Assembly: GCF_900114655.1 (NCBI RefSeq)
Contig: NZ_FOTT01000024.1
Location: forward strand, 1 to 49,557
Direction of reading: 5' to 3'
Source: Candidatus Frackibacter sp. WG13
Lineage (GTDB): Bacteria; Bacillota; Halanaerobiia; Halobacteroidales; Acetohalobiaceae
DNA length: 49,557 bases
In this document: positions 1 through 49,557 of the stretch, piece by piece
How the letters are laid out: every line of letters starts with the position of its first letter
Position numbering within the stretch: position 1 is the first letter of the stretch
Program-made: the position numbers and the translations under genes
Notes under the pieces: model-generated
The model's input: only the letters and a program-made list of their open reading frames with translations
Told to the model about the DNA's origin: nothing
Databases searched by the model: none

Positions 1-2
1 GG

Positions 3-272
3 GATTATAAAAGTGTAGAAACTTCGATTACAAAAAGTAGTATTCCTAGGACAAAACATTACTATGCAGATGCTTACTGCTCATGGCAGAGAGGTAGTAA
101 TGAAAATCTTAATAAAATGATAAGAAGGTTTATTCCTAAAGGAAGAAGTTTTAAAGAATATAGCAGAAATGAAATAAAGCGGATACAAAAGTGGATGAAT
201 AACTATCCTAGAAAGATATTTGATTTTAAGACTTCAAATGATGTTTATGAAAAGAAATTAGAAGCAGCTTAG
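3..272 (+). pseudogene. IS30-family transposase, C-terminal part (cut by window edge)
   Basis: The frame starting at base 3 is open from the window edge to a TAG at 270-272 and encodes the last 89 residues of a transposase. It contains SWQRGSNEN followed by an IPKG motif and then WMNNYPRK, which is the classic C-terminal signature of IS30-family DDE transposases; the Glu in NEN is the third catalytic acid of that family. No start codon is visible because the gene enters from outside the window, so whether the full element is intact cannot be judged. It is listed as pseudogene only because it is partial here. The IS end should lie in the following 100 bases, which contain two related TTGCAATT(A/T)ATAGA copies near 323 and 355. 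Confidence 0.8.
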
Positions 273-354
273 AAAGCAATTATATATGTAGGTATAATTT
301 TTCAAAAAACCGTGCATTTAACCTTGCAATTAATAGACTTGTGAAAAAATAAAT

Positions 355-382
355 TTGCAATTTATAGAATTGATGTTATAAT
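355..382 (+). promoter_or_regulatory. Putative promoter at the IS end, reading into the YqeG gene
   Basis: TTGCAA at 355-360 and TATAAT at 377-382 are separated by 16 bases and lie about 50 bases before the YqeG-like start codon. The -35 box falls inside a TTGCAATTTATAGA stretch that resembles one further upstream (TTGCAATTAATAGA near 323), so it may belong to the insertion sequence end. The hybrid IS/chromosome promoter reading is inference. Confidence 0.4.
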
Positions 383-431
383 TTACAGTGAATAGGTCTA
401 TTATTTTTGGAAATGAATAGAGGTAGATAAG

Positions 432-953
432 ATGAGATGGGAAAGATTTATCCTTAAGTATCTATGCCCTGATTTTTATCATACTAATATTTGTGAAATT
501 AATTTAAGATATCTTAAGAAGATAGGAATTAGAGGAATAATCTGTGATTTGGATAATACTTTATTAGCTTGGGATAATCATGAGGTGAGACCAGAATTCA
601 AAGAGTGGATATTAAAAGCTAAAAGACTTGGGATTTCTATCTGTATTTTATCAAATAGCTTACAAGAAAGAGTTAATAGAATAGCAAGAAAATTAGAAGT
701 ACCAGCTATTTCTAAAGCTCTAAAACCGAGAAAGAAAGCTTTTAAGTTAGCAATTAATAGATTGGATCTTATTCCTAATAAAGTAGCAGTAGTTGGAGAT
801 CAATTATTTACAGATATCTATGGTGGCAATAGATTAAGGTTATTAACTATTTTAGTAGAGCCTATGGGTAAAAAGGAATTCATAAGCACGCAAGTAATCA
901 GGTTAATTGAAAAGAAAGTAAAGAAATATTTAAAAAGTAAGAGTTTAATTTGA
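432..953 (+). CDS. YqeG-family HAD phosphatase
   Basis: This 173-residue protein belongs to the YqeG family of HAD subclass IIIA phosphatases. Motif I is DLDNTL at residues 39-44, with the nucleophile Asp39 and acid/base Asp41. Motif II is the ILSNS stretch at 72-76, a conserved Lys lies near residue 98-102, and motif III is GDQLFTD at 122-128. Length and motif spacing match the family; the physiological substrate is not established. In Firmicutes the gene usually precedes yqeH and aroE, but here the next gene is a cell-wall hydrolase, so the context is atypical. The ATG at 432 has an AGGTAG-like ribosome site just upstream. No signal peptide or membrane segment is seen. Confidence 0.88.
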   Translation: MRWERFILKYLCPDFYHTNICEINLRYLKKIGIRGIICDLDNTLLAWDNHEVRPEFKEWILKAKRLGISICILSNSLQERVNRIARKLEVPAISKALKPRKKAFKLAINRLDLIPNKVAVVGDQLFTDIYGGNRLRLLTILVEPMGKKEFISTQVIRLIEKKVKKYLKSKSLI

Positions 954-970
954 AAGGAGCGTGAAATAAA

Positions 971-1675
971 ATGAAACAAGCTTCTAAATACAATAAGCTA
1001 TTATTAATTTTAGTATTAGTATTGTTGTTTTCATTATTTGTAGAGGAAGATCAGGCACAAGCTAATGAAAAATATAATCTTGAGTTAGGAGCTAGAACTT
1101 TAAGATATGGTGATGAAGGAGTAGATGTAGCATTCTTGCAGATTCAATTAAAAGTTTTAGGTTTATATCATGGAGAGATTGATGGACTTTTTGGTAGGGC
1201 GACATTAAAAGCAGTTAGATTCTTTCAAGCCCGAAACGGTTTGAAACCTGATGGTATTGTAGGAGAAGGTACTTTGCAATATCTTCAAACTGGTAATTAT
1301 GCTAATTTAAACACCTTTTCGCGAAAGTTAGTTCTAACTTTAGCCCGCGCTATTAATGGCGAAGCCAGGGGTGAGTCATTTAGGGGACAGGTTGCTGTTG
1401 GTGCTGTAATTTTAAATAGAGTATTGAGTCATAAATTTCCTAATACCGTTAGAAAAGTAATTTATCAAAAAGGACAATTTACCTCTGTTGCTGATGGACA
1501 AGTTAATTTATATCCTACTAAATCTTCAATTATAGCAGCTAAGGCTGCTTTATTAGGATATGACCCAACAGGACATGCTTTATTCTTCTATAATCCGAGA
1601 ATCGCGACTAAGACAAAATGGATCTCTTCAAGACCGGTGGTAGTTAAGATTGATAACCATATATTTGCTAATTAA
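971..1675 (+). CDS. sleB: SleB-like spore cortex/cell-wall hydrolase
   Basis: The product is a 234-residue secreted cell-wall hydrolase. Residues 1-31 form a signal peptide with a likely AQA/N cleavage site. Residues about 44-105 form a peptidoglycan-binding type 1 domain, and about 122-234 a SleB/CwlJ-type hydrolase_2 domain. The INGEARGE motif at 128-135 holds Glu131, matching the catalytic glutamate of SleB lytic transglycosylases. SleB degrades spore cortex during germination. Its usual partner ypeB is not adjacent, so a vegetative cell-wall role is also possible. A GAAAGGAGCG ribosome site lies 5' of the ATG, 17 bases after the YqeG gene, suggesting co-transcription. A terminator directly follows. 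Confidence 0.82.
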   Translation: MKQASKYNKLLLILVLVLLFSLFVEEDQAQANEKYNLELGARTLRYGDEGVDVAFLQIQLKVLGLYHGEIDGLFGRATLKAVRFFQARNGLKPDGIVGEGTLQYLQTGNYANLNTFSRKLVLTLARAINGEARGESFRGQVAVGAVILNRVLSHKFPNTVRKVIYQKGQFTSVADGQVNLYPTKSSIIAAKAALLGYDPTGHALFFYNPRIATKTKWISSRPVVVKIDNHIFAN

Positions 1676-1701
1676 AAGGGCCTAATATTGGGCTCTTTTT
1701 A
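1674..1701 (+). terminator. Intrinsic terminator after sleB
   Basis: AAAAGGGCC pairs with GGGCTCTTTT (9 pairs, one G-T) around an 8-base loop, and the right arm runs into a T tract. It overlaps the sleB stop codon. Confidence 0.75.
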
Positions 1702-1859
1702 TTGTGCTAAGAATAAGATTGTCCTTTGTGATAGAATAGATTTTGTAATTTTTTCATTTTGAATCATTAAATAACATATATAAGACTTGCAGGGAAGGCA
1801 AATTAATATTACAATATATATAGTGTAATAGAGATATTGTAATAGATAAGGATGGTAAT

Positions 1860-2270
1860 ATGTTAAAAACCTTAAGAAATATGCTAACTATCTATGATAA
1901 AGGATTAATTGTTTTGATTATACTAATTACTTTAAGTGGTATTGGTTGGTCATTTTTGCATTTTGTTAATTCTGATGCTAAATATGTAGTAATTGAGCAT
2001 AATAATCAAGTAGTAAGTAAGATTAGATTAGTTGATGGTTTAGAAAAGAAGATACCCTTAGACTTATCTTCAGGCAAGGCGGAGATAGTAATTAAAGAAG
2101 GTAAAGTGAGAATTTTAGAGATGCCAAAAGAGGTTTGTCCATTAGGAATATGTTCTGATACAGGATGGATTAGTAGAGCTGGAGAGATGGTTGTTTGTAT
2201 GCCTAACAAAATAGTGGTTGCTATTAAGAGTAAAGGTGTTTCTCAAGAACCTGATGCTGTGGTTTATTAA
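1860..2270 (+). CDS. NusG domain II-containing membrane-anchored protein
   Basis: This 136-residue protein has one hydrophobic segment at about residues 15-36 followed by an extracytoplasmic domain. The PKEVCPLGICSDTGWI stretch and the later VVCMPNKIVV match the NusG domain II-like family (pfam07009), with Cys93, Cys98 and Cys113 visible. Despite the name, the family is not a transcription factor. It is usually a small anchored protein near FMN-binding, ApbE or heptaprenyl diphosphate synthase component I genes. Here it lies 9 bases before a geranylgeranyl reductase-like gene, which fits isoprenoid or quinone metabolism. Its exact role is unknown. Confidence 0.8.
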   Translation: MLKTLRNMLTIYDKGLIVLIILITLSGIGWSFLHFVNSDAKYVVIEHNNQVVSKIRLVDGLEKKIPLDLSSGKAEIVIKEGKVRILEMPKEVCPLGICSDTGWISRAGEMVVCMPNKIVVAIKSKGVSQEPDAVVY

Positions 2271-2294
2271 ATTAATAAGGTGGTGGCGATAGAC

Positions 2295-3425
2295 TTGAAA
2301 TTTGATGTAATAGTAGTAGGAGCCGGTCCAAGTGGTGCATTTACTGCTTATAATTTAGCAAAGAATGATTATCAAGTATTATTATTAGAAAAGGAGTCTT
2401 TACCTAGGTATAAATCATGTGGAGGAGCAGTGTCGTTAAAGGTAAAGGAGATTATAGGAGATATTGATTTAAATAATATAATTGAAGATGAGGTTACTAA
2501 AGTAGTCTTTACTCATAACTTCCAGCAACCAATTGATATTGATTTTTATAAGCCTTTTACCTATATGGCAATGCGAGATAAATTCGATAATTTTTTAGTT
2601 AAGAAGGCTAAAAAAGCAGGAGCTAAAGTAATAGATAGTAGCCAAGTAGTTGACCTAACAAGGTATGATAATCAGTATCGAGTTAAGACTGAACAAGAAA
2701 TTTTTACTACAGAATATATTGTAGGTGCCGATGGAGTTAAGAGCCTTATAGCTAAAAAATTAGGTTTGATGAATGATTTAGAGTATGGAGTAGCTTATGA
2801 GAAAGAATTAAAGGCTGGTGAAGAAAGGTTAGTAATGCAGCGGGGTATTATTCATTTAGATTATGGTATGATTGCTGATGGTTATGGTTGGGTATTTCCG
2901 AAGGGGAATAATTTATCAGTAGGAGTAGGTACTTTTAAAGATGGAATTAGTTTAAAAAAGAAGTTAGATGTATATATAAAAGAAGAGGGTTTAAGTGATA
3001 GCCAAGTGATAAGAGCCAAAGGTCATCTCTTACCTATTGGTGGTGACAAACGACAGCTAAATACTGAGCTTGGCTTAGTAGTTGGCGATGCTGCTGGGTT
3101 AGTAGATCCATTATCTGGTGAGGGGATATTTTATGCTTTAAAGAGTGGTCTTTTAGCTAGTCAAGTATTAGATTCAGTTCTATCAGGAAGAGGTTCGTTA
3201 GATGAATATACTGAATTGGTTAATCAACAGATTTTAACAGAGTTAAAGAAGGCCAAGTTAGTTAGTAAGATATTCTTTCCATTTACAAAGGTTGCTCATA
3301 AGCTGTTTAGTAAAAAAGAATGGATTTTGAAGCAGTTAATAAAAATAATTTACGGTGAAGAGAGTTATGATGATTTATATAGTAGTTTTAAAGCAGAGTT
3401 GCCATTTTTACGTTTTAAAAGTTAA
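2295..3425 (+). CDS. Geranylgeranyl reductase-family FAD oxidoreductase
   Basis: The protein (376 residues from TTG 2295) is a class A flavoprotein of the geranylgeranyl reductase family. Near the N-terminus is a Rossmann GAGPSGA motif for FAD binding. A CGGA segment follows, and near residue 265 a GDAAGLVDPLSGEG motif contacts the FAD ribityl chain. Family members reduce double bonds of isoprenoid chains in lipids, chlorophyll or menaquinone. With a menaquinone pathway elsewhere in the window, side-chain reduction is a reasonable guess but unproven. Two starts compete: GTG 2280 and TTG 2295. I prefer 2295 because AAGGTGG at 2277-2283 would then be a well-spaced ribosome site. Confidence 0.82.
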   Translation: MKFDVIVVGAGPSGAFTAYNLAKNDYQVLLLEKESLPRYKSCGGAVSLKVKEIIGDIDLNNIIEDEVTKVVFTHNFQQPIDIDFYKPFTYMAMRDKFDNFLVKKAKKAGAKVIDSSQVVDLTRYDNQYRVKTEQEIFTTEYIVGADGVKSLIAKKLGLMNDLEYGVAYEKELKAGEERLVMQRGIIHLDYGMIADGYGWVFPKGNNLSVGVGTFKDGISLKKKLDVYIKEEGLSDSQVIRAKGHLLPIGGDKRQLNTELGLVVGDAAGLVDPLSGEGIFYALKSGLLASQVLDSVLSGRGSLDEYTELVNQQILTELKKAKLVSKIFFPFTKVAHKLFSKKEWILKQLIKIIYGEESYDDLYSSFKAELPFLRFKS

Positions 3426-3434
3426 TAAATAAAA

Positions 3435-3468
3435 AAGTCAGACTTAGGAATCCACCTAAGTCTGACTT
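3435..3468. terminator. Bidirectional terminator between the reductase gene and abrB
   Basis: A perfect 14-bp inverted repeat (AAGTCAGACTTAGG and its complement) encloses a 6-base loop. A run of A precedes it and T-rich sequence follows, so it can serve the two convergent genes. Confidence 0.85.
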
Positions 3469-3486
3469 ACTTAAATAAGTACTTAT

Positions 3487-3744
3487 TTATGCAGATTTCT
3501 CTTCTACTTCTTGCATGTTTTCTAAGCATTCAGAACAGATAGTTTTATTTTTAAATTCGATAGTATCTTCTGCACTACCGCAGAAAATGCAAGCCGGTTC
3601 ATACTTTTTAAAGATAATTTTATCGTTATCTACATAAATTTCTAATGCATCTTTAGTTTCAATTCCTAAAGTTCTACGAAGTTCTACTGGAATTACCATT
3701 CTACCTAGATCATCTACTTTTCTAACAATACCTGTTGACTTCAT
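3487..3744 (-). CDS. abrB: AbrB-family transition-state regulator with C-terminal zinc knuckle
   Basis: The protein has 85 residues. Its first half, including VRKVDDLGRMVIPVELRR, is almost identical to the swapped-hairpin DNA-binding domain of Bacillus AbrB/Abh. AbrB-type proteins repress stationary-phase and sporulation genes during growth. Instead of the Bacillus multimerisation tail, residues 50-75 carry a Cys-X2-Cys...Cys-X2-Cys pair (Cys52, Cys55, Cys70, Cys73) that looks like a small zinc ribbon, a form I know from clostridial AbrB paralogues. An AAAGGAGGG ribosome site precedes the ATG on the minus strand. The gene stands alone, convergent with the upstream flavoprotein gene and divergent from the betaine operon. 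Confidence 0.9.
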   Translation of the reverse strand: MKSTGIVRKVDDLGRMVIPVELRRTLGIETKDALEIYVDNDKIIFKKYEPACIFCGSAEDTIEFKNKTICSECLENMQEVEEKSA

Positions 3745-3940
3745 TGTGTTCTTTCCCTCCTTTTACATCTTTCGACAAGATTTCTGTTTTTCTAATATAA
3801 TTATATATAATATTTTTAAAGCTGTCAAGGAATTTGCCAAATTTTTTCAAGATAATATTGTAATTCTTTTCATTAAAATGTTTTGGATTGATTAAAATAT
3901 CTAAGTCATCAAGAGTTATGAATCAAATTTCAAATAAAGT

Positions 3941-3969
3941 TTGACAAACTGACATAAATGTTGTATTAT
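3941..3969 (+). promoter_or_regulatory. Strong SigA-type promoter for the betaine operon leader
   Basis: A consensus TTGACA at 3941-3946 and TATTAT at 3964-3969 are separated by exactly 17 bases. Transcription from about 3976 would enter the leader described next. Confidence 0.8.
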
Positions 3970-3975
3970 TTATAA

Positions 3976-4102
3976 CGGTTTCAAGGTGTTAGATTGAGAA
4001 ATTAAGAGTAAACAGATGGAAATTAATAATATTTTAAGCAGAAGTTATTATTTAAATCTTTGAAATGAAAATTAATTTTCTTTCAAAGATTTTTTTATTG
4101 AA
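3976..4102 (+). ncRNA. Leader RNA ending in a terminator (candidate attenuator or sRNA)
   Basis: About 125 bases downstream of the promoter lies a long hairpin (4054-4093): AATCTTTGAAA...TTCAAAGATT with an inner GAAAAT/ATTTTC stem, followed by seven T. It ends about 155 bases before the betaine-binding gene. The leader is therefore either a conditional attenuator or a separate small RNA. I recognise no known riboswitch consensus in it. Confidence 0.5.
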
Positions 4103-4257
4103 TAATAAAGATAATTAGAGTCAAATTTTATATATTCTAGAGGAGGGGATATTTTAGAATATATGAGGGCATATTTATAATAGTACATATGGTTACTTGA
4201 TTTGATTAAAAAATGAACTTAATTATTATTAACCTAAAATCAAGGAGGTATTCATTA

Positions 4258-5211
4258 ATGTTTAAAAAGAAAAGTATCTTGTTATTAATTAGTTTTGCGT
4301 TAATACTTACTTTAGGAGTAGGTTGTAGTGGACAACCTGAGAATAAGCAGAATTCTACACAGAAAAAAGAGGTTACATTTGGACATGTGAATTGGCCTGG
4401 TGTTACTGTTAAGACGGAGGTGGCTAAACAAGTATTAGAAGCTTTAGGTTATAAAGTAAATAAAAAAGCGTTGACCCAAACAGTTTTATTTGAAGGTATG
4501 AAGAATGATGAAATAGACGCTTTCTTAGGTAATTGGATGCCGACTATGAAGGTTAACTTTAAGCCTTATAATGAAGAGGGTGTAATAGAAAATGTAACAG
4601 TTAACTTAGAAAAAGCTCTCTATCAAACTGCTGTGCCAAAGTATGTTTGGGAAGCAGGGGTAAAATCTATGGCTGATTTGAATAAGTATGCTGATAAATT
4701 TGATCACAAAATTATTGGAATTGAACCGGGTAATGATGGTAATCAAATTATTCAAAATGCTATAGAGAATAATAATTATAACTTAAAAGATTGGAAGTTA
4801 GTAAGCGGAAGTACAGCGGCGATGTTATCGGCTGTAGGTAGAGCTACTAAAACTAAAGAGTGGATTGCTTTTAATGGCTGGAAGCCTCATTGGATGAATG
4901 TTAAGTATGATATTAAGTATTTAGATGACCCTGAAGGCATTTGGGGAGGAAATGATAAAGTTTATACTGCTGCAAGGCCAGAACTTAAGAAAGAAATGCC
5001 TAATTTCTATAAATTTTTAGAGCAATTTAAAGTTAATGCTCAAATTCAAAGTAAATGGATTTTAGAGTATCAGAAGAAAGGGCGTCCTGCAGAGGAAGTT
5101 GCTCAAGAATGGATTAAGAATAATATAGATTTAGTTAAGAAATGGGTATCAGGTATAAAGACAGTAGATGAAAAAGATGCAGTAGAAGTTATAGAACAAA
5201 GATTTAAATAG
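4258..5211 (+). CDS. opuAC: Glycine betaine ABC transporter substrate-binding lipoprotein
   Basis: The product (317 residues) is an OpuAC/ProX-type binding protein. Residues 1-22 form a lipoprotein signal with LGVGC, placing the lipidated Cys at residue 23. The mature part carries the family hallmarks GHVNWPG (Trp46) and GNWMPTM (Trp93), tryptophans of the kind that form the aromatic cage for the quaternary ammonium group. It captures betaine or a related osmolyte outside the membrane for the permease and ATPase encoded next. I place the start at ATG 4258, not at an upstream in-frame ATG (4213). AAGGAGG is ideally spaced for 4258, and the signal peptide begins there with MFKKK. Confidence 0.9.
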   Translation: MFKKKSILLLISFALILTLGVGCSGQPENKQNSTQKKEVTFGHVNWPGVTVKTEVAKQVLEALGYKVNKKALTQTVLFEGMKNDEIDAFLGNWMPTMKVNFKPYNEEGVIENVTVNLEKALYQTAVPKYVWEAGVKSMADLNKYADKFDHKIIGIEPGNDGNQIIQNAIENNNYNLKDWKLVSGSTAAMLSAVGRATKTKEWIAFNGWKPHWMNVKYDIKYLDDPEGIWGGNDKVYTAARPELKKEMPNFYKFLEQFKVNAQIQSKWILEYQKKGRPAEEVAQEWIKNNIDLVKKWVSGIKTVDEKDAVEVIEQRFK

Positions 5212-5216
5212 GACTA

Positions 5217-5251
5217 TTAACGACATTCCATATTTTTTGGAATGTCGTTAA
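5217..5251 (+). terminator. Hairpin between binding-protein and permease genes
   Basis: TTAACGACATTCCA and its exact complement enclose a 7-base loop, followed by a broken T-rich run (GTTTCTTTT). It lies inside the operon, so it probably acts as a partial terminator or mRNA-stabilising hairpin that raises binding-protein expression over the membrane genes. Confidence 0.7.
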
Positions 5252-5287
5252 GTTTCTTTTAATTGAATATAGGGAGGTAAAAAGTTG

Positions 5288-6118
5288 ATGTATTTAGTTG
5301 ATATTTTAACTACTAAGATTCCTTTAGGTAATTGGATAGAAGCTGTAGTTAACTTTATAATTGCCAATTTTAGTGGGCCATTAAATACTTTCTCAGAAAT
5401 TATTAGTTCGATGATTAGTGGATTTGAGTTTGTTTTAGCTTATGGACACCCACTAGTATTAATCGGTATTCTTACTTTGATAGCTTGGAAGCTTAAAGGT
5501 AAAAACTTAGCCGTCTTTGTAGCTTTAGGTTTGCTGTTAGTTTTAAATCTTAGAATGTGGGAACCTTTATTAACTACTATGGCTTCAATTATTACTTCAG
5601 TATTAATCTGTCTTGTAATTGGTATTCCTATAGGTGTGCTTAAAGCTCATAATCGTATTGTAGATTTGATTACTAGACCTATGTTGGATTTTATGCAAAC
5701 GATTCCTCCATTTGTTTATTTGATTCCAGCGCTAATGTTCTTTGGCTTAGGAAATGTTTCAGGAGTTATAGCTACAGTAGTCTTTGCAATTGCGCCCCCA
5801 ATTCGTTTAACTTATTTAGGAATTAAGCAGGTTTCTGACGAGTTGAAAGAAGCAGGAAGAGCATATGGGTGTAACTTTTGGCAGATGTTATATAAAGTAG
5901 AGCTGCCTTTAGCATTACCATCAATCATGTTAGGGATTAATCAATGTATTATGCTTTCATTATCTATGGTAGTAATTGCTGCGATGATCGGTGCAGGAGG
6001 TTTAGGGAAGCCTGTACTACGTTCTTTATCGACAGTTGATGTTGGTTTAGGATTTGAAGCTGGATTGGGTGTAGTTATCTTAGCTATGGTATTAGATCGA
6101 ATTTTTGGAAGAGAGTAA
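5288..6118 (+). CDS. opuAB: Glycine betaine ABC transporter permease
   Basis: This 276-residue polytopic membrane protein has about seven hydrophobic segments and the binding-protein-dependent transport inner membrane domain of ProW/OpuAB. The EAA-loop region lies around EAGRAYGCNFWQMLYKVELP. The GAGGLG segment near the C-terminus is typical of betaine permeases. It forms the transmembrane channel partnered by the downstream ATPase. A TTG immediately upstream (5285) is in frame, but the ATG at 5288 is better placed behind AGGGAGG. Confidence 0.9.
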   Translation: MYLVDILTTKIPLGNWIEAVVNFIIANFSGPLNTFSEIISSMISGFEFVLAYGHPLVLIGILTLIAWKLKGKNLAVFVALGLLLVLNLRMWEPLLTTMASIITSVLICLVIGIPIGVLKAHNRIVDLITRPMLDFMQTIPPFVYLIPALMFFGLGNVSGVIATVVFAIAPPIRLTYLGIKQVSDELKEAGRAYGCNFWQMLYKVELPLALPSIMLGINQCIMLSLSMVVIAAMIGAGGLGKPVLRSLSTVDVGLGFEAGLGVVILAMVLDRIFGRE

Positions 6119-6176
6119 ATAATGACTTATTATTTGATATAGATATTGAATAGGAATTAAGTAGGAGGTTGGATTA

Positions 6177-7358
6177 ATGGAAAAGATAGTAGTTAATAAT
6201 CTTTCAAAGATATTTGGAGACACTCCTAAAAAAGGGATTGAACTGCTTGAAGAAGGTTATTCGAAAGATGAAGTATTAGAAGAAGCTGAACTAACAGTAG
6301 GAGTTAATAATGCTAGTTTTAAAGTTAACTCTGAAGAGATATTTGTGATTATGGGGTTATCCGGTAGTGGGAAGTCAACTCTATTAAGATGTTTAAATAG
6401 ATTAATTGAGCCAACAGCTGGTGAAATAAAGATAGATGGTACAGATTTAATGAGCTTAAATAAAGAAGAATTATTAGAAATTAGAAAAGAGAAGTTTGGA
6501 ATGGTCTTTCAGAATTTTGGCCTATTTCCACATAGGACTGTGTTAGAAAATGCTGAATTTGGTTTAGAAGTTCAAGGCTCTCCTGAAGAAGAAAGAAGAG
6601 AAAAGGCTAAGGAGGCATTAGAATTAGTAGGTTTAGCAGGTTGGGAAGATCAAAAGCCTGCTCAGTTAAGTGGTGGAATGCAGCAGAGAGTGGGTTTAGC
6701 GAGAGCTTTAGCTGTTGACCCAGATATTCTATTAATGGACGAGCCATTCAGTGCATTAGATCCATTAATTAAGAAAGATATGCAGGATCAGTTATTAGAT
6801 TTATATGAGGATTTAAATAAGACTATTTTATTTATTACTCATGATTTAGATGAGGCATTAAAGTTAGGTGATCGGATTGCGATTATGAAAGATGGAGAGA
6901 TAGTTCAATTAGGGACCCCAGAAGAAATTTTAACGGATGCTGAAAATGATTATGTAAGAGAATTTGTACAAGATGTTAATCGATCACGGATATTAACTGC
7001 AGAGGATATTATGACAAAACCTTTGGCTTTACAATACGAACAAGATGGTCCACGAACTGCTATGCATAAGATGAAGAAGAATGAAATTTCTAGTATCTTT
7101 GTAGTAGGAAAAGGACGTAAATTTAAAGGAATAATTGAGATTGAAGATGTTATAGAAGTTATTAATCAAGATGAGAAGGAATTATCAGATGTAATTCAAG
7201 AGACACCACTAGCAGATCCAAATGAAAGTTTAGATGAATTATTTGCTGATATTGCTGATCTTAATATACCATTACCAGTAGTTAATGATGATGGAAAGTT
7301 ATTAGGGATTATTGTTAAGAGTACTGTTTTAGCTAATTTAGCTAAAGAAAGCATTTAA
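6177..7358 (+). CDS. opuAA: Glycine betaine ABC transporter ATPase with CBS pair
   Basis: The protein has 393 residues. Walker A is GLSGSGKST at 60-68, the Q-loop glutamine is Gln112, the signature is LSGGMQQ at 174-180, and Walker B is LLMDEP at 195-200. The C-terminal part from about residue 274 forms two CBS domains. In OpuA-type transporters these act as the ionic-strength or c-di-AMP sensor that gates transport. It energises betaine import with the preceding two gene products. The start at ATG 6177 follows GTAGGAGG. The gene order binding protein, permease, ATPase is reversed relative to Bacillus opuA. Confidence 0.93.
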   Translation: MEKIVVNNLSKIFGDTPKKGIELLEEGYSKDEVLEEAELTVGVNNASFKVNSEEIFVIMGLSGSGKSTLLRCLNRLIEPTAGEIKIDGTDLMSLNKEELLEIRKEKFGMVFQNFGLFPHRTVLENAEFGLEVQGSPEEERREKAKEALELVGLAGWEDQKPAQLSGGMQQRVGLARALAVDPDILLMDEPFSALDPLIKKDMQDQLLDLYEDLNKTILFITHDLDEALKLGDRIAIMKDGEIVQLGTPEEILTDAENDYVREFVQDVNRSRILTAEDIMTKPLALQYEQDGPRTAMHKMKKNEISSIFVVGKGRKFKGIIEIEDVIEVINQDEKELSDVIQETPLADPNESLDELFADIADLNIPLPVVNDDGKLLGIIVKSTVLANLAKESI

Positions 7359-7377
7359 GGAAGATGATTTTACCCTC

Positions 7378-7406
7378 TTGACAAGTGGAGTATTATATAA
7401 TATACT
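7378..7406 (+). promoter_or_regulatory. Promoter of tRNA-Cys
   Basis: TTGACA at 7378-7383 and TATACT at 7401-7406 with a 17-base spacer, ending about 30 bases before the tRNA. Confidence 0.85.
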
Positions 7407-7436
7407 ATATAAGTGCGTTAGGTTAAATGCTTTAAA

Positions 7437-7512
7437 GGTGGCATAGCCAAGTTGGTAAGGCAGAGGACTGCAAATCCTTTATCCCCCGGTTCGAGTCCGG
7501 GTGCCACCTCCA
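7437..7512 (+). tRNA. tRNA-Cys (GCA)
   Basis: A complete cloverleaf is visible: GGTGGCA pairs with TGCCACC, the anticodon loop reads CTGCAAA with anticodon GCA, the T loop is GGTTCGAGTCC, the discriminator base is T as usual for Cys, and CCA is encoded. It has its own promoter and terminator. Confidence 0.96.
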
Positions 7513-7540
7513 AATTTGAAATTAAATATTTGATATATAG

Positions 7541-7581
7541 AGTGCTCTATCCTAAAAAATTAGGATGGAGCACTTTTTTTA
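7541..7581 (+). terminator. Terminator of tRNA-Cys
   Basis: AGTGCTCTATCCTA pairs with TAGGATGGAGCACT (one G-T) around a 6-base loop, followed by T8. Confidence 0.92.
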
Positions 7582-7614
7582 TTAAAAATGCAGGAATTTT
7601 GTGTCGACGTGTCT

Positions 7615-7655
7615 AAATAGTAATCATGATTATAAAATAACTATGATTACTATTT
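7615..7655. promoter_or_regulatory. 13-bp inverted repeat upstream of the AraC gene (candidate operator)
   Basis: AAATAGTAATCAT at 7615-7627 and its exact complement at 7643-7655 are separated by 15 bases. No T tract follows, so it is not a terminator. It lies about 140 bases before the AraC-family start codon. The rest of the 7582-7793 gap holds a GCAGGA-type motif at 7590 and nothing else I recognise. Confidence 0.45.
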
Positions 7656-7793
7656 CTTTAAGATAATATTAATTATTCAGTCTAATTAAGAAAGGAGTGG
7701 ATATATTAATTGTTTATATTTTTCAGAAAATTTATAAGTATTTAAAGAGTTGATAGATTTAGAAAGAATAATAGATAGAGGAGGGAGAAAATT

Positions 7794-8573
7794 ATGAGTG
7801 CTACTATGGAGAGTATATTAGAAATGGATGATTTTCAAAAGTTTAAAGAATCAAAGGACAATAAAGAGCTTAAGGTAAATAAAGATGATGATGCAAACTT
7901 CAATAATCAAATTAAAGCATTATTTTCAATAGATAAAGAGAAGATACTTATTGATGAAGTTAAGTATGGTAATAAAGAAAAAGTTTTTGAATTATTAGAT
8001 GAAATATTTACGGAGATGTTAAATAGTAATTTAGATGAAAAGTTAATAAAGACAAGATGTCTAGAGATAGCAATTATGTTATCAAGAGCAGCAGTTGAAG
8101 GTGGAGTAAAGCTAGAAACAGCTTTACACATAAATGACCAATTAATTAAAAGAATGGATGAGACTTTAGATTTAGAAGCAAGGTTTAATTTGACTAAAGA
8201 ATTTATTAAGAAATATATAGATTTAATTCATGAGCACAAGACAACAAAAGATTTAGGGATAGTTCAGCAAGTGAAAACCTATATTTGTGATAATTATTCT
8301 AAAAAATTGACTCTAGATGAAATTGCCAGTCATGTTTATTTAAGTTCTTCATATTTAAGTAAGATCTTCAAAGATGTTACGGGAATTACAGTTATAGAAT
8401 ATTTGACACAGATTCGGCTAAGAGAAGCTAAAAGATTACTGAGAAAGACCGAGATGCCATTAAAGAAGATTGCGAAGTTAATTGGGTATTATGATGCTAG
8501 TTATTTTAGTAAGGTATTTAAACGAAAAGTAGCAATCACACCAGGTCAGTACAGGTCAAATACGAAAGGATAA
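7794..8573 (+). CDS. AraC-family transcriptional regulator
   Basis: This 259-residue protein ends in a two-helix-turn-helix AraC/XylS DNA-binding domain at about residues 159-257. It includes LTLDEIASHVYLSSSYLSKIFK and the closing YYDASYFSKVFKRKVAITPGQYR signature. The N-terminal 50 residues are charged and low in complexity. Residues 55-150 are helical and resemble the region that precedes the HTH in PocR-like regulators, but no PocR ligand domain is present, so the inducer is unknown. It stands alone between two terminators, directly upstream of the glutamate fermentation operon and in the same direction, so it may control that operon. GAGGAGGGAG precedes the ATG. Confidence 0.87.
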   Translation: MSATMESILEMDDFQKFKESKDNKELKVNKDDDANFNNQIKALFSIDKEKILIDEVKYGNKEKVFELLDEIFTEMLNSNLDEKLIKTRCLEIAIMLSRAAVEGGVKLETALHINDQLIKRMDETLDLEARFNLTKEFIKKYIDLIHEHKTTKDLGIVQQVKTYICDNYSKKLTLDEIASHVYLSSSYLSKIFKDVTGITVIEYLTQIRLREAKRLLRKTEMPLKKIAKLIGYYDASYFSKVFKRKVAITPGQYRSNTKG

Positions 8574-8615
8574 AATTGATAATCTTATCTACAATATAAT
8601 AGCTCTTAATCATAT

Positions 8616-8656
8616 CCCATATTTTGAGAAGGCTCAGAATATGGGTGTTTTATTTT
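8616..8656 (+). terminator. Terminator after the AraC gene
   Basis: CCCATATT-TGAG pairs with CTCA-AATATGGG around AAGG, followed by TGTTTTATTTT. The remaining 8657-8926 gap is AT-rich. I see no cobalamin riboswitch or clear promoter there, although the next operon encodes a B12 enzyme. Confidence 0.8.
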
Positions 8657-8926
8657 ACAGAACAAGCACAAAAATAGAGCACAAGTAATGAAGTAGATTA
8701 ATAAGAATGATTAATATAAAGATAGGAATATTAAAAATAATAATTAAGAAACTTTTAAATAAAAATTATAATTGTAGACTAATATTTATTAAATATATAG
8801 AATATTATTGCAATTTGGTGTATTTAAAAGGTGTTTGTTGATAGATGTCTAAGTTAATTAATGAATTATTAAAAGTTTTTTGTAGGTTATCAATTTTTTC
8901 AATAAATTGTGAAAGGCGTGGTGCCA

Positions 8927-9337
8927 ATGGAAGAAAAGACATTAGTATTAGGGGTTATTGGCTCAGATGTGCATGCTGTGGGAAATAGAATATTAGAAGA
9001 AGCATTAACTAAAGCGGGCTTCAATGTAGTCAATATTGGTGTGTTAGCTCCACAGGAAGATTTCATTAATGCTGCTATTGAGACTGATGCTGATGCAATC
9101 TTAATTTCATCTCTTTATGGACATGGCGAGTTAGATTGCAAAGGTTTTAAAGAAAAGTGTATAGAAGCTGGTTTAGATAATGTTATATTATATCTTGGTG
9201 GTAATTTAGTTGTTGGTAAACAAGACTGGAAAAAGACAAAGAATAAATTTTTAAATATGGGATTTGATAGAGTCTATCCACCTGGTACTTTACCAGAAGC
9301 ACCGATTGCTGATTTGAAAGAGGATTTAGGGTTATAA
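8927..9337 (+). CDS. glmS: Glutamate mutase (methylaspartate mutase) subunit S
   Basis: The protein has 136 residues and is the small cobalamin-binding subunit of glutamate mutase. It carries the DxHxxG motif at 14-19, with His16 as lower axial cobalt ligand, and the later SSLYGHGE and GGNLVVGKQ segments. Together with GlmE it converts L-glutamate to (2S,3S)-3-methylaspartate, the first step of methylaspartate-type glutamate fermentation. An in-frame GTG at 8909 would add six residues, but the ATG at 8927 aligns with the usual [14 protein letters not shown] beginning. The name glmS here means the mutase subunit, not glucosamine-6-phosphate synthase. Confidence 0.95.
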
Positions 9338-9378
9338 TAATTGACAATTAAAATATTTATTTTAACTGGGGTGAGGCT

Positions 9379-10794
9379 ATGGAATTAGCTTTATTACTTG
9401 ATATTGGGAGTACATATACTAAAGGGACAGTTGTAGACTTAGATAAAGTAGAAATAAAGGCTACGGCAAAAGCTTTAACGACAGTCAAAGATGATATTAA
9501 TATTGGTCTTAAAAATCTTTTTAAGCAACTAGAAGGTTTAGGAATTAGCTTAGATTCCATTGAACATCGGTTAGCTTGTAGTAGTGCAGCAGGTGGTTTG
9601 GAGATGGTAGCTGTTGGATTAGTACCAGACTTAACTGCTGAAGCTGCTAGAAGAGCGGCTTTAGGAGCAGGAGCAAAAGTAGCTAAGGTCTATTCTTATG
9701 AACTAACTGATAGTGAAGTAGAAGAGATTATTAAACAAAATCCTGATGTGGTTCTTTTGGCTGGGGGAACAGATGGTGGAAATCAAGATACTATCTTACA
9801 TAACGCTAAGATGTTAGCAACTTCAGAGTTAAATGCTCCAATTATAGTAGCTGGTAATAAAGTAGTAGCTGATGATGTGAAAAGTATCATACAGAATAGC
9901 AATAAGGAAGCTTATATTACTAAAAATGTCATGCCCAAGCTAGAAGAATTAAATATAGAACCTGCTAGAAAAAGAATAAGAGAACTTTTTTTAGATAAGA
10001 TTATTTATGCTAAGGGGTTAGCAAGAGTAGAGGAGTATATAGAACGGGTTGTGATGCCAACTCCATCAGCCGTAATGAAAGCAGCAGAGTTGATTGCTGA
10101 AGGAACTAATGAAGAAGGCTTAGGAGAATTAATGATTGTTGATATTGGTGGAGCGACAACTGATATTCATTCAGTAGCTGTTGGCCGCCCTACTAAAAGC
10201 GGGGTTAATCTTAAAGGATTAGAGGAGCCTTATGTAAAGAGAACAGTCGAAGGAGATTTAGGAATGAGGTATAGTGCATCTTCTTTAATAGAAGCTATTG
10301 ATAAGCAAGAAATATTAACCTATCTTCCAGATAGAGTAGACGAAGCAGAAGTAGTAAATTATATTAATAAGATTAATGAAGATGTTGATTATATTCCTGA
10401 TAATGAATTAGAAAGAGAATTAGACGCTGGGCTTGCAAAAGTAGCAACTAAATTAGCAATTGAGAGACACGTAGGAAAGATTGAGGTAGTTTATACTCCT
10501 TTCGGAGAAAGTTATGTGCAGTATGGGAAGGATTTAACTGATTTAAATCTAATGATAGGGACTGGTGGTATCCTAGTTCATAGTGAGCAACCGGGAAAGA
10601 TATTAAAGCAAGGGTTATTTAATGAAGATAATCCTACTAATTTAGCTCCTAAAAAGCCTAAACTAATGTTAGATAAAGAATATATTTTAGCATCCATTGG
10701 ATTATTAGCTGAAATTTCATTAGATAAAGCTTTTCAATTGGCTAAAAAACACCTTAAAGAGATAGGGGGAGAGATTGATGAAATTAAAGAATAA
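9379..10794 (+). CDS. glmL: Glutamate mutase reactivation factor GlmL/MutL
   Basis: The 471-residue product is an ASKHA-fold ATPase of the MutL family. It has an N-terminal phosphate-1 loop DIGSTYTKG, a central [11 protein letters not shown] segment and a second DIGGATTD loop near residue 253. It is thought to remove inactive cobalamin from glutamate mutase and restore activity, as diol dehydratase reactivases do. It lies between the two mutase subunit genes as in Clostridium tetanomorphum and overlaps glmE by about 17 bases. It is unrelated to the DNA mismatch repair protein MutL. The start at ATG 9379 follows GGGGTGAGG. Confidence 0.94.
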
Positions 10795-12226
10795 AAGATG
10801 GAATTTAGATAAATTTAAGGAAGTAAGAGAAGAAGTATTAAAGCAGTGGTCTACAGGTGAAGATGTAGACTTAGAAGAAGCAATTGAATATCATAAGGAC
10901 CTTCCTAAGAAAAAGGTTATGGCGGAGGTATTAGCTATAGCTAAAGAAGAGAAGGCTACATTAATTCAACCTCGCGCCGGGGTGGCTTTGATTGATGAAC
11001 ATATTGAGTTATTAAAATTTTTGCGAAAAGAAGGGCAAGCAGATTTATTGCCTAGTACTATAGATAGTTATACGCGGCAGAATAATTATCAAGAAGCAGA
11101 ACAAGGAATTAAAGAAAGTAGAAATGAAGGTCGTTCAATGTTAAATGGATTTCCGGCGGTAAATCATGGTGTTGATGGCTGTAGAAAGGTAGTTGAAGCT
11201 TTAGATGCCCCGTTACAAGTTAGACATGGAACGCCGGATGCTAGATTATTAGCTGAAATCGCTATTGCTGGTGGCTTTACTGATTATGAAGGTGGTGGAA
11301 TCTCTTATAATATTCCTTACGCTAAAGATGTCTCAATTAAACAGACTTTATATGATTGGCAGTATGTTGACCGTTTAATAGGTTATTATGAAGAACAGGG
11401 AGTGAAAATTAATAGAGAGCCTTTTGGACCATTAACTGGGACTTTAGTTCCACCATCAGTATCTCATAGTATAGCTATTATTGAAGGGTTATTAGCTGCT
11501 GAGCAGGGAGTTAAGAGCATTACGTTAGGCTATGGGCAGTGTGGAAATTTAGTTCAAGATGTGGCGGCTATCCATTCTTTGAAAGAATTAGCCGAAGAAT
11601 ATTTAGCAGAATATGATGACATAATGTTAACTACTGTCTTTCATCAATGGATGGGTGGTTTCCCACAAGATGAAGCACAAGCTTTTGGAGTGATTTCGTG
11701 GGGAGCGGCAACAGCAGCTTTGGCTAATGCTACAAAAGTTATTGTTAAAACCCCTCACGAAGCATTAGGCGTACCAACCAAAGAAGCCAATGCACAAGGG
11801 TTAAGAACGACTAAACAGTTAGTTAATATGTTAAAAGACCAACAATTTGTTGCTAAGGGATTATTAGAAGAAGAGAAGGAAATGATTAGAAAAGAGACCA
11901 AGCAAATTCTTAATCGAGTATTAGAATTAGGTGATGGTGATTTAGCTCAGGGCACAGTAAGAGCATTTGAAGCAGGAGTTTTAGATATTCCATTTGCTCC
12001 GAGTAAGTATAATGCAGGTAATTTACTTCCGGCTAGAGATAACAATGGAGCAATTCGTTATTTAAATCATGGGAACCTACCATTCTCAGAAGAAGTAATT
12101 AAATTTAATAAAGAACGGTTAGAAGAAAGAGGAAGAGACGAAGAAAGAGAACCAAGCTTCCAAATGGTAATTGATGATATCTATGCAATAGGCAAAGGGA
12201 TGTTGGTGGGAAAGCCTAGGAGTTAA
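10778..12226 (+). CDS. glmE: Glutamate mutase (methylaspartate mutase) subunit E
   Basis: The protein has 482 residues and is the large catalytic subunit, a TIM barrel binding glutamate and adenosylcobalamin. Conserved segments include [57 protein letters not shown] and [15 protein letters not shown]. With GlmS it performs the radical carbon-skeleton rearrangement of glutamate to 3-methylaspartate. ATG 10778 is preferred over the upstream in-frame TTG, because AGGGGGAGAG lies ahead of it and MKLKNKRW matches family N-termini. The gene is followed directly by the 86-bp tandem repeat. Confidence 0.96.
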
Positions 12227-12250
12227 CAGTTGACAGTTGACAGTTGACAG
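12227..12250. repeat. TTGACAG heptamer tandem repeat
   Basis: About three consecutive copies of the heptamer TTGACAG abut the glmE stop codon and run straight into the first 86-bp repeat. The remote copy at 31588 is also preceded by TTGACAG. Confidence 0.8.
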
Positions 12251-12522
12251 TGAAGCCCAGAAAAGAGCTTCCGAATTAGAAGCAGAGTCGATCGGAGGCT
12301 TGCGACCAGCTTCGAATTTTAAGCTGGGCGAGATAGTGAAGCCCAGAAAAGAGCTTCCGAATTAGAAGCAGAGTCGATCGGAGGCTTGCGACCAGCTTCG
12401 AATTTTAAGCTGGGCGAGACAGTGAAGCCCAGAAAAGAGCTTCCGAATTAGAAGCAGAGTCGATCGGAGGCTTGCGACCAGCCTCGAATTTTAAGCTGGG
12501 CGAGACAGTGAAGCCCAGAAAA
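12249..12522 (+). repeat. Three tandem copies of an 86-bp structured repeat plus a partial fourth
   Basis: Units start at 12249, 12335 and 12421, an exact 86-base period with only a few differences. A truncated fourth copy runs from 12507 to about 12522. Each begins AGTGAAGCCCAG. Each holds a GCTTC...GAAGC hairpin and a 3' CCAGCTT...AAGCTGG hairpin, while the outer CCCAG can pair with the terminal CTGGG. A fifth, diverged copy lies at 31588. The 12523-12597 stretch that follows is a purine-rich GAGGTT-type degenerate repeat ending in the mal ribosome site. Confidence 0.95.
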
Positions 12523-12597
12523 TTATAGGTTAAAGTTGAGGTTGAGACTAAGGTTGAGTCTTAGATTTAGGTTTTTAGGAAGGAGTAGTAGATAGAG

Positions 12598-13842
12598 ATG
12601 AAGATAAAAGAGGTACTAACTTCACCAGGATTAACTGGGTTTTATTTTGATGATCAAAAAGCAATTAAAGAAGATGCTGAGCATGATGGCCTTGCTTATG
12701 TAGGAGAACCATTAACTGAAGGCTTTAGCTCTGTGCGTCAGGCGGGAGAATCAATCTCTATTATGATTATCCTAGAAGATGGGCAAGTAGCTTATGGTGA
12801 TTGTGCAGCGGTTCAATATTCAGGGGTGGATGGGCGCGACCCATTATTTTTAGCTGAAGAGTTTATTCCAATAATAGAAAAAAAGATAACTCCTAAATTA
12901 GTTGGCAGAGAATTAGATAGTTTTAAAGATTTAGCTGAAGAGTTTGATAACTTTAAGATAGATGGTAAACGTCTACATACTGCTATACGTTACGGGCTTA
13001 CCCAGGCATTATTAGATGCAGTGGCGAAAGCTAAAAAGAGGACGATGACTGAGATAGTAGCTGAAGAATATAATTTAAAACTCACAACTAGACCTGTTCC
13101 TATCTTTACTCAGACTGGTGATGAGAGGTATATGAACGCTGATAAGATGATTATTAAACATGCTGATGTAATGCCTCACGCTTTAATTAATAATGTAAAA
13201 GAAAAGTTGGGAGAAGAAGGAGAAAAATTATTAGAATATATTAAATGGTTAAAAGATAGAGTGCAGAAGCTTAAAAATGAAGAAGATTATCAACCTATCT
13301 TTCATATTGATGTTTATGGGACTTTAGGTTTAGCTTTTGATAATAATCCAGGAAGAATGGCAGACTATTTAGAAAGACTAGCAGAGGTAGCTAAGCCACA
13401 TGCCTTGAGAGTAGAGGGGCCTATGGATTCTGGAAGTAGAAAGAAGCAGATTGAGGATATGAAGGTGCTAAAGGCGAAAGTTAAAGAAAGAGGTATAGCC
13501 GTAGAACTGGTAGCAGATGAGTGGTGTAATACATTAGAAGATATTAAATTGTTTGTAGATGAAGAAGCAGCAGATGTTATTCAAATTAAGACTCCTGACT
13601 TAGGCGGAATTAATAATACAATAGAAGCAGTATTATACTGTAAAAAGAATGGAATTGGGGCTTATCAAGGTGGTACTTGTAATGAAACAGAACGTTCTGC
13701 GCAGGTTTGTGTTAATTTAGCATTAGCAACGAGACCAGACCAAATGTTAGCTAAGCCAGGTATGGGAGTTGATGAAGGCTTGATGATAGTTAAAAATGAG
13801 ATGGAACGGGTCTTGAGTTTGCTTCGTGCGAGACGTGGCTAA
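12598..13842 (+). CDS. mal: Methylaspartate ammonia-lyase
   Basis: The product is 414 residues, the same size as the Clostridium tetanomorphum enzyme, and belongs to the enolase superfamily. The Mg2+ ligands Asp238, Glu273 and Asp307, the catalytic Lys331 in the IKTPDLGG motif, and His194 all fall at the positions known for that enzyme. It eliminates ammonia from (2S,3S)-3-methylaspartate to give mesaconate, the second step after glutamate mutase. An AAGGAGTAG ribosome site precedes the ATG. The long repeat-filled gap from glmE suggests that transcription continues through the repeats, but no promoter could be identified. Confidence 0.97.
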   Translation: MKIKEVLTSPGLTGFYFDDQKAIKEDAEHDGLAYVGEPLTEGFSSVRQAGESISIMIILEDGQVAYGDCAAVQYSGVDGRDPLFLAEEFIPIIEKKITPKLVGRELDSFKDLAEEFDNFKIDGKRLHTAIRYGLTQALLDAVAKAKKRTMTEIVAEEYNLKLTTRPVPIFTQTGDERYMNADKMIIKHADVMPHALINNVKEKLGEEGEKLLEYIKWLKDRVQKLKNEEDYQPIFHIDVYGTLGLAFDNNPGRMADYLERLAEVAKPHALRVEGPMDSGSRKKQIEDMKVLKAKVKERGIAVELVADEWCNTLEDIKLFVDEEAADVIQIKTPDLGGINNTIEAVLYCKKNGIGAYQGGTCNETERSAQVCVNLALATRPDQMLAKPGMGVDEGLMIVKNEMERVLSLLRARRG

Positions 13843-13896
13843 GGTTTAGGATGAGGCTTGGTTTGAGGTTGAGGTCTAGGTTTTTTTAATGGTTTT

Positions 13897-13917
13897 AATT
13901 GTCAATTGTCAATTGAA
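13897..13917. repeat. AATTGTC heptamer repeat before the DUF1446 gene
   Basis: AATTGTC is repeated twice and then partially (AATTGAA). It is the reverse complement form of the TTGACAR heptamers seen after glmE and, as a single copy, at 9341. A purine-rich GAGGTT-type stretch from 13843 precedes it. Confidence 0.6.
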
Positions 13918-13938
13918 CTTTCAACGGAGGTGACATAA

Positions 13939-15300
13939 ATGAAAGAATTGAGAGTCTTATCCCCGACAGCAATTTTGGGTTATGGATTTCCTAAAGAATC
14001 GTTTGCACGTGGTTTAGATAAGGACCCAGATTTGATAGCGGTAGATGCTGGTTCTACTGACCCGGGACCTTATTATTTAGGGGCGGGGGTTTCTTTTACT
14101 GATAGAGCAGCGGTTAAGAGAGATTTAAAATTAATGATAAATGCTGGTCAGGACAGAGAAATTCCGGTTATTTTAGGAACTGCTGGTGGTGCTGGTGGGG
14201 CCCCGCATTTAGAGTGGTGTGTTGAAATAGTGAAGGAGATAGCGAACGAAGATAATTTGAATTTTAAATTAGCTACTATTCAAGCTGAACAGGATAAAGA
14301 GTTTATTTTAAATAAATTTAATCAAGGCGATATATCACATTTGCCTTCAGTCGGAGAGATTAATGAAGAGGAATTAAAAGCAAGCACTAGGATTGTAGCG
14401 CAGATGGGGGTAGAGCCGATCATTAAAGCATTAGACATGGGAGCAGAAGTAATTGTGGCTGGTCGAGCTTATGACCCGACAGTCTTTGCTAGTCTCTGTA
14501 TTAAAGAAGGTTACCCAGCAGGATTAGCTCTACATATGGGTAAGATTATGGAATGTGCTTCTATTGCCGCTAATCCTGGTAGTGGTAGTGATTGTATGTT
14601 TGGAACTTTGCGAGATGACCACTTTCTTCTAGAACCATTGAATCCTGAGCGGAAATGCACAACGACTTCAGTAGCTGCTCATACCCTTTATGAGAAGGCG
14701 AATCCACTCCAGCTACATGGTCCTGGTGGTATAATTGATTTAACAGGAACAGAGTTTGAGCAGTATGATGAGAGAGTGGTTAAAGTGAGTGGTAGTAAAT
14801 TTATTGAAAGTGATGAATATACAATTAAGCTAGAGGGAGCGAAGAAAGTAGGGTATCGTACTATATCTATTGCTGGGACTAGAGACCCAATTATGATTAA
14901 AGAATTAGATCATGTAATAGAAGTAGTTAAAGAGACAGTACGAGATAATTTTGATGAGTTAGATGAAGCTGATTATGAATTGCTCTTTAGGATATATGGT
15001 CGTGATGGAGTAATGGGAGATTTAGAGCCTGAACTAGAAGTCTTATCTAACGAAGTAGGGATTACTATTGAAGTTGTAGCTAAGACTCAAGAATTAGCTA
15101 ATACGATCTGTAGTTTTGCTCGTTCTACTATGCTGCACTACGGCTATCCAGGGCGAGTAGCTACCGCTGGAAATTTAGCATTTCCTTATTCTCCGTCTGA
15201 TTTAAAAGCTGGTGAGGTGTATGAATTCAACCTTTATCATTTGCTTACAGTGGATGATCCTTGTGAGGTATTTTCGGTAGAGATAACAGATTACAGATAA
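13939..15300 (+). CDS. DUF1446 / AtuA-like protein
   Basis: This 453-residue protein belongs to the DUF1446 family, whose named member AtuA acts in acyclic terpene utilisation. Visible hallmarks are the N-terminal VDAGSTDPGPYYLG, LGTAGGAGGAPH, VAGRAYDPTVFAS and the C-terminal HYGYPGRVATAGNLAFPYSPSDL. No signal or membrane segment is present. It pairs with the adjacent DUF4387 gene, as in many genomes, and sits in the methylaspartate operon directly after mal. Mesaconate hydratase and citramalate lyase, the expected next steps, are not encoded here. A role in handling mesaconate or citramalate is therefore an attractive but untested inference. GGAGGTG precedes the ATG. Confidence 0.85.
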   Translation: MKELRVLSPTAILGYGFPKESFARGLDKDPDLIAVDAGSTDPGPYYLGAGVSFTDRAAVKRDLKLMINAGQDREIPVILGTAGGAGGAPHLEWCVEIVKEIANEDNLNFKLATIQAEQDKEFILNKFNQGDISHLPSVGEINEEELKASTRIVAQMGVEPIIKALDMGAEVIVAGRAYDPTVFASLCIKEGYPAGLALHMGKIMECASIAANPGSGSDCMFGTLRDDHFLLEPLNPERKCTTTSVAAHTLYEKANPLQLHGPGGIIDLTGTEFEQYDERVVKVSGSKFIESDEYTIKLEGAKKVGYRTISIAGTRDPIMIKELDHVIEVVKETVRDNFDELDEADYELLFRIYGRDGVMGDLEPELEVLSNEVGITIEVVAKTQELANTICSFARSTMLHYGYPGRVATAGNLAFPYSPSDLKAGEVYEFNLYHLLTVDDPCEVFSVEITDYR

Positions 15301-15353
15301 CATGACACAGACACTGACTACTGATAATATATTAGAGAAAGAAGGTGATTCCG

Positions 15354-15701
15354 ATGGCAGAAACTAAAAACATTCGAGAATTAGTAGATGTAATTAGAAG
15401 TAAGAACGCAGGTCCTTATGAGATTACCTTTGATTTCATTTTTAAAAGTTTTGATATTTATGAAAAAGTAAAGGCTTCTAAGGTGATTAATGAAAGATTA
15501 ATAGCTGAGTTATATGATATAGCTATAGAAGATGTAATTTCAGTAATTAATTATGATCAAGCAAAAGCTATTAAAGCTACTATTGTTCGGCCACGTTCCT
15601 CGGGGGCAGTTGGTGAGACAGATGTATATGGAGCACAACAACATGCTCCACTTTTGAGTATAGAGGTGCCATGGGAGAGGTCAAAGTATGAAGAAGATTA
15701 A
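15354..15701 (+). CDS. DUF4387 protein, partner of the DUF1446 protein
   Basis: The product (115 residues) matches the DUF4387 family, with the near-invariant IRSKNAGPYEITFD stretch near the start and VGETDVYGAQQHAPLLSIEV near the end. DUF4387 proteins are encoded next to, or fused with, DUF1446/AtuA proteins and probably form a complex with them; the biochemical role is not known. ATG 15354 is chosen over GTG 15345 because GAAAGAAGGTG then serves as the ribosome site and MAETKNIRELVDVIRSKN aligns with the family. The gene overlaps the downstream asparaginase start by 14 bases, implying translational coupling. Confidence 0.85.
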   Translation: MAETKNIRELVDVIRSKNAGPYEITFDFIFKSFDIYEKVKASKVINERLIAELYDIAIEDVISVINYDQAKAIKATIVRPRSSGAVGETDVYGAQQHAPLLSIEVPWERSKYEED

Positions 15702-16656
15702 GCTGATTTCAACTGGTGGAACTATTGCTATGGCTAAGAATGACGATGGAAAATTAGTACCGGAGTTTTCTGGTGAGGAGTTGCTTAAAGGTGTTCCGAA
15801 ACTAGATGATCTATGCAGGATAGAGGTTCATGAGTTTTCTAAAGTTGATAGTTCACAAATGACTCCTCAGATGATGTTTGAGTTAGCTCAATTAGTTAAA
15901 GAAGAGGTTAATAAGTCAGAAATTGATGGAGTGGTAGTGACTCATGGAACTGATACCTTACAAGAGACAGCATATATGTTAGATTTGATATTAGATACTT
16001 CTAAACCTGTAATCTTTACTGGAGCTATGCGTGGAGTTACTGAGCTAGGAAGTGACGGCAGAGCTAATATTTATCAGGCTTTTATAGTTGCTTTAGAGGA
16101 AAAGAGTCAAAATCAAGGTGTATTAGTCGTTCTTAATAATGAAATTCATACCGCAAAGCTATTAACTAAGAGTCATACTACTAACTTAGCCTCCTTTAAA
16201 TCGATAAATGGTGGTAGAGTAGGGGAAGTATCCAAAGAAGAAGTCAATTATTTTTATAATACTATACCCTCTCAGACAATTGATTCGAAATCTATTAATG
16301 ATAATGTAGCCTATATTAAGATGGTAGCAGGAATCGACCCTGAGATAGTAGATATGATGGTTAATAGTAATAAGTTTGATGGTTTAGTTGTTGAGGCTTT
16401 TGGCTCGGGAACTATTCCTAGTAATATTGCATCTTGCCTTGAGAAAGCGATTAGAAGTGGTATAGTGGTAATTTTAACTTCAAGGTGTTTGGAGGGGCGA
16501 TTACATAATACTTATGCTGCTTCTAATGAAGAAAAGGATTTAGAAAAGCTAGGATTGGTCTTCAGTAATGGGTTAGGTGGTCCTAAGGTGAGAATTAAAT
16601 TGATGTTATTATTAGGAGGTAATTATGATAAAGAAGAGATCTCTCATGCCTTTTAG
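15688..16656 (+). CDS. Asparaginase-family amidohydrolase
   Basis: The protein has 322 residues and the two signature motifs of L-asparaginases: TGGTIA at 9-14, with the nucleophile Thr12, and HGTDT at 86-90 with Thr88 and Asp89. It hydrolyses asparagine, and possibly glutamine, to aspartate or glutamate plus ammonia. No signal peptide is visible, so it is cytoplasmic. The 14-base overlap with the DUF4387 gene places it in the glutamate fermentation operon, where it could feed amino-acid substrate. Whether asparagine or glutamine is preferred cannot be read from the sequence. The ribosome site is GGGAGAGG. Confidence 0.88.
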   Translation: MKKIKLISTGGTIAMAKNDDGKLVPEFSGEELLKGVPKLDDLCRIEVHEFSKVDSSQMTPQMMFELAQLVKEEVNKSEIDGVVVTHGTDTLQETAYMLDLILDTSKPVIFTGAMRGVTELGSDGRANIYQAFIVALEEKSQNQGVLVVLNNEIHTAKLLTKSHTTNLASFKSINGGRVGEVSKEEVNYFYNTIPSQTIDSKSINDNVAYIKMVAGIDPEIVDMMVNSNKFDGLVVEAFGSGTIPSNIASCLEKAIRSGIVVILTSRCLEGRLHNTYAASNEEKDLEKLGLVFSNGLGGPKVRIKLMLLLGGNYDKEEISHAF

Positions 16657-16746
16657 AATGAGATAATCTTTATATTTTTAGTTTAAAATGAAGGGAAAAG
16701 TTAATAATTATTGAAATAATACAAAGAATAGAAGGGAGAAATCATA

Positions 16747-17643
16747 TTGTTTAATAGTTTTGCCCAGTCAGTATATTTTGCCCCACGGGGTAAAGGGAGA
16801 ATTATGCATTTAGGAAATGATTTAGCCCAAGCCTATCTAAGTCCTGATGACCAATTAGTAGGATTGGTTGGCGATGCAGGGGCAGGAAAATCATTATTAA
16901 TTAGAGGTATGTTCCCAGGGGTGACCTTAACTAATGATGATAATGGAATTAATATTAGACCATTACCGGTCTTAGAAGATGCAGAGCACAATGAATTTAA
17001 CACTCATACATATCATGTTGATGCTAGATTTGAAACTGCTTTTACACAACCGTGGAGGTTAGCAGAGGCAATCGAAGAGGCATTGGTACATGGTCGACGG
17101 GTAGTAATCGAACATTTTGACCTATTAGCTGACCATTTAGAGATAGATGCTGACCTTTTGGTTGGGATTGGGGAAGAAGTATTAATTACACGGCCAGGTG
17201 TCTTTGGGCCTTCGCCACAAGAGGTAGCAGATATAGTCTTTAAGTCAATTAGATATAGGAGGATGGCACATACAGCTGAAGATTTAATTACTAAAATTTT
17301 GTGGGAAGAAGGTTTAGAAAAGCCTACTTATCATAGTGATGTCAAGAGTGGCTTTGTATTACAATTTGAGGATAAACCAGGTTTTGATTTTAGTGAACTT
17401 GAAGCCAAGGTTAAAGATATAATTGCTCAAGATATAAGAATAAATTTTCATGATGATAAACATATTAGAGTAGGAGAAAATATCTATTCATGCCAAGGAC
17501 CAAGGATTCATGTGAAAAGAACAGGCGATATTGAGAACTTTAAATTAGTTAAGGATTTAAAATATGATCCAAATACTAACAGATACCTATTAGCAGGGTT
17601 GGTAGGTACTGAAAGAAGCCAATTTGAATTAAGCCACAACTAA
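16747..17643 (+). CDS. P-loop protein of the 'alanyl-tRNA synthetase second additional domain' family
   Basis: This 298-residue protein contains a Walker A-like loop GDAGAGKS at 42-49, inside a Val-Gly-Leu-rich strand, and a VVIEHFDLLADH segment that may be a Walker B strand. It resembles proteins annotated as carrying an alanine-tRNA synthetase second additional domain, named for a segment also found attached to some AlaRS-like proteins. The residues around REAMAHT-like RRMAHTAEDLITKILWEE are conserved in that family as I remember it. Its function is unknown. It starts with TTG at 16747 behind GAAGGGAG, and rph follows within 20 bases. Confidence 0.65.
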   Translation: MFNSFAQSVYFAPRGKGRIMHLGNDLAQAYLSPDDQLVGLVGDAGAGKSLLIRGMFPGVTLTNDDNGINIRPLPVLEDAEHNEFNTHTYHVDARFETAFTQPWRLAEAIEEALVHGRRVVIEHFDLLADHLEIDADLLVGIGEEVLITRPGVFGPSPQEVADIVFKSIRYRRMAHTAEDLITKILWEEGLEKPTYHSDVKSGFVLQFEDKPGFDFSELEAKVKDIIAQDIRINFHDDKHIRVGENIYSCQGPRIHVKRTGDIENFKLVKDLKYDPNTNRYLLAGLVGTERSQFELSHN

Positions 17644-17662
17644 ATACGTGGGGGGATAAAAT

Positions 17663-18421
17663 ATGTCAAGAGTCGATGGAAGAGAAGTTGATGAATTAAG
17701 AAAAATTGAAATTACTAGAAACTTTACTAAATATGCAGAGGGTTCTGTGTTAATTGCTACTGGAGATACTAAGGTGATTTGTAATGCTTCAGTTCAAGAT
17801 AGTGTGCCTCGGTTTTTAAGAGGACAAGATACAGGTTGGGTGACTGGAGAATATTCTATGTTACCACGAGCTACTGAGGATAGAAATATTCGTGAAGCTG
17901 CTAGAGGGAAACTGAGTGGGCGAACTACTGAAATCCAGCGTTTAATCGGCCGTGCTTTAAGATCGGTAGTTAATTTAGATAAGTTAGGAGAAAGAACTAT
18001 TTGGTTAGATTGTGATGTGATTCAAGCTGATGGGGGAACAAGAACGGCTTCGATTACTGGTGCTTTTGTAGCTTTAATTGATGCATTAGCTTATTTAATA
18101 GAAGAAGAAGTTATTGAGGAGATGCCGGTAGATTCATTTGTAGCTGCTACTAGTGTGGGGATTGTAGATGGGGAGCCAGTATTAGACCTCTGTTATCAGG
18201 AAGATTCGAATGCACAAGTAGATTTAAATTTAGTAATGACCGAAGAAGGTAGAATCATTGAAATTCAAGGTACTGGAGAAGAGAGCCCATTTACTAGAGA
18301 TGAGATGGATAGATTTCTGGAATTGGGTGAAAAAGGAGTTAAAGATTTAATTCAGTACCAAAAAGATGCTTTAGGTGATAAAGTAGAATTGTTAGAAATT
18401 GAGGCAGAGGATGATGAGTAA
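17663..18421 (+). CDS. rph: Ribonuclease PH
   Basis: The 252-residue product is a phosphorolytic exoribonuclease of the RNase PH fold. Family hallmarks are [11 protein letters not shown] at the N-terminus, [32 protein letters not shown] and [19 protein letters not shown]. It trims 3' extensions of tRNA precursors using phosphate. The gene overlaps the downstream rdgB-like gene by 8 bases, a common pairing in Firmicutes. GTGGGGGG precedes the ATG. Confidence 0.97.
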
Positions 18422-19007
18422 GTTATATTTAGCAACAGGAAACGCGGGTAAAATTAAAGAGATGAAAGAACTTTTAGCTGGTTTAGATGTTGAGATAGTT
18501 ACTGCTGATGCATATGATAGTGTACCAGAAGTGATAGAAGATGGCGATACGTTAGAGGAAAATGCTATTAAAAAAGCCCGTGAATTAGCTGATTATACTG
18601 GTTTAATGACAGTAGCTGATGATACAGGTCTACTAGTAGATGCTTTAAATGGGAATCCTGGAATCTATTCTGCTCGCTATGCTGGCAAGGATGCTACATA
18701 TAAAGATAATAATCGAAAGTTATTACAGAAATTAAAAGATGTTTCATTAAATGAGAGAACTGCACGTTTTAAAACTGTAGCTGCTCTAGTCAATCCTGAT
18801 GGCAAGGTCAAAACTGTTGAAGGAATTTGTGAAGGTCTAATTGGTAAAGAGTTGAAAGGGGAAGAAGGTTTTGGCTATGATCCTTTGTTTATCCCAGAAG
18901 GCTATGAAGAGACATTTGCTCAGTTAAGTCCTGAAATTAAGAATGAAATTAGTCATCGCGCTAAAGCTTTAGAAAAATTAAAGGTTTTATTAGTTGACTG
19001 GATTTAA
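18414..19007 (+). CDS. rdgB: XTP/dITP pyrophosphatase (RdgB/HAM1 family)
   Basis: The protein has 197 residues from ATG 18414 and is an ITPase-fold house-cleaning enzyme that hydrolyses dITP, XTP and ITP to monophosphates. Signature segments are [12 protein letters not shown] at the start, [25 protein letters not shown] in the middle, and [11 protein letters not shown] and SHRAKAL near the end. Three in-frame upstream starts exist (TTG 18399, ATG 18411, ATG 18414). The last gives the normal [10 protein letters not shown] terminus. It is translationally coupled with rph. Confidence 0.96.
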
Positions 19008-19047
19008 ACTTTGTTAAAGAATTTTTAAGCTGATAGGTGAGTTATTA

Positions 19048-19512
19048 ATGAAGATATTATGTGTAAGTGATACTCATGGTAGTACATTTAATTTAGAAAA
19101 AGCTATCAAGCGAGAAGAAGGGATTGATCTTTTGCTCCATGCCGGGGACCATATAGTAGATATAGAGAATATAGATGCTAATTTTAATATGGTTGCAGTA
19201 AAGGGGAATGGAGATAGAAGGTATGAAGGTAATTTAGAGGAAATAATTTCGATAGGAGAGAAGAAGATTCTTTTAACCCATGGACATAAGCATAGAGTAA
19301 AGTATGGGTTAACAAATCTTTCTTATAAGGCTATAGAAGCAGAAGTAAATATTGTCGTTTTTGGTCATACTCATCGTAGTCTTAAGTTAGAAGAAGATGG
19401 GATACTATTTTTAAATCCTGGTAGTTTGACTTACCCGAGGGATGGTAGTCTATCTTATATAATACTTATAATTGAAGGAGAAGAAGTACAGGTGAAAATA
19501 AAAGAACTTTAA
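19048..19512 (+). CDS. YfcE/MJ0936-family metallophosphoesterase
   Basis: This 154-residue protein is a small calcineurin-like phosphoesterase. All metal-binding motifs are present: SDTHG at the N-terminus, HAGDH, GNGD, THGH and GHTH. Family members hydrolyse phosphodiester substrates in vitro, but the physiological substrate is unknown. In many Firmicutes the gene follows rph and rdgB, as here, with a 40-base gap. The gap to the tRNA cluster (19513-19676) holds the tRNA promoter and no other recognised feature. Confidence 0.92.
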   Translation: MKILCVSDTHGSTFNLEKAIKREEGIDLLLHAGDHIVDIENIDANFNMVAVKGNGDRRYEGNLEEIISIGEKKILLTHGHKHRVKYGLTNLSYKAIEAEVNIVVFGHTHRSLKLEEDGILFLNPGSLTYPRDGSLSYIILIIEGEEVQVKIKEL

Positions 19513-19607
19513 TTTCGATCATGGCCCTAACTCGTAGAAAAATGGAGTATTGTTAATGATAAGCTATTTAATGTGATTTAAAGTCCTTAAAACGTACTTT
19601 TTTCTCT

Positions 19608-19636
19608 TTGACGGTTAAGAGATTTTAAGTTATACT
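19608..19636 (+). promoter_or_regulatory. Promoter of the tRNA cluster
   Basis: TTGACG at 19608-19613 and TATACT at 19631-19636 with a 17-base spacer, 40 bases before the first tRNA. Confidence 0.8.
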
Positions 19637-19676
19637 ATTAATTGTCTTGTGACGAGCCAAACTCGTGACAAGTTAA

Positions 19677-19753
19677 GCGGGAATAGCTCAGTTGGCTAGA
19701 GCACCAGCCTTCCAAGCTGGGTGTCGCCGGTTCGAGTCCGGTTTCCCGCTCCA
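19677..19753 (+). tRNA. tRNA-Gly (TCC)
   Basis: Acceptor GCGGGAA pairs with TTCCCGC. The anticodon loop CTTCCAA carries TCC, and CCA is encoded. First gene of a six-tRNA cluster. Confidence 0.96.
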
Positions 19754-19762
19754 TTTTATTGT

Positions 19763-19839
19763 GCGCCTGTAGCTCAGGTGGATAGAGCAATGGACTTCTA
19801 ATCCATGAGTCGGGGGTTCGAATCCTCCCAGGCGTACCA
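19763..19839 (+). tRNA. tRNA-Arg (TCT)
   Basis: Acceptor GCGCCTG pairs with CAGGCGT (first pair G-T). The anticodon loop CTTCTAA carries TCT, the discriminator is A, and CCA is encoded. Confidence 0.95.
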
Positions 19840-19848
19840 TTTTGTTAT

Positions 19849-19926
19849 GGTGGGTGTAGCTCAGTTGGTTAGAGCGCAGGATTGTGGCTCCTGAGGCCGT
19901 GGGTTCGAATCCCATCACTCACCCCA
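19849..19926 (+). tRNA. tRNA-His (GTG)
   Basis: Anticodon GTG in TTGTGGC. The extra 5' G (19849) faces C73, as is specific for tRNA-His. GTGGGTG pairs with CACTCAC, and CCA is encoded. Confidence 0.95.
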
Positions 19927-19929
19927 TAT

Positions 19930-20006
19930 GCGCCCGTAGCTCAACTGGATAGAGCGGCAGACTTCGAATCTGTAGGTTAAAGGTTCAAATCCTTTCGGGC
20001 GTGCCA
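19930..20006 (+). tRNA. tRNA-Arg (TCG)
   Basis: Acceptor GCGCCCG pairs with CGGGCGT. The anticodon loop CTTCGAA carries TCG, the discriminator is G, and CCA is encoded. Only three bases separate it from tRNA-His. Confidence 0.95.
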
Positions 20007-20015
20007 CTAAATTTT

Positions 20016-20091
20016 GGGCCATTAGCTCAGCTGGCAGAGCACCTGACTTTTAATCAGGGTGTCGGAGGTTCAACTCCTCCATGGCTCACCA
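20016..20091 (+). tRNA. tRNA-Lys (TTT)
   Basis: Acceptor GGGCCAT pairs with ATGGCTC. The anticodon loop CTTTTAA carries TTT, and CCA is encoded. Confidence 0.96.
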
Positions 20092-20111
20092 TTTTTCAAT
20101 TGAATCATTGT

Positions 20112-20186
20112 GCGGAAATAGCTCAGTGGTAGAGCGTCTCGTTGCCAACGAGAAGGTCGCGGGTTCAAATCCCGTTTTCCGCTCCA
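20112..20186 (+). tRNA. tRNA-Gly (GCC)
   Basis: Acceptor GCGGAAA pairs with TTTCCGC. The anticodon loop TTGCCAA carries GCC, and CCA is encoded. Last gene of the cluster. Confidence 0.96.
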
Positions 20187-20199
20187 TTTAGAATATCAA

Positions 20200-20247
20200 A
20201 CCTCGGAACGGCATAAAATGTCGTGAACCGAGGTATTGTTTTTATTT
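20200..20247 (+). terminator. Terminator of the tRNA cluster
   Basis: An outer ACCTCGG/CCGAGGT stem encloses an inner ACGGCAT-AAA-ATGTCGT stem, followed by a T-rich run. The remaining 20248-20434 stretch has a GCAGGA-type motif at 20311 and the tig ribosome site. Confidence 0.85.
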
Positions 20248-20434
20248 GGTCAGTTAATAATAAGAAAATAGTGGAATATATAAAAATATGTGGAGTAGAT
20301 ATAATTTGAGGCAGGACATTTAATATATTGTATAGAATAAGTAATAGTGATTAGTTTTTTTATGTTTAATTTAATTAAGAAGGAGCACAAATTAATTTAA
20401 ATTACATATAATTTTTAATAAGGGGGCAATATAA

Positions 20435-21715
20435 ATGAAAGTAAGTCAAGAAAAGGTCGAAGAAAACAAAGTAGCTTTAGATGTAGAAGTAGATGCAGAA
20501 GAAGTTGATAATGCATTAGATCAAGCTTACCAAAAGATAGTAAAAGATGTAGATATTGATGGTTTTAGAAAAGGTAAAGTGCCAAGAGGAGTACTAGAAG
20601 CAAAGTATGGGAAAGAAGTATTACACAAGGATGCTCTAGATATTATTATTTCTAAAGCATATCGGGAAGCAGTAGAAGAGACAGAAATCGAACCAATAGC
20701 TCAACCAGAGATTATTGATGTATTTATTGAAGAAGGGAAGCCAGCTACTTTTACTGCTGAAGTAGAAGTTAAGCCAGAAGTAGAATTAGGTGAATATACT
20801 GGTTTAGATATAGAGCAGGAAGTTAAAGATATTACTGAAGATGATGTAATGGATGAATTAAATAGAAGAAGAGAGAGATTCGCTGAATTAAAAGTGTCTG
20901 AACGTGAAGAGGTAGCCGAGGGAGACTTTGCGATTATTGATTTCGATGGTTATCTTGATGGAGAGCCGTTCGAAGGTGGTTCTGGAGAAGAATATACACT
21001 AGAGATAGGTTCTGGCACATTTATTCCAGGATTTGAAGAGCAATTAATTGGAGTCAAAGTAGGAGAAGAAGTTGAAGTAGATGTTACCTTCCCAGAAAAT
21101 TATCAATCTGAAGAGTTAGCTGGTGAAGGTGTTATCTTTAAAGTGAAGGTTAAAGAGATTAAAGAAAAGGTATTACCAGAATTAGATGATGAATTAGCAC
21201 AAGAATTAGGAGATTTTGAAACATTAGATGAATTAAAAGAAGATATTAGAACAAACTTAAAAGAAGATGCCGAAGCAAAAATAGAGAATAAATTTATCAA
21301 TGATTTAATAGAAACTGTTGCTGATAATGCAGAAGTTAATATACCAGAGGCCATGGTCGAAGATGAATTAGATACAATGATGAATGGAATGAGACAGCGA
21401 CTACAGCAGCAAGGAATGGACTTTGAACAGTACTTAGAGATGACTGGAAGTGAAGAAGAGGCTTTCCGTGCTCAGCATAGACCAGATGCTGAAAAGAGAG
21501 TTAAATCAAATCTTACTTTAGAAGCTATTGCAGAAAAAGAAGGAATTGAAGTAACGGAAGAAGAAATTGAGAATAAAATAGAAGAAATAGCAGAGCAACA
21601 AGATCAAGAACCAGATATGATCAAAGCTCTATTACAGATGCAAGGACAGTATGATTCTATAGTTAATAGTATTCAAATGCAAAAGACTATTGATTTCTTG
21701 ACTGATAATAACTAA
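20435..21715 (+). CDS. tig: Trigger factor
   Basis: The 426-residue protein has the three trigger factor parts: an N-terminal ribosome-binding domain with GFRKGKVPRGVLEAKYG around residues 43-60, a FKBP-type peptidyl-prolyl isomerase domain around 160-245, and a helical C-terminal chaperone domain. It binds nascent chains at the ribosome exit tunnel. It opens a tig-clpP-clpX-lonB-lon-ysxC block that is conserved in many Firmicutes. Its strongly acidic composition would suit a salt-adapted cytoplasm, but this is weak evidence. The ATG follows AAGGGGGC. Confidence 0.96.
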   Translation: MKVSQEKVEENKVALDVEVDAEEVDNALDQAYQKIVKDVDIDGFRKGKVPRGVLEAKYGKEVLHKDALDIIISKAYREAVEETEIEPIAQPEIIDVFIEEGKPATFTAEVEVKPEVELGEYTGLDIEQEVKDITEDDVMDELNRRRERFAELKVSEREEVAEGDFAIIDFDGYLDGEPFEGGSGEEYTLEIGSGTFIPGFEEQLIGVKVGEEVEVDVTFPENYQSEELAGEGVIFKVKVKEIKEKVLPELDDELAQELGDFETLDELKEDIRTNLKEDAEAKIENKFINDLIETVADNAEVNIPEAMVEDELDTMMNGMRQRLQQQGMDFEQYLEMTGSEEEAFRAQHRPDAEKRVKSNLTLEAIAEKEGIEVTEEEIENKIEEIAEQQDQEPDMIKALLQMQGQYDSIVNSIQMQKTIDFLTDNN

Positions 21716-21785
21716 AGAGTTTATCTGTTTATTTTAGTGGGGAGTAATTTTTTAAAGCACAGAGAAATAGAGGAGGATGAAAGAT

Positions 21786-22385
21786 ATGAGCAACTTAGTT
21801 CCGATGGTTGTAGAACAGACAAATCGTGGTGAAAGATCATATGACATTTATTCTCGTTTGTTAAAGGATAGGATTATCTTTATCGGTAGTCCAATAGATG
21901 ATAATGTAGCTAATCTAGTAATTGCTCAATTGTTATTTTTAGAAGCAGAAGATCCTGATAAAGATATCTATCTTTACATTAATAGTCCAGGAGGCTCTGT
22001 TACAGCAGCCTTAGCTATGTATGATACTATTCAGTATATCAAGCCTGATGTATCTACTATCTGTATGGGATTAGGTGCTAGTGCAGGAGCGTTATTATTA
22101 GCTTCTGGTGCAGCAGGTAAGAGATATGCTTTACCTTACGCAAGAATTATGATTCATCAGCCAGCTGGTGGAGCAGAAGGGCGAGCAGCAGATATTGAGA
22201 TTCAGGCACAGGAGATTTTAAAATTACGAAAGATTCTAAATGATATCTTAGCTGATCATACTGGTCAGCCGTTAGAAAAGATAGAAGAAGATGTAGATCG
22301 TGATTTCTTTATGTCAGCAGAAGAAGCTAAAGAGTACGGAATTATTGATGAAGTTATCTCCCGACAAGAAGATTTAGAAGGTTAA
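21786..22385 (+). CDS. clpP: ATP-dependent Clp protease proteolytic subunit
   Basis: The product has 199 residues from ATG 21786. The catalytic triad is Ser99 (in [11 protein letters not shown]), His124 (in MIHQPAGG) and Asp173. [16 protein letters not shown] and the IGR-loop-binding surface elements are typical. It forms the tetradecameric protease chamber used with ClpX, encoded 20 bases downstream. An in-frame ATG at 21777 touches the AGGAGG ribosome site directly and cannot be used efficiently, so the later ATG is chosen. No leader propeptide is obvious. Confidence 0.97.
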
Positions 22386-22405
22386 AAAAATAGAGAGGTG
22401 ATAAA

Positions 22406-23659
22406 ATGTTCAAATTTGGCGATGAGAAGGGGCAATTAAAGTGTTCATTCTGTGGAAAAGTACAAGACCAAGTACAGAAGCTTGTAGCCGGCCCAGGTGT
22501 ATATATCTGTGACGAGTGTATTGAGCTTTGTACTGAAATAATAGAAGAAGAATTAAATGAAGATATGGATTTAGGCCTCAAAAATGTGCCAAAACCCAAG
22601 GAGATAAATGAAATTCTTGATCAATATGTTATTGGTCAAGAGGGCGCTAAAAAATCATTATCTGTAGCTGTCTATAATCATTATAAACGAGTTAACTCTG
22701 GAATGCAGGTCGATGATGTAGAACTACAAAAGAGTAATATATGTATGATTGGACCAACTGGATGCGGAAAGACTTTATTAGCCCAGACACTTGCTCGAAT
22801 TCTAGATGTTCCATTTGCTATTGCTGATGCTACCTCTTTAACTGAAGCGGGATATGTAGGTGAAGATGTTGAAAATATCTTATTGAAGTTGATTCAAGCT
22901 GCTGACTATGACGTAGAGAAAGCAGAAAAAGGGATTATATATATAGATGAAATTGATAAGATTGCACGCAAATCGGAGAATCCATCAATTACTAGAGATG
23001 TTTCCGGTGAGGGTGTTCAGCAAGCATTACTCAAAATTTTAGAAGGAACTGTAGCGAGTGTTCCTCCTCAAGGAGGGAGAAAGCATCCACATCAGGAGTT
23101 TATTCAACTTGATACTTCTAATATTTTATTTATCTGTGGAGGAGCTTTTGATGGTTTAGATAAAGTCATTAAGTCTCGACTTAATAATAAAGTAATGGGT
23201 TTTGGAGCTGATATCAAGAGTAAAGAAGATGAGGAGCTTGGTGAAATTTTAAAGCATGTTAGGTCACAGGATATATTAAAATACGGTTTGATTCCTGAAT
23301 TTGTTGGTAGAATTCCAGTTTTAGTTACACTAGAACAATTAGATAAGGACGCCTTAGTTCAGATTTTAACCGAACCAAGAAATGCTTTGGTTAAACAGTA
23401 TAGTAAATTCTTCGAGTTAGACGATGTCGAATTAGAATTTACTCCAGAAGCGTTAGAAGCGATTGCTGATAAAGCCTTAGAACATGATACTGGAGCACGA
23501 GGGTTAAGGTCAATCATTGAATCAGCTATTTTGGATGTAATGTACGATATACCATCTCAAGATGATATTAGCAAGTGTGTGATAACCGAAGATGTAGTTA
23601 TGGATGGTGCGAACCCTAAATTACTAAGAGTTAATAATGCTCAAGAAGAGACTGCTTAA
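22406..23659 (+). CDS. clpX: Clp protease ATP-binding subunit ClpX
   Basis: This 417-residue AAA+ unfoldase begins with a C4 zinc-binding domain (Cys13, Cys16, Cys35, Cys38) for adaptor and substrate recognition. Walker A is GPTGCGKT at 116-123, Walker B is near [10 protein letters not shown], and an RSQD...[12 protein letters not shown] segment carries the IGF-like/sensor regions. It feeds substrates into ClpP. Its stop codon lies inside a palindromic terminator, so clpP-clpX may form a unit separable from lonB. Confidence 0.98.
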
Positions 23660-23676
23660 TTAAGCAGTCTTTTTTC
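23649..23676 (+). terminator. Terminator overlapping the clpX stop codon
   Basis: AGACTGCTTAA and its complement form a perfect 22-base palindrome followed by T7. The TAA stop (23657-23659) lies within it. Confidence 0.85.
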
Positions 23677-23761
23677 TTTTAGGATAAAAAAGAAAATTCC
23701 GGATATAATAATTAATGTTGATTAGATCTATTACTTTAAGGAGGGAAGAGATAACTAAATT

Positions 23762-25438
23762 ATGAGTATATTCGGGATTATTCAGTTCTTCTTTGCTGTG
23801 GTTATTGGACTTTACTTTTGGAATTTATTAAGAAAGCAAAGAAATAATAAGGTAGCAGTAATTAAAGAGTCTAAAAAAGAGATGGAAAAGTTAAGACGAT
23901 TAAGGAAACGGTCTTTAACTAAGCCGCTTTCTGAAAAGACTAGACCGAGTAAATTTGATGAAATAGTAGGTCAAGAGGAAGGTTTAAAAGCATTAAAAGC
24001 AGCTCTGTGTGGTCCTAATCCGCAACATGTAATAGTTTATGGACCTCCAGGAATTGGGAAGACAGCTGCCGCTCGATTAGTATTAGAAGAAGCAAAGGAT
24101 AACTCTCATTCACCTTTTGATGCCAAATCAAAATTTGTGGAATTAGATGCAACTACAGCTCGGTTTGATGAGCGGGGTATAGCCGACCCATTAATTGGCT
24201 CTGTCCACGACCCTATATATCAAGGTGCGGGAGCGATGGGTACAGCTGGAATTCCTCAACCTAAGCAGGGGGCAGTTACTAAAGCTCATGGTGGTCTATT
24301 ATTTATTGATGAAATAGGGGAGTTGCATCCTATTCAGATGAATAAATTGTTGAAGGTATTAGAAGACCGAAAGGTATTCTTAGAAAGCTCTTATTATCAT
24401 GAGGAGGATGAAAATATTCCTCAGTATATTCATGAAATCTTTCAAAAAGGTCTACCGGCTGACTTTAGAATGGTGGGGGCTACGACACGTAAGCCAGAAG
24501 AGATTCCACCAGCGATTCGTTCACGGTGTTTAGAAGTCTATTTTAACCCTTTAGTACCACAAGATATTGAAGAAATAGCTAAGAATGCGGCACAAAAAGC
24601 GGGTTTTACAATCGAAAGTAAGGCGGTAGAAGTAATTAAAAATTATTCTACTAATGGTAGAGATACAGTTAATATGATTCAGACTGCTGGTGGTTTAATC
24701 TTATCTGAAGAAAGAGATGAGAAAGAGATTAAAGCTGCTGATATTGAATGGGTAGTTAATAGTGGGAAGTATACACCACGAATTGATAAGAAGATAAATG
24801 ATGAACCACAGGTTGGAGTAGTGAATGGTTTAGCAGTACAAGGTTCTAGTTTAGGGATTTTAATTGAATTAGAAGCTATGGCTATTAAAGTAGAAGATGG
24901 GACTGGACAGATAAAGGTAACAGGAGTAATTGAAGAAGAGGAAGTAGGTAATCAACAACGGAAAGTTAGAAGAAAGAGTATGGCCAAGGATTCAATCGAA
25001 AATGTAATTACTACTTTACGTAAATTTATTGATATTGAACCAAAGAATTATGACCTACATCTTAATTTTCCTGGTGGTATTCCATTAGATGGTCCATCGG
25101 CAGGGATTAGTATTGCTACAGCAATCTATTCAGCCTTAAGCGACCAGCCAGTAGATAATTCCTTAGCTATGACCGGTGAAATTTCAATTAGAGGATTAGT
25201 AAAACCTGTTGGAGGCGTTGTTGCTAAAATAGAAGCTGCCAAAAGAGCTGGTGCTAAAAGAGTAATGATTCCTAAAGATAATTGGCAGGAGATTTTTAAA
25301 CAATTTTCAGATATAGAAATCATCAAGGTTGGGAATTTAGAGCAGGTATTGAAGGAAGCAATTATAAATAAAGAAGTAGAAAGTAATTCACAATTGGAGA
25401 AAAATATAAATTTATTGACTGCTTCCCCAATAAGTTAG
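23762..25438 (+). CDS. lonB: ATP-dependent protease LonB
   Basis: The 558-residue product has an N-terminal membrane-spanning segment (residues about 3-22), an AAA+ domain with Walker A GPPGIGKT, and a C-terminal Lon protease domain. The catalytic serine lies in PLDGPSAGISIATAI and the lysine in GGVVAKIEAAKRAG. This architecture matches the forespore/membrane LonB type found next to lonA in spore-forming Firmicutes. It degrades regulatory or damaged proteins near the membrane. It precedes lon directly, as in Bacillus. GGAGGGAAG precedes the ATG at longer than usual spacing. Confidence 0.94.
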   Translation: MSIFGIIQFFFAVVIGLYFWNLLRKQRNNKVAVIKESKKEMEKLRRLRKRSLTKPLSEKTRPSKFDEIVGQEEGLKALKAALCGPNPQHVIVYGPPGIGKTAAARLVLEEAKDNSHSPFDAKSKFVELDATTARFDERGIADPLIGSVHDPIYQGAGAMGTAGIPQPKQGAVTKAHGGLLFIDEIGELHPIQMNKLLKVLEDRKVFLESSYYHEEDENIPQYIHEIFQKGLPADFRMVGATTRKPEEIPPAIRSRCLEVYFNPLVPQDIEEIAKNAAQKAGFTIESKAVEVIKNYSTNGRDTVNMIQTAGGLILSEERDEKEIKAADIEWVVNSGKYTPRIDKKINDEPQVGVVNGLAVQGSSLGILIELEAMAIKVEDGTGQIKVTGVIEEEEVGNQQRKVRRKSMAKDSIENVITTLRKFIDIEPKNYDLHLNFPGGIPLDGPSAGISIATAIYSALSDQPVDNSLAMTGEISIRGLVKPVGGVVAKIEAAKRAGAKRVMIPKDNWQEIFKQFSDIEIIKVGNLEQVLKEAIINKEVESNSQLEKNINLLTASPIS

Positions 25439-25557
25439 GTTATAATGCAGGAATTTCGTTATATTACTAGAATAATAATTAAGTGTTGATGGAAGTATTA
25501 AAGTTATGTAAATATGTTAAGAGAGTTTTAAAGTAAATATTGTGGAGGTGTTAGGCA

Positions 25558-27894
25558 ATGGTTGAAGAGATTAAAGAAGTTAATATTGGGGATGAACTTC
25601 CCTTACTAGTTTTGAGAGGATTAGTAGTCTTTCCTCATATGGTAATTCCATTATTAGTTGGGAGAGATAAATCAATAGAAGCCTTAGAAGAAGCTATGGT
25701 GGAAGATAGATTAATTCTATTAGCTGCTCAGAAAGATGAAACAGTTGAGGAGCCTGAAGTTGATGAAATTTATAATATGGGGACAATAGCTGAAGTTAAG
25801 CAATTGGTTAAGTTACCAGATGGAACGATTAAGATCTTAGTTGAAGGTTTAGCTAGGGCTAAAATTGATGAATTTTTACAAGAAGACCCTCATTTTAAAG
25901 TTAAAATAAAAGAGATAGAAGCAGAAGAAGAGAAGACAGACGAGATAGAGGCATTAATGCGAAGTTTAATTAATCTCTTTGAAGATTATGTGAAATTGAA
26001 CAAAAAATTACCACCAGAGACCATGATGACAATAGTTAATGTAGAAGATCCAGGTCGATTAGTAGATATTATGGTTTCTCATATGTCTTTGAAGGTAAAA
26101 CAGGAGCAACAAATTTTAGAAGCACTTTCTTATGAGGATAGATTAGAAGAATTATATAAAGTTTTAAGTAAAGAGATAGAGGTTTTGAAGACCGAGGAAA
26201 AGATTAGTTCTCGAGTTAGAAGTCAGGTAGAAAAGAGACAGAAAGAGTACTATTTAAAGGAACAATTGAAAGCGATTAAGAAAGAATTAGGCGAAGATAG
26301 TGATATTTCGAATGAAATAGAAGAATATAAAGAAAAGATTAAAGAAGCTGAACTACCAGAAGAGGTAGAAAAGAAGGCTTTAAAAGAAGCAGAGCGTCTA
26401 GCAAAGATGCCACCTATGGCTAGTGAAGGGGTAGTAGTTAGAAATTACTTAGATTGCATATTAGACCTGCCTTGGAATAATAAATCAGAGGACCGTTTGG
26501 TTTTGGATGAAGCAGATGAGGTCTTAGAAAGAGATCATTATGGTTTAGAAGATGTAAAGGATAGAATTTTAGAGTATTTAGCAGTTCGTAAGTTGACTTC
26601 AGAGATGAAGAGTCCAATTCTATGTTTAGTTGGGCCGCCTGGAGTAGGTAAGACTTCCTTAGGTAAATCAATCGCAGAGGCTATTGAGCGGGAGTTTGTA
26701 AGACTCTCTTTAGGTGGAGTAAGAGATGAAGCGGAAATTCGTGGACATCGTAGAACTTATGTCGGCTCAAGACCAGGCCGGATTATTAATGCTTTGCGCG
26801 ATGCGGGAACTAAAAACCCACTCTTCCTATTAGATGAGGTAGATAAGATCAGTAGTGACTTTAGAGGAGATCCAGCTTCCGCTTTGTTAGAGGTGTTAGA
26901 TCCAGAACAGAATGATGAATTTACTGACCACTATTTAGAAGTACCATTTGATTTATCTGATATAATCTTTATTACTACCGCCAATGTGAGCCATACTATT
27001 CCGCGGCCTTTATTGGATAGAATGGAGACTATTGAGGTTGCTGGTTATACAGAAGATGAAAAAGTAAAGATTGCCGAAAGACATCTATTACCTAAACAGA
27101 TAGAGAATCATGGATTAACCGAAGAACAGATTAATATTTCTGAAAATGCAATTAAGAAAGTAATTCGCAACTATACTCGCGAAGCAGGAGTTAGAAATCT
27201 TGAAAGAAAACTAGCTAATATCTGTCGTAAAGTAGCTAAAGAAGTAGTCAAAGGTAAGGAAACTTTAAGTAGAGTCACAGTTCAAAATGTAGATAAATAT
27301 TTAGGTATAGAGAAGTTTAACTACGGAGAAGCGAGTGAAAGACCACAAGTTGGTGTAGCTACTGGATTAGCTTGGACAAAGACCGGTGGTGATATACTAA
27401 AGATTGAGGTTTCAGTAGTTCCAGGTAAAGGAAAGTTATTCTTAACTGGTAAATTAGGAGATGTGATGAAAGAATCGGCTCAGGCTGCTTTAAGTTATGC
27501 ACGTAGTAAAGTGGAAGAATTGGATTTAGAAGAAGACTTCCATGAAAAGTATGATATCCATGTTCATGTACCTAAAGGAGCTATTCCTAAGGATGGTCCA
27601 TCGGCTGGAATTACAATTGCTACAGCAATTATTTCTGCTTTATCCGGTAAGAAAGTTAATGAAAAGATAGCCATGACTGGTGAAATTACTCTGCGCGGTA
27701 GAGTCTTACCAGTTGGCGGAATTAAGAGTAAGGTGTTAGCTGCTCATCGGGCAGGGATTGAAAAAGTAATTCTTTGTGATGAAAATGAGAAGAACCTCGA
27801 GGATATTCCTAAGGAGATTAGCAAAGACTTAGAATTTCAGATTGTAGAGCATATGGATGAAGTGATTGCTGCTGCTCTATTAGAGGAGGAGTAA
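25558..27894 (+). CDS. lon: ATP-dependent protease Lon (LonA)
   Basis: This 778-residue protein is full-length LonA. It has an N-terminal substrate-binding LAN domain starting [15 protein letters not shown], a coiled helical linker, an AAA+ module with Walker [10 protein letters not shown] and DEVDKI, and a serine protease domain. The catalytic serine lies in [15 protein letters not shown] and the lysine in [14 protein letters not shown]. It degrades misfolded and regulatory proteins. ysxC follows within six bases, so the two are co-translated. GTGGAGGTG precedes the ATG. Confidence 0.98.
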
Positions 27895-27899
27895 CTAGT

Positions 27900-28481
27900 A
27901 TGAATTTAAGTAATACTGAATTTATTGCTAGTGCAGTTGAACCTAAAGATTATCCACGTTATGACTTGTCAGAGATTGCTCTAGCTGGCAAGTCTAATGT
28001 GGGTAAGTCTTCATTGATTAATAAGCTTTTGAATAGAAAGAAGCTAGCTTTTACTAGTTCAAAACCAGGTAAGACACAGACTTTAAACTTCTATCGAGTC
28101 GATAATAAGTTCTGTTTAGTTGATTTGCCTGGTTATGGTTTTGCTAGAGTACCAGATAGTGTAAAAGAAGAATGGTCAGAGATGATAGAAGGCTATCTCT
28201 TTCATAGACGTAATTTAAAAGGAGTTATCTTAATTGTAGATGCGAGGCATAAACCTACTGATGAAGATTTAATGATGTATGAATGGTTATTACAGATGCA
28301 GATACCTCACTTAGTAGTAGGAACGAAAGTAGACAAGCTATCTAATAGTGAACGGACTCCAAATCGAAAAAGAATATTTGAGAAGTTACAGTTAGAACCG
28401 GAAACGCCATTTACATATTTCTCTGCTGAAGATGGTGAAGGGAAGAAGGATGTTTTAAAGTTTATTAAAGAGTTAGTATGA
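27900..28481 (+). CDS. ysxC: Ribosome biogenesis GTPase YsxC/EngB
   Basis: The protein has 193 residues and is an EngB-type TRAFAC GTPase needed for assembly of the large ribosomal subunit. G1 is GKSNVGKSS, G2 lies in the SSKPGKTQT loop, G3 is DLPGYG and G4 is TKVDK. It begins six bases after lon with GAGGAGTAA as ribosome site. Linkage to lon is a conserved Firmicute arrangement. The following 135-base gap is AT-rich with no recognised terminator. Confidence 0.97.
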   Translation: MNLSNTEFIASAVEPKDYPRYDLSEIALAGKSNVGKSSLINKLLNRKKLAFTSSKPGKTQTLNFYRVDNKFCLVDLPGYGFARVPDSVKEEWSEMIEGYLFHRRNLKGVILIVDARHKPTDEDLMMYEWLLQMQIPHLVVGTKVDKLSNSERTPNRKRIFEKLQLEPETPFTYFSAEDGEGKKDVLKFIKELV

Positions 28482-28616
28482 GATTTAAATTAATATAAGA
28501 CTTATTATTCTTTTTAATGATATTATTAATGACTTATTATAGTTAGTGCTGTTTTAAAAAATATAGCAAATATATTTTAAATATTATAAGTAATAGTTGA
28601 GGAAAGGTGAATTGTA

Positions 28617-29117
28617 GTGAAAGAGACGTATCCTTTAGATGAAGTTAAAGAAGTGATTCCTTATTTTCCAGTAGTATTGACTACGATTGGAGATAACATT
28701 GTTACATTAGGTTTTGTTCAGTTTTTCTCTTTTGAACCACCAATTATTGGAGTAGGAATTCATCCTGATAATTATTCAAACCAACTGATTAAAGAAGAAG
28801 AAGAGTTTGTAGTTAATATACCTACTGTAGATATGATAAAGGAAGTTAAGTTTTGTGGGAATAATTCTGGGCAAGACTTAAATAAATTTTCAGCAACAGG
28901 ATTATCGGCTAAAGAAGCTGATATTATTGGTGGGAAATTAATAGAAGAATGTCCGGTGAATATAGAGTGTAAGGTAATTAAGGAAGATAGAATTGGTAGC
29001 TGTGATTGGTTCTTTGGCGAAGTAAAGAAGGCTCATGTTGCTAAAGACTATAGTTGTACAGATGCTTTGATTTATAGCCAAGATGAATATCAGAATTTAA
29101 GATTAAGGAAACTATAG
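28617..29117 (+). CDS. Flavin reductase-family protein
   Basis: This 166-residue protein belongs to the flavin reductase-like FMN-binding split-barrel family. YFPVVLTTIGDN, the PPIIGVGIHPDNYSNQLI segment and EEEFVVNIP are characteristic. Members bind FMN and either supply reduced flavin to a partner or act as an electron carrier. It lies just upstream of a UbiD gene, whose enzyme uses prenylated FMN, so a supporting role in flavin supply is imaginable but unproven. It starts with GTG at 28617 behind GAGGAAAGGTG and is followed by its own terminator. Confidence 0.82.
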   Translation: MKETYPLDEVKEVIPYFPVVLTTIGDNIVTLGFVQFFSFEPPIIGVGIHPDNYSNQLIKEEEEFVVNIPTVDMIKEVKFCGNNSGQDLNKFSATGLSAKEADIIGGKLIEECPVNIECKVIKEDRIGSCDWFFGEVKKAHVAKDYSCTDALIYSQDEYQNLRLRKL

Positions 29118-29120
29118 AGT

Positions 29121-29148
29121 AAATCCCAAGTATATACTTGGGATTTTT
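29121..29148 (+). terminator. Terminator after the flavin reductase gene
   Basis: AAATCCCAAGTA and its complement enclose a two-base centre, and the right arm runs into T5. It separates this gene from the menaquinone cluster. Confidence 0.85.
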
Positions 29149-29299
29149 AATTTAAAAAAGAGGAGTTTTGTAGCTTATATAAAATATTATAATGTAGGGT
29201 AAATTAAAGCAAATGGATAATATCAATTAATTATGTTTAAGTTTTCTATGACAAGATTATAGAGGGAAAGAGTATATAAAGAAAGAAGGTTGATTAAAG

Positions 29300-30751
29300 A
29301 TGGCGTATAAAAGTTTACGTGACTTTGTGAATTTATTAGAGAGTAAAGGTTTATTGAAAAGAATTAAGACGGAAGTAAGTAGTGATTTAGAGATTACGGA
29401 GATTACAGACCGGGTTTCAAAAGAAGTAGGACCGGCTTTATTATTTGAGAATGTAAAGGGTGCTGAATTTCCAGTCTTAATTAATGCTTTTGGGTCATAT
29501 GAGCGTATGGAAATGGCATTAGAAGTAGATGATTTAGATGATATTGGGGAACGAATTATGGAAGTGTTAGAGTTTCCTGATCCTAAAGATCAAGGCTTCT
29601 TTAGTAAGTTAAAGGTTTTACCAAAGTTAAAAGAGGTTTCGGATTATTTTCCGAAGACAATTAAGAGAGCCCCATGTCAAGAGGTAGTAAAGATGGAGCC
29701 GAATTTATCCGAACTACCGATTTTGAAATGTTGGCCTGAAGACGGAGGGAAGTTTATTACGCTGCCCTTAGTCTTTAGTGAGAATCCAGAAACAGGCATT
29801 CCTAATGCAGGTATGTATAGGTTACATGTCTATGATGATCAGACTACAGGTATGCATTGGCATATGCATAAGGATGGTGCTGATACCTATCGGGGCCATG
29901 AGTCAAAAGATGAAAGAATGGAAGTGGCTGTAGCTTTAGGTGGAGACCCAGCTACAATCTATTCTGCTACTGCTCCGTTGCCAAAGCAGATTGGTGAAAT
30001 GTTATTTGCTGGCTTTTTACGTAAGGAACCGGTAGAGATGGTTAAAGGTAAGACGGTAGATATTAAGGTTCCGGCGAATGCTGAAATTGTTATTGAAGGA
30101 TATGTTGATCCTTATGAACGAAGAATTGAAGGGCCATTTGGAGATCATACCGGTTATTATTCTTTAGCTGATGAGTACCCGGTCTTCCATGTAACCTGCA
30201 TTACTCATCGTAAGGATGCCATCTATCCAACAACGATCGTTGGTAAGCCGCCAATGGAAGATTGCTATATGGCAAAGGCAACTGAGCGCATATTCTTACC
30301 ATTACTAAAACTTCAATTGCCAGAAGTAGTAGATATGAACCTTCCGTTAGAAGGTGTCTTCCATAATTGTGCTATTCTTTCTATTGATAAGCAGTATCCT
30401 GGACATGCCCAGAAGGTAATGAATGCTGTTTGGGGAATGGGTCAGATGATGTTTACTAAGATGGTAGTGATTGTAGATAAAGATGTAGATGTTCAGAACT
30501 TATCAGAGGTTGCTTGGAAAGTCTTTAATAATATAGATGCTGAACGCGATTTAACAGTTGTCAAAGGGCCACTTGATATCTTAGATCATGCCTCACCACG
30601 ACCAAACTATGGTTCAAAATTAGGAATTGACGCTACCCAAGCTTGGCCGGGTGAAGGTCATAAGCGTGAATGGCCAAATGAGATAGAGATGAGTCAAGAG
30701 ATTAAAGATTTAGTAGATAAAAAGTGGGAGGAATATGGCCTTGAAGATTAA
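29300..30751 (+). CDS. UbiD-family prenyl-FMN-dependent decarboxylase (menaquinone pathway)
   Basis: The 483-residue protein is a UbiD-family decarboxylase. It begins YKSLRDFVNLLESKGLLKRI and carries the conserved MHWHMHKDGA region, an EGPFGDHTGYY segment containing the Arg/Glu-type catalytic surroundings, and the C-terminal DATQAWPGEG. UbiD enzymes need the prenylated FMN made by UbiX, encoded at the end of this cluster. In the futalosine pathway a UbiD homologue is thought to decarboxylate the 1,4-dihydroxy-6-naphthoate intermediate after prenylation. The gene overlaps the UbiA-like gene by 17 bases. Confidence 0.93.
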   Translation: MAYKSLRDFVNLLESKGLLKRIKTEVSSDLEITEITDRVSKEVGPALLFENVKGAEFPVLINAFGSYERMEMALEVDDLDDIGERIMEVLEFPDPKDQGFFSKLKVLPKLKEVSDYFPKTIKRAPCQEVVKMEPNLSELPILKCWPEDGGKFITLPLVFSENPETGIPNAGMYRLHVYDDQTTGMHWHMHKDGADTYRGHESKDERMEVAVALGGDPATIYSATAPLPKQIGEMLFAGFLRKEPVEMVKGKTVDIKVPANAEIVIEGYVDPYERRIEGPFGDHTGYYSLADEYPVFHVTCITHRKDAIYPTTIVGKPPMEDCYMAKATERIFLPLLKLQLPEVVDMNLPLEGVFHNCAILSIDKQYPGHAQKVMNAVWGMGQMMFTKMVVIVDKDVDVQNLSEVAWKVFNNIDAERDLTVVKGPLDILDHASPRPNYGSKLGIDATQAWPGEGHKREWPNEIEMSQEIKDLVDKKWEEYGLED

Positions 30752-31586
30752 GTTAATTATGAAATTAGTTAAATTTGAGCATACTATTTTTGCTCTTCCC
30801 TTTGCTTACATGGGGGCGGTATTAGCTGCCCAAGGAATTCCAAGTTGGGGAAAGGTCTTATGGATCACTTTAGCTATGGTAGGGGCAAGGAGTGCTGCCA
30901 TGGCTTGGAATCGCTTAGTAGATTGGGAGATAGATGCAGATAATCCTCGGACCAAGGATAGGGTTTTACCTAAAAATCTCTTATCGAGATTAGAGGTTGT
31001 TATCTTTATTATTGCTTCTTTAACATTATTGTTAATTTCGGCTTGGAATTTAAATCCGTTAGCTTTTAAATTGTCGCCTTTGGCTGTTTTCTTATTAATT
31101 TTTTATTCTTATACTAAACGTTTTACTTGGCTTTGCCACTTAGTATTAGGTTTTACATTAGGAATGGCACCAGTAGGTAGTTGGATTGGAGTAACCGGTC
31201 AAATTTCCTTAGCTCCTTTTTTAGTAGGGATAGCAGTAATGTTCTGGGTAGCAGGTTTTGATATTATTTATGCTATTCAAGATTATGAATTTGACCAGGA
31301 GCATGGACTTTATTCCATTCCAGCTAAATTTGGACCGCAGACTTCTTTAAGAGTTACAGTAATCTTTCATACTATTACTTTTTTACTATTAACATTCGTT
31401 GGTTTTTATTTAAACTTAAGTTGGTTTTATGCAATTGGGATCTTAATTGTTGGAATTTTACTTTATGTCGAGAATACCTTAGTTAAGTCTGATTTTGAAA
31501 AGGTTAAGTTTGCTTTTTTTAATATTAATAGTGTAGTAAGTATTACTATTTTTGTTTTTACATTAGCTGACTATCTTTTTAGTTGA
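30735..31586 (+). CDS. mqnP: UbiA-family prenyltransferase (MqnP-like)
   Basis: This 283-residue integral membrane protein has about eight hydrophobic segments and both aspartate-rich motifs of UbiA prenyltransferases: NRLVDWEIDADNPRT at 59-73 and DIIYAIQDYEFD around residue 172. It attaches a polyprenyl chain to the aromatic intermediate. Placement between UbiD and MqnE suggests the MqnP role in futalosine-type menaquinone synthesis rather than a 4-hydroxybenzoate function. GGGAGGAAT precedes the ATG. An 86-bp repeat begins one base after its stop codon. Confidence 0.9.
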   Translation: MALKIKLIMKLVKFEHTIFALPFAYMGAVLAAQGIPSWGKVLWITLAMVGARSAAMAWNRLVDWEIDADNPRTKDRVLPKNLLSRLEVVIFIIASLTLLLISAWNLNPLAFKLSPLAVFLLIFYSYTKRFTWLCHLVLGFTLGMAPVGSWIGVTGQISLAPFLVGIAVMFWVAGFDIIYAIQDYEFDQEHGLYSIPAKFGPQTSLRVTVIFHTITFLLLTFVGFYLNLSWFYAIGILIVGILLYVENTLVKSDFEKVKFAFFNINSVVSITIFVFTLADYLFS

Positions 31587-31587
31587 C

Positions 31588-31673
31588 AGTGAAGCCCAGA
31601 AAAGAGCTTTCGAATTAGAAGCAGAGTCTATCATAGGCTTGCAGCCAGCCTTGATTTTTAGGCTGGGTGAGAT
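31588..31673 (+). repeat. Remote single copy of the 86-bp structured repeat
   Basis: This copy is exactly 86 bases and opens AGTGAAGCCCAGAAAAGAGC, as in the three tandem units near 12249. It differs at about 15 positions. In the 3' hairpin the arms change to CCAGCCT...AGGCTGG, so both sides of the stem changed together and pairing is kept. It abuts a stop codon, as the first copy nearly does. Confidence 0.92.
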
Positions 31674-31710
31674 AGTTAAAACCATTAAAACATTAAGGTC
31701 ATGAAAAAGT

Positions 31711-31868
31711 AATTAGACACAGACTAACACAGACTAATACAGACTAAAAAATAAGATTAAGGATAAATAAGCTTATGATAGCTATTGCTTCTGATTTGTT
31801 AGTCTTTTGTTGAATTTTACTAACACTTATTTTTAAAAATAAAGTCTTGTGTACAGTCTGTGTCAAAT
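31711..31868. repeat. GACACAGACT-rich intergenic element, copy A
   Basis: The left part holds GACACAGACT, then two more CAGACT copies and AAGATTAAGGATAA. The right part holds AAGTCTTGTGT and the inverted AGTCTGTGTC. A related element lies at 40176. The two ends can pair, giving a long imperfect hairpin. With the 86-bp copy this fills the 361-base gap before mqnE. No promoter was recognised with confidence. Confidence 0.6.
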
Positions 31869-31947
31869 AAATTTTATAATTATTTTCATGATAATTTTCA
31901 ATTTGCCCGATAATATTCGCGGTATTACAAAGGAGTGAAGATAGATT

Positions 31948-33045
31948 ATGGAGGAATTATTTCGTAATACAGAATTAGATGATATTAAGGATAAGATTAT
32001 GGCTGGTGAAAGATTAAGTAGAGAAGATGGTATTAGATTAATGAAGAGTAATGACCTATTAACTATTGGTTACTTAGCAGACTATGTACGAAAAGAGAAG
32101 TGTGGAGATGAAGTTTATTTTATAAATAATCGTCATATTAACCATACTAATGTTTGTGAAGTTCAGTGCAAATTCTGTGCTTTTGGGAAGGAACCGGAGG
32201 AAGAAGACGCATATACGATGAATCTTGACCAGATAAAAGAGGCGATTGATAATTCTCCAGAGGGAATTTCGGAATTACATATTGTTGGTGGCTGTCATCA
32301 TGATCTGCCGTTAGATTATTTTGAAGAGATGTTAGAGATGGCAAAAGAGAAACGCCCTGATACTTATATTCAAGGGTTCACTGCGGTAGAGATAGATTAT
32401 TTGGCTAAACAGGCTGGATTAACTGTTGAAGAAACTTTAAAAAGATTAAAAAAAGCTGGCTTAGATTCAATTCCTGGCGGTGGAGCTGAAGTATTTAGCC
32501 CACGGGTTAGGGAAGAGGTATGTGAAAATAAGATTAGTGGTGAGCAATGGTTGTCAGTTATGGAGACGGCTCATAATTTAGGAATCAGAACTAATGCTAC
32601 TATGTTATATGGACATATCGAAACGGCTGCCGAAAGAATCGATCATTTACTTCAATTACGAGAGTTACAGGATAAGACTGGAGGTTTTCTAACGTTTATT
32701 CCATTAGCTTTTCATCCGGAGAATACTGAATTAGCAGATATTACACCTACTACTGGGTATGATGATCTGAAGGTATTAGCAATTGCTAGATTAATGTTAG
32801 ATAACTTCAATTATATTAAGGCATTCTGGATTATGTTAGGACCTAAGTTAGCGCAAGTTTCTCTAAATTTTGGTGTTAATGACTTAGATGGTACTGTAAT
32901 TGAAGAAAAGATTACTCATGCTGCTGGGGCTCAGACAAAGCAAGGACTGACTAAAGAAGAAATAATTAATATGATTAAGAAGGCTGGTCGAATTCCAGTA
33001 GAAAGAGACACAGTTTATAACCGAGTTGGGGAAGTGATTGAGTAA
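31948..33045 (+). CDS. mqnE: Aminofutalosine synthase MqnE
   Basis: The 365-residue protein is a radical SAM enzyme with the CX3CX2C cluster motif at Cys70, Cys74 and Cys77 (VCEVQCKFCAF). The later SIPGGGAEVF and FIPLAFHPENTEL segments are typical of MqnE. It condenses the chorismate-derived enolpyruvyl benzoate product of MqnA with S-adenosylmethionine to form aminofutalosine. Its stop codon overlaps the mqnA start (TAATG), so the two are coupled. AAGGAGTG precedes the ATG. Confidence 0.93.
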   Translation: MEELFRNTELDDIKDKIMAGERLSREDGIRLMKSNDLLTIGYLADYVRKEKCGDEVYFINNRHINHTNVCEVQCKFCAFGKEPEEEDAYTMNLDQIKEAIDNSPEGISELHIVGGCHHDLPLDYFEEMLEMAKEKRPDTYIQGFTAVEIDYLAKQAGLTVEETLKRLKKAGLDSIPGGGAEVFSPRVREEVCENKISGEQWLSVMETAHNLGIRTNATMLYGHIETAAERIDHLLQLRELQDKTGGFLTFIPLAFHPENTELADITPTTGYDDLKVLAIARLMLDNFNYIKAFWIMLGPKLAQVSLNFGVNDLDGTVIEEKITHAAGAQTKQGLTKEEIINMIKKAGRIPVERDTVYNRVGEVIE

Positions 33046-33887
33046 TGAAAAAGTTACAACTAGGAATTGTAGAGTACATTAATTGTTGGCCGGTACACTA
33101 TGGCTTAGATTACGAAAAGATAGATGTAGATGCCGATATTATTGCGGGTCCACCAGCAGAATTAAACAAGAAGTTTTTACGTGGTGAAATAGATATTACA
33201 CCGATATCTGCAATTGAATATGCTCGTAATTTTGATGACTGCTATATTTTGCCTAACTTAGCTATTGCATCAGATGGTCCCGTAGGCAGTCTCTTTCTCT
33301 TTAGTGAGTTAGAGATTGAAGAGCTTAATGGCAAGCGAGTAGCTTTGCCTAAAGATTCGCGAACAACAGTAGCATTACTAAAGATACTTTTAAAACGTTA
33401 TTATCAGGTGGATGTTGACTATATTACGTGTGAACAGGATTTAGACCATATGTTAGATGTAGCAGATGCAGCCTTGCTAATTGGAGACCCTGCTTTAGAT
33501 GGTTATGTTGAACATGTTGATTCTAATTTGAATATAACTGATTTGGGTAAGGCCTGGAAAGAGTTCACTGGCTTGAAGATGGTCTATGCTATCTGGGTAA
33601 TTAGAAAAGAATTAGCCGAAAAGAATCCTGGATTAGTTGATGAAATTAGTAAAAAGTTATTAAAATCTAAGAAGTTAGGATTGCAGCAATTTGAGCTATT
33701 AGCCAAAAGAGCTGCTAAAGAGATGGAGATACCTTACGACATAGCATTGAGGTACTTTAAAAGTCTACGATATGACTTTGATGAAGGATATCAAGAAGGG
33801 GTAATGAAGTATTTTACAGATGCTTATGAGTTAGGATTAGTCGAAGAGATGCCTAAGTTGAACATTTGGGGTGAAGATAATGAGTGA
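33045..33887 (+). CDS. mqnA: Chorismate dehydratase MqnA
   Basis: This 280-residue protein has the periplasmic-binding-like fold of MqnA/MqnD proteins. LGIVEYINCWPVHYGL at the start, ITPISAIEYARN and GPVGSLFLFS are hallmark segments. It dehydrates chorismate to 3-enolpyruvylbenzoate, the first committed step of the futalosine pathway. It lies between the two radical SAM enzymes and overlaps both neighbours, so the trio is translated together. There is no signal peptide. Confidence 0.93.
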   Translation: MKKLQLGIVEYINCWPVHYGLDYEKIDVDADIIAGPPAELNKKFLRGEIDITPISAIEYARNFDDCYILPNLAIASDGPVGSLFLFSELEIEELNGKRVALPKDSRTTVALLKILLKRYYQVDVDYITCEQDLDHMLDVADAALLIGDPALDGYVEHVDSNLNITDLGKAWKEFTGLKMVYAIWVIRKELAEKNPGLVDEISKKLLKSKKLGLQQFELLAKRAAKEMEIPYDIALRYFKSLRYDFDEGYQEGVMKYFTDAYELGLVEEMPKLNIWGEDNE

Positions 33888-34959
33888 GCTTAAAGAGATA
33901 CTATTAAAGGCTCAAAGTGGTAAAAGAATTACTCCTGACGAAGGAGTAAAGTTATTAGCTAGTAATCAGTTGTTGCCAATCGGTAAAGTAGCTAATCAGA
34001 TTCGAGAGCGATTACATCCTGAACTAAAGGTGACCTTCGCTATTGATCGCAATATTAATTATACTAATGTTTGTGAAGCCCAATGTGATTTTTGTGCTTT
34101 CTATCGGGAAGAAGACGAGCAAGGGGCTTATATTTTAGATCGTGAAGAAATCTTCCGTAAGATTCAAGAGACGATAGATCTAGGTGGAACTCAAATCTTA
34201 ATGCAAGGTGGTCTACATCCAAAACTAACCTTGGACTACTATCTAGAACTCTTTAAAGCAATTAAAGAACGGTTCGAGATTCATATCCATTCCTTATCAC
34301 CACCGGAGATAATACATATTGCACGCCAGTCTGGTTTATCTATCAAGGAAACTTTAGTTGAGCTAAATCAAGCTGGTTTAGCTTCCTTGCCTGGTGGAGG
34401 GGCTGAAATTTTAGTTGACCGAGTGAGAGAAAAAGTAAGCCCTAATAAGATAAATAGTGACCAATGGCTAAAAGTAATGCGAGTAGCCCATGAGATTGGG
34501 ATGAAGAGTACAGCAACTATGATGTTTGGGAGCGTAGAGACCTTAGAAGAGCGAATTGAACATTTGGTTAAGGTCAGAGAACTACAAGATGAAACTGGTG
34601 GTTTCACAGCCTTTATTCCGTGGTCTTTCCAGTCATCTAATACTGAATTAGCTGATAAATCAGAAGTAACTTCAGTAACCGGAACTGAATATTTACAGAT
34701 GGTAGCAGTAGCTAGAATAATGCTAGATAATATACCAAGTATTCAGGCCTCTTGGGTAACCCAAGGAGCAAAGATCGCTCAAATATCATTAGAGTTTGGA
34801 GTTAATGATTTTGGTAGTACTATGATTGAAGAAAACGTAGTTAAAGCCGCTGGTGCTTCTTTTCGGGTTCCGTTAGAGAAAATAGTCTCGCTAATAAAGG
34901 ATACAGGAAGAAAACCAGTGCAGCGTGATACCTTATATAATGAGTTAAAGGAATTTTAG
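33880..34959 (+). CDS. mqnC: Cyclic dehypoxanthinyl futalosine synthase MqnC
   Basis: The product (359 residues from ATG 33880) is a radical SAM enzyme with Cys65, Cys69 and Cys72 in VCEAQCDFCAF. ILMQGGLHPKLTLDYY and FIPWSFQSSNTEL distinguish MqnC from the MqnE paralogue next door. It cyclises dehypoxanthinyl futalosine to the bicyclic precursor of dihydroxynaphthoate. GGGGTG at 33868 is the ribosome site, and the gene overlaps mqnA by 8 bases. Confidence 0.93.
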   Translation: MSELKEILLKAQSGKRITPDEGVKLLASNQLLPIGKVANQIRERLHPELKVTFAIDRNINYTNVCEAQCDFCAFYREEDEQGAYILDREEIFRKIQETIDLGGTQILMQGGLHPKLTLDYYLELFKAIKERFEIHIHSLSPPEIIHIARQSGLSIKETLVELNQAGLASLPGGGAEILVDRVREKVSPNKINSDQWLKVMRVAHEIGMKSTATMMFGSVETLEERIEHLVKVRELQDETGGFTAFIPWSFQSSNTELADKSEVTSVTGTEYLQMVAVARIMLDNIPSIQASWVTQGAKIAQISLEFGVNDFGSTMIEENVVKAAGASFRVPLEKIVSLIKDTGRKPVQRDTLYNELKEF

Positions 34960-34986
34960 TATATTTTAAAGTGAAACTCGTTCGTA

Positions 34987-35149
34987 TTCATAATCAATTG
35001 ATACCGCCTGCAAATTCCGCTACGACTTTCATAAAGTTGAGCATGGGCTGTTTCAAACTCCCTTCGGTCAAACATGAAACAGCCTTATTCATGCTCAACT
35101 TCATTCCAGTCTGCTCCATTTTTAATGGCTAACATCAATTGATTATGAA
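34987..35149. repeat. 163-bp nested palindromic element
   Basis: Three perfect inverted repeats are nested. The outer 16-bp pair is TTCATAATCAATTGAT (34987-35002/35134-35149). The middle 12-bp pair is AAGTTGAGCATG (35034-35045/35090-35101). The inner 10-bp pair is GGCTGTTTCA (35046-35055/35075-35084), around a loop containing CTTCGG. It fills the gap between mqnC and the deaminase gene. It looks like a miniature transposable element or a structured RNA; it has no T tract after it and no ORF. Confidence 0.85.
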
Positions 35150-35204
35150 AATGTGTAGGTCATAATTTTGTAACCAGCGAATATAATCTAGGAGCGATCA
35201 AACA

Positions 35205-36545
35205 ATGATTTTAACTGCTAAATGGGTTATGCCGATAAGCAAAGAACCTTTAAAATATGGTGCGGTAGTTGTTGAGGGCGAAGAGATTAAAGATGTGGGG
35301 TATAAGGATGAGATTTTATCTAAATATCCGCAAGATGAAGTGAAAGATTTGGGAGAAGTTATTCTGTTTCCGGGTTTAATTAATATCCACACTCATCTTG
35401 ATTATACTATTTTAAGAGGAGTAGGAGATAATCTATCATTCTTGCCTTGGATAAGTAAACTAGTTGCTAAGAGTAGAAAGTTATCTTTTGAAGAGATCTT
35501 GCTTTCTGCTAAGCTGGGGGCTTTGGAACTCTTATCAGCAGGAGTAACTACTATTGCAGACACTACTGCTACTGGGGCTTCTTTGCAGGCTGCTTCTGAG
35601 TTAGGGTTAAGAGGTGTTATCTATCAAGAGGTTTTTGGGATGGATGATGAGAAGATAGGTCTTATTCTTGCTGATGTTGAAGAAAAGTATAATAAATTAA
35701 AGTCGCAAGCTAACCTTAAGCTAAAGATTGGACTATCACCTCATGCACCTTATTCGGTTTCTGGAAGATTACTTCAAGAAATAAGTAAGTTCGCTGCAAA
35801 GAAGGATGTTCCTCTTTGCATGCATTTAGCAGAAACAGAGGAAGAGATTGAATTTTTATTAAAGGGAACAGGTTCTTTTGCTACTACTTATCGCGAAGCG
35901 GTGGGTTGGGGAGATATTCCTTGGCAGGCACCACAAGTATCCGCAGTAAAATACTTAGATGATTTAGGTGTCTTAAATGATAGATTATTAGCAGTACATG
36001 TAGTGCAGACTAATGATGAGGATTTAGAACTGTTGAGGGAAAATGGAGTAAAAGTAGCTCACTGTCCCAAAAGTAATGCTAAATTAGGAAATGGAATAGC
36101 TAATTTGCCAGCAATGTTAGAGCAAGGATTAGAAGTTGGTTTAGGTACTGATAGTGCGGCTAGTAATAATTCCTTGGGTCTTTTTTCTGAGATGGAGTTT
36201 GGTTTGTTATTACATCGAGCTAATCAAAGAGATGCAGAAGTCTTAACTGCTAAGGAAGTAGTAGAGATGGCGACAATTAAAGGAGCAAGGATTTTAGGCT
36301 TAGAAGAAGAAGTTGGAACTTTAGAAGTAGGCAAGAAGGCTGATTTAACTGCGGTTAGCATTGATAATCTAGCCAACCAACCGGTTTATGACCCATATTC
36401 TACTTTGGTTTATAATGCTTCTAGCCGTGATGTAATCTTAACTATGATTAACGGAGAGCTTATATATAAGAATGAAGAATTTAATGGAAGAATAGAAGAA
36501 GTGATAAATGAATTAAAGCAAGTGAAGCAGAAGATAGAAGAATGA
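35205..36545 (+). CDS. Amidohydrolase, probable aminofutalosine deaminase
   Basis: This 446-residue protein is an amidohydrolase-superfamily deaminase of the MtaD/SAH-deaminase branch. Metal ligands are visible as HTH (His62, His64), the histidine of HLAETEEE, the histidine preceding VVQTND and the aspartate of GTDSAASNN. Members deaminate adenine in nucleosides such as S-adenosylhomocysteine, methylthioadenosine or aminofutalosine. Encoded among mqnE, mqnA, mqnC and ubiX, it most likely converts aminofutalosine to futalosine. No futalosine hydrolase (mqnB) is seen in this window. The start at ATG 35205 follows AGGAGCG. Confidence 0.85.
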   Translation: MILTAKWVMPISKEPLKYGAVVVEGEEIKDVGYKDEILSKYPQDEVKDLGEVILFPGLINIHTHLDYTILRGVGDNLSFLPWISKLVAKSRKLSFEEILLSAKLGALELLSAGVTTIADTTATGASLQAASELGLRGVIYQEVFGMDDEKIGLILADVEEKYNKLKSQANLKLKIGLSPHAPYSVSGRLLQEISKFAAKKDVPLCMHLAETEEEIEFLLKGTGSFATTYREAVGWGDIPWQAPQVSAVKYLDDLGVLNDRLLAVHVVQTNDEDLELLRENGVKVAHCPKSNAKLGNGIANLPAMLEQGLEVGLGTDSAASNNSLGLFSEMEFGLLLHRANQRDAEVLTAKEVVEMATIKGARILGLEEEVGTLEVGKKADLTAVSIDNLANQPVYDPYSTLVYNASSRDVILTMINGELIYKNEEFNGRIEEVINELKQVKQKIEE

Positions 36546-36566
36546 TAATTAGGAGGAACTTTAAAA

Positions 36567-37169
36567 TTGAAGCCTTATGTGGTAGGAATTACCGGAGCTA
36601 GTGGTAGTATTTATGCTAAAAGATTATTAAAAGTATTAATTAATAAAGGACACCAGGTTTATGTGATTATTAGTGAACCAGGGAGACGAGTGTGGAGAGA
36701 TGAATTAGAAATAGAATTAGGAGATATGACCCGGGAAATAAATGAGCGTATTCGTCAGAGTCTAGGCCTAGATAAAGATGATGAATCTATAATCTATTTA
36801 GATAATGATAATATAGGGGCTCCAACCGCTAGTGGTTCTTTTCAAACAGCAGGCATGGTCGTAATTCCGTGCAGCATGTCTACTGTGTCAGGAATAGCTT
36901 ATGGTCGTTCGACTTCTCTTCTGGAGAGGTCAGCAGATGTAATATTAAAAGAGAAGCGACAGTTAATAGTAGTGCCTAGGGAGACACCTTTAAATACGAT
37001 TCATTTAGAGAATATGTTAAAATTATCGAAGTTAGGAGTAGATATTATTCCGCCGATGCCTGGTTTTTATAATAATCCCCAAACTATAGATGATTTAATT
37101 GATTTTGTAGTGGGGAGAGTTTTAGATCGCTTAGGGATTGAGCATAATATTTATGAGCGATGGGAGTAG
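36567..37169 (+). CDS. ubiX: UbiX-family flavin prenyltransferase
   Basis: The protein has 200 residues and begins VVGITGASGSIYAKRLLK, the FMN-binding signature of UbiX/Pad1. The PCSMSTVSGIAYGRS, VVPRETPLNTIHLENM and PPMPGFYNNP segments are conserved. It prenylates FMN with dimethylallyl phosphate to make the cofactor required by the UbiD decarboxylase at the start of the cluster. It starts with TTG at 36567 behind AGGAGGA, 20 bases after the deaminase gene. Confidence 0.94.
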   Translation: MKPYVVGITGASGSIYAKRLLKVLINKGHQVYVIISEPGRRVWRDELEIELGDMTREINERIRQSLGLDKDDESIIYLDNDNIGAPTASGSFQTAGMVVIPCSMSTVSGIAYGRSTSLLERSADVILKEKRQLIVVPRETPLNTIHLENMLKLSKLGVDIIPPMPGFYNNPQTIDDLIDFVVGRVLDRLGIEHNIYERWE

Positions 37170-37177
37170 AATATAAT

Positions 37178-37206
37178 TTGACAATTCTGTCTAACTATTG
37201 TAAGAT
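37178..37206 (+). promoter_or_regulatory. Promoter of the valS leader
   Basis: TTGACA at 37178-37183 and TAAGAT at 37201-37206 with a 17-base spacer, about 30 bases before the T-box. Confidence 0.7.
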
Positions 37207-37233
37207 AATATAAGAATAAAATATTTAACAGCT

Positions 37234-37474
37234 AAGATGGAGAGGAGTAAATAATTTAAGCTTACAGAGAGAGGTGCCCTTAGGCTGGAAGGTATCTTAA
37301 GACCTTAAATTATTGAAGTAGCTTCTGAGCTATTAGACTGAAAGAAAAGTAGGTTTAATCGGTAACTAGCCGTTATCTAGTTTGAGGGTCTAAAGTAATT
37401 ACTTTAGAAACTAAGGTGGTACCGCGAGAGTAAACTTTCTTTCGTCCTTATTTAAGGATGGAGAAAGTTTTTTT
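37234..37474 (+). promoter_or_regulatory. T-box riboswitch (valine specifier) with terminator
   Basis: The T-box sequence AAGGTGGTACCGCG lies at 37413-37426. Upstream is a Stem I region with AGAGAGGTGCCC and GGCTGGAAGG segments and, in GAAGTAGC, a GTA triplet at 37318-37320 in the specifier position, which is a valine codon. Downstream, AAACTTTCT...AGAAAGTTT with an inner GTCCTT/AAGGAT stem and T7 (37432-37474) forms the terminator. Uncharged tRNA-Val would stabilise the antiterminator and switch valS on. Confidence 0.92.
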
Positions 37475-37495
37475 AATTTAAAGGAGGAATTAAAG

Positions 37496-40147
37496 ATGAC
37501 GCAAGAAAAGATGGCCACAACTTATGATCCAGCTACTGTTGAAGATAAATGGTATGAATTCTGGATGGAGAATGATTATTTTGAAGCAGATGTTGACCAA
37601 GAGAAAGAATCGTTTTCGATTGTAATGCCGCCGCCGAATGTAACTGGGCAGCTACATATTGGACATGCTTTAGATAATACTTTACAGGATATTTTAACCC
37701 GGTGGAAACGGATGCAAGGTTATACTACTTTATGGGTGCCAGGAACAGACCATGCTAGTATAGCAACCGAAGTTAAAGTAGTTAATAAGATGCGTGATGA
37801 AGAAGGTTTAGAAAAGGATGACGTAGGTCGAGAAGGTTTCTTAGAGCGAGCTTGGGAATGGAAAGAAGAGTATGGTGGTCGAATTATAGATCAATTAAAG
37901 AAGCTAGGAACTTCTTGTGACTGGGGCCGTGAGCGCTTTACTATGGATGAAGGCTGTTCTAAGGCAGTTCGAGAAGCTTTTATCCAATTATATGAAAAAG
38001 ATTTAATCTATCGTGGTGATTATATTATTAACTGGTGTCCGGATTGTGGGACTACTTTATCAGATATTGAAGTAGAACATATGGAAATCCCAGGACATTT
38101 CTATCATATTAAGTATCAGATCAAAGATAGCGATGAAGAGATTGTAGTTGCTACTACTCGTCCTGAGACGATGTTAGGAGATACTGCGATTGCGGTTAAT
38201 CCAAGTGATGAAAGATATCAAGACTTGATAGGAAAGACAGTAATCCTACCAATCGTAGGCAGAGAGATTCCAGTAGTTGCTGATGAGTATGTAGATTCAG
38301 AGTTTGGAACTGGATTAGTAAAGGTTACTCCAGCTCATGACCCTAATGACTTTGAGATTGGACAGCGACATGACCTAGAAGTAATCAAAGTAATTGATGA
38401 TAATGCAATAATGACAGCTAAAGCCGGTAAGTATGAAGGAATGGATAGATACGAATGTCGTGAAGAATTAGTAAATGACTTAGATGCAAGTGGTCAACTA
38501 GTAGAAAAAGAAGAACATGACCATTCAGTGGGCCATTGTTATCGTTGTGATACAGTAATTGAGCCGTTGGTTTCTAAGCAGTGGTTTGTTAAGATGGAGC
38601 CGTTAGCTAAGCCAGCTATTGAAGCGGTTAAAGAAAGTGAGACTAACTTTGTCCCTGAGAGGTTTACTAAGGTTTATCTAAATTGGATGGAGAATATTAG
38701 AGATTGGTGTATTTCTCGTCAGTTATGGTGGGGACATCGTATTCCGGTTTGGTATTGTCAGGATTGTGAAGAAGAGATTGTAGCTCGTGAAGAGCCAACA
38801 GAATGCTCTGAATGTGGAAGTGAAGATTTAAAGCAGGATGAAGATGTGTTAGACACTTGGTTTAGTTCTGGATTATGGCCATTTTCTACTTTAGGTTGGC
38901 CAGAAGAAACAGATGAACTTGGCCTTTATTATCCAACGTCTGTCTTAGTAACAGGAAGAGATATTATTTTCTTCTGGGTAGCGAGAATGATCTTTTCTGG
39001 AATGGAATTTATGGAAGAAGCACCATTTGCTGATGTTTATGTTCATGGTTTAGTTAGAGATGCCCAAGGAAGAAAGATGAGTAAGTCCTTAGGTAACGGT
39101 GTTGACCCGTTAGAGTTTATTGATGAATACGGTGCAGATACACTACGCTTTACATTGATTACAGGTAATACTCCTGGTAATGATATGAGATTTAGACAGG
39201 AGAAAGTAGAAGCTAGTCGTAACTTTGTAAATAAGATTTGGAATGCTTCAAGATTTGTATTAATGAATTTAGAAGACTTTGATCCAAATGAAGTCGAAGA
39301 ATTAGATTATACTTTAGCTGATAAGTGGATTATGAGTAGAGTTAATAAGGTATCTCAGGAAGTAACAGATGCTTTAGATAAATATCAATTAGGTAATGCA
39401 GCGCAGATGTTATATGACTTTATCTGGAATGAATTCTGTGATTGGTATATTGAATTAATTAAGCCTAGATTATATCAAGATGAAGATCAGACAGCGAAAG
39501 AAACAGCTCAATATGTAGTTTGGTCAACTTTAGAGCAAACTTTACGTTTATTACATCCATTTATGCCATTCATCACGGAAGAGATTTGGCAGCGTCTATC
39601 TCATGAAGGCGAAACGGTTATGTTATCGCAATGGCCTGAGGGAGATGCAGACTTAATTAACGACGATGCAGAAGAGAAGATGGCAGTGATCATGGATGTA
39701 ATTAGAGCCATCCGAAATATCAGAAATGAAATGAAAGTAAATCCAGGTAGAGAGATAACAGCTATCTTACAGCCGAAGAGTGAGGAAAAGGTAGAAATAA
39801 TAGCTGCAGGCCAAGACTATATTGTGGATTTAGGTAAGATTTCTGATTTAACAGTAGAACAAGAACTAGATGAAAAGCCAGAGAAAGCGTCGACAGCTAT
39901 TACTAATGGTGTAGAGGTTATCTTACCACTAGAAGGAATGGTTGACTTAGATAAGGAAATAGCTCGCTTAGAAGATGAAATAGAAGAGATGGAGTTTGAA
40001 ATTAATCGAGCCGAAGGTAAATTAGCTAATGAAGGGTTTGTTAATAATGCTCCAGAAGAGTTGGTAGAAGAAGAGAAGCAGAAAGCTAAAGAATATAAAG
40101 ATAAAAAGGAGCAGTTGATAGAACGGTTGGAGATGTTGAAGTTGTAA
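37496..40147 (+). CDS. valS: Valyl-tRNA synthetase
   Basis: This full-length 883-residue class I synthetase has the HIGH motif (HIGHALDNT), KMSKS ([11 protein letters not shown]), an editing CP1 domain with [12 protein letters not shown], zinc-type Cys clusters (CPDCG, CQDCEEE...CSECG), an anticodon-binding domain and a C-terminal coiled-coil arm (about residues 815-883). It charges tRNA-Val and edits Thr-tRNA-Val. Expression is under the T-box described above. folC, a frequent downstream neighbour, is missing: a repeat-filled gap and the accessory region follow. Confidence 0.98.
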
Positions 40148-40175
40148 GAGAAAATTAATTACAAACCTTTAAATG

Positions 40176-40312
40176 ATGATTGGACACAGACTGCCACAGA
40201 CAAGACACAGACTGAAAGATAAGGCTAAGATTAAGGATAAGACTAAGACTAGAATTAAAACTAATAATTAATACTGATTCTTGAAATTAAGAAGTCTTGT
40301 GTTAGATAGTAG
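40176..40312. repeat. GACACAGACT-rich intergenic element, copy B
   Basis: This element shares GACACAGACT (twice), CCACAGAC, AAGATTAAGGATAA and AAGTCTTGTGTTAG with the element at 31711. It contains a run of degenerate AAGACT/AAGATT hexamers. It follows valS and marks the boundary between the core and accessory regions. Confidence 0.55.
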
Positions 40313-40340
40313 TTGTGGGTTTGTGAACTTTTATTAATAA

Positions 40341-40377
40341 AGAGAGCTGATATCAAATGATATTAGCTCTCTTTTTA
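40341..40377 (+). terminator. Terminator upstream of the integrase gene
   Basis: AGAGAGCT-ATATCA pairs with TGATAT-AGCTCTCT around AA, followed by T5. It probably closes the valS transcript. The remaining sequence to 40538 is AT-rich with no clear promoter. Confidence 0.8.
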
Positions 40378-40538
40378 TATTTCGAAGAAAATTTATTATA
40401 GATTAAAAACATAATTTGCTAAAAATAAGTATCTTTTTTAAGTTTTAGACAGGGATGTAGGAAAGATATCTCGTAATAATATATTAGGATATATTTGGAT
40501 AAAAAGTATTTTTGTGATACTTAAGGAAGGTTGGTAGT

Positions 40539-41621
40539 ATGGGAATACATATTCAAAAAGGAGAAGAGGAAGAACTTATAGTTAAATTCAATTATACGTC
40601 AGGGAGGGTTAAAAAGATAAAGTTAATTGATGGCCGGCGTTGGGATCCAGAAGAGAAGTTTTGGACGATTCCTTATACGGAGGAAGCGGTTGAGCAACTA
40701 TTTAATATTTTTGAAGATGAGGAAATTTTGGTAGATGAATCACTTGATTTAGATATTTACAGAGGAAGTATAGGTGCACAGACTTGGAAGTCTAAGGTTT
40801 TAGGTGAAATGAAGGAAGAATTAAAATTACAAGGGTATAGCCCAAATACTATAGATGTATATTTAACACATATTAATCAGTTTATAAAGTTTCATAAGAA
40901 AAATCCTGAGACTTTACAACAAGAGGATGTACGTAAATATTTATTATTTTTATTAGAAGAAAAAGAGAGTTCTCATTCGTATGCAAATCAAGCATTGAGT
41001 TCACTTAAATTTTTATACAGTGAGGTATTACATAAGCAAGAGGTGGTTTTCAATCTTCCTAGACCAAAGAAAGAAAAGAAATTACCAGTTGTATTAAGTC
41101 AGCAAGAAGTTTCTAAAATATTAAATTCTATAGACAATTATAAACATCGTGCAATATTATTTTTGACTTATTCAGCGGGATTACGTGTAAGTGAGGTTGT
41201 GGGGTTGAAGATAAATGATATTGATAGTGACCGCATGTTAATTCGGGTAAGGCAAGGTAAAGGCAGAAAGGATCGATATTCTATTCTTTCAGAGGCAGCA
41301 CTTAAAGCGTTGAGAGAATATGCAAAAAGATATAATTTAGCTAAATGGCTTTTTCCAGGAGGGAAGAAAGGGACTCATTTAACAGAACGAAGTGTGCAAA
41401 GAGTTTTTAAAAAAGCATGTAAAAAGGCTAATATAGAAAAAGATGTTTCGATTCATTCTTTTAGACATTCTTTTGCTACTCATTTACTTGAGAAAGGAGT
41501 GGATTTAAGATATATTCAGGAATTACTTGGACATAAAAGCTCGAAGACTACGGAGATATATACGCATGTCAGTAAGAAAAAACTTAATAATATAAAAAGC
41601 CCGTTAGATGATTTGGTCTAA
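40539..41621 (+). CDS. Tyrosine recombinase/integrase with extra N-terminal domain
   Basis: The 360-residue protein has all catalytic residues of tyrosine recombinases: Arg216, Lys241, His306, Arg309, His332 and the nucleophile Tyr341. Residues 83-168 form the SAM-like core-binding domain. Residues 10-62 are an extra domain with the pattern KFNY...VKKIKLIDGRRWDPEEKFW, reminiscent of HARP-like annealing-helicase domains. Features recalling IntI are QFIKFHKKNPETL, PRPKKEKKLPVVLS and the terminal IKSPLDDL. However, the segment from GKG to HxxR is about 65 residues, far shorter than in IntI1, so the IntI-specific insertion is absent. It starts at ATG 40539 behind AAGGAAGG. Confidence 0.9.
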   Translation: MGIHIQKGEEEELIVKFNYTSGRVKKIKLIDGRRWDPEEKFWTIPYTEEAVEQLFNIFEDEEILVDESLDLDIYRGSIGAQTWKSKVLGEMKEELKLQGYSPNTIDVYLTHINQFIKFHKKNPETLQQEDVRKYLLFLLEEKESSHSYANQALSSLKFLYSEVLHKQEVVFNLPRPKKEKKLPVVLSQQEVSKILNSIDNYKHRAILFLTYSAGLRVSEVVGLKINDIDSDRMLIRVRQGKGRKDRYSILSEAALKALREYAKRYNLAKWLFPGGKKGTHLTERSVQRVFKKACKKANIEKDVSIHSFRHSFATHLLEKGVDLRYIQELLGHKSSKTTEIYTHVSKKKLNNIKSPLDDLV

Positions 41622-41653
41622 GCAAATGAGAATAAAGGGTAATTTAGATAAGA

Positions 41654-41679
41654 TATTACCGACGCTAGTGTCGGTAATA
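41654..41679. other. Perfect hairpin downstream of the integrase gene
   Basis: TATTACCGAC and its complement enclose a 6-base loop. No T tract follows, so it is a poor terminator. It may be an integrase accessory site or an mRNA-end structure. Confidence 0.55.
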
Positions 41680-41694
41680 AATTGAAATAAGTAT

Positions 41695-41730
41695 GTTATA
41701 TGACATTCGTTAAGATTCAGTTATATGACA
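41695..41730 (+). other. Candidate attI with direct repeats
   Basis: Two copies of GTTATATGACA (41695-41705 and 41720-41730) flank CGTTAAG, whose GTTA core (41709-41712) resembles the GTTA of the three attC-like sites. Position, core and flanking direct repeats fit an attI recombination site. This is inference from layout. Confidence 0.4.
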
Positions 41731-41775
41731 GATGGCACAAGATACTATTACATTAAAAATTCAAGGGGGAAAAAC

Positions 41776-42579
41776 ATGTTTTATCATATTTTAATTTCTA
41801 CAGAAGAAACAGATGAAGTATATGAAATTGATCACGAGGACTTAAATTATATTAAAGAAAATATGGCAAAACCGTATCTTCAAAACAAAGATTTTCAAGT
41901 AGATGGATATTTTATTGAGCCATCAAAAGTTAAAAGAATGATAATCACTACCACAGGAAAAGCATCTAATTATCTACGAGAAGCTAAACAAAGTCAAGTA
42001 TCACCAGGTGTTCTTTATGTTTATAGTAGAAAAGAATGTGTTTTTGAAATAGATGATTATAAAGAGGATATTACAAGAGAAGTATTTGAAGAAATTAAAG
42101 AAAATATAACAAAAAATGAAGAAAAAACATTAAAAAAAAGCAATGATGATAGTGCTGATAGTAATGAAGATACAACTATTTTTTTGGCTTATAGTTATAG
42201 AGAAGATGATGATGAATTTGTTTCTGGATTTAAAGAGTTGCTCGAGAATAAGGGTTATAAAGTAATTGATGGAAAAGCAGATAGATTGGGTTCAATATCT
42301 GATGCAATTATTGAAAAAATTCAAATTTCAGATATAGCAGTTATTGTTATGACAAAAAGAGATAAAAAAGAGAATGGAAAATTTACAACAGCGGCTTGGT
42401 TATTAGAAGAGAAAGGGGCAGCAATTGCATTTGATAAAGATGTTGCAATGTTTGTTGAAGAAGGAATAGATGAAACAGATATTGGTGGTTTACAAGGAGA
42501 TGCTCAAAGATTTCATTTTACAAGAAATAATTTTTTAAAAGTTGTTATGAATTTTGTAAAAATACTTGAAGTAGAATAG
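41776..42579 (+). CDS. TIR-like domain protein (cassette 1)
   Basis: The product (267 residues) has an unrecognised N-terminal domain (residues 1-110), an acidic Lys/Asn/Asp linker (110-132) and a C-terminal TIR-like domain from about 133. That domain starts TTIFLAYSYREDDD and continues LENKGYKVIDG, ADRLGSISDAIIEKIQISDIAVIVMT and AAWLLEEKGAAIAF. It resembles predicted nucleotide-binding TIR-like proteins, some of which are NAD-degrading antiphage effectors. Glu211 or Glu212 would be the candidate catalytic residue. An earlier in-frame ATG (41725) exists, but AAGGGGG sits just before 41776. Very high A+T and Lys content set it apart from the core genes. Function is inferred. Confidence 0.7.
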   Translation: MFYHILISTEETDEVYEIDHEDLNYIKENMAKPYLQNKDFQVDGYFIEPSKVKRMIITTTGKASNYLREAKQSQVSPGVLYVYSRKECVFEIDDYKEDITREVFEEIKENITKNEEKTLKKSNDDSADSNEDTTIFLAYSYREDDDEFVSGFKELLENKGYKVIDGKADRLGSISDAIIEKIQISDIAVIVMTKRDKKENGKFTTAAWLLEEKGAAIAFDKDVAMFVEEGIDETDIGGLQGDAQRFHFTRNNFLKVVMNFVKILEVE

Positions 42580-42652
42580 ATAGATAAATAAATTATAAAA
42601 AAGAGGTTTTAATCTAATTGAAATGTAATTAAAAAATTGGAGGAAGATATTA

Positions 42653-43300
42653 ATGTCTAAGAAAATTGGTAGAAATGACCGTTGTCCTTGTGGAAGTGGT
42701 AGAAAATATAAAAAGTGTTGTATAAACAAGTTTGTTACTAATAAATTTATTCAATGGGAAATTAATGCCAGAGATATTTTAATTAGTGAACCAAAGAACG
42801 ATGATATTGTCAAAATATTTTTTAATGTTCTAGATATTATAGACAGAAGAGATTGGAAAGGTGCATGTCATGCAACATGTGCAGTCTTATATGTTTTATT
42901 TAGTGAGATAGGATTAAAACCAACTCTTTGTTTAGGTGAGGTTAAATATAGTAACATTGTTTTTGACCATTCTTGGATAGAAATATCTAATAATGTTTAT
43001 GATGCTGCAATATTTAAAACTATTCATGGGGATATGTTATTTTCTCCTATAATTAATGGAGTATCTGTTGATACTAAGCAACCACCCAAAGCAGAGTATG
43101 GTATAGTATCTGGACAAGCTATTAGTGCTTATGCAAAAAAAATTAAAAATACTTCTTTTGAAAAATATATGAGTAATTATCCAGAAAGGAAAAATGGACT
43201 TTGGGATTTTGTTAAAATAATCGCAAAAAAGATTTCGCTTGATGTGAATATTCAAGAATTAAAAAGTAAGTATTCTAATGTTAAATGGTCAGATAAATAG
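42653..43300 (+). CDS. SEC-C motif protein with cysteine protease/transglutaminase-like domain (cassette 1)
   Basis: The protein has 215 residues. Residues 5-23 form a SEC-C zinc motif, [18 protein letters not shown], as at the SecA C-terminus. Residues about 68-120 carry [20 protein letters not shown] and VYDAAI. This Cys72/Cys76...His106...Asp117 order resembles the catalytic triad of transglutaminase-like or papain-like proteins. It might modify or cleave a target or its TIR-like neighbour. No attC lies between the two genes, so they travel as one cassette. GGAGGAAG precedes the ATG. The function is not known. Confidence 0.65.
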
Positions 43301-43361
43301 TTTTTTATTGTCAATAGAAAAATAGTAGCAGTAACTTTAACATGGGGGAGTGCCATCCATC

Positions 43362-43492
43362 ATATAACAGCACCTTAGCGACATCCCAGTTATGAGCATA
43401 AATGAAAGTTAGGCTGACTTATGTGAGATTTAGAGGTTTATCTGAGACTAGGATGGTTAGCGGGGACGTCGCGAAGCTGCGGGACGTTAGAC
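43362..43492 (+). other. attC-like site 1 (end of cassette 1)
   Basis: The left arm is ATATAACA then GCACCTTAGCGACATCCC. The right arm is GGGGACGTCGCGAAGCTGC, then GGGAC, then the core GTTAGAC (43486-43492). Reversed, the right arm reads GCAGCTTCGCGACGTCCC, matching the left arm with few mismatches. The left spacer is one base and the right spacer five. About 80 bases of variable centre separate the arms. Confidence 0.75.
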
Positions 43493-43533
43493 GACATACT
43501 ATGTTAGTTAATTTATATGGAGGGTAAAAACTA

Positions 43534-43917
43534 ATGAGCATTAATAAAAACGATAACTATTTGAAAAAAGAAATCTACAAAACAGTATCAAAATTAACTA
43601 AAGAACATTTAGATAAAACAGGTAAATCTCAAACTCAATTATCAAATGAGATAAATGTAGTTAGATCTTATATAAGCAATATTATAAATGAACATACTTT
43701 CTCGATTGCAAGTTTTACGTTACAAAAATTAATGAATGAAATGAATATTCCAATATATAGAATTTTTGAAAATTTAGACTTATCAAATTTTGAAAAAGAT
43801 GATTATTATTCTTTATTTAATAGAGCATATCAAAATAATATAATGCCTAAAGATTTAGAAAATGCTATATATTTATTTAAAACTTTGAATTTAAATGAGG
43901 TTTCTTTAGATGAGTAA
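43534..43917 (+). CDS. Small helix-turn-helix protein (cassette 2)
   Basis: The 127-residue protein contains an Xre/Cro-type helix-turn-helix at about residues 30-70 (KSQTQLSNEINVVRSYISNIINEHTF style, with NIP-IYRIF following). It overlaps the HTH-HNH gene by 8 bases (GATGAGTAA), so the two are translationally coupled. It is probably the cassette regulator, controlling the adjacent nuclease or SIR2-like gene. ATATGGAGGG precedes the ATG, 48 bases after the predicted cassette boundary. Confidence 0.72.
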   Translation: MSINKNDNYLKKEIYKTVSKLTKEHLDKTGKSQTQLSNEINVVRSYISNIINEHTFSIASFTLQKLMNEMNIPIYRIFENLDLSNFEKDDYYSLFNRAYQNNIMPKDLENAIYLFKTLNLNEVSLDE

Positions 43918-44737
43918 AGAAAAAAAGATAACTTTAAATCATAGAGGAGAGGTTCATAAAGACCAAAGGCAAGAATGGGAGAATAAATTAGGAAAGTTCA
44001 TAAAATATTTTAGAGAAAAAAATGAATTTTCTTTAAAAGAAGTTGTTGATAAATTTGAATTCAATATTAGTCGTGAAGCAATATCAAAATATGAACATGC
44101 TAGCTCAGGAATAGGATTAGATAAACTTTTTGAGATAATGAGAGTTTTAAATATTAAACCACAATATTTAGAATTGTTAGGATATTCTCATTTACCTAGC
44201 AAACTAAAAAAAAATAATATATCAATGAAACAATTGAAAGTACTTATAGAATTAGTTAAAGAAAATACTTCTTTAACTAATTTTAAAAAAAGATATATTG
44301 AAAAGGTTAATGAACATAATCAACATACTAAATATTATATTGAAGATAAAAAAACAGAGATAAATATAAGAAGTGGCCATACTCAGTTTGCAGAGAGAAT
44401 TAAAGAAAATTACAATTATGAATGTGCTATTTGTGGAATTAATACAAAAGAAATTTTAATTTGTTCTCATATTATTCCTTGGAGTAAAGACAAAGAAAAA
44501 AGAATTGATGAAAGTAATGCTATTTGTTTATGTGCTTTACACGATAAGTTATTTGATAAAGGATATATAACTATCAACAATAATTATGAAATTAAATTAT
44601 CCTCTTTAATAAAAAAAGATAAGAAATTGTATAAAATATTAAGAGAGATAAAAGGAGAAACAATAAAAAAGCCTTCCAAAGGAAAACCCAATAAAGATTA
44701 TTTAAAATATCATAGAGATAATATATTCAAAAATTAA
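43910..44737 (+). CDS. HTH-HNH endonuclease (cassette 2)
   Basis: This 275-residue protein has an N-terminal Xre-type HTH (about residues 27-85), a helical linker and a C-terminal HNH nuclease of the HNH_2 type found in restriction-like enzymes. Visible residues are Cys172 and Cys175 (ECAICG), SHIIPWS with His187, Asn203 in DESNAICLCALHDKLFD, and His211. The paired HTH and HNH suggest a self-regulated nuclease similar to restriction or abortive-infection systems. No methyltransferase is present in the cassette. It is coupled to the preceding HTH gene. Confidence 0.82.
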   Translation: MSKEKKITLNHRGEVHKDQRQEWENKLGKFIKYFREKNEFSLKEVVDKFEFNISREAISKYEHASSGIGLDKLFEIMRVLNIKPQYLELLGYSHLPSKLKKNNISMKQLKVLIELVKENTSLTNFKKRYIEKVNEHNQHTKYYIEDKKTEINIRSGHTQFAERIKENYNYECAICGINTKEILICSHIIPWSKDKEKRIDESNAICLCALHDKLFDKGYITINNNYEIKLSSLIKKDKKLYKILREIKGETIKKPSKGKPNKDYLKYHRDNIFKN

Positions 44738-44865
44738 TAATAAAAAAAGGTAATTCAAACTAAACTATGAAATTTAATAATTTTGAAAATAAAAGATTAA
44801 TTTTATTTATTAGACATAAAAAATGTGTAATAAATAGGGAGGTGGGATTTTAATAGGATTTTGCA

Positions 44866-44895
44866 CTTGTTATACGCTTTTCTATTAAACATAAA
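44866..44895 (+). other. Possible degenerate cassette junction
   Basis: In the 160-base gap between the HNH and SIR2-like genes, GTTATACGC resembles the GTTAGACGA core of attC 1, and an AATAG...CTATT pair flanks it. No paired arm is present. It may be the scar of a fusion between two former cassettes; this is weak evidence. Confidence 0.2.
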
Positions 44896-44897
44896 TC

Positions 44898-45941
44898 ATG
44901 AAAAAAGAAGATTATATTGAGTTTGAAAAAATGATGAAGAACAGACCTCATTTAGTAATATTAGGAGCTGGTGCTAGTGTTGCAACGATATTAAATGGTG
45001 ATGCTAATGGTAGACAAATATCTGTTATGGATGGTTTTATCGATAAGTTAAATATGAAGAATTTAATTGAGGAAGTTGAAATTAATACAGATAGCGATAA
45101 TTTAGAAGATATTTATTCAGAATTATATGAACGAGATGATTGTAAAGAGGTTTTAGAAACTCTGGAAAGTAGGATATATGATTATCTTTTACAATTTGAA
45201 ATTCCATCAGAACCAACGATTTATGATTATCTAATTCTGTCACTTAGAAAAAAAGATGTAATTGCAACATTTAATTGGGATCCTTTATTATTACAAGCAT
45301 ATAAGAGAGTAAGTAGGATTACTAATGAATTACCAGAATTATTATTTCTTCATGGTAACGTCTATGTTGGTGTCTGTCATGAACACAAACGTGGTGGTTT
45401 TATAGGAAATCGCTGTCCAATATGTGGAGATTTATTTGAGAAAACTAAATTATTATTTCCAGTAAAAAATAAAGATTATGATAGTGACTTGCTTATTAAA
45501 GATCATTGGAATGCAATAAGATATTATATGGAAAAAGCTTTTGTAGTAACTATTTTTGGATATAGTGCTCCTAAAACTGATAAAGTTGCTATTGATTTAT
45601 TAAAAAATTCATGGGGAGAAAAAGAGAAAAGAAATTTTGAAGAAATAGAAATTATTGATATTAAAGATGAAAAAGAATTGGTTGAAACATGGAATGATTT
45701 TATTCATACTCATCATTATCAAGTTTGTAATTCTTTTTTTGATTCAATTATTGCACAGTTTCCAAGACGTTCATGTGAAGCAATATTTGATAGATTTTTT
45801 AATCTTAAATGGCTTGATGGTAGAAAAGGATTAAAAAATGATATGAATTTTGAAGATTTAAATGATTATTTTGATAAGATTTTACATGATGAAAGAATAG
45901 ACCAAAAAATATTAACTACTTTTGGAATAGTAGATGATTAA
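44898..45941 (+). CDS. SIR2-like domain protein (cassette 2)
   Basis: The 347-residue product resembles SIR2-family proteins found in antiphage systems. HLVILGAGAS (GAGAS at 23-27) matches the NAD-binding loop, TFNWDPLL (Asn126, Asp128) the conserved Asn-Asp pair, LFLHGNV the catalytic histidine (His152), and FGYSAPKTDKVAID the C-terminal nucleotide-site segment. A Cys/His zinc ribbon (Cys160, Cys173, Cys176) is inserted after LHG, as in sirtuins. NAD degradation after infection is the likely activity but is inferred. The ATG at 44898 has no good ribosome site; GGGAGGTG lies about 50 bases upstream, so the start is uncertain. Confidence 0.72.
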   Translation: MKKEDYIEFEKMMKNRPHLVILGAGASVATILNGDANGRQISVMDGFIDKLNMKNLIEEVEINTDSDNLEDIYSELYERDDCKEVLETLESRIYDYLLQFEIPSEPTIYDYLILSLRKKDVIATFNWDPLLLQAYKRVSRITNELPELLFLHGNVYVGVCHEHKRGGFIGNRCPICGDLFEKTKLLFPVKNKDYDSDLLIKDHWNAIRYYMEKAFVVTIFGYSAPKTDKVAIDLLKNSWGEKEKRNFEEIEIIDIKDEKELVETWNDFIHTHHYQVCNSFFDSIIAQFPRRSCEAIFDRFFNLKWLDGRKGLKNDMNFEDLNDYFDKILHDERIDQKILTTFGIVDD

Positions 45942-45975
45942 GAATGAATTTGAAAATTAAAATATGTCGTACGTC

Positions 45976-46103
45976 GTCTAACATCGCGTGGTCGACACCT
46001 ATCTTAATGCATAAAAGAGAGTTTTGTTTTATTTATGTAAATTTTATTTTTGTTTGAGGAATATGAGTTTTCGTGGGCGTCGGCAACCCGAGGAACGTTA
46101 GCC
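45976..46103 (+). other. attC-like site 2 (end of cassette 2)
   Basis: The left core is GTCTAAC (45976-45982), followed by one base and TCGCGTGGTCGACACC. On the right, GGCGTCGGCAACCCGA is followed by GGAAC and the core GTTAGCC (46097-46103). The reversed right arm TCGGGTTGCCGACGCC pairs with the left arm. The left core fits the classical RYYYAAC consensus perfectly. Confidence 0.8.
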
Positions 46104-46142
46104 GACATTTTATGTTGAGTTTAGTGCATAGGAGGAATCAAT

Positions 46143-47174
46143 GTGGAGATTTATAATTATGAAGAAAAAGGGCATACATCTGAAGTGATTTTATCTAATG
46201 AGAAAGAAACTATTAATCTTTCTCAAGGGATGTTGCAAAGTGCTATATTACATTATAAAGCCAGATTAATTATGTTATCTGGTAAAATACTGGATTATGA
46301 AAAAGAGACATTAAAATTAAATAGATGGGCAAGGGAAACTTCTGAATTGAAAACTCATTTAAAGAACTTGCACTTAAAAATAGTTAAAAATGATTGTGTT
46401 GTAAGAGAAATTAAAATGAATAATATGTATGTTTTGGACTATACAGAAGAGTATAATAGCCTTACATATACAGTGGTTTTATTACAGCATAATAGAAGAA
46501 GTGAATATACATGCGTACCAATCGATTCAAGGTATGGCGGGGGACGACTTTTGATTCAGCCCAAAGATGATAGTACAAGAAAAATTTTGGATAATATTAG
46601 ATTAGGATTAAATGGAGCGGGAGGTCTTGCAGTAACCAAGACCGGAATAGATGGATTAAGATGGTTATGGACTGAGGGTTTATTAGAATTTAGCGCGGCA
46701 AGAAGCGTTTCATTTTTGGCAAGATTTAATTTATATTATTTAGCAACTCATGGAGTAAACTTGATAATTTCTACAAGTGCAGATATATATTTTAAATCAA
46801 TTGGATATGAAGAGGGAGTAGGAAAGGTAAACCCATTAAGAGATATTTATAAAGAATTAGGTAAAATTGCTGGGGTTACTGTTTCTAAAATGTTTGACGA
46901 ATATAAATATAATGAAGAATTATGGGAAGAGAGAGGGGAAAACTTATATTATGCTCTTGATTTAACTGGAGCAGCAACAGGTTTATTTAAAACTACTAAA
47001 GAAATAATTCACACAGTTAAATATGGTGAAAAGGTCGCATATAAAATTTATTATAGTAAAGGTTTTGTTAGAGGAATTAGAAAATTAAGAAAGTCATATA
47101 TGTTAATATCTAGTGGGGCAGTCGCAAGAGATGTAAATCCAGTAGTAAAGGACGCTATGGAGTTGATGGATTAG
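46143..47174 (+). CDS. Unrecognised protein, possible toxin (cassette 3)
   Basis: I do not recognise this 343-residue protein with certainty. Residues 1-95 are helical and charged. Residues 100-145 are beta-rich, with a YGGGRLLIQP segment. Residues 150-215 are hydrophobic and Gly/Ala-rich. The THGVNLIISTSADIYFKSIGYEEG...NPLRDIYKELG pattern recalls DUF4225-type domains, which are found in bacterial effector or toxin proteins. With a small membrane protein encoded directly downstream, a toxin/immunity pair is plausible. It starts with GTG at 46143 behind TAGGAGG. The overlapping ATG at 46141 leads only to a 15-codon frame. Confidence 0.5.
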   Translation: MEIYNYEEKGHTSEVILSNEKETINLSQGMLQSAILHYKARLIMLSGKILDYEKETLKLNRWARETSELKTHLKNLHLKIVKNDCVVREIKMNNMYVLDYTEEYNSLTYTVVLLQHNRRSEYTCVPIDSRYGGGRLLIQPKDDSTRKILDNIRLGLNGAGGLAVTKTGIDGLRWLWTEGLLEFSAARSVSFLARFNLYYLATHGVNLIISTSADIYFKSIGYEEGVGKVNPLRDIYKELGKIAGVTVSKMFDEYKYNEELWEERGENLYYALDLTGAATGLFKTTKEIIHTVKYGEKVAYKIYYSKGFVRGIRKLRKSYMLISSGAVARDVNPVVKDAMELMD

Positions 47175-47187
47175 AGAGGTGAAAAAT

Positions 47188-47610
47188 ATGAAAAAACAAA
47201 GTAAGTTTAAGTTTGTTTTTAAATTGTATTTAATTAGAGGAATTTTATCTGGGATTTTAGCGTATATATATATTGGAATAAAAGATGGTGGATTATTTAC
47301 AGTATCGTATTATGGATTAGGCAATATTGCAGTAGTTTTAATGTTTTCGTTACCATTATTTTTTCTAGTAACTTTTATGATCTTCGTGTTAGAAAATACA
47401 ATAATAACAAGTTTTAGAGAAGGTCTTTCTTCAATAATAATTTTTATATTATGTATAAGTTTATTGTTATTAAGAAGTTATTTTACAGGAAGATTGGTAA
47501 GAATTTTACCTATATTATCCTTTTTTATAGGTTTTGCAACATTGGCAATAATTTTAGAAAGATTATTTGGTTTGCAACATAATGGTAATTATTATTTTAA
47601 AAGTAAATAA
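47188..47610 (+). CDS. Small membrane protein, possible immunity protein (cassette 3)
   Basis: The 140-residue product has four predicted hydrophobic segments (about residues 14-30, 43-66, 78-94 and 105-125) and a basic N-terminus. It matches no family I can name. It starts 13 bases after the preceding stop codon, with GAGAGGTG as ribosome site; an in-frame GTG at 47179 is an alternative start. A membrane immunity protein protecting against the neighbouring product would explain the pairing, but this is inference. Confidence 0.6.
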   Translation: MKKQSKFKFVFKLYLIRGILSGILAYIYIGIKDGGLFTVSYYGLGNIAVVLMFSLPLFFLVTFMIFVLENTIITSFREGLSSIIIFILCISLLLLRSYFTGRLVRILPILSFFIGFATLAIILERLFGLQHNGNYYFKSK

Positions 47611-47634
47611 TGAGTAATTAATACATAAAACATC

Positions 47635-47786
47635 GGCTAACATGGCATTTACGACACTAAGCAAAGTGCATAATAGTTGTCTTGGTAATGACTTATGCAA
47701 GATTGCTCGAGTTATATAATTGTAATTGCTGTGTTAAATTGAAATTGGACGAGCTTTGATGAGCGTCGTAAACACCAGGAACGTTA
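47635..47786 (+). other. attC-like site 3, interrupted by a group II intron
   Basis: The left core is GGCTAAC (47635-47641), then one base, then TGGCATTTACGACACTAAG. On the right, GAGCGTCGTAAACACCA is followed by GGAAC and GTTA (47783-47786). The reversed right arm TGGTGTTTACGACGCTC pairs almost fully with the left. The core stops at GTTA, where the intron begins. The remaining bases of the site should lie beyond the intron, outside this window. Confidence 0.78.
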
Positions 47787-48203
47787 GTACGCCAAGCAAG
47801 TTTGATATTTCTGGCAAGGTGAAGCCGTCTACTAGAGTAGACTTAGGATAATATCGATTATGAGAGATTACAACAGAACCAACGTAAATAGCTCAATGGT
47901 AAGAGCTTAAAAGATCGCCGACAGAAGGTCCACCTTTCACTACCTCACTGTCTTTGGTAAAGTGAAGGTCGTTCAATGGTTTGAGTAATATTTTAATTAG
48001 TCAATATATCTGATAACAGTCTTTGCTAGGTAAGGACTAACCATCCACCTATATCGAGTGTTGCGCTTTGAATTGGTAACAATTCAGGTGAAGTGTACAC
48101 AGAGAACTTTTTAGGCCAGAGGGAAGACCGTAATTCCTGAAGCATATTGAGCCCCGTTAGTATCGGGTCCTGGAAACAGGAGAAGAGCAGATGACGACGT
48201 AGT

Positions 48204-48210
48204 TAACGTT
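48204..48210 (+). other. Putative EBS1 of the group II intron
   Basis: TAACGTT is the exact complement of the last seven exon bases (47780-47786), the predicted IBS1. Confidence 0.6.
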
Positions 48211-48450
48211 GCGGAAGTCAATACGAAGGAATTGTAAAAGGTGAGATTCCGGAGGGTCTGTCGGGGTCAGAGAACCTGGCATGAAGAGAAAGAAATATCA
48301 GGAATTTGGGAGGTCCTACAGGTTCCAATGATTATTGGAAGGTCTATCCAATCGAAAAAGAGGACGACCTGCGACTTGTAGGAAGTCGGATTAACTCATA
48401 GTACTCTGAGACCAGGAGAGCTGGTTACATGGGGAAGGGGTGACAGAAAT

Positions 48451-49557
48451 ATGTACTCATCAAAGGAAACACTAACCGGACGCGCAAGGCCGGAGCAATT
48501 AGTGCAAACCTCACTGAAGGGAATAGCAAAGAAAGCAAAACGACTCAAAAAGTATAGATTTCGTGACCTATATAGGCAGATAAACCATAGTGCTTTAAGT
48601 AAAGCTTGGGATAACATAAATAAGAAAGCAGCCGCAGGAGTAGATAAAATAACTGCCAAAGAATTTGCTAAAAACTTAAAAGATAATATTGAAAGTATAT
48701 TAGATAGCTTAATAGGTAAGCGATATCATGCAAAGATGGTACGTAGAGTGAATATAGAAAAGGACAATGGGAAACTTCGTCCACTGGGGATTCCAGTAGT
48801 TGCCGATAAAATAGTACAAAGAGCAACAGCCGATATATTAGAAGCAATTTATGAACAAGATTTTATAGATAATAGCTATGGATATAGACCAAACCGTGAT
48901 TCAAAAGTAGCAATAAAATCTTTAACAAAAGAATTACAGTTTGGCAAATACAGTTACATAGTTGAAGCAGATATCAAAGGATTTTTCGATAACATAGACC
49001 ATGATTGGTTAATAGAAATGTTAAAACAAAGAGTTAATGATAAAGAATTTATAAGGCTAATCAAGAAATGGTTAAAAGCTGGGATATTAAAAGAAGATGG
49101 ACAAGTCATTCATCCAGTTACAGGAACTCCTCAAGGTGGCATAATAAGTCCCATTCTAGCAAATATCTATCTACACTACGTATTAGATATCTGGTTTATA
49201 GGAAAAGTTAAGAAAGAATGTGCAGGTGAAGCCCATCTATGTCGTTACGCTGATGACTTTGTTTGTGCTTTTAGGTACAAAAGAGATGCAGAACGATTTT
49301 ATCACATGTTACAAAAGAGACTAAATAAATTTGGTCTAGCACTTTCATTGGAAAAGACAAATATAATCAGTTTCTCTAGATTCCGTAAATATGAAAATAA
49401 TAGCTTTGAATTTCTAGGGTTCGAGATGCGTTGGGGAACTTCAAGGAAAGGTAAGGACATAATTAAAAGGAGAACTTCACGCAAGAAACTAAGAAAATCA
49501 CTTAAGAATTTTACTAAGTGGTGCAAAGAAAATAGGAATAAGCGACTCAGAAGTTTG
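48451..49557 (+). CDS. ltrA: Group II intron reverse transcriptase/maturase (3' end outside window)
   Basis: The frame is open from ATG 48451 to the window end, giving 369 residues without a stop. It contains the RT domains in order: GKLRPLGIPVVADKIVQRA (RT2a-2), SYGYRPNRDS, VEADIKGFFDNIDHD with the first catalytic Asp (173), GTPQGGIISPILANIYLHYVLD, and the RYADDF catalytic box (YADD 266-269), followed by SLEKTNIISF and FEFLGFEM and the start of the thumb/maturase X domain. It performs splicing assistance and target-primed reverse transcription. Ribosome site GGGGAAGGGGTG lies ahead of the ATG. Whether a C-terminal endonuclease domain exists cannot be seen. Confidence 0.93.
   Translation, partial: MYSSKETLTGRARPEQLVQTSLKGIAKKAKRLKKYRFRDLYRQINHSALSKAWDNINKKAAAGVDKITAKEFAKNLKDNIESILDSLIGKRYHAKMVRRVNIEKDNGKLRPLGIPVVADKIVQRATADILEAIYEQDFIDNSYGYRPNRDSKVAIKSLTKELQFGKYSYIVEADIKGFFDNIDHDWLIEMLKQRVNDKEFIRLIKKWLKAGILKEDGQVIHPVTGTPQGGIISPILANIYLHYVLDIWFIGKVKKECAGEAHLCRYADDFVCAFRYKRDAERFYHMLQKRLNKFGLALSLEKTNIISFSRFRKYENNSFEFLGFEMRWGTSRKGKDIIKRRTSRKKLRKSLKNFTKWCKENRNKRLRSL

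Follow-up and report, generated by a model that had tools for sequence, protein, structure and literature searches.

A structured repeat behind glmE and a UbiA-family gene, probably a mobile family with a 3' hairpin end in the Halanaerobiales

The window analysed here, a 49,557-nucleotide stretch of a Candidatus Frackibacter sp. WG13 contig, carries a tandem array of a structured repeat behind glmE and a single diverged copy behind a UbiA-family prenyltransferase gene (Table 1). Both had been described in an earlier note on this DNA. The array was analysed using TRF, which confirmed an exact period of 86 with 3.2 copies and 98% matches, and the remote copy was verified by BLAST, with 88% identity to unit 1. 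Despite the exact period the units differ in sequence, with GATAGT replacing GACAGT in unit 2 and CCAGCCT replacing CCAGCTT in unit 3. The stub that closes the array also terminates arrays at other loci. The TTGACAG heptamers that lead from the glmE stop codon into the first unit belong to a set of arrays with approximately 100 matches genome-wide, which occur both with and without the 86-mer. The earlier note stated that all copies follow a TTGACAG and abut stop codons. The first part holds for unit 1 and the remote copy, whereas units 2 and 3 are preceded by GCGA-GATAG/GACAG, which is the tail of the preceding unit. The second part holds for the UbiA-family gene, where the stop codon TGA (31584-31586) lies within TTGACAG and is thus supplied by the leader of the element, but not for the array, which begins about 20 nt past the glmE stop (12224-12226).

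Table 1. Coordinates within the window of the repeat units, their structural parts and the genes upstream of them.
Feature	Position	Strand	Evidence or remark
glmE (glutamate/methylaspartate mutase E chain), upstream of array	10775..12226	+	Pfam PF06368, 1.4e-232
Heptamer array (TTGACAG)n, glmE stop codon to first unit	12221..12251	+	TRF period 7, 4.4 copies
glmE 3' array	12246-12522	+	3 units and 19-base stub
Unit 1 (GACAGT and 80-base core)	12246..12331	+	covariance-model match, 116.8 bits
5' domain, unit 1	12253..12301	+	RNAalifold; stem AAGCC 12253-12257/GGCTT 12297-12301, inner hairpin
3' hairpin, unit 1, CCAGCTTCGAATTTTAAGCTGG	12306..12327	+	pattern search; covariation
Unit 2	12332..12417	+	covariance-model match, 114.3 bits
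Unit 3, one-sided stem change	12418..12503	+	covariance-model match, 111.9 bits
3' hairpins, units 2 and 3	12392-12413, 12478-12499	+	pattern search
Stub of fourth unit, 19 bases, GACAGTGAAGCCCAGAAAA	12504..12522	+	TRF/BLAST
UbiA-family prenyltransferase gene, upstream of remote copy	30735..31586	+	Pfam PF01040, 1.4e-60
Single diverged copy 3' of UbiA-family gene	31584..31676	+	covariance-model match, 118.3 bits
3' hairpin of remote copy, CCAGCCTTGATTTTTAGGCTGG	31645..31666	+	pattern search

The unit folds into a 5' domain, closed by AAGCC/GGCTT round an irregular hairpin, followed by a 3' hairpin of the form CCAGCYT-loop-ARGCTGG. This hairpin (CCAGCYTTGNNTTTTARGCTGG in the family) marks the right end of each unit and is preceded by GCGA, ATGA or CACA, GTAG being absent; the reversed-pattern control of the hairpin search gave 0 matches in every genome. 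The two-sided stem change reported earlier, from CCAGCTT/AAGCTGG in units 1 and 2 to CCAGCCT/AGGCTGG in the remote copy, is real, and unit 3 does show the one-sided intermediate, CCAGCCT/AAGCTGG with a C.A mismatch. Subfamilies have swapped stems with the pairing kept (GAGCT/AGCTC, GAACC/GGTTC, TCAGCTT/AAGCTGA and CAGTCTT/AGACTG). Covariation was examined in a MAFFT alignment of 39 copies made blind to structure, in which 88% of cells were paired and double changes were present at 15 of the 21 pairs. There were 105 double-change cells compared to 37 in the shuffled and at most 32 in the slid controls, cells which are non-independent events as the copies of this genome share recent ancestry. 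The arms of the closing stem are more than 40 nt apart, yet four of its five pairs covary, and a model-fitted alignment gave double changes at 18 of the 21 pairs. The fold of the family is conserved, with compensatory changes in excess of both controls, and the cause of these changes may be selection or correction at the DNA level.

Covarying intergenic repeats need not be regulatory RNAs, and a conserved structure does not identify the + strand RNA as the active form. When mismatched pairs were tallied per helix, G-U and A-C were equally rare in the two best helices (8 and 8), and because G-U is not in excess over A-C there the fold may matter as DNA and not as RNA. Helix 3 gave 28 G-U against 6 A-C, a preference that would fit RNA and counts against the DNA reading. 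The suggestion in the earlier note of a family of small RNAs was not borne out, as no promoter-like site was found at the array and G-U did not exceed A-C in the two best helices. No terminator-like site was found on the + strand at the array, where no T-run follows the hairpin, and identity as an intrinsic terminator was rejected on this ground. The terminator-like site at 31635-31651 uses a pairing different from the family fold.

BLAST revealed 61 matches in the 2.77-Mb draft genome, the best at 7e-43, which excludes chance. An initial covariance model was built from 19 units and also matched diverged copies in other genera. A broader model, built from 39 copies and used with a cut-off of E up to 0.001, gave at least 48 strong matches at about 35 loci of this genome, at least 22 in a related genus (G004) and at least 1-4 in each of seven other genomes of the order; the counts are lower bounds because the scan scores part of each genome's candidates, and the E-values are rough. 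The family is present in 9 of the 13 Halanaerobiales genomes, all relatives compared being draft genomes, and the model found it in none of the 46 genomes from the rest of the class at the same cut-off. Within the genomes scanned the family is confined to the Halanaerobiales, a salt-loving order identified here from the nearest named GlmE relatives, Fuchsiella and Natroniella (80-82% identical). The genome-wide search and covariance model proposed in the earlier note therefore led to a structured family, and neither a lack of further copies nor a lack of compensation was found, given the genome-wide spread and the real compensatory changes.

In the Rfam search no family reached its gathering score at the repeat; when E was relaxed to 5 the matches were at chance level, far below gathering, and none lay at the copy from this genome. 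Plasmid and phage collections gave 0 family matches, viral contigs 0 matches by pattern and a strict-pattern scan of a genome-contig collection 0 matches, and a description of the family was not found in the open-licence literature. The family adds an unlisted structured entry for Rfam-type annotation of Halanaerobiales. A long variant of the unit, in which an inserted module GCAGAATTTATTCACGTCAG...CTGTAAGGAG separates the 5' domain from the 3' hairpin, was seen at L021, L030, L011, L012, L032 and L041, and also in genus G004.

The insertion sites were compared between relatives. The spacer between the UbiA-family gene and the CofH/MqnC-like gene is 361 nt with the element here, and about 23, 24, 42 and 74 nt in four relatives that lack it. 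The glmE-mal spacer is empty in Fuchsiella (about 30 nt), holds only heptamers in Natroniella and contains four 58-bp hairpin units in G004. A 94-nt element carried by aroQ in G004 is absent in four relatives, and within this genome paralogous sites of the form TTGACAGT|TAAAACCATTAAAA occur both with and without the 86-mer between the two halves. The UbiA site empty in four relatives, the glmE site empty in Fuchsiella and a copy situated within a cobalamin riboswitch indicate, from comparison of the sequences, that the elements have moved. On balance we consider it probable that both the array and the remote copy are members of a non-coding, non-autonomous mobile repeat family with a 3' hairpin end, confined to the order. 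Mobility of this kind accounts for the scattered copies and the empty sites, and also for the fold and the location behind genes. Neither a transposase nor any other enzyme could be linked to the family, the Y1 genes examined being IS200/IS605-like.

Of 26 loci examined in this genome, 23 have the copy in sense orientation relative to the preceding gene or tRNA and usually no more than about 60 nt from its end, and the three antisense copies lie between or beside genes of opposite direction. The location of copies behind stop codons is proposed to follow from the gene being spared by insertion at such sites, where the element or its flanking copy would supply a working end or stop. The sense orientation would also be expected of a functional 3'-UTR RNA element, in which the fold protects or processes mRNA 3' ends and so keeps the copies sense behind genes. 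The strong covariation and the G-U preference of helix 3 are consistent with such an element, as is a 3' hairpin that has no U-tract and so is no simple + strand terminator. The orientation of the element, however, matches GC skew at every locus, so that gene direction and leading strand are inseparable and the arrangement may be linked to replication. For the mRNA stabiliser named in the earlier note, which the sense orientation would support, the same confounding with the leading strand applies. The equal G-U and A-C numbers in the two best helices also speak against an RNA role, the host genes are unrelated and occur without the element in relatives, and several copies in relatives are antisense, often beginning just upstream of a ribosome-binding site beside start codons. 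A functional 3'-UTR element is therefore regarded as unlikely, although it is an alternative to be taken seriously.

The junctions follow a rule. At 20 of 22 loci with tandem or flanked copies, the right copy begins 2-5 nt past the 3' hairpin; in the main subfamily it begins with GACAGT. Several loci, most of them in relatives, have the 3' end of the host gene itself as the repeated stretch, and several of these right copies begin with GAGG. The genes, whose names for aroQ, cobT, cysD and metK were read from translations, are aroQ in G004 (60 bp duplicated with one mismatch), cobT in this genome (C13, 26 identical bp), cysD in two genera (G002 and G004), metK in this genome (C4) and glmE in G004. 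The copies in the window have only the 6-bp direct repeat GACAGT and no long duplication. The duplicated ends were compared with empty orthologs for aroQ, in four relatives. The downstream aroQ copy keeps the aspartate of the relatives, and the upstream copy carries asparagine and terminates in SEVW supplied by the element, so that the downstream copy looks native.

Under the mobile-repeat reading, new material would be joined, 2-5 nt past the 3' hairpin, to a site lying tens of bases upstream. In heptamer tracts behind genes this would generate 86-bp tandem units sharing GACAGT, and at gene ends the element would come to lie between two copies of the gene's 3' end. The fold is proposed to be kept because it serves the spreading process for recognition or as the junction, and it would act as folded DNA more probably than as a regulatory RNA; recognition of the hairpin by an enzyme, a process acting on DNA and the reason that gene ends are hit are all suggested by this reading. 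In a more specific form, a hairpin-right-ended element would enter the 3' ends of housekeeping genes and leave a replacement end, with the native end displaced behind the hairpin. The mechanism, either target-primed reverse transcription or hairpin-guided strand transfer, would have no known precedent among small bacterial repeats. We hold this form to be rather doubtful.

The junction rule also fits polymerase slippage induced by the hairpin without any enzyme. The repeat could be passive DNA, whose hairpin stalls the polymerase and causes slippage and template switching at short homologies; the arrays, fractional units and gene-end duplications would then be by-products, and the covariation would arise through quasi-palindrome correction and not selection. 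Unit numbers are indeed fractional and 3' ends ragged, several truncations fall just before the 3' hairpin, right copies often begin with the GAGG or GACAGT of the host, and a short 61-bp unit has lost the hairpin between AGGCT repeats. Slippage alone, however, does not spread an 80-base core to about 35 unrelated loci or to another genus, where the core is 88% identical, and the closing stem covaries at four of five pairs despite the distance between its arms. A purely passive origin is thus judged quite improbable, and the arrays and ragged ends of a mobile family probably owe something to slippage or template switching at the hairpin.

The cysD duplications are a difficulty for mobility. 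At both loci (L193 in G002 and L251 in G004) the two copies encode GLEELRKEGYM and differ at 10 of 36 bases in G002 and 4 of 36 in G004, all silently; under random placement, differences that are only silent have P<1e-5 and about 0.003, respectively. In G002 an in-frame stop codon precedes the downstream copy. Judged from these substitutions, the downstream copies look coding-constrained though untranslated now, and the downstream copy must have been a working gene end recently, or occasionally regains that role. Unless the events are recent, the cysD copies are not accounted for by simple insertion, and this counts against the mobile reading.

Long duplications would also be expected of a small retroelement, where a trans-acting reverse transcriptase uses a target-primed reaction to copy the element's RNA, ending just past the 3' hairpin, into gene ends, giving target duplications of variable length and 5'-shortened copies. 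The fixed 3' end at the hairpin, the variable 5' extent, the duplications of 26-60 bp and the GAGG common to tail and target at several sites agree with this, and the window itself contains a group II intron with a reverse-transcriptase-like ORF, whose product is a speculative candidate for the mobilising enzyme. On the other side, no reverse transcriptase is tied to the element, the main subfamily has a uniform 5' end with raggedness on the 3' side of arrays, and the recoded cysD copy is left unexplained. A retroelement is judged highly improbable.

The family was compared with known repeat systems. REPs and REPINs consist of a palindrome of 20-50 nt directly preceded by GTAG or a related tetranucleotide (PMC8266576). 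The REP-like character proposed in the earlier note stands loosely, as small hairpins are interspersed between genes at high copy number, in tandem arrays and often behind stops as in REP, BIME and REPIN repeats; it fails in that the unit is about 86 bp with two domains and GTAG is absent. No RAYT was recognised, although a divergent one may be present. The arrays are also head-to-tail only, unlike BIMEs, with no REP-inverse REP pairs. Mobilisation by a RAYT (TnpA-REP) transposase might be considered given the small intergenic hairpins and the Y1_Tnp domains that exist in the genome. The search for a RAYT gene, however, returned among Y1 genes only TnpA/TnpB of IS200/IS605 type: two matches are IS200/IS605-like TnpA beside TnpB and three are partial, and the Y1 genes adjoin TnpB-like or partial ORFs. 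Long duplications do not fit Y1 chemistry, and we know of no gene-end duplication for REPs. With the GTAG tag lacking at the hairpin foot, which refutes it on that feature, and no inverse pairs, a RAYT-driven family is extremely improbable.

MITE-type repeats are non-autonomous, foldable and intergenic, shorter than 200 bp, and sometimes extend coding ends (PMC2229807). The present family resembles such elements (ERIC/IRU, RUP, Correia and Rickettsia palindromic elements) in being non-autonomous, under 200 bp, foldable and inserted between genes, but conserved terminal inverted repeats, GCCCAG/CTGGGC, occur in the main subfamily only. It differs further in that one end is fixed by a hairpin, the unit shows no duplicated TA dinucleotide and there is no fixed target duplication of 2-11 bp, the duplications being 6 bp (GACAGT) at heptamers and 26-60 bp at cobT and aroQ. 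Cyanobacterial STRR (short tandemly repeated) heptamers form arrays between genes like the TTGACAG tracts, but have another sequence, and the heptamer here does no more than provide a structured unit with a landing site or leader. Elements of the IS200/IS605 kind and their PATE-like miniature derivatives likewise have a hairpin near an end and are strand-directional, and genes of IS605 type are present in the genome; the hairpin and ends of the family do not match the IS ends read at the IS200/IS605-type loci, and IS200/IS605 ends were rejected as a parent for want of similarity. To our knowledge IS200/IS605 elements make no target duplication. Small interspersed repeats are common, and how they spread is mostly obscure. 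Hairpin-guided insertion is open to a direct test in this family, which offers filled as well as empty sites across five related genomes, a junction fixed at a hairpin and conserved genes whose ends have been duplicated.

Two further candidates were set aside. An S23 four-helix-bundle protein was rejected as driver as it is single-copy, and an origin of the core in glmE, where GAAGCCCAGAAAAG resembles GKPR codons, was abandoned, since the 5' domain is common to diverged copies in other genera.

Several minor features were observed. In this genome an element with heptamers lies inside a peripheral arm of a cobalamin riboswitch (L212:867-1212, C13), the core of which is intact with an RF00174 match of 74 bits, and a heptamer array adjoins a glmS ribozyme/riboswitch (L185:7657-7825). 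A diverged copy was also seen where a UDP-glucose dehydrogenase-like gene starts (L197, G009 C23), with approximately 38 bp across the ribosome-binding site and first codons duplicated on either side. Inverted pairs of TTGACAG heptamers bracket intergenic spacers in the form stop-TAGTTGACAG ... CTGTCAACTA-start (window 12221-12251, L162:15604/15732, L176:11035/11214, L180:7980/8051, L181:2326/2592 and L187:361/581), and inverted heptamer arrays also occur behind glmE in Natroniella. The pairs are possibly a separate repeat with TA ends; a MITE with terminal inverted repeats and TA ends is suggestive for the heptamers and does not define the 86-mer. Hexamers of GGTTAAGG lie directly 3' of many arrays, and short tandem repeats with ACACAGACTA units occupy 31717-31747 of the window. 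The group II intron is located at 48016-49557, with its reverse-transcriptase-like ORF running from 48451 past the contig end.

Follow-up and report, generated by a model that had tools for sequence, protein, structure and literature searches.

The window analysed here is a stretch of 49,557 nucleotides from the halophilic bacterium Candidatus Frackibacter sp. WG13 (contig NZ_FOTT01000024.1). One gene on its forward strand (40539..41621) raises the question of what a tyrosine recombinase does when it has an N-terminal domain resembling HARP and lacks the insertion specific to the integron integrase IntI. The evidence makes it highly probable that this gene encodes the integrase of a chromosomal integron, in a class distinct from the canonical IntI integrons. 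Judged from sequence, the marks of an integron platform are present, namely a tyrosine recombinase, an adjacent attI and a foldable attC array, and the window integrase would itself be the enzyme that recombines attI with attC.

The integrase and its place among tyrosine recombinases

The gene was found to be an intact frame of 360 amino acids by its open reading frame and by Pfam, NCBIfam and PDB searches. Pfam places a SAM-like core-binding domain (Phage_int_SAM_4) at residues 90-166 (40806..41036, forward strand) and a catalytic domain (Phage_integrase) at residues 185-347 (41091..41579, forward strand). The catalytic residues R216, K241, H306, R309, H332 and Y341 are all kept, in agreement with the earlier note, which had described a normal recombinase behind an N-terminal stretch. 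By its membership of the Xer/IntI family, the catalytic half would work as in IntI and Xer, through R-K-H-R-H-Y catalysis. Orthologues were observed in ten of the thirteen genomes of the source order.

The best match of the window integrase in the PDB was Vibrio cholerae IntI4 (E 1.5e-46), with archaeal XerA (1.9e-42) and XerD (6e-29) ranking behind it. The alignment with IntI4 splits where IntI has its specific insertion. In an alignment of about 100 proteins, this region holds 26 residues in the window integrase and 25-30 in its relatives, compared with 66-67 in all twelve rows of canonical IntI that cover it. The IntI-specific additional domain near patch III is thus absent, as had been claimed. 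The terminus IKSPLDDL had also been said to recall IntI, and a tail of the SPLD type proved common to the family (75/80 rows) and to IntI (10/13), with none in the five Xer rows.

Two alternatives bear on these observations. The protein could be an ordinary Xer- or phage-type recombinase lying beside cassettes that a canonical IntI moves from elsewhere or moved formerly (a CALIN). In the NCBIfam searches it passes the archaeal XerA model NF040815 ('site-specific tyrosine recombinase/integron integrase'; 253 bits, cut-off 220) and does not reach the cut-off of TIGR02249, the model for integron integrases (245.8 versus 265 bits), whereas its best PDB match is IntI4 and not Xer. The NCBI name of NF040815 already contains the words 'integron integrase'. 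Solved archaeal XerA proteins differ from the window integrase in that they fall outside the clade of IntI and the family and are missed by the HMM of the N-terminal domain, although the window integrase lies above the cut-off of the XerA model. Alternatively, the protein could be a degenerate canonical IntI that has lost its insertion and stands beside a frozen array, and the SPLD tail shared with IntI, together with IntI4 as nearest solved relative, fits such an origin. A degenerate enzyme is contradicted by the complete set of catalytic residues, by the absence of the insertion across the whole family and many phyla, and by the separate clade described below; a frozen array is contradicted by arrays that vary from 1 to 78 sites per genome among relatives. 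We give this degenerate origin almost no credence.

The tree was computed from the domains that the proteins share, excluding the insertion and the N-terminus. Canonical IntI was represented by class 1, class 2, Vibrio and Spirochaetota rows; a TIGR02249 scan of 14 control genomes gave none above the cut-off, and Spirochaetota genomes and plasmids were used instead. Fifty-nine family members form one clade (support 99/95), and canonical IntI forms a separate clade (100/100) that does not include the window integrase. The family, canonical IntI and the IS91-linked integrases are three groups apart from Xer (100/98), among which the tree did not resolve the branching order. The family is therefore a clade of its own beside IntI and apart from Xer, and the suspected kinship with IntI is upheld by this grouping and by the IntI4 match. 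The tree shows the separateness of the family and not a direction of evolution, because sampling favoured the family of the window. Phage integrase was rejected as a candidate.

The IS91-linked proteobacterial integrases are close catalytic relatives that likewise have no IntI insertion and end in an SPLD-like tail, but they have no HARP-like domain. Three of the five directly precede an IS91 transposase, and the sister integrases L159, L160 and L162, with neither HARP domain nor IntI insertion, were seen directly before IS91-family transposases on alphaproteobacterial plasmids. Since these relatives have neither the domain nor the insertion, a missing insertion by itself says nothing on attC use.

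The N-terminal domain

Residues 1-70 (40539..40748, forward strand) were assigned to a HARP/XPB-DRD-like domain by profile searches, an AlphaFold2 model and fold comparison. Pfam HARP matched residues 15-44 of the window protein below its gathering score (E 0.088 for the whole protein, 0.0081 for residues 1-70). The same model matched 29 of 44 homologous N-terminal domains (best 4.9e-05), and a profile of the N-domain family found the SMARCAL1 HARP domain 4o66 as its best PDB match (E 0.0018; next 0.067), so that the HARP-like domain proposed in the earlier note was recovered at the level of the family. The pattern V.F.Y....V..IK.I.GR.W.P..K.W.IP is common to the orthologues of the order and to the 44 homologous domains, which come from many phyla.

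A fold search with the full-length model returned recombinase-like chains only, and the domain was therefore modelled alone. The AlphaFold2 model of residues 1-70 (pLDDT 87) is a beta-beta-alpha-beta-beta-alpha-beta unit. It was matched to the XPB damage-recognition domain (Foldseek probability 0.99), to HARP (0.85), to T4 UvsW (VIA Z 7.8) and weakly to the MutS mismatch domain (Z 4.5), a comparison of moderate strength in which no Foldseek match had E<=0.001 and some unrelated proteins appeared at similar Z. The structural resemblance to HARP is one of several XPB-DRD/HARP/UvsW-like matches, at moderate strength, and a HARP/XPB-DRD/UvsW-like fold is tentatively predicted for the N-terminal domain. 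The N-terminal fold did not turn out to be unrelated to HARP, nor did the protein fall among phage or Xer integrases whose relatives have no cassette arrays.

The HMM of the domain matched 75 of the 80 family rows and none of the IntI (0/13), IS91-linked (0/5) or Xer (0/5) rows. Of 398 genomes sampled from the source phylum, 30 had a match at E<=1e-60, and in some of these the N-domain part was missing. Among the five family rows that lack the domain, one (L098) has its frame broken and another (L125) has an attC-like site (E 0.005) on its downstream side, which makes an absolute need for the domain doubtful.

The attI-like site, the cassettes and the attC arrays

An attI-like site, recognised by its conserved layout, adjoins the stop codon of the integrase on the downstream side (41654..41730, forward strand). 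It comprises the palindrome TATTACCGAC..GTCGGTAATA (41654-41679) and the core GTTATATGACA (41720-41730), with a second copy of the core at 41695-41705; the putative crossover lies between 41720 and 41721. This layout, with palindromes of type TTAACGACATATGTCGTTAA and a core GTTRNNYGAMA, is kept in ten out of ten orthologous loci. In 46 of 74 loci the core lies no more than 330 nt from the integrase, compared with 2.1 in shuffles, and its density is 1.94 per kb versus 0.09 per kb upstream. Lying just behind the 3' end of the integrase, the site would serve as the attI partner, with crossover at the G^TT of its core.

Three cassettes follow on the forward strand, each ending in a site found by the attC model. 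Cassette 1 (41721..43486) encodes a TIR-domain protein (41725-42579) and a SEC-C/transglutaminase-like protein (42653-43300), and its attC1 runs from R'' ATATAAC to R' GTTAGAC (43362..43492). Cassette 2 (43487..46097) encodes an HTH protein (43534-43917), an HTH-HNH nuclease (43910-44737) and an AbiH/SIR2-like protein (44898-45941), with attC2 from R'' GTCTAAC to R' GTTAGCC (45976..46103). Both are supported by domain searches and an inverted repeat. Cassette 3 (46098..47783) holds two ORFs without assigned function (46143-47174 and 47179-47610), with attC3 from R'' GGCTAAC to R' GTTAGTA (47635..47789).

The cassette genes between 41721 and 45941 resemble phage defence genes, as the TIR protein has PDC-S35/ThsB similarity, the HNH nuclease is near restriction HNH models and a third product is AbiH/SIR2-like. 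Just 3' of attC3, and oriented as the cassettes, lies a group II intron (Rfam RF02005, 48016-48276) with a reverse transcriptase ORF that runs off the contig end (48016..49557, forward strand), so that the contig ends inside the intron. Known IIC-attC introns have the opposite orientation (PMC7923331). Further upstream in the window (33871-37169), radical SAM (MqnC/MqnE-like), amidohydrolase and UbiX-like genes stand in a row and look, by eye, like menaquinone genes of the futalosine pathway.

The integrase would insert and excise circular gene cassettes by attC x attI recombination, with attC used as a folded single strand, as its conserved stem suggests. An inserted cassette is expected to begin with bases that complete its own far-end attC. 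In a comparison of 118 junctions, the 12 bases that follow GTT were complementary to their own attC at 8.7 positions and to the preceding attC at 5.7, with 97 junctions favouring their own and 7 the preceding one (Wilcoxon p=4e-17). The inverted repeats 41707-41738/43350-43381 and 43480-43514/45954-45988 of the window are likewise cassette starts complementary to their own attC. These observations point, indirectly, to cassettes that move as circles through G^TT. At the junctions (43486 and 46097 of the window, L064, L088 and others) a conserved GAMAT box was also seen beyond GTTRNNY, mismatched to its partner at one or two fixed positions, e.g. GACAT versus GACGT.

A scan for RYYYAAC...GTTRRRY with tight pairing missed the attC sites of the window, because within an array the R' bases are part of the following cassette; a covariance model found these sites. 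The five seed sites covary (10 pairs changed on both sides versus 0/500 shuffles) and are 89% paired, against 26-46% in slid controls. The covariance model matches every one of the thirteen genomes of the order and finds as many as 78 sites in a single genome; in several of these genomes the clusters start close behind the integrase. The first attC model takes no account of strand or position, and 30 of its 31 matches lay on the integrase strand. A second model, made from 27 sites of several phyla, had 98 double-change cells versus 39 when shuffled; since it was trained on the matches of the first, the strand bias of the first model is the cleaner test.

A scan of GTDB genomes yielded 80 loci with related integrases, in Bacteria (Paenibacillus, Cohnella, Saccharibacillus, Clostridia, Nitrospirota, Aminicenantes, Atribacteria and Bacteroidota) and in Archaea (e.g. 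Altarchaeum, Archaeoglobi and Methanophagales), many of them from metagenome bins in which single placements may be contaminated. Across these loci the second attC model found 154 sites at E<=0.01, of which 148 lie downstream of the integrase on its strand and the other six downstream on the opposite strand. It found none upstream in 626 kb. The cassette arrays that had been looked for in relatives are thus present and co-oriented. Where at least 1 kb of downstream sequence was available, attC sites were found in 41 of 54 loci with the second model and in 48 with a third, the new ones all co-oriented; in the remaining six none was found even with the third model. Contig ends lie within 500 bp of the integrase downstream in 21 loci and upstream in five, as would be expected if the arrays are hard to assemble.

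No canonical IntI above the family cut-off was found in the 13 genomes of the order or in 15 other array-bearing genomes. The position and strand of 148 of the 154 attC sites, the conserved attI directly behind the gene, the absence of canonical IntI from all 28 genomes and an attC anatomy unlike the canonical one all speak against the CALIN described above, which was rejected; as a whole, the reading as a Xer- or phage-type bystander strikes us as very improbable. Chance cassette-like repeats were rejected as well. The preferred reading thus remains an integron integrase with its own attI and array.

attC anatomy and how the site may be read

The arms of the attC sites were compared by explicit arm alignment, as minimum-energy folds of the bottom strands gave noisy spacer counts. 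The first break of the L stem is an extrahelical base on the R''-L'' arm in only 28 of 169 class sites, compared with all seven sites of the small canonical set (n=7); in the remaining class sites the stem is first interrupted by a mismatch or by a base on the opposite arm, or is not interrupted at all. The class spacer is lopsided (1/5, 4/7 or 3/6 nt), being longer on the R' side, whereas the canonical spacer is near-symmetric (5/6, 3/3, 2/2, 9/9). Extrahelical bases, spacer and terminal structure were common to all attC sites known at the time, and one extrahelical base was tied to strand choice (PMC2727003). The class attC model R2 matched no canonical attC in the canonical loci searched. 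Because Halanaerobiales sites served as the seeds of models R2 and R3, canonical-shaped sites near family integrases could be under-counted.

Enzyme and site therefore differ together from the canonical system, the one without the insertion and the other mostly without the canonical extrahelical base. This is a correlation, and it is what the idea of domain replacement predicts. The class probably reads attC in another way. That its attC mostly lacks the extrahelical-base arrangement read by IntI speaks for a replacement of the insertion by the domain, and it is plausible that the HARP-like domain takes the place of the IntI insertion in attC recognition. Domains of the HARP, XPB-DRD, UvsW and MutS types are structure-specific DNA-binding domains, and the one found here would read a structural feature of the folded attC instead of the extrahelical bases held in the pocket of the IntI insertion. 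The feature in question may be the lopsided spacer, or else mismatches within the L stem, a tentative suggestion that falls somewhat short of probable.

A true integron integrase might instead use its HARP-like domain for synapse assembly, for the attI palindromes, or for loading at forks where attC is single-stranded. Enzymes that process forks and DNA damage contain domains of the HARP, XPB-DRD and UvsW types, and in this class the attI core is constantly accompanied by palindromes; on the other hand, canonical extrahelical bases are missing from most class attC sites, which suits a changed reading of attC. We regard this alternative role as a serious possibility, about as likely as a reading of the spacer or mismatches by the domain.

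Known systems, plasmid-borne relatives and significance

The window class resembles the canonical integrons (IntI1, IntI2, VchIntIA/IntI4) in its tyrosine recombinase beside attI, its R''-L''-L'-R' attC, the core GTT, the cassette starts complementary to their own attC and the SPLD tail. Canonical IntI has an insertion of about 40 residues and no HARP-like domain, and the window class is the reverse; canonical attC sites are also unlike those of the class, as their R''-L'' arm has extrahelical bases and their spacer is near-symmetric. In the class 1 and 2 loci compared, intI is divergent from the cassettes, whereas the window integrase is co-oriented with them. Reverse-oriented integrases are known from Spirochaetota (PMC9668308), and the Treponema integrons (PMC9668308, PMC3607928) are a precedent for unusual orientation; these encode canonical IntI, which has the insertion and falls inside the canonical clade, unlike the window family. 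Archaeal integrons (PMC9668308) share with the class an occurrence outside Proteobacteria. The integron integrases described in the literature, those of archaea among them, reportedly possess the IntI-specific additional domain (PMC9668308), and the archaeal relatives of the window family differ from these in lacking it. The SMARCAL1 HARP domain, XPB DRD, UvsW N-domain and MutS mismatch domain are alike in predicted fold, and HARP also in sequence pattern, but they are parts of helicase-like or mismatch-repair ATPases, whereas the window domain is fused to a recombinase. No paper with both 'HARP domain' and 'tyrosine recombinase' was found among the open-access papers searched. The same papers yielded no description of this integron class, and an earlier one is possible in preprints and most subscription journals, which lay outside the search.

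Relatives of the window integrase were also observed on plasmids. In Acinetobacter baumannii plasmid NZ_CP104339.1 (L145, 3043-3910), the truncated recombinase before tet(X3), called 'xerD' in papers such as PMC7530245, matches the family with 52% identity over residues 126-359 of the window integrase. An attI-like palindrome and core (ACGCCATTTGGCGTATAGCCACTTGTTATGTGCCAT) lie between it and tet(X3), directly before the latter; an attC behind tet(X3) was sought on this plasmid and not found. From this arrangement, tet(X3) may once have been the first cassette of such an integron. On Chryseobacterium plasmid NZ_CP041688.1 (L144, 8980-19020), a full-length HARP-type integrase is accompanied by cassette-like genes in the same orientation, by an attC-like site and by a group II intron; this is possibly a mobile form of the class.

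Taken further, these integrons could make up a second great class, represented in Bacillota (notably Paenibacillaceae and Clostridia) and Halanaerobiales as well as in many other phyla and some archaea, in which a HARP/MutS-like domain instead of the insertion reads an attC with a matching code of lopsided spacer and mismatches in place of extrahelical bases; we advance this extended view with reserve, holding it to be less than an even prospect. Few integrons are believed to exist in Gram-positive bacteria, and IntegronFinder 2.0 reported one complete integron and a few CALINs in Firmicutes (PMC9024848); the window class was apparently missed by standard searches. If integrase detection rests on IntI-like models, a widespread class would appear only as orphan attC clusters, and because its attC sites differ too, it might be overlooked altogether. 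A recombinase is taken to be made an integron integrase by the IntI insertion, a rule that the class would break. The class would offer an independent solution to the recognition of folded single-stranded DNA, and would allow the step from Xer to IntI to be studied by natural comparison. As the cassettes of the window are defence-like and a truncated relative stands before tet(X3), the class may also matter for defence islands and for the question of how a mobile resistance gene arose.

Follow-up and report, generated by a model that had tools for sequence, protein, structure and literature searches.

Does a group II intron that interrupts the recombination core of an integron cassette choose that core as its target, or has it reached it by some other route? 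The question is raised by the 49,557-nt stretch of DNA analysed here (the window), which corresponds to contig C26 in a genome of 2.77 Mb and whose end falls within such an intron (features in Table 1; a vertical bar marks an insertion point). An earlier note on the window had placed the intron start right after the GTTA of the third attC-like site, and thus inside its core. This position can be read directly: the first intron bases, GTACGCC, run from 47787, right behind GTTA at 47783-47786, and the interrupted attC site 3 has the boxes R'' ATCGGCTAAC, L'' TTTACGACAC, L' GCGTCGTAAA and R' GTTA.

Table 1. Positions of the features discussed, in the window unless another locus is named
Feature	Position	Strand	Basis or remark
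Tyrosine recombinase, presumed integron integrase	40539..41621	+	Profile matches, structure comparison
Putative attI region	41651..41712	+	Stem-loop TTACCGACGCTAGTGTCGGTAA, then core GTTATATGACAT; sequence reading
attC site 1, empty	43359..43497	+	R'' ATCATATAAC ... R' GTTAGACGACAT
attC site 2, empty	45973..46108	+	R'' GTCGTCTAAC ... R' GTTAGCCGACAT
attC site 3, 5' part to GTTA (approximate)	47632..47786	+	5' exon of the intron
IBS1 ACGTTA in attC site 3	47781-47786	+	Sequence
Group II intron (lineage A), 5' 1771 nt	47787..49557	+	Remainder at end of C17, minus strand
EBS1 TAACGT	48204..48209	+	Pairs with IBS1 ACGTTA; EBS1 hairpin expected within RF02005 match
Reverse transcriptase/maturase (IEP), N-terminal 369 aa of about 447	48451..49557	+	TIGR04416, 348 bits, over cut-off
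Lineage B intron, L016	8120-10285	minus	
Lineage B intron, L017	7402-8169		
Lineage B introns, L069-L081			

The rest of the intron lies elsewhere in the assembly. The window genome (G000) holds two copies, of which the 5' halves close C26 and C2, with the same 5' end in both, and the 3' halves close C17 and C8. The 5' and 3' halves overlap by 483 nt with one mismatch, the assembly having broken at the repeat, and the joined intron measures 2112 nt and ends in CCGTGAC. Since the two copies are identical in the overlap, sequence alone leaves the pairing of the halves undecided; array context favours joining C26 to C17, both being cassette arrays in the right orientation to be joined. C17 supplies the 3' exon TCTGAAATAGCC, giving the joined site GTTA|TCTGAA, and C8 the 3' exon GACGACA, which is followed directly by another group II intron. 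A GTTA-NNN-GA(A/C) core is restored under either pairing, and the conclusion is the same. The R'' of the next attC, TTCAGATAAC, is the exact reverse complement of GTTATCTGAA, so that the splice junction must be GTTA|T. The 3' exon TCTGAAAT from the window genome thus fills out the recombination core, and the placement of the intron inside an attC site split after GTTA is borne out by the exon from C17. The same note had predicted a 3' exon close to GTTA(G)(A/C)C followed by GACAT; the core is indeed completed, but with other bases, a GTTATCTGAAAT variant that recurs at the neighbouring empty site (GTTATCTGACAT). Its proposal that the same intron be sought elsewhere in the genome is answered by the second copy on C2, after the GTTA of an attI-like site.

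The array itself shares several properties with integrons. The presumed integrase matches the profile NF040815 at 253 bits, over the cut-off, and TIGR02249 at 246 bits, below the cut-off of 265. Its closest solved structure is IntI4 (2A3V), residues 188-239 of which face only 13 residues in the window protein. The spacing from K box to RH box is 59-60 aa in nine relatives (L082-L090), and the IntI-specific I2 insert is absent from the window integrase and from 9/9 of these relatives. Such relatives are present in 24 of the 59 genomes of the window genome's class that made up our search set. An integron with true attC cassettes but without I2 would bear on integron origins. Two arms, folding as a bottom-strand hairpin, are common to the three window sites and to many sites in relatives. 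In a cassette, the R'' at the end should complement the R' at the start of the same cassette; the two matched at 6/7 positions or better in 22 of 25 cassettes, whereas permutation gave a mean of 4.0 and a maximum of 11 in 20,000. All six cassettes split by an intron passed, the window copy included (GTTA|TCTGAA with TTCAGATAAC), and the cassette is thus continuous across the intron. The hairpins, together with cassettes whose end R'' complements their own R', support reading the array as an integron. Its cargo (41725-47610) looks anti-phage, with a TIR-like protein matching PDC-S35/ThsB models, an HTH-HNH protein resembling phosphorothioate-DNA restriction enzymes, and a weak AbiH match.

The intron in attC site 3, and its relatives in the same register (lineage A), have the ribozyme core, domains V and VI, and an intron-encoded protein (IEP) with reverse transcriptase (RT) and maturase that define group II introns. 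Positions 48016-48276 match Rfam RF02005 (group-II-D1D4-6) at 126.8 bits (E 1e-35). The full-length IEP carries RVT_1 and GIIM, and an endonuclease domain was not found in the lineage A IEP. In the fold of domains V and VI, the predicted AGC triad and the bulge with an A argue against class IIC. Against solved structures, the lineage A RT scores 160 bits with LtrA, 149 with the group II RT 7uim, 141 with TeI4h and 133 with GsI-IIC, so that class C structures are not the nearest in a comparison that ranks structure bit scores and uses no reference class tree. A delta-delta' pairing is unlikely in lineage A, because EBS1 is preceded on its 5' side by a T, which would be no partner for the usual T at +1. 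EBS2 and EBS3 were not identified in lineage A; TCCTGG/CCAGGA, considered as EBS2-IBS2 in the window copy, was dropped, being a GNRA stem that fails in relatives.

Base pairing with the exon helps to explain the choice of core. The internal TAACGTT (48204-48210), already recognised from the window as complementary to the exon AACGTTA (47780-47786), falls within the expected EBS1 hairpin and is conserved. EBS1 pairs with the attC R' box at 6/6 positions (TAACGT/ACGTTA), and at 7/7 in the window copy. Its loop, TTAACGT, is invariant across lineage A, whereas the stem beneath it varies (for example, CGTAG/TTGCG versus CATG/CATG). In an outgroup intron (G265), EBS1 is AACGGT and its own exon ACCGTT; since this EBS1 differs and fits its own different exon, the pairing covaries. 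G265 (RT 59%) was itself considered as a member of the att-inserting lineage and was placed outside it, although its available 5' flank is just 84 nt long.

Lineage A was read at 14 sites in eight genomes, one of them outside the class: two sites in the window genome, five in G002, one each in G023, G032, G045, G027 and G030 (a 40-nt fossil), and two in G258, the genome outside the class (RT 66% identical). The fifth G002 copy (L105) adjoins its integrase. The 5' junction is GTTA| in 14/14 readable sites and ACGTTA| in 12/14, and the 3' exon reads NNNGA(A/C) in 10 of 11 copies. At least 11 of the 14 sites are, by their sequence, recognisable attC sites. In an anchored two-arm attC test against a background of 866 GTTA sites, eight lineage A sites lay at or near the top 1%, and empty attC sites were among the top-scoring background sites. 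Both arms are visible on reading in G045, G027 and the second G258 site (G258b); the test scored the first two weakly and missed the third, whose R'' is GAAC. A generic local inverted-repeat score was weak and did not separate attC from the AT-rich background. In the C11 site of G002 the left arm is gone. The C2 site of the window genome is only attI-like, with a stem-loop TTACCGACGTTAGTGTCGGTAA and core as beside the window integrase, and no integrase was seen adjoining it. That every attC of this type might serve as a landing site, as had been suggested, gains support from this distribution. Two candidates were set aside: the G030 locus (L059) as a full copy, since it diverges past 40 nt, and a Thiohalocapsa relative (L018) as an attC insertion, since it is a 5'-truncated fragment at a site not recognisable as att. 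G258 also holds a related group II intron (RT 46%; L126 at about 9935, reverse complement) that starts within an attC left arm.

These results are consistent with a lineage, with a putatively IIB-like ribozyme and an endonuclease-less IEP, that is very probably specialised on integron recombination sites through its fixed EBS1. The intron RNA would read the top strand of the R' core, placing EBS1 TAACGT on ACGTTA, and would reverse splice between GTTA and the cassette-specific NNNGA(C/A)AT, in cassette orientation. Since the IEP is without an endonuclease, replication-coupled reverse transcription probably completes the insertion; that replication helps the copying of endonuclease-less introns is established (PMC4424553). 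Transcribed with the array, the intron would be spliced from the cassette mRNA, sparing cassette expression. The integron integrase crosses over at G^TTA. Because this crossover is 3 nt upstream of the insertion, the intron would form the front end of the downstream cassette and could move together with it; we would expect it to ride along with cassettes rather than simply to block them. An occupied site keeps only the GTTA of its R box, the outer pairs being replaced, and excision may be lower as a result. The locus makes it possible to ask whether an inserted intron immobilises cassettes or is carried along by them, and it provides a system, open to experiment, in which one mobile element sits inside the recombination site of another.

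Two further intron lineages found in the same class of bacteria use the same R' box. Lineage B introns begin GTGCGACCAGCC, match Rfam D1D4-7/Intron_gpII and have a CL-like IEP (494 bits to TeI4h). They insert in the register GTTANNNGACA|T, exactly 7 nt past GTTA or GTTG in 12 of 13 junctions. An apparent exception, L074, was discarded as such, since it follows the 3' end of a lineage C intron and is in register; L080 is the remaining one. The EBS1 of lineage B tracks its cassette-specific target (TTTCGTA/TATGAAA, TGTCGTA/GACGACA, GGGCATA/TATGTCC). On C8 a single att site contains both, the lineage B intron following immediately on the lineage A intron; that lineage B copy is without a long ORF, and in L016 the lineage B RT is frameshifted near its PQGG motif (about 9040-8960, minus strand). 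Lineage C (RF02003), with an IEP nearest GsI-IIC (169 bits), is present as three copies in G003 (L104), at GTT|A of attC sites. Its 3' exons AGGTGAAAT and AGCCGACAT fit the R'' boxes that follow, and a candidate EBS1, AACGTC, pairs with GACGTT. All three lineages lie in cassette orientation. Their IEPs are only 28-33% identical (A versus B, 33%), which makes them separate lineages in three registers of one 12-bp core. On balance we favour the wider reading that each is specialised on the crossover core of an integron family whose integrase lacks I2 (GTT|A, GTTA|N and GTTANNNGACA|T), using the opposite strand to IIC-attC introns, and that they thereby take the front position in cassettes, travel with them and even nest in one att site.

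The best-surviving alternative, although an improbable one, is that the intron entered once and was then copied by the integrase as part of a cassette, with no attC targeting of its own. An intron 3 nt downstream of the crossover would move with its cassette, and related integrases are common to many genomes of the class; part of the spread could indeed be due to cassette movement instead of repeated retrohoming. However, the attC sequences upstream of the copies are distinct, which argues for repeated insertion but is no proof of it, and the introns themselves differ, sharing about 70-93% DNA identity with the window copy. The GTTA junction is constant across unrelated cassettes and matched by a fixed EBS1, and both the attI-like C2 site and the cassette-specific EBS1 changes of lineage B require targeting.

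We consider it very unlikely that the intron is instead a member of the known IIC-attC lineage on an unusual strand. Those introns (for example, S.ma.I2 and UHB.F1) are the group II introns already established as inserting into attC; lineage A resembles them in its endonuclease-less IEP and its insertion into attC at several loci. They use the attC bottom strand at TTGT/T, in the orientation opposite to the cassettes, with a class C IEP and an IBS1 of 3-4 bp (PMC7923331; PMC4424553); that they differ in strand and position had been stated in the earlier note, correctly. In contrast, lineage A is on the top strand at GTTA|NNNGAC, in cassette orientation (intron, cassette genes and integrase all on the + strand of the window), with a 6-7 bp IBS1 (7/7 at GTTA|TCTGAA) and non-class-C ribozyme features, among them an AGC triad in place of the CGC of IIC. 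Its RT scores higher with LtrA (160 bits) than with GsI-IIC (133 bits), and class C structures are not its nearest. PMC7923331 cites one case of an IIC intron inserted in the top strand of attC, in Enterobacter cloacae and in cassette orientation; as described in that citation, it is a single case of class IIC and not an attC-specialised lineage. Less likely still is an ordinary intron with a 6-nt target that met attC by chance or survived in tolerated intergenic sites: ACGTTA is short and survivors would be enriched in intergenic attC, but just 3 of the 12 ACGTTA words in the window lie in attC sites, yet 14/14 insertions lie behind GTTA, nearly all in recognisable att sites and with a recurring GA(A/C) 3' exon, which excludes chance. 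The same 3/12 count means that six bases cannot by themselves explain the exclusive use of att sites, and we infer added specificity from structure, IEP contacts or more exon pairing.

Among known systems, the searchable literature yielded no lineage that recurs at a defined core site and has an EBS1 pairing to explain it. Three earlier cases anticipate parts of the result: the Enterobacter intron just mentioned, H.ha.F1/F2 and UHB.I2. The non-IIC introns H.ha.F1/F2, class E fragments from a CALIN of Halorhodospira halochloris, are endonuclease-less and 5'-truncated, so that their insertion site is not readable (PMC7923331); like lineage A, they lie in cassette arrays of a halophile. UHB.I2, of group IIB1/CL1, comes from a cassette array of a soda lake; it is reported in cassette orientation immediately after attC, and is represented by one metagenomic copy with boundaries UUGCG..GU and no conserved exon found (PMC7923331). 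It shares the cassette orientation with the window intron, itself putatively IIB-like, and lineage B is CL-like as well. Lineage A differs from UHB.I2 in its IEP (TeI4h, only 141 bits), its defined and recurrent site and its conserved EBS1. Introns without class C features thus appear to home to the integron core, whose top strand offers a defined target in each attC of this kind, and lineage A looks like a parasite of integron recombination sites that has specialised by a different route from that of the known IIC-attC introns.
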